A stretch of 12,067 bases of DNA, from assembly GCA_015484715.1 (NCBI GenBank), contig WFUY01000584.1, forward strand, positions 1 through 12,067. Reading direction: 5' to 3'. Under the pieces are notes generated by a model. It was not told where the DNA came from and ran no database searches. It saw only the letters and a list, made by a program, of their open reading frames with translations. A program made the position numbers and the translations under genes. Shown here piece by piece: positions 1 through 12,067 of the stretch (the stretch's first letter is position 1; each line of letters starts with the position of its first letter). This stretch comes from Thermoflexales bacterium (GTDB lineage Bacteria; Chloroflexota; Anaerolineae; S140-20).

Positions 1-633
1 CCCCTTGCCTCCCAGGCCCACCGGCCATTCCACCGACTTCCCGGCCCCGACCTCCTGCTCCCACGTCGGGCTGACCAGGCTCAGGTAGTGGGTGAACAGG
101 AAGGTGGTCCCGGAGCCGTCGGAGCGGTGGGCCACGACGATCTCCTGGTCGGGCAGGGCCAGGTCCGGGTTCAGCGCCGTCAGCCGGGGGTCGTTCCAGC
201 GGGTGACCCGACCCAGGAAGATGTCGGCCAAGAGGTCGGGCGAGAGCTTCAGCCCCTTGGGAATGGGGTTGCCCTGGGCATCCTGGAGGTTGTAAGCGAC
301 GACCACGCCGCCGGCCACCGTGGGGAAGAGCCGCAGGTCTGGGGCCGCTGCCTTCTCCTCCTCGGTCAGAATCGCGTCCGACGCTCCAAAGTCCACCGTC
401 CTGGCCATGATCTGGCGGATGCCGCCGCCGGAGCCGATGGACTGGTAGTTGAAGCGGACGGTGGGGTCTACCGAGGTGTACTCGTAGAACCAGCGGGAGT
501 AGAGGGGGAAGGGGAAAGTCGCTCCGGCGCCGGTGATCTGGACGGTGTCTGTTGGAGTGGAGGAACCGCCGCCACAAGCGGTCAGGATCAGCGTGAGGAT
601 GAGGATCAGGCCCAGCAGGGGTAGGTTGCGCAT
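1..633 (-). CDS. pstS: Phosphate ABC transporter substrate-binding lipoprotein PstS (3' end missing)
   Basis: This is the N-terminal 211 residues of a periplasmic-type phosphate-binding protein that would deliver inorganic phosphate to the PstCAB importer. The start ATG (633-631) has a good Shine-Dalgarno GGAGG at 639-643. A hydrophobic signal segment (residues 4-18) ends in the lipobox LTAC with the lipidated Cys at 20, so the protein should be membrane anchored. PstS-type ligand-binding motifs follow in the usual order: GAGATFPFPLYSRW (from residue 35), YQSIGSGGG, DFGASDA and RSDGSGTT. Family members are usually about 320-380 residues, so roughly the last third lies beyond the left edge. 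The gene is read leftward and diverges from the leader and opine dehydrogenase on the other strand. pstC, pstA and pstB are expected downstream but cannot be seen. Confidence 0.95.
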   Translation of the reverse strand, partial: MRNLPLLGLILILTLILTACGGGSSTPTDTVQITGAGATFPFPLYSRWFYEYTSVDPTVRFNYQSIGSGGGIRQIMARTVDFGASDAILTEEEKAAAPDLRLFPTVAGGVVVAYNLQDAQGNPIPKGLKLSPDLLADIFLGRVTRWNDPRLTALNPDLALPDQEIVVAHRSDGSGTTFLFTHYLSLVSPTWEQEVGAGKSVEWPVGLGGKG

Positions 634-665
634 ACTTTCCTCCTTTTCAGGTTTGTGCGGTGACC

Positions 666-685
666 TGCTCTCACCATGCTCTCAC
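666..685. promoter_or_regulatory. Two 11-bp-spaced direct repeats at the pstS start site
   Basis: TGCTCTCAC occurs at 666-674 and again at 677-685, one DNA helical turn apart. The repeats lie just downstream of, and touch, the -10 box of the pstS promoter. Tandem 11-bp repeats of the form CTnTCA resemble the layout of PhoB boxes. Here, however, they are read on the strand opposite to pstS and lie over the start site rather than upstream. A response-regulator or repressor operator is plausible; the protein that binds is not known. Confidence 0.35.
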
Positions 686-712
686 TATATCACGTCCCCT
701 ATCCGGTGTCAA
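684..712 (-). promoter_or_regulatory. Sigma70-type promoter for pstS
   Basis: On the minus strand a perfect -35 box TTGACA (712-707) is followed after exactly 17 bp by the -10 box TATAGT (689-684). Transcription would begin near 677, giving an untranslated leader of roughly 45 nt before the pstS ATG at 633. Its agreement with the sigma70 consensus is much better than chance. Confidence 0.75.
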
Positions 713-714
713 CC

Positions 715-736
715 CTCAGGCCGCGGTGATTACCCA
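715..736. repeat. First copy of a CTCAGGCC-N2-GGTGATTACCCA repeat
   Basis: This 22-bp stretch differs from the one at 871-892 only at the two spacer bases. It sits three bases upstream of the -35 box of the pstS promoter, where activators often bind. The second copy is 156 bp away and forms one arm and loop of a long palindrome. The spacing and conservation suggest a protein-binding site or a remnant of a small dispersed repeat. Confidence 0.5.
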
Positions 737-764
737 CAAGTGAGCGAGAGAGTGGTCCGTAGCA

Positions 765-835
765 GGCCATCCACGAACTTCTCACAAATGCACGAATGAG
801 GCGGTCCTTTATTCGTGCCCCATTCGTGGACGGCC
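765..835. repeat. Nested inverted repeats built from CACGAA/TTCGTG
   Basis: The outer arms 765-777 and 823-835 are complementary at 12 of 13 positions. The inner arms GCACGAAT (790-797) and ATTCGTGC (811-818) are perfectly complementary. The hexamer CACGAA thus occurs four times in 57 bp: two forward (772, 791) and two reverse (812, 823). Tandem ATTCGTG-type intergenic repeats are, as far as I recall, seen in many environmental bacterial genomes. A multi-site operator is the alternative. Confidence 0.5.
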
Positions 836-851
836 AGTCTCCCTATCTCCA

Positions 852-898
852 AAGATATGGGGAATCACCGCTCAGGCCCTGGTGATTACCCATATCTT
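852..898. repeat. Long interrupted palindrome containing the second GGTGATTACCCA copy
   Basis: The 18-base arms AAGATATGGGGAATCACC (852-869) and GGTGATTACCCATATCTT (881-898) are complementary at 17 positions, around an 11-base loop (870-880). The loop and right arm carry the CTCAGGCC-N2-GGTGATTACCCA repeat also found at 715-736. There is no T-run after it in either direction, so it is unlikely to be a terminator. It lies 39 bp upstream of the rightward -35 box and could be a regulator site or a cruciform-forming repeat. Confidence 0.6.
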
Positions 899-936
899 GG
901 CGGTCTGCGGTCGTCCAGAGTGGGACCAGAAACCTA

Positions 937-964
937 TTGCTATTCCTGACGTTTGTGGTATAAT
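937..964 (+). promoter_or_regulatory. Rightward sigma70-type promoter
   Basis: A perfect -10 box TATAAT lies at 959-964, preceded by TGTGG that resembles an extended -10. A -35-like TTGCTA (937-942, four of six consensus bases) is 16 bp upstream. The start site would be near 971, leaving a leader of about 500 nt before the opine dehydrogenase ATG at 1474. Confidence 0.6.
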
Positions 965-969
965 TCCGC

Positions 970-1400
970 GCGGGTTTTGCGCTACGGACGGATCAGGATG
1001 CTCCCTGGAACCGAGATGGGGTGGCGAGGGAGCGGCTGACAATAGGAGTGACGGGCAATGTTGGAGAAAGAGGATCCCCTATCTAGGGTTGGGCCGGCCC
1101 AACTGGCGGGCCGGTGGATGTCGGGACCACCGCCGAGATCGAGCCGCCTTCGGACTCGCCCCACGATCTTCTCCCCGCTGATCTTGCCACTGTCTGTCCC
1201 CACGGTTCTGCCCACCGCTCCCCGGTGGGATGTGAAGAGGGCCACTTTTCTCTCCCCTAAGCTTACCCAACGGATTGAGCCCAACCGCCGAGTGCCTCGT
1301 GCGCCGAGGGCTCCCTTTGCTCAGGCTCTGACGGCCAACGCGCAGGGCGAATGAGGCTCTGACGCAGGGTCTGGCCTGCGTCGGGTCCTTTTCCCTTTCC
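970..1400 (+). ncRNA. Candidate structured leader or small RNA between promoter and terminator
   Basis: No convincing protein is encoded in this stretch, yet it is bounded by a good promoter and a terminator-like hairpin. Several paired elements can be drawn: GCTCCCT/AGGGAGC (1000-1006 with 1027-1033), the perfect 16-bp palindrome GTTGGGCCGGCCCAAC (1088-1103), a hairpin at 1140-1158 around CCTT, and CCCACCG/CGGTGGG (1211-1217 with 1223-1229). AGGCTCTGACG is repeated at 1323 and 1354. I could not match it to tmRNA, RNase P RNA, SRP RNA, a cobalamin riboswitch or a T-box by their signature sequences. A cis-acting attenuator of the opine dehydrogenase or an independent RNA of about 400 nt are both possible. 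One weak reading frame (1058-1354) overlaps it. Confidence 0.3.
1361..1400 (+). terminator. Terminator-like hairpin upstream of the opine dehydrogenase
   Basis: The arms GACGCAGG (1361-1368) and CCTGCGTC (1375-1382) pair perfectly around a 6-base loop and are followed by a pyrimidine run rich in T (1386-1400). The hairpin ends about 75 bp before the start codon at 1474, as expected for a transcription attenuator in a leader or the end of a separate RNA. A competing partner exists upstream: CGCAGG at 1341-1346 could pair with CCTGCG of the right arm. Confidence 0.5.
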
Positions 1401-1473
1401 AGGCCGACCTGTGAACCGTTGCGCGTTGCCGATGAGGGCGTTGTGGTCATGTTTCATCGAGGAGGTGAGGACG

Positions 1474-2778
1474 ATGCGAGGATCAAGGGAAACCGAGACG
1501 CCATATCGTGAGGCCGTGCCCCAGACCTGGTCCACCGGTCCTGGGGACGAGGACCTGCAGGTCACCATCTGCGGGGGGGGCAATGCCGCCCATCTGCTGG
1601 CCGGCTTGCTCTCCACCCGTCCGGGACTGCGGGTCAACGTTTACGCCCCCTACGGCGATGAGGCCCAGCGGATGCGCCAGGGCATCGCCCGTCGTGGGGG
1701 GATCGTCGTGGTTGCCGCCGAGGAGCGGTGGGTGGGACGTCCCCACCGGGTCAGTGCCGATCCGTCTCAGGTGGTGCCCGGTTCGGGGTTGGTGATGCTG
1801 GCGCTGCCTGCCTTCGCCCACGAGATCGTCCTGCGCGACATCGCACCCTACCTGGACGAGGGGGCCTGGGTGGGCGCCCTTCCCGCTCGGGGCGGCTTCG
1901 ATTGGTGCGCCTTTGACGTCCTGGGGGAGAAAGGGAGTGCGCTGATCCTCTTTGGCTTGCAGACACTGCCCTGGGCTTGCCGCCTCCGCACCTACGGCGA
2001 GGAGGTGGCGCTCCTGGGGACGAAGAAGCGGGTGGACCTGGCCACTTGGCCGCCCCACTATGCCGGCAAGGTGGCCCGTCGGCTGAGCGACCTCCTGGGG
2101 GTGCGCCTGCAGCCCATCCCCAACTTCCTGAGCATCACGCTGGCCAACACCGGGCAACTGATCCACCCCGGTGTGATGTACGGGATGTTCCGGAATTGGG
2201 ATGGTCACCCCTACGCCAAGGCCCCCCTCTTCTACCAGGCCGTGGACGGCCCCACTGCCCAGATCCTGCAGCGGTTGAGCGACGAGGTCCAGACCCTGCG
2301 GGAGGTGCTGGAGCACCGCTTCCCCCATCTGGACCTCTCGGCGGTGCGCCCCTTGGACGAGTGGCTGCGGGAGTCGTACCGGGACACCATCACCGATCCC
2401 TCGACGCTCCAGAGCTGCCTGGTCACCAACCGCAGCTACGCCGGCCTCAACGTCCCGATGCGCCGCGCCGATGACGGGCTGGTGCCGGACTTCCGGGCCC
2501 GCTACCTCTCGGAGGACGTGCCCTACGGCCTGGTCGTCACCCGGGGCATCGCCGAACTGGCCGGCGTCGCCACGCCCACGATGGACCAGGTGATCGGCTG
2601 GGCCCAAGCCCGTCTTGCCCGGGAGTACCTGGTCAACGGCCACCTGCAGGGGCGGGACCTGGGGGCTTCCCGTGCGCCCCAGCGCTACCATCTGGAGACG
2701 CTGGAGGCGGTGGTCAAGGGTCAGGAAGAGGTGCCCTCTTACGTCCTCCCGGCGGCCCGGGTGCCGGTTCAAGCCTGA
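1474..2778 (+). CDS. NAD(P)-dependent opine dehydrogenase (octopine/nopaline dehydrogenase family)
   Basis: This 434-residue cytosolic enzyme should catalyse reversible reductive condensation of an amino acid with a 2-oxo acid, using NAD(P)H. The N-terminal Rossmann domain begins near residue 28 with the nucleotide-binding loop GGGNAAH (34-40). The octopine-dehydrogenase domain follows, with LANTGQLIHPG containing the likely catalytic His231, then GVMYGMFRNWDG and the C-terminal signature DVPYGLVVTRGIAELAGVAT. I chose ATG 1474 over the upstream in-frame GTG at 1411 because GAGGAGGTGAGG lies just before it and homology begins well after it. The first 27 residues look unstructured. A strong hairpin follows the stop, and the B12-mutase fusion gene starts 262 bp downstream on the same strand. 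The family call is firm; the opine is unknown, and other family members act in metallophore synthesis or amino-acid catabolism. Confidence 0.85.
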   Translation: MRGSRETETPYREAVPQTWSTGPGDEDLQVTICGGGNAAHLLAGLLSTRPGLRVNVYAPYGDEAQRMRQGIARRGGIVVVAAEERWVGRPHRVSADPSQVVPGSGLVMLALPAFAHEIVLRDIAPYLDEGAWVGALPARGGFDWCAFDVLGEKGSALILFGLQTLPWACRLRTYGEEVALLGTKKRVDLATWPPHYAGKVARRLSDLLGVRLQPIPNFLSITLANTGQLIHPGVMYGMFRNWDGHPYAKAPLFYQAVDGPTAQILQRLSDEVQTLREVLEHRFPHLDLSAVRPLDEWLRESYRDTITDPSTLQSCLVTNRSYAGLNVPMRRADDGLVPDFRARYLSEDVPYGLVVTRGIAELAGVATPTMDQVIGWAQARLAREYLVNGHLQGRDLGASRAPQRYHLETLEAVVKGQEEVPSYVLPAARVPVQA

Positions 2779-2814
2779 CGGGCGCCAAGGGGAGACGGGC
2801 CAGCGCTGGAGGCC

Positions 2815-2857
2815 CGGGGAGGGGCGCCGACCGTGCCCCTCCCCGATAACTTTTGTT
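2815..2857 (+). terminator. Hairpin terminator after the opine dehydrogenase
   Basis: An 11-bp perfect G/C-rich stem (2815-2825 with 2835-2845) with a 9-base loop is followed by ATAACTTTTGTT. It starts 37 bp after the opine dehydrogenase stop codon. It would end or reduce transcription before the mutase gene, so that gene may have its own promoter or be expressed at a lower level. Confidence 0.6.
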
Positions 2858-2870
2858 AGGCGAAGTAACG

Positions 2871-2976
2871 GTTCACCCTCCCGCAGGTTAGGCGTGTTTC
2901 CGACGCGAAACCGTAGGTCAAATAGCCCATCGGGGCTGAGAGCGCCCTCGACCGGTGACCTGCGGGAGGGTAGGCT
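2871..2976 (+). repeat. 106-bp terminal-inverted-repeat element, copy 1
   Basis: The element has 14-bp perfect terminal inverted repeats, ACCCTCCCGCAGGT near the left end and ACCTGCGGGAGGGT near the right end. It is 97/106 identical to the inverted copy at 7845-7950. Inside are small hairpins: GTTTC/GAAAC, and AGCCC-ATCG-GGGCT, which is perfect in this copy. It fills most of the space between the opine dehydrogenase terminator and the mutase ATG, ending 64 bp before that ATG. No reading frame of note is inside. It may be a MITE-like non-autonomous element, a REP-type repeat, or a repeated structured RNA leader, since both copies face their downstream gene the same way. Confidence 0.75.
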
Positions 2977-3040
2977 GAATAGATACGGCGCGAATTGGCT
3001 TCTTGTGCCTTGCAACTTGCAACCAAAACGAGGTAGGACG

Positions 3041-6000
3041 ATGACGAAGGACAACGGACGACCCAAGGAAGCAGCAGCAGCCGAGGATAAGCCTCCAGAA
3101 CCCGGACGGAAGCGGCGGGTGATGGTAGGGGCCATCGGCAAGTGCGTGCACAACCTGGGCGTGGAAACCTTTGCCGACTGGATGGAGGACCAGGGGCTGG
3201 ACTACGTCTCCGTCAAGCTGGGGCCGGCCGTTCCCATCCGGGAGGTGATCAACAAGATTCGGGAGGCCCGGCCCGAGGTGGTGGGCGTCTCGATGCGCCT
3301 GGGCGACCTGCACGTGGACCGACTGATCGGAGAGTTCATCGAGCTGGCGACCCGGTACGGTCTGCACCCCCGCGATAGCGGCATCCGCTACGCCTTCGGC
3401 GGGCTGCGGCCGGCGGCCAACGTGGTGCGGGCGATGACGGGGTTGCCTCTGGAGCCGGATCGCTTCACCCGCGAGGAGGAGCAGCATTACGACCTGGAGG
3501 CGCTGGCCGAGGCCTACCGGGACCGGACCTCCTTCCAAGGCTTCTTCGAACTGGTGGCCGATGATTTCATCACGATGGAAGAGCTGGAGCGCTTCGCCCA
3601 CGGGCTGCCGCCGGCCCACCAGGAGGGGCCGATGGCCTGGTCCGACAGCCTGGTCGAGCGCATCCGGCAGGTGCAGGAGCGGGAGAGCCGACCCGCCATC
3701 CGAGCCCACATCGGCATCGCCGCCGAGACGATCGAGCCCACCGTCGAGGCTGTCCAGAAGCTGGCCGACGCCGGCGTGCTGGAGATCGTCTCCCTGGCTC
3801 CCGACCAGACCTCCCAGGAGCTCCTGGCCAAGTTCATCCGGGGCGAGGAGGACCCAGACCGCTACCTGGCCGGCCAGGGTGGGGCCCCCATCCGCAGTGT
3901 CGAGGACCTGAAGCGGCTGAAGGCGGCCACCCGGCGGGGCAATCACCCCCTCACCCGCATCTACACGGGCACCGACGAACTGCTGGAGCTGGCCAAGCTG
4001 TGGGAAGAGCACCTCAACATCGCTTTCCCGGCGGTGCCCATCTTCTTCTACAACGAACTGGACGGGCGGGGACCGCTCAGCATCCGGGACGCCTTCGACG
4101 AGCACTTCCGCGTCATCGAGTGGTGGGCTCAGCAGGGCAAACCCCTGGAGATCAACGATCCCCACCAGTGGGGGCTCCGCTACGCCAGCGACGACATGCA
4201 GGTCGCCGACCACGTCCTCTGCGCCGTGATCGCCCTGAAGAAAGGGATCCGCCACTACGTGATGCAGATGATGTTCGAACTGCCCCCGACCATCTCCGCC
4301 TTGGACGATCTGGCGAAGATGAAGGCAGCCTACGAGTTGATCGAGCCCCTGACCCGCCACTTCGACTTCCACATCATCCGGCAGACCCGCTCCGGCCTGC
4401 CCAGCTTTCCCCCCAACCTGAACCAGGCCAAAGGCCACCTCGCCTTCGGCGTCTACACCCAGCTCTACATGGAGCCCGACATCCTCCACGTCGTCACCTA
4501 CTCGGAGGCCCACCATGAGGCGACGGCCGAGGACATCATCGAGGCCTGCGAGATCGTCCACCAGGTCTGCTGGGACTTCGCCAAAGGGGCCGTGCCCGAC
4601 ATCTGGGCCGATCCGGTCCTGAAAGCTCGCAAGCGGGAACTAAAGGAAGGGGCGATGTACAATCTGCTCCACGGAGCCATCCTGGGCGGTTACGTCGGCC
4701 CCATCACGCCGGAGACCTTTTGGGCCTGGGCCCGGGAGCCGGAGGAGGACCCGGAGCGGAACTTCGGGACGATGCTTCTCAGCTTCATAGACGAGGCCAA
4801 CTACCTGACGGGCACCTGCGGCCTCATCGCCGCCGATACGCTGGACCTGGGGCTCCAGATCGGCCTCTACCAGGGGCCGCACATCACCGTGGTGGACCGA
4901 CGCTACGAGCTGGCGGGGGCCTGCCGCACCAAGGTGGTGGATGGGATGTGTCGCATCGAGGCTTGGAACGGCATCCCGGTGGGCAGCGAGTTCGAGCGGG
5001 TGGACCTGGTGCGCCAGCACTTCCCCTGGTACTTCGACCGGGAGATCAGCCACGCCGAACACGTCAGTTTCATCGCCGACGACGCCGAGGTGGAGCGGCT
5101 GGACGAGGAGACGGTGGCCCAGTTCCGTAGAGGGATCGGCGTCACCGGGCTGGCCGACGAGCGGGTCCTGGTGGTGGATTTTGGAAGCACCTTCACCAAG
5201 ATCGGCCTCTTTGACACCCGGCAGGAGACCTTCGAGTTGCGCTACGTGCCCACCACCGTGGAGGACATCCGCATCGGGCTGGCCCACGGGCTGGGGGTGC
5301 TGGAGGCATGTCGGGAGCGGGGCGACTGGAAGCCGCTGGCCCAGAAGATGGACGAGTTCGCGGTGCGGCTCCCCTGCTCCAGCGCCAAGGGAGGGCTCAA
5401 GGTCGCCACCGTGGCCTTGGTCAAAGAGGAGTCCGGCTTCGCCGCCGAGCTGGCAGCCCTGACGGCGGGGGCCAAGCTGGTGGGCAGCTACGAGGGGCCG
5501 TTGACGCCGGAGCAGGCCCGGGCCATCTACGAGGTGGACCAGCCGGAGATCATCCTGCTGGCCGGCGGCACCGACCAGGGGGGCGACGCCGAGACCCAAC
5601 TCCACAACGCCCGGATGCTGGCGGAGGCGGCCCGCTACGCCACCTACACCGACTACGGCGTGCCGGTGGTCTACGCCGGCAACCAGGACGTGCGCGGACA
5701 GGTGGAGCGCATCTTCCGCGCCCACGGTGTGGACGTCCGCGTGACGCCCAACGTGATGCCGGAGATCAACGAGTTCCACATTGAGGCGGTCAACGAGGCC
5801 CTGCGGGAGCTCTTCCAGACGGTGATCATCCGGGCCAAGGGGTTCGATGTCGTCGAGGCCTATATGGATGCTCCCTTCATCCCCACCCCTCGGGCGGCCT
5901 TCCTGGGGATCAACCTGCTGGCCCAAGGGTATGGCAGCGAGGAAGGGTTGGGCAACATCCTGGCCCTGGACATCGGCGGCGCGACGACGGACTTCTACTC

Positions 6001-6769
6001 CCACGTTGCCGACAACCCCCTCTACCTCTTCCCCGGCGACGATCCCCGACGCCGGGTGAAGCGGACGATCCTGAAGACGCCCAACACGCCTCTGGTCTAC
6101 CGGCGGGTGGAGGGGAAGTACGGCCTGAGCTACAACGCCGAGAACGTGAAGGAGTTGAGCCGCTTCCAGGACGGGTCGCTGGCCCGGGACCTGAGCCGCT
6201 ACTTGGTGCGCCGGTTCCCTCTGGAGTTCGGGCCGGGTCACGACCAGTTCCGCCGCTTTGTGCGCAGCGACAACGGCTCGTACCGGGTGGACCTGGACCG
6301 TTACCTGACCTGGCTCAGCGAGAACCCCCACACGGTGCCCCGGACGGCGTTGGAGAACGCCGCCCGTTCCTTCCTGGCCCGGGAGATCATGGCGGTGACG
6401 ACGCGCAAGCACGCCGGACGGGTGGAGGAGACGGAGGCCTACTTCTTCCAGTACGGCGTCAACTTCTTCAACCAGCCGGTGACGGTCCTGCTCATCGGCG
6501 GGACCATCTACCACAAGTACCGCGATCGGGAGCCGGGCTATGAGGAGGACCTGGCTCTCATCGCCGGCGGCGTGCTCTACAATCCCGAGGAACCGGAGGT
6601 GCTGCGCCCCACGGGGCCGGTGCTGATGGATGCCCGCTACCTGGTCAGCATCCTGGGCGGGCTCTACGGACGGGTGAACCCGGAGCAGGCGCTGCGGGTG
6701 ATGAAGCGGGAGCTGGTGCCGCTGGAGGTGGGAGTGCCGGTGCAGGAGCGGGTTCCTGTAGCGGCGTAG
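3041..6769 (+). CDS. Fused adenosylcobalamin-dependent mutase: MutS-, MutE- and MutL-like domains in one chain
   Basis: The 1242-residue protein reads as three glutamate-mutase-type components in one polypeptide. Residues 26-160 form a B12-binding domain: GKCVHNLG supplies the cobalt-ligand His37 (with Cys35 where the usual DxHxxG has Asp), and SMRL (84-87) and FGG follow. Residues about 225-690 resemble the TIM-barrel catalytic subunit GlmE/MutE, with YN at 337-338 and INDPHQWGL around 371-379. Residues about 705-1225 are a MutL/GlmL-family ATPase of the actin/ASKHA type: VVDFGSTFTKIGLF (from 710), LLAGGTDQGG and DIGGATTDFYS (from 977). MutL proteins are thought to reactivate or assist such mutases. 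These parts are normally separate proteins of about 140, 480 and 460 residues. ATG 3041 is preceded by GAGG at a proper distance; the frame stays open upstream to 2615 only by running through the repeat and the previous gene. Domain assignments are strong for S and L, moderate for E; the substrate is unknown. Confidence 0.85.
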   Translation: MTKDNGRPKEAAAAEDKPPEPGRKRRVMVGAIGKCVHNLGVETFADWMEDQGLDYVSVKLGPAVPIREVINKIREARPEVVGVSMRLGDLHVDRLIGEFIELATRYGLHPRDSGIRYAFGGLRPAANVVRAMTGLPLEPDRFTREEEQHYDLEALAEAYRDRTSFQGFFELVADDFITMEELERFAHGLPPAHQEGPMAWSDSLVERIRQVQERESRPAIRAHIGIAAETIEPTVEAVQKLADAGVLEIVSLAPDQTSQELLAKFIRGEEDPDRYLAGQGGAPIRSVEDLKRLKAATRRGNHPLTRIYTGTDELLELAKLWEEHLNIAFPAVPIFFYNELDGRGPLSIRDAFDEHFRVIEWWAQQGKPLEINDPHQWGLRYASDDMQVADHVLCAVIALKKGIRHYVMQMMFELPPTISALDDLAKMKAAYELIEPLTRHFDFHIIRQTRSGLPSFPPNLNQAKGHLAFGVYTQLYMEPDILHVVTYSEAHHEATAEDIIEACEIVHQVCWDFAKGAVPDIWADPVLKARKRELKEGAMYNLLHGAILGGYVGPITPETFWAWAREPEEDPERNFGTMLLSFIDEANYLTGTCGLIAADTLDLGLQIGLYQGPHITVVDRRYELAGACRTKVVDGMCRIEAWNGIPVGSEFERVDLVRQHFPWYFDREISHAEHVSFIADDAEVERLDEETVAQFRRGIGVTGLADERVLVVDFGSTFTKIGLFDTRQETFELRYVPTTVEDIRIGLAHGLGVLEACRERGDWKPLAQKMDEFAVRLPCSSAKGGLKVATVALVKEESGFAAELAALTAGAKLVGSYEGPLTPEQARAIYEVDQPEIILLAGGTDQGGDAETQLHNARMLAEAARYATYTDYGVPVVYAGNQDVRGQVERIFRAHGVDVRVTPNVMPEINEFHIEAVNEALRELFQTVIIRAKGFDVVEAYMDAPFIPTPRAAFLGINLLAQGYGSEEGLGNILALDIGGATTDFYSHVADNPLYLFPGDDPRRRVKRTILKTPNTPLVYRRVEGKYGLSYNAENVKELSRFQDGSLARDLSRYLVRRFPLEFGPGHDQFRRFVRSDNGSYRVDLDRYLTWLSENPHTVPRTALENAARSFLAREIMAVTTRKHAGRVEETEAYFFQYGVNFFNQPVTVLLIGGTIYHKYRDREPGYEEDLALIAGGVLYNPEEPEVLRPTGPVLMDARYLVSILGGLYGRVNPEQALRVMKRELVPLEVGVPVQERVPVAA

Positions 6770-6791
6770 AGGTCGAGAGGGGGCCATCACG

Positions 6792-6828
6792 GAACAGGCC
6801 GGGCGTGAGCGCCCGGCCTGTTCTCTTA
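6792..6828. terminator. Bidirectional terminator hairpin between convergent genes
   Basis: The arms GAACAGGCCGGGCG (6792-6805) and its exact complement (6810-6823) form a perfect 14-bp stem closed by the tetraloop TGAG. It lies 22 bp after the mutase stop and 11 bp after the stop of the convergent propeller gene, so it can serve both. The following T content (TTCTCTT) is moderate on the plus strand and poor on the minus strand. Confidence 0.75.
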
Positions 6829-6834
6829 AGGCGG

Positions 6835-7764
6835 TCATCGGCCTGCAGGCTGCCACTGGGGATGGATGTCATCGGCGGGGTGGTTGGTGAGGCGGATTGG
6901 GTTGGAACCGTCAGCATTCATCACGTAGATCTCGGGGTTGCCATCCCGGTCGGAGACGAAGACGATCTTCGAGCCATCGGGGGACCAGGCGGGATCGCCA
7001 TCGTTGGCCGGATTGCGGGTGATGTTGGTCAGCGTCCCATCGGCCAGATCGAGCAGGTAGATCTCCATATTGCCCTCCCGGTCGCTCATGAAGGCGATCT
7101 TTGAGCCGTCAGGCGACCAGGCCGGGTTCATATCCTGAGCCGGGTTGTTCGTCAGGTTGACTTCGGTGTGGTCAGGCCCCAGGACGTAGATCTCGGGATT
7201 CCCATCGCGAACGCTCATGAAGACGATGGATTGCCCATCGGGAGACCAGGACCCGTACATATCGAGCCCCAGTTGGCTGGTGCGGCGGGTGAGGTCACGG
7301 CCATCAGCCCCCACCGTCCACAGCTTCGTGTTGGCCGTCACCTCGATGCTCCCCCCTTCGATGGGCTCGTAGTAGGTGCGGTTGGAGGAGAAGAGGATCT
7401 GGGAGCCGTCGGGCGACCAGGCCGGCACCACGTTGAACCCGATCCCATCGGTTAGGCGGGTGGTCTCCGTCCCATCGGCCTTCATCACGTAGATGTCCGG
7501 GGAGCCCTCCCGTTCCGAGGTGAAGGCGATCCGCTGACCATCGGGTGCCCAGCTCGGTGTCCCGTCATAGGCTGGGTTGTTGGTCAGGTTCACCAGGTTG
7601 GAACCGTCGGCGTCCATGATGTAGACCTCGGCGTTGCCATCGCGGTAGGACTCGAAGGCGATCTTGCCGAGGGGGACCGTTGAGGAGCGGCATCCCACCG
7701 CCGTGGAGAGCAGGGCCGCGGTCAGCAGGAGGGTGCAGATTTGGAGGCATCGTCGAATGTCCAT
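6835..7764 (-). CDS. TolB/PD40-type beta-propeller lipoprotein
   Basis: The 309-residue protein has a hydrophobic signal (residues 6-20) and a lipobox-like AVGC with Cys25, so it is probably an exported lipoprotein. The rest is WD40-like PD40 repeats: five copies of a W[AS]PDG motif followed by a hydrophobic strand (such as WSPDGSKIAF), each followed by a DG-N-EIYV-D-DG strand. The chain ends at a partial WQPAGR, and the first strand GKIAFESYRDG would complete that blade, giving a six-bladed ring closed by a velcro strand. I chose ATG 7764, which has AGGGAG upstream. Starting at 7866 would add residues encoded by the 106-bp repeat. The fold resembles the propeller of TolB, but no tol/pal neighbours are present and the N-terminal TolB domain is missing. 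A binding or scaffold role outside the membrane is likely; the partner is unknown. Confidence 0.85.
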   Translation of the reverse strand: MDIRRCLQICTLLLTAALLSTAVGCRSSTVPLGKIAFESYRDGNAEVYIMDADGSNLVNLTNNPAYDGTPSWAPDGQRIAFTSEREGSPDIYVMKADGTETTRLTDGIGFNVVPAWSPDGSQILFSSNRTYYEPIEGGSIEVTANTKLWTVGADGRDLTRRTSQLGLDMYGSWSPDGQSIVFMSVRDGNPEIYVLGPDHTEVNLTNNPAQDMNPAWSPDGSKIAFMSDREGNMEIYLLDLADGTLTNITRNPANDGDPAWSPDGSKIVFVSDRDGNPEIYVMNADGSNPIRLTNHPADDIHPQWQPAGR

Positions 7765-7783
7765 AGGGCTCCCTAAAACGGTT

Positions 7784-7814
7784 CGGCCCGGTGGCCTGCC
7801 GGGCGCCCGGGCCG
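7784..7814 (-). promoter_or_regulatory. G/C-rich hairpin in the propeller gene leader
   Basis: CGGCCCGG (7784-7791) pairs with CCGGGCCG (7807-7814) around a 15-base loop; the loop and right arm also contain the palindrome CCGGGCGCCCGG (7799-7810). It lies 20 bp before the ATG of the propeller lipoprotein gene and close to its Shine-Dalgarno sequence. It could influence translation or be incidental in such GC-rich DNA. Confidence 0.3.
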
Positions 7815-7844
7815 GAGGGTGGCTCGACGGGGAGAGGGAGTTAT

Positions 7845-7950
7845 AGCCTACCCTCCCGCAGGTCACCGGTTGAGGGCGCTTTCAGTCCCGATGGGCTGTT
7901 TGAAGCACGGTTTCGCATCGGAAACGCGCCTAACCTGCGGGAGGGTGAAC
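7845..7950 (-). repeat. 106-bp terminal-inverted-repeat element, copy 2
   Basis: This is the inverted copy of the element at 2871-2976, the same length and differing at 9 positions, mostly transitions. The differences do not look like compensatory base-pair changes; one breaks a pair in the AGCCC/GGGCT hairpin. It starts 19 bp after the OppC-type permease stop codon and ends 80 bp before the propeller ATG. At its gene-proximal edge the minus strand reads TATAAC (7845-7840), a possible -10 box created at the junction, but no properly spaced -35 box is evident. Confidence 0.75.
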
Positions 7951-7969
7951 GATTACGAAGGTCGTGGGG

Positions 7970-9004
7970 CTACTCCCCCCGTAGTCGGGGGTCGAAGGCG
8001 TCGCGGAGGCCATCGCCCAGGAAGTTGAAGGCCAAGGTGGTGAGCGTCAGCGCCAGGGCCGGCACGAAGACTTCGTGGGGGTAAGTCCGCAACGCCTGAT
8101 AGGTCTCCGAGATCATCAGCCCCCAACTGGGGGTGGGCGGGTTGACGCCCAGGCCGATGAAGCTGAGGAAGGCCTCCAGGAAGATGTAGCCGGGGATGGC
8201 CAGGGTCTCCGCCACGATGCAGGGGCCCAGGATGTTGGGCAGCAGATGGCGGAAGATGATGCGCCGGTTGGTGGCTCCGACGGCCCGGGCTGCCTCGACG
8301 AATTCCTTCTCCTTGTAGGAGAGGGTCTGGCCGCGGGCGATGCGGGCCATGCCCAGCCAGTTGACCAGGCCCAGGGCGATAAAGAGGAAGAACATCCCGC
8401 CCATCGCCTTGTCAATGTTGATGAAGAGATTGGCGATCCCCCCACCGCCACCTCGCCGGGAGAGGGCCTTGAAGTAGACCTGCATCAGGATGATGAAGAT
8501 GATGAGAGGGAAGCCGTAGAGGAAGTCCACGAAGCGCATCATCAGGTTGTCCACGCGGGTGCTGGAATAACCTGAGATGAGGCCGTAGGTGATGCCCACG
8601 ACGAGGCTCACGAAGGCCGCCACGAAGGCCACGGAGAGCGACACCCGGGTGCCATACAGCGTTCGGCTCAGGATGTCACGGCCCAGGTAATCCACGCCCA
8701 GGAGGTAGAACTTGCCATCCACGGTCCGGGTGAAGAGACCGGTATCGTGGTAGCGGAAGTTGACCTCGGCGAAGTGATAGGGAGCCAGGAGGGGACGGAC
8801 CTCTCCACCGGTGAAGAAGGCGATGACGGTGGTGTCGGTGAAGATGGCGACCAGGATGAGCAGGATGAGGAAGATGCCGCTGATGACGGCGACGCGGTTC
8901 TTCAAAAGCTGCCGGAAGGCATCGGCCAGGGGACTGCGCCCACGCCGGACGGCCTCCTCCAATCGCAATTGAGCCACCTCTTGCGGTGTCGCTTCAGCAG
9001 CCAT
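7970..9004 (-). CDS. oppC: Oligopeptide/dipeptide ABC transporter permease, OppC/DppC type
   Basis: This 344-residue inner-membrane protein is one half of the translocation channel of a peptide-type importer. Six membrane segments can be seen (about 36-56, 118-145, 156-178, 202-222, 260-283 and 311-333), with the OppC-type outer loop LLGVDYLGRDILSR (101-114) after the first. The coupling EAA loop is at 234-257 (EFVEAARAVGATNRR...HLLPN), where an OppD/OppF-type ATPase would dock. Between segments three and four lies an extra glycine-rich stretch (RRGGGGG, residues 183-189), making the protein somewhat longer than the usual 290-310 residues. ATG 9004 has AGGAGG upstream. It follows the OppB-type gene by 41 bp in the same operon. 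Substrate class is inferred from the family and the binding protein. Confidence 0.92.
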   Translation of the reverse strand: MAAEATPQEVAQLRLEEAVRRGRSPLADAFRQLLKNRVAVISGIFLILLILVAIFTDTTVIAFFTGGEVRPLLAPYHFAEVNFRYHDTGLFTRTVDGKFYLLGVDYLGRDILSRTLYGTRVSLSVAFVAAFVSLVVGITYGLISGYSSTRVDNLMMRFVDFLYGFPLIIFIILMQVYFKALSRRGGGGGIANLFINIDKAMGGMFFLFIALGLVNWLGMARIARGQTLSYKEKEFVEAARAVGATNRRIIFRHLLPNILGPCIVAETLAIPGYIFLEAFLSFIGLGVNPPTPSWGLMISETYQALRTYPHEVFVPALALTLTTLAFNFLGDGLRDAFDPRLRGE

Positions 9005-9045
9005 AGCGCCTCCTGCCTTGGGGGAGAATGGCTTCTCTCACGAGC

Positions 9046-10020
9046 CTACTCGTAGCGGATGCGGGGATCCAGCCAGGCGTAGGTGATGTCCACCGCCAGG
9101 TTAGCGACAACCAGCAGCACGGAGTAGAGCAGGGTCGTCCCCATCACGATGGGGTAGTCCCGGTTGTTGACGCTGTCCACGAAGTGCTGCCCCATACCGC
9201 TGATGCCGAAGATCTGCTCAACCACGAAGGTCCCTGTGACGATGGCGGCGAAGAGGGGGCCAAGCACGGTGACGACAGGGATGAGGGCGTTCTTCATCGC
9301 GTGGACGATGATGATGGTGCGCTCTCGCAGCCCCTTGGCCCGGGCTGTGCGGATGTAGTCCTCCCGGATAACCTGCAGCAGGCTGGCTCGCGTCAGCCGG
9401 GCGATGCTGGCCGAGAGCCCGGTCCCCAGAGCCACGGTGGGAAGCACCGCGTGTTTCCAGAAGTTCGAGGTCATCGGAGGGATGAACCCCAGGTAGAACT
9501 GGGTGTAGTCGGCTCCCCACCGGGCGACCGGGAACCAGCCCAGCTTGAGGCCGAAGGCCCAGATGAGGAAGGGGGCGAGGACGATGTTAGGGATGGAAAC
9601 GCCTAGGATGGCGATGAAGGAGCTAAAGTAGTCCACCCAGGTGTTGTGCTTGAGGGCTGCCAGGGTACCTGCTGGTATCCCGATGATCAGGGCCAAGGCT
9701 AGGGAGAGAATGCCCAACTGGAAGGAGACCGGGAAGGTCTGCTTGATGATGTCGTTGACGGTCAGGGAGCGGTAGCGGAAGGAGGGACCCAGGTCTCCGT
9801 GCAGGAGGTCCCACAGCCAGGCAGCGAACTGCTTCCAGAGGGGCCAGTCCAGGTGGTACTTGCGTTCCAGATTCGCCACCACGCTGGGGGGCAAGCTACG
9901 GTCTCCGGCGAAGTCGAAAGGGCCTCCCGGCATCGCTCGGGCCAGCACAAAGGTGACCAGCGCGATAGCGAACAGCACAGGGATGAACCACAAGATGCGT
10001 CGGACGATATATCGGGTCAT
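9046..10020 (-). CDS. oppB: Oligopeptide/dipeptide ABC transporter permease, OppB/DppB type
   Basis: This 324-residue inner-membrane permease pairs with the OppC-type protein encoded next. It opens with the typical MTRYIVRRILWFIPVLF segment (first membrane span about 9-29) and AMPGGPFD, followed by an outer domain with HLDWPLWKQF and GDLGPSF. Further spans lie near 97-120, 134-158, 190-208, 246-270 and 293-315. The ATPase-coupling EAA loop is at 220-244 (DYIRTARAKGLRERTI...AMKN), and the C-terminus LDPRIRYE is typical of OppB/DppB. The start ATG 10020 is preceded by GAGGA. The gene lies 88 bp after the binding-protein gene, with a strong hairpin between them that may lower permease expression relative to the binding protein. 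Length and motifs are standard for the family. Confidence 0.94.
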   Translation of the reverse strand: MTRYIVRRILWFIPVLFAIALVTFVLARAMPGGPFDFAGDRSLPPSVVANLERKYHLDWPLWKQFAAWLWDLLHGDLGPSFRYRSLTVNDIIKQTFPVSFQLGILSLALALIIGIPAGTLAALKHNTWVDYFSSFIAILGVSIPNIVLAPFLIWAFGLKLGWFPVARWGADYTQFYLGFIPPMTSNFWKHAVLPTVALGTGLSASIARLTRASLLQVIREDYIRTARAKGLRERTIIIVHAMKNALIPVVTVLGPLFAAIVTGTFVVEQIFGISGMGQHFVDSVNNRDYPIVMGTTLLYSVLLVVANLAVDITYAWLDPRIRYE

Positions 10021-10058
10021 TCGGTCCTCGCCTCGTCACGGGGGGGCAGGCAGGTGAG

Positions 10059-10094
10059 CGGTGGCTGTGGGTCTTGATGGACCCACAGCCACCG
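10059..10094 (-). promoter_or_regulatory. Intercistronic hairpin between binding-protein and permease genes
   Basis: CGGTGGCTGTGGGTC (10059-10073) and its exact complement (10080-10094) form a perfect 15-bp stem with a 6-base loop. It begins 14 bp after the stop codon of the upstream oppA-type gene. On the coding strand no T-run follows, so an mRNA-stabilising 3' hairpin or a leaky attenuator is more likely than a full terminator. This is a common way to give more binding protein than permease. Confidence 0.65.
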
Positions 10095-10108
10095 ATAGGG
10101 TGCGGTTG

Positions 10109-12034
10109 CTACTTGCCCATAGCCGCCTTCTTGGCCTCCCAGTCAATCTTCCACTTCCAGATGTGGAGCCGACCGGGGTCACCCCAGACCCGATCCAGCC
10201 ACGGCTTGCCGACGGCGACACGGGTGTAGTAGTAGATGGGGGCGATGCCTACGATCTCGTCCACGAAGAGCCGCTCGGCCTCCTTGTAGAGCTCCTTCTG
10301 CTTCTCCGGATCGGGCTCGACCTGGGCCTGCTTGGTCAGCTGGGCGAACTTCGCCACCGCCTCGCCAACCTGGGGGTCATCCTCGCTGATGAGAGGCTCG
10401 TTGGCCCCCTCGGTGGGATGGAAGACCTCGTGGATCCAGTTGTTGGCGTGCGGGTAGTCGGCGCACCAGCCCAGCCGATAGACGTTGGGCTTGTCCTCCA
10501 GCGGGCTTTCCCGATCAATGGTCTTCAGGTAGACCCGCCACTCCTGGGTCTCGATGGTGACGTTGATCTTCGGGTAGGCGCTCTTCCACATTGCCTGGAT
10601 GGCCTGGGCGATCCGGGCGTGCCCCTCGCTGACGTTGTGCATCAGCAGGATGTCCAGCCCCTCGCCGTCGGGGTAGCCGGCCTCCTCCAGGAGCTTCTTG
10701 CCCTCGGCAACGGCCTTCTCGTAGCCCCAACCGCCCATATCCTCCGGCAGTGCCCACGGAGCAATGTCGGGATCGAGGGCCGGGGAGCCGAAGTTCAGGG
10801 GGTTGGTGAAGGCGTTGGCCGGGATCTGCCCACCCTTGGTCACCGTCTCGACCAGCGTCTTGCGGTCAATGCCCATCGAGAGCGCCTTGCGCACCCGGAC
10901 ATCATCCGTGGGTGGCTTCTTGGTGATGAAGCCGTAGTAGTAGGTGCAGTTGATGGGCGTGTTGACGAATTCCTTGCTGAGCTGCGGGTCCGCCTTCACC
11001 CGCTCGATCTGGTCCAGCGGCACACCCGCCGTGTCCAGCTCGTTGTCCTCGTAGAGGGCGAAGGCCGTCGAGGCTTCTTCGATCATCACACCGTAGACCT
11101 TCTCGATGTTCCCGGCCTCGTCGGCAAGCTCCTCCCAGCCGTACCACAGCGGGTTCTTCTCCAAGGTCAGGTGATCGCCGTGGACCCACTCGGTCATCAC
11201 GTATGGACCGTTGGTCTGGATGAAGCCCGGCTCGATCCAGCGCTCACCCTTCTCCTCGATGATCCACTGGGGCATCGGGCGGGCGATCCACATGCTGGCG
11301 ATCTGCGGGAAGAAGCCGGCTCCGTACTCCAGGGTGAACTCCACGGTGAAATCATCCACGGCGCGGACCCCCACAGCATCGTAGAGCTCCTGGAAGTTCT
11401 CCGCCTCCGGATCGGCCATGTTCAGGTCCGCGCAGCCCTTGACAATGTAAAGCACATAGGCGTAGTCGGAGCCGGTGCGCGGGTCGCAGGTGCGCTTCAC
11501 GCCGTAGACCACGTCGTGGGCGTTCACAATGCGGACGTTGCCTTCATCGTCGGTGACTTCCTCGACCTGACCGGTGGTGGGGTCGTAGCGCACCCACGGA
11601 ACGTCGTTGCGCATCTTGAAGGTCCAGACTGTCCGGTCCTCGTTGGAAGACCACTCGGTGGCCAATTCGGGGATGGCCTCCATCGTCTCGTCATCGAGGT
11701 CCGTCAAGCCCAGGAAGAGCTCCTCGATGACGCCCACCGAGGTGGTGTCCGTCGCCAGAGAGGGGTCCGCCGTCGGGGGCTCGGTGCCCCAGTTGATGTT
11801 CAGGGTCACCTTCTCCTCGCCGGGGACCGGGGTCGGGGTGACCTCGACGATCTTCTCGACCTCTTTCTCCACGATCTTGGTGACGACCACTGTGGCACCT
11901 TCCTTCTCTACCACCTCGGTGACCACAACGGTCTCCTTGACGACCTGGGGCGTAGGCTGAGCGCAGGCGGAGAGGACCACGCTGGCGATGACCACGAAAG
12001 CCCAGAGGGTCAACCACCTTCTTCGAGCAAGCAT
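10109..12034 (-). CDS. oppA: Peptide ABC transporter substrate-binding lipoprotein (SBP_bac_5, OppA-like)
   Basis: This 641-residue protein captures oligopeptides or similar solutes outside the membrane for the permeases encoded downstream. The signal segment (residues 7-21) ends in the lipobox VLSAC with lipidated Cys24. A tether of about 45 residues follows, rich in Val/Glu/Lys/Thr (VVKETVVVTEVVEKE, then EKEVEKIVEVTPTPVP), which should hold the binding domain away from the membrane. The family-5 domain starts near residue 76 with NINWGTEPPTADPSLATD, and includes NAHDVVYGVKRTCDPRTGSD, VRKALSMGIDRKTLV and the OppA-like GWCADYPHANNW around residue 523. ATG 12034 has a very strong AGGAGGAGGAGG upstream. 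It is first of the visible operon; its promoter lies at or beyond the right edge. Peptides are the family's usual ligand, but other ligands such as sugars or nickel occur in relatives. Confidence 0.93.
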   Translation of the reverse strand: MLARRRWLTLWAFVVIASVVLSACAQPTPQVVKETVVVTEVVEKEGATVVVTKIVEKEVEKIVEVTPTPVPGEEKVTLNINWGTEPPTADPSLATDTTSVGVIEELFLGLTDLDDETMEAIPELATEWSSNEDRTVWTFKMRNDVPWVRYDPTTGQVEEVTDDEGNVRIVNAHDVVYGVKRTCDPRTGSDYAYVLYIVKGCADLNMADPEAENFQELYDAVGVRAVDDFTVEFTLEYGAGFFPQIASMWIARPMPQWIIEEKGERWIEPGFIQTNGPYVMTEWVHGDHLTLEKNPLWYGWEELADEAGNIEKVYGVMIEEASTAFALYEDNELDTAGVPLDQIERVKADPQLSKEFVNTPINCTYYYGFITKKPPTDDVRVRKALSMGIDRKTLVETVTKGGQIPANAFTNPLNFGSPALDPDIAPWALPEDMGGWGYEKAVAEGKKLLEEAGYPDGEGLDILLMHNVSEGHARIAQAIQAMWKSAYPKINVTIETQEWRVYLKTIDRESPLEDKPNVYRLGWCADYPHANNWIHEVFHPTEGANEPLISEDDPQVGEAVAKFAQLTKQAQVEPDPEKQKELYKEAERLFVDEIVGIAPIYYYTRVAVGKPWLDRVWGDPGRLHIWKWKIDWEAKKAAMGK

Positions 12035-12067
12035 TTCCTCCTCCTCCTTTGGGTTACAGGGTAGGCG

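Follow-up and report, generated by a model that had tools for sequence, protein, structure and literature searches.

Glutamate mutase (EC 5.4.99.1) is built from GlmS and GlmE and is accompanied by GlmL/MutL, the same three parts that are joined in the protein described here. A precedent for fusing a mutase to its chaperone, in another class and with a different chaperone, is isobutyryl-CoA mutase fused (IcmF), in which, according to PMC10481361, a single chain combines a mutase barrel with a B12 domain and a chaperone driven by nucleotide. In IcmF the chaperone is a GTPase akin to MeaB and the substrate an acyl-CoA, whereas the present protein has a C-terminal MutL-type chaperone and a GlmE-like barrel; no MeaB-kind GTPase domain was among its Pfam or NCBIfam matches.

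The window, the whole stretch of 12,067 nucleotides analyzed here, encodes a cobalamin-binding domain (S), a barrel (E) and an ATPase (L) in one gene (Table 1). As in the glutamate mutase system, the barrel is nearest to GlmE and the L part covers the entire PF13941 profile. Unlike that system, there is one chain instead of three, with the B12 domain first; the arginines of the GlmE claw are replaced, Cys stands for Asp in the B12 motif, and the gene is partnered with an opine dehydrogenase rather than with the methylaspartate pathway. Searches of open-access literature listed nothing on this protein. By computation we established the domains, their fold and conservation, a tree compatible with one origin, the partnership with the dehydrogenase and the active-site pair of the latter.

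Table 1. Features of the window, in order of position
Feature	Position	Strand	Basis
Opine dehydrogenase, octopine-dehydrogenase type, 434 aa from ATG 1474	1474..2778	+	PF02317
G+C-rich hairpin 3' of the dehydrogenase gene, terminator-like, approximate ends	2814..2846	+	RNA fold, sequence
S-E-L fusion gene, 1242 aa: cobalamin domain, GlmE-like barrel, MutL/GlmL-type ATPase	3041..6769	+	
S part, B12-binding domain, residues 26-124	3116..3412	+	Pfam PF02310
E part, GlmE-like barrel, residues ~199-657	3635..5011	+	
E-L linker, residues ~671-708, variable, partly low-confidence	5051..5164	+	alignment and structure model
L part, MutL/GlmL-type ATPase, residues 709-1225	5165..6715	+	Pfam PF13941
OppC-like permease	7970..9004	-	
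OppB-like permease	9046..10020	-	
OppA-like solute-binding protein (SBP_bac_5)	10109..12034	-	

Three mutase parts in one chain

The initial annotation described one uninterrupted frame with the parts in the order S, E, L, and both points held: translation proceeds through all 1242 residues without a stop. The frame stays open upstream as far as 2615, GAGG lies 8 to 11 bases 5' of the start ATG, and the block conserved among homologues begins at residue 24. A frameshift or assembly error joining separate genes, named in the annotation as a way in which the claim might fail, is contradicted by the relatives. There are 446 at E≤1e-3, and of the 120 matches listed, 119 are proteins other than the window's own, similar to it in length (1198 to 1284 aa), with 72 to 83% identity and 97 to 100% query cover. 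The source genomes are mostly metagenome assemblies, judged by their titles, and two relatives have broken genes (an in-frame stop in L004, a frameshift in L021), but barrel and L part are both spanned in 19 of 20 named genome loci, the exception (L023) stopping at a contig end before L, and 199 genomes hold 12 nearly full-length and 2 partial fusion genes. An artefact is thus barely conceivable, and we rejected it on the many full-length relatives and intact genome loci.

The S part scores just below the PF02310 cut-off (29.9 against 32.1 bits). Its motif, C35-V-H37-x-x-G, keeps the His and Gly of the usual DxHxxG but has Cys in place of the Asp. His37 sits within CVHNLG, a string present in all 121 fused proteins fetched, and 113 of 121 S-E relatives have CVHVAG. 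Searching solved structures with the fusion sequence gave matches to B12 domains and, at chance level, to one chaperonin.

The L part matches PF13941 with 302.2 bits (cut-off 27) over profile positions 1 to 450 of 450. The two ATPase motifs reported in the initial annotation are intact, DFGSTFTK at residues 713 to 720 and DIGGATTDF at 977 to 985, and both are common to free MutL. It is unlikely that this domain is some other ATPase, such as a regulator or a cofactor-loading domain, rather than a reactivase. The fused L forms a long branch of its own, with ~30 to 33% identity to free GlmL-type proteins, and reaches 285 of the 475 bits required by the GlmL equivalog model NF040745 and 197.1 of the 204.05 bits required by the GlmL-family model TIGR01319, just short of the latter; the free MutL of L053 and L058 exceeds both cut-offs. 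Against such a reading, the whole profile is covered, both phosphate motifs are present, and the nearest proteins in the tree are GlmL-type MutL, some from operons with S-E. Among solved structures, sequence search turned up none for a MutL-type reactivase. A structure model of residues 22 to 1221 had a mean pLDDT of 65.7, with most of L below 50, and was left out of our conclusions. In the linker, model residues 650 to 665 (671 to 686 of the protein) have a pLDDT below 50.

The claim of a new architecture stands for the joining of L to S-E but not for the joining of S to E. The two-domain S-E family is very large (7,971 matches among 7,999 scored, 120 of them listed) and has a member in the window's own genome, so what is new is the addition of L. 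A B12 mutase joined to a chaperone has a precedent in IcmF. These two-domain proteins of Chloroflexota (PF02310 plus a PF06368-like part) share the S-E part with the fusion, the own-genome paralogue being 42% identical to it over residues 167 to 540, and they adjoin the same kind of dehydrogenase. Unlike the fusion, they have no L domain and mostly no MutL nearby. In 48 genomes none of the MutL matches listed lies within 20 kb of S-E on the same contig, and at least five of the 48 have no PF13941 match at all (58 genomes lack a MutL match, of which 20 are listed). L is therefore not essential to the S-E family. Five genomes carry these parts in one operon but in separate genes. The duplicate loci L073, L074, L076 and L077 were dropped from the analysis. 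In trees, the fused L sequences form one clade and the fused S-E sequences another, a pattern that would fit a single origin of the fusion.

The barrel and the question of glutamate mutase

The middle region has no significant Pfam or NCBIfam match of its own. Neither PF06368 nor TIGR01503 matches the fusion above cut-off, only 1 of 15 fusion members reaches PF06368 (E 0.055), and the own genome has no TIGR01503 match. Three lines nonetheless place the region as GlmE-like, as the initial annotation had proposed: the family of the own-genome paralogue, many members of which carry PF06368; a profile comparison run with controls, in which the GlmE side comprised four rows and the fused rows alone gave a weak match (E 0.016); and the fold. 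Foldseek ranked GlmE first and second for the barrel, followed by OraE, KamD and methylmalonyl-CoA mutase. The annotation had also raised the possibility of a middle region unrelated to GlmE/MutE or OraE, and this is not what the comparisons found.

That the enzyme is a glutamate mutase is not supported. The arginine claw that binds substrate in GlmE consists, we assume, of Arg66, Arg100 and Arg149, with Glu171 and Lys326 as further residues. In that assumed numbering, all three claw arginines are replaced, by His223, Gln259 and Tyr308, which are invariant in the aligned fused and S-E rows, and the positions of Glu171 and Lys326 are Pro and Val in the fused rows; Arg100, Arg149 and Lys326 are kept in all four GlmE rows. 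We rejected membership of the glutamate mutases on these replacements. There is a small chance that the enzyme is nevertheless a true glutamate mutase, converting L-glutamate to 3-methylaspartate with altered substrate-binding residues, and that its dehydrogenase acts on glutamate or methylaspartate: GlmE is the nearest fold, the dehydrogenase has an Arg/Gly pair that suits acidic amino acids, and in L097, a protein that matches TIGR01503, Arg66 and several more of these residues are likewise missing. Set against it are all five substitutions in the fused rows. Because the claw residues are gone, it is the partner enzyme alone that points to an acidic substrate.

Some S-E relatives bear the database name "methionine synthase," and the B12 domain has weak sequence matches to methyltransferase-type corrinoid proteins and methionine synthase. 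The fold largely contradicts a corrinoid methyltransferase-like protein, which we regard as very improbable.

An opine dehydrogenase as partner

That an opine dehydrogenase is the partner of this mutase family is new here. The window's dehydrogenase aligns with Pecten octopine dehydrogenase at 302.7 bits and 37% identity and keeps equivalents of His212, Arg324, Asp329 and Trp278. The PF02317 domain is present, as are the His-Asp pair of catalysis and the Arg that senses NADH. Among 199 genomes, 66 have both genes, 2 the mutase only, 5 the dehydrogenase only and 126 neither, in a tally that leaves out matches to the MutL part or B12 part only, such as G022:C26, which would be a third mutase-only genome. 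Within 3.5 kb of a mutase match lie 69 of 84 dehydrogenase matches. The own genome has exactly two PF02317 genes, one beside each of its two mutase genes, and a single PF13941 gene, the fusion. At one locus with the fusion (L010) a dehydrogenase was looked for and not found.

Mutants of an opine dehydrogenase have shown that an Arg/Gly pair sets the preference for Asp or Glu (Telek et al. 2024, PMC10787698). This pair, Arg and Gly at ArODH positions 111 and 198, occurs in 44 of 44 neighboring dehydrogenases examined, all from open reading frame calling in clusters, with those of L006 (cut) and L007 (detected by tblastn) not among them. The clades that carry the pair are related, so the 44 cases are not independent. 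Of the 15 dehydrogenase matches not within 3.5 kb of a mutase match, 13 were fetched (G130:C274 and G134:C345 were left out); five that resemble the partner types have the pair, and eight are divergent and lack it. The neighbors share PF02317 and the Arg/Gly pair with the acid-preferring mODHs of that study, which are of the ArODH type, whereas the window's enzyme is of the octopine type; the word cobalamin is absent from the paper. Dehydrogenases next to S-E genes have Glu, Ala or Gly where those next to fusions have Gln. These active-site residues suggest that the dehydrogenase uses an acidic amino acid, and so point to a putative B12-dependent route.

Proposed function and surrounding genes

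We consider the fusion to be, with somewhat better than even probability, a carbon-skeleton mutase with the GlmE fold that depends on adenosylcobalamin, acts on an acidic amino acid or its opine and has a built-in ATP-dependent reactivase. Cofactor form, substrate, product, direction and self-reactivation are what we infer, along the following lines. Cobalamin would be held by His37 of the S domain, and in the E barrel the carbon skeleton of the substrate, either an acidic amino acid or the corresponding opine (its N-carboxyalkyl derivative), would undergo a radical rearrangement. Upon damage to the cofactor, the fused L would spend ATP to open the S-E interface, allowing fresh cofactor to enter; a similar action is ascribed to GlmL and the diol-dehydratase reactivases, which are separate proteins. 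The opine dehydrogenase may form an opine from an acidic amino acid and a keto acid (pyruvate, for example) or cleave one, and would thereby supply the substrate of the mutase or consume its product.

More tentatively, and with slightly less than even confidence, we propose a new B12-dependent metabolic route: a mutase of an acidic opine or its parent amino acid, with an acid-specific opine dehydrogenase as obligate partner. The route would be widespread in the class and also occur elsewhere in the phylum, and one lineage would have joined an ATP-dependent reactivase to the enzyme, each molecule repairing itself or its neighbor. A single chain holding enzyme and reactivase at 1:1 offers a natural object for seeing how a MutL-type reactivase works, a role that IcmF played for GTPase chaperones. 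The pairing with the dehydrogenase gives a testable function to a large family whose current database names are "glutamate mutase L" or "methionine synthase," and it offers a possible biological role for the acid-preferring enzymes of the 2024 study.

Many relatives have an Opp importer immediately 3' of the fusion, on the same strand and in one operon with it, which makes uptake and breakdown of opines or peptides the likelier direction, as judged from gene order. The window's own Opp genes are opposite in strand to the fusion, and the regulator seen in relatives is absent from the window; these genes are possibly the importer found beside the fusion elsewhere. The structured stretch between the dehydrogenase and fusion genes gave no Rfam match at gathering score, and a known riboswitch was rejected there; the stretch contains a genome-wide repeat.

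A single-chain S-E-L protein

The initial annotation placed a B12-binding domain (S), a GlmE-like barrel (E) and a MutL/GlmL-type ATPase (L) in one uninterrupted frame, and translation of the window bore this out: the open frame encodes 1242 amino acids, with Pfam matches to both outer domains (see table). A database search returned 446 relatives. The 120 matches listed comprised the protein of the window itself plus 119 others, mostly named "glutamate mutase L" or "TIGR01319 family" and from Chloroflexota where an organism was given; these 119 were 1198 to 1284 residues long and 72 to 83% identical over 97 to 100% of the query. Barrel and L were both spanned in 19 of 20 loci from named genome records (19 titled as Chloroflexota groups, one as "bacterium" only); the exception, L023, stops at a contig end before L. 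Two relatives are broken, L004 by an in-frame stop and L021 by a frameshift. The open frame, its domain matches, the 119 near-full-length relatives and the 19 loci spanning barrel and L establish that the fusion is real and not an artefact.

The S-E-L architecture is thus real, and no description of it was found in the result listings of the open-access literature searches. Its novelty must be narrowed, however, since IcmF (PMC10481361) already unites a mutase and its chaperone in one protein, the two partners there each being of a different class from those in the window.

Features of the window and of the fusion protein
Feature	Position	Strand	Remark
Gene with periplasmic-binding-protein-like domain	1-633	-	start-less or cut; PF12849, 99.7 bits
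Opine dehydrogenase gene	1474-2778	+	octopine type
Inverted-repeat element	about 2865-2987		~122 bases; MITE- or REP-like
S-E-L fusion gene	3041-6769	+	1242 residues
B12-binding domain	residues 26-124 of fusion		Pfam, score slightly below cut-off
MutL, full-length	residues 709-1225 of fusion		Pfam
PD40/TolB-like beta-propeller gene	6835-7866	-	between fusion and Opp genes
Opp gene	7970-9004	-	
Opp gene	9046-10020	-	
Opp gene	10109-12034	-	

Relation to glutamate mutase

Canonical GlmE was present in 3 of the 199 Anaerolineae genomes searched, and absent from the window's own genome. The fusion was aligned with Clostridium cochlearium GlmE, whose compared residues we take to be numbered Arg66, Arg100, Arg149, Glu171, Lys326 and Glu330; the first five correspond to His223, Gln259, Tyr308, Pro330 and Val485, and Glu330 is retained as Glu489. 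Every fused and S-E (two-domain, L-less) row compared has His at the Arg66 column, Gln at Arg100, Tyr at Arg149 and Val at Lys326. A protein of genome G099 scores above the GlmE equivalog cut-off yet lacks Arg66 and several others, with Arg100, Arg149 and Lys326 retained, which cautions against overreading the replacements. We file the window protein as GlmE-like, not as a glutamate mutase: of the earlier assignment to a B12 mutase of the glutamate mutase kind, the likeness to GlmE stands, but glutamate mutase itself is disfavoured by the invariant His, Gln and Tyr in place of the three arginines.

Canonical GlmS, GlmE and GlmL genes do occur together at L058:4823-12885 (G039:C49), and all three also at L059. 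At L058 they neighbour aspartate-kinase-like, aspartate-semialdehyde-dehydrogenase, aminotransferase and saccharopine-dehydrogenase-like genes, which may make up a pathway that takes methylaspartate onward via its semialdehyde.

The opine dehydrogenase partner

What stands out most in this system is its near-obligate pairing with an opine dehydrogenase whose active-site markers point to acidic amino acids. Among the 199 class genomes, 66 had a mutase hit (fusion or S-E) together with a PF02317 hit, 2 had the mutase alone, 5 the dehydrogenase alone and 126 neither (Fisher p = 5.6e-44 for co-occurrence, kinship of genomes ignored). Within these genomes 69 of 84 dehydrogenase hits lay ≤3.5 kb from a mutase hit; of the 72 mutase hits, 64 had a dehydrogenase hit at ≤3.5 kb. 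The window's genome has two PF02317 genes, each adjoining a different one of its two mutase genes, and a dehydrogenase adjoins S-E in all 13 chosen S-E-only loci; none was found at fusion locus L010. With Pecten octopine dehydrogenase the window's enzyme shares 37% identity; five of the ArODH-type neighbours, including that of the own-genome S-E paralogue, share 38 to 44% with ArODH.

Opine dehydrogenases preferring L-Asp and L-Glu have been described from a hot-spring metagenome, the preference being ascribed to Arg at ArODH position 111 plus Gly at 198, with double mutants swapping Asp/Phe preference (Telek et al. 2024, PMC10787698). Arg and Gly occupy these columns in 44 of 44 neighbour dehydrogenases examined (14 octopine type, 30 ArODH type). 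Among 13 further dehydrogenases that have no mutase hit inside 3.5 kb, the pair is present in 5 close to the partner types and absent from 8 divergent ones. Glu142 of octopine dehydrogenase is reported to hold the guanidinium group (PMC2924402); its column is Gln in all 31 dehydrogenases from fusion and MutL-cluster loci, and Glu (10), Gly (2) or Ala (1) in the 13 from S-E-only loci. At seven fusion loci, forming one clade, a downstream ArODH-type enzyme, which likewise carries Arg, Gly and Gln, replaces the upstream octopine-type one. The recurrence of these three residues in two distant enzyme types with a like setting suggests one acidic substrate common to both, whichever the direction of the reaction. 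A MutL-cluster-type dehydrogenase (Arg, Gly, Gln) also occurs at L146 (G008:C155), whose contig gave no mutase hit.

Fold, motifs, conservation, partnership, active-site markers and trees fitting one origin are computational observations. In the mechanism we propose, cobalamin would be ligated by His37 even though Cys takes the place of the usual Asp, the barrel would rearrange an opine or an acidic amino acid through a radical mechanism, and the L ATPase would exchange damaged cobalamin. MutL appears as a reactivator in one figure legend (PMC4682846), whose cited source concerns diol dehydratase.

Distribution, origin and gene neighbourhood

Some match to the fusion query occurred in 89 of the 199 class genomes. 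The fusion was near full length (≥1190 residues of the query) in 12, lay on partial contigs in 2 more (G011, G188) and, in G083, was reduced to scattered pieces; the pieces at G083:C53:45411-46176 include a stop and are apparently a remnant. In five genomes (G001, G039, G053, G058, G071) a single operon combines S-E with a free MutL and two opine dehydrogenases; its first gene encodes a cyclic-di-AMP-receptor-like protein. In 48 other genomes, and for the own genome's second gene, S-E has no MutL match ≤20 kb away on its contig, as counted from the PF13941 matches listed for the class genomes; at least 5 of the 48 (G015, G019, G025, G052, G063) have no PF13941 match. Across 400 Chloroflexota genomes, 27 matched at E ≤ 1e-60, the fusion being limited to G000 and G013; among the remaining matches, six genomes from other classes carry S-E.

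A single clade unites the 14 fused L rows (100/99), another the 12 fused S-E rows (100/100), and fused L groups with GlmL-type MutL, not with ~590-residue MutL-like proteins. These trees are compatible with a single origin of the fusion, short of proof. The ~590-residue PF13941 proteins (L087-L094) occur in many class genomes, away from S-E genes and far from GlmL in the tree.

Neighbourhoods were obtained by ORF calling and clustering of loci, with families assigned from domain searches. Many fusion loci comprise an RpiR/SIS regulator, opine dehydrogenase, fusion and Opp genes A, B and C, together with two ~350-residue genes at the OppD and OppF place (by position) and a C45-family acyltransferase/hydrolase. 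The regulator was not found in the window, where the Opp genes lie on the strand opposite to the fusion; the periplasmic-binding-protein-like gene sits at the regulator's place. The inverted-repeat element, between dehydrogenase and fusion gene, has 41 matches in the window's own 2.99-Mb genome, the 40 others being 90 to 94% identical (158 candidates, 40 scored).
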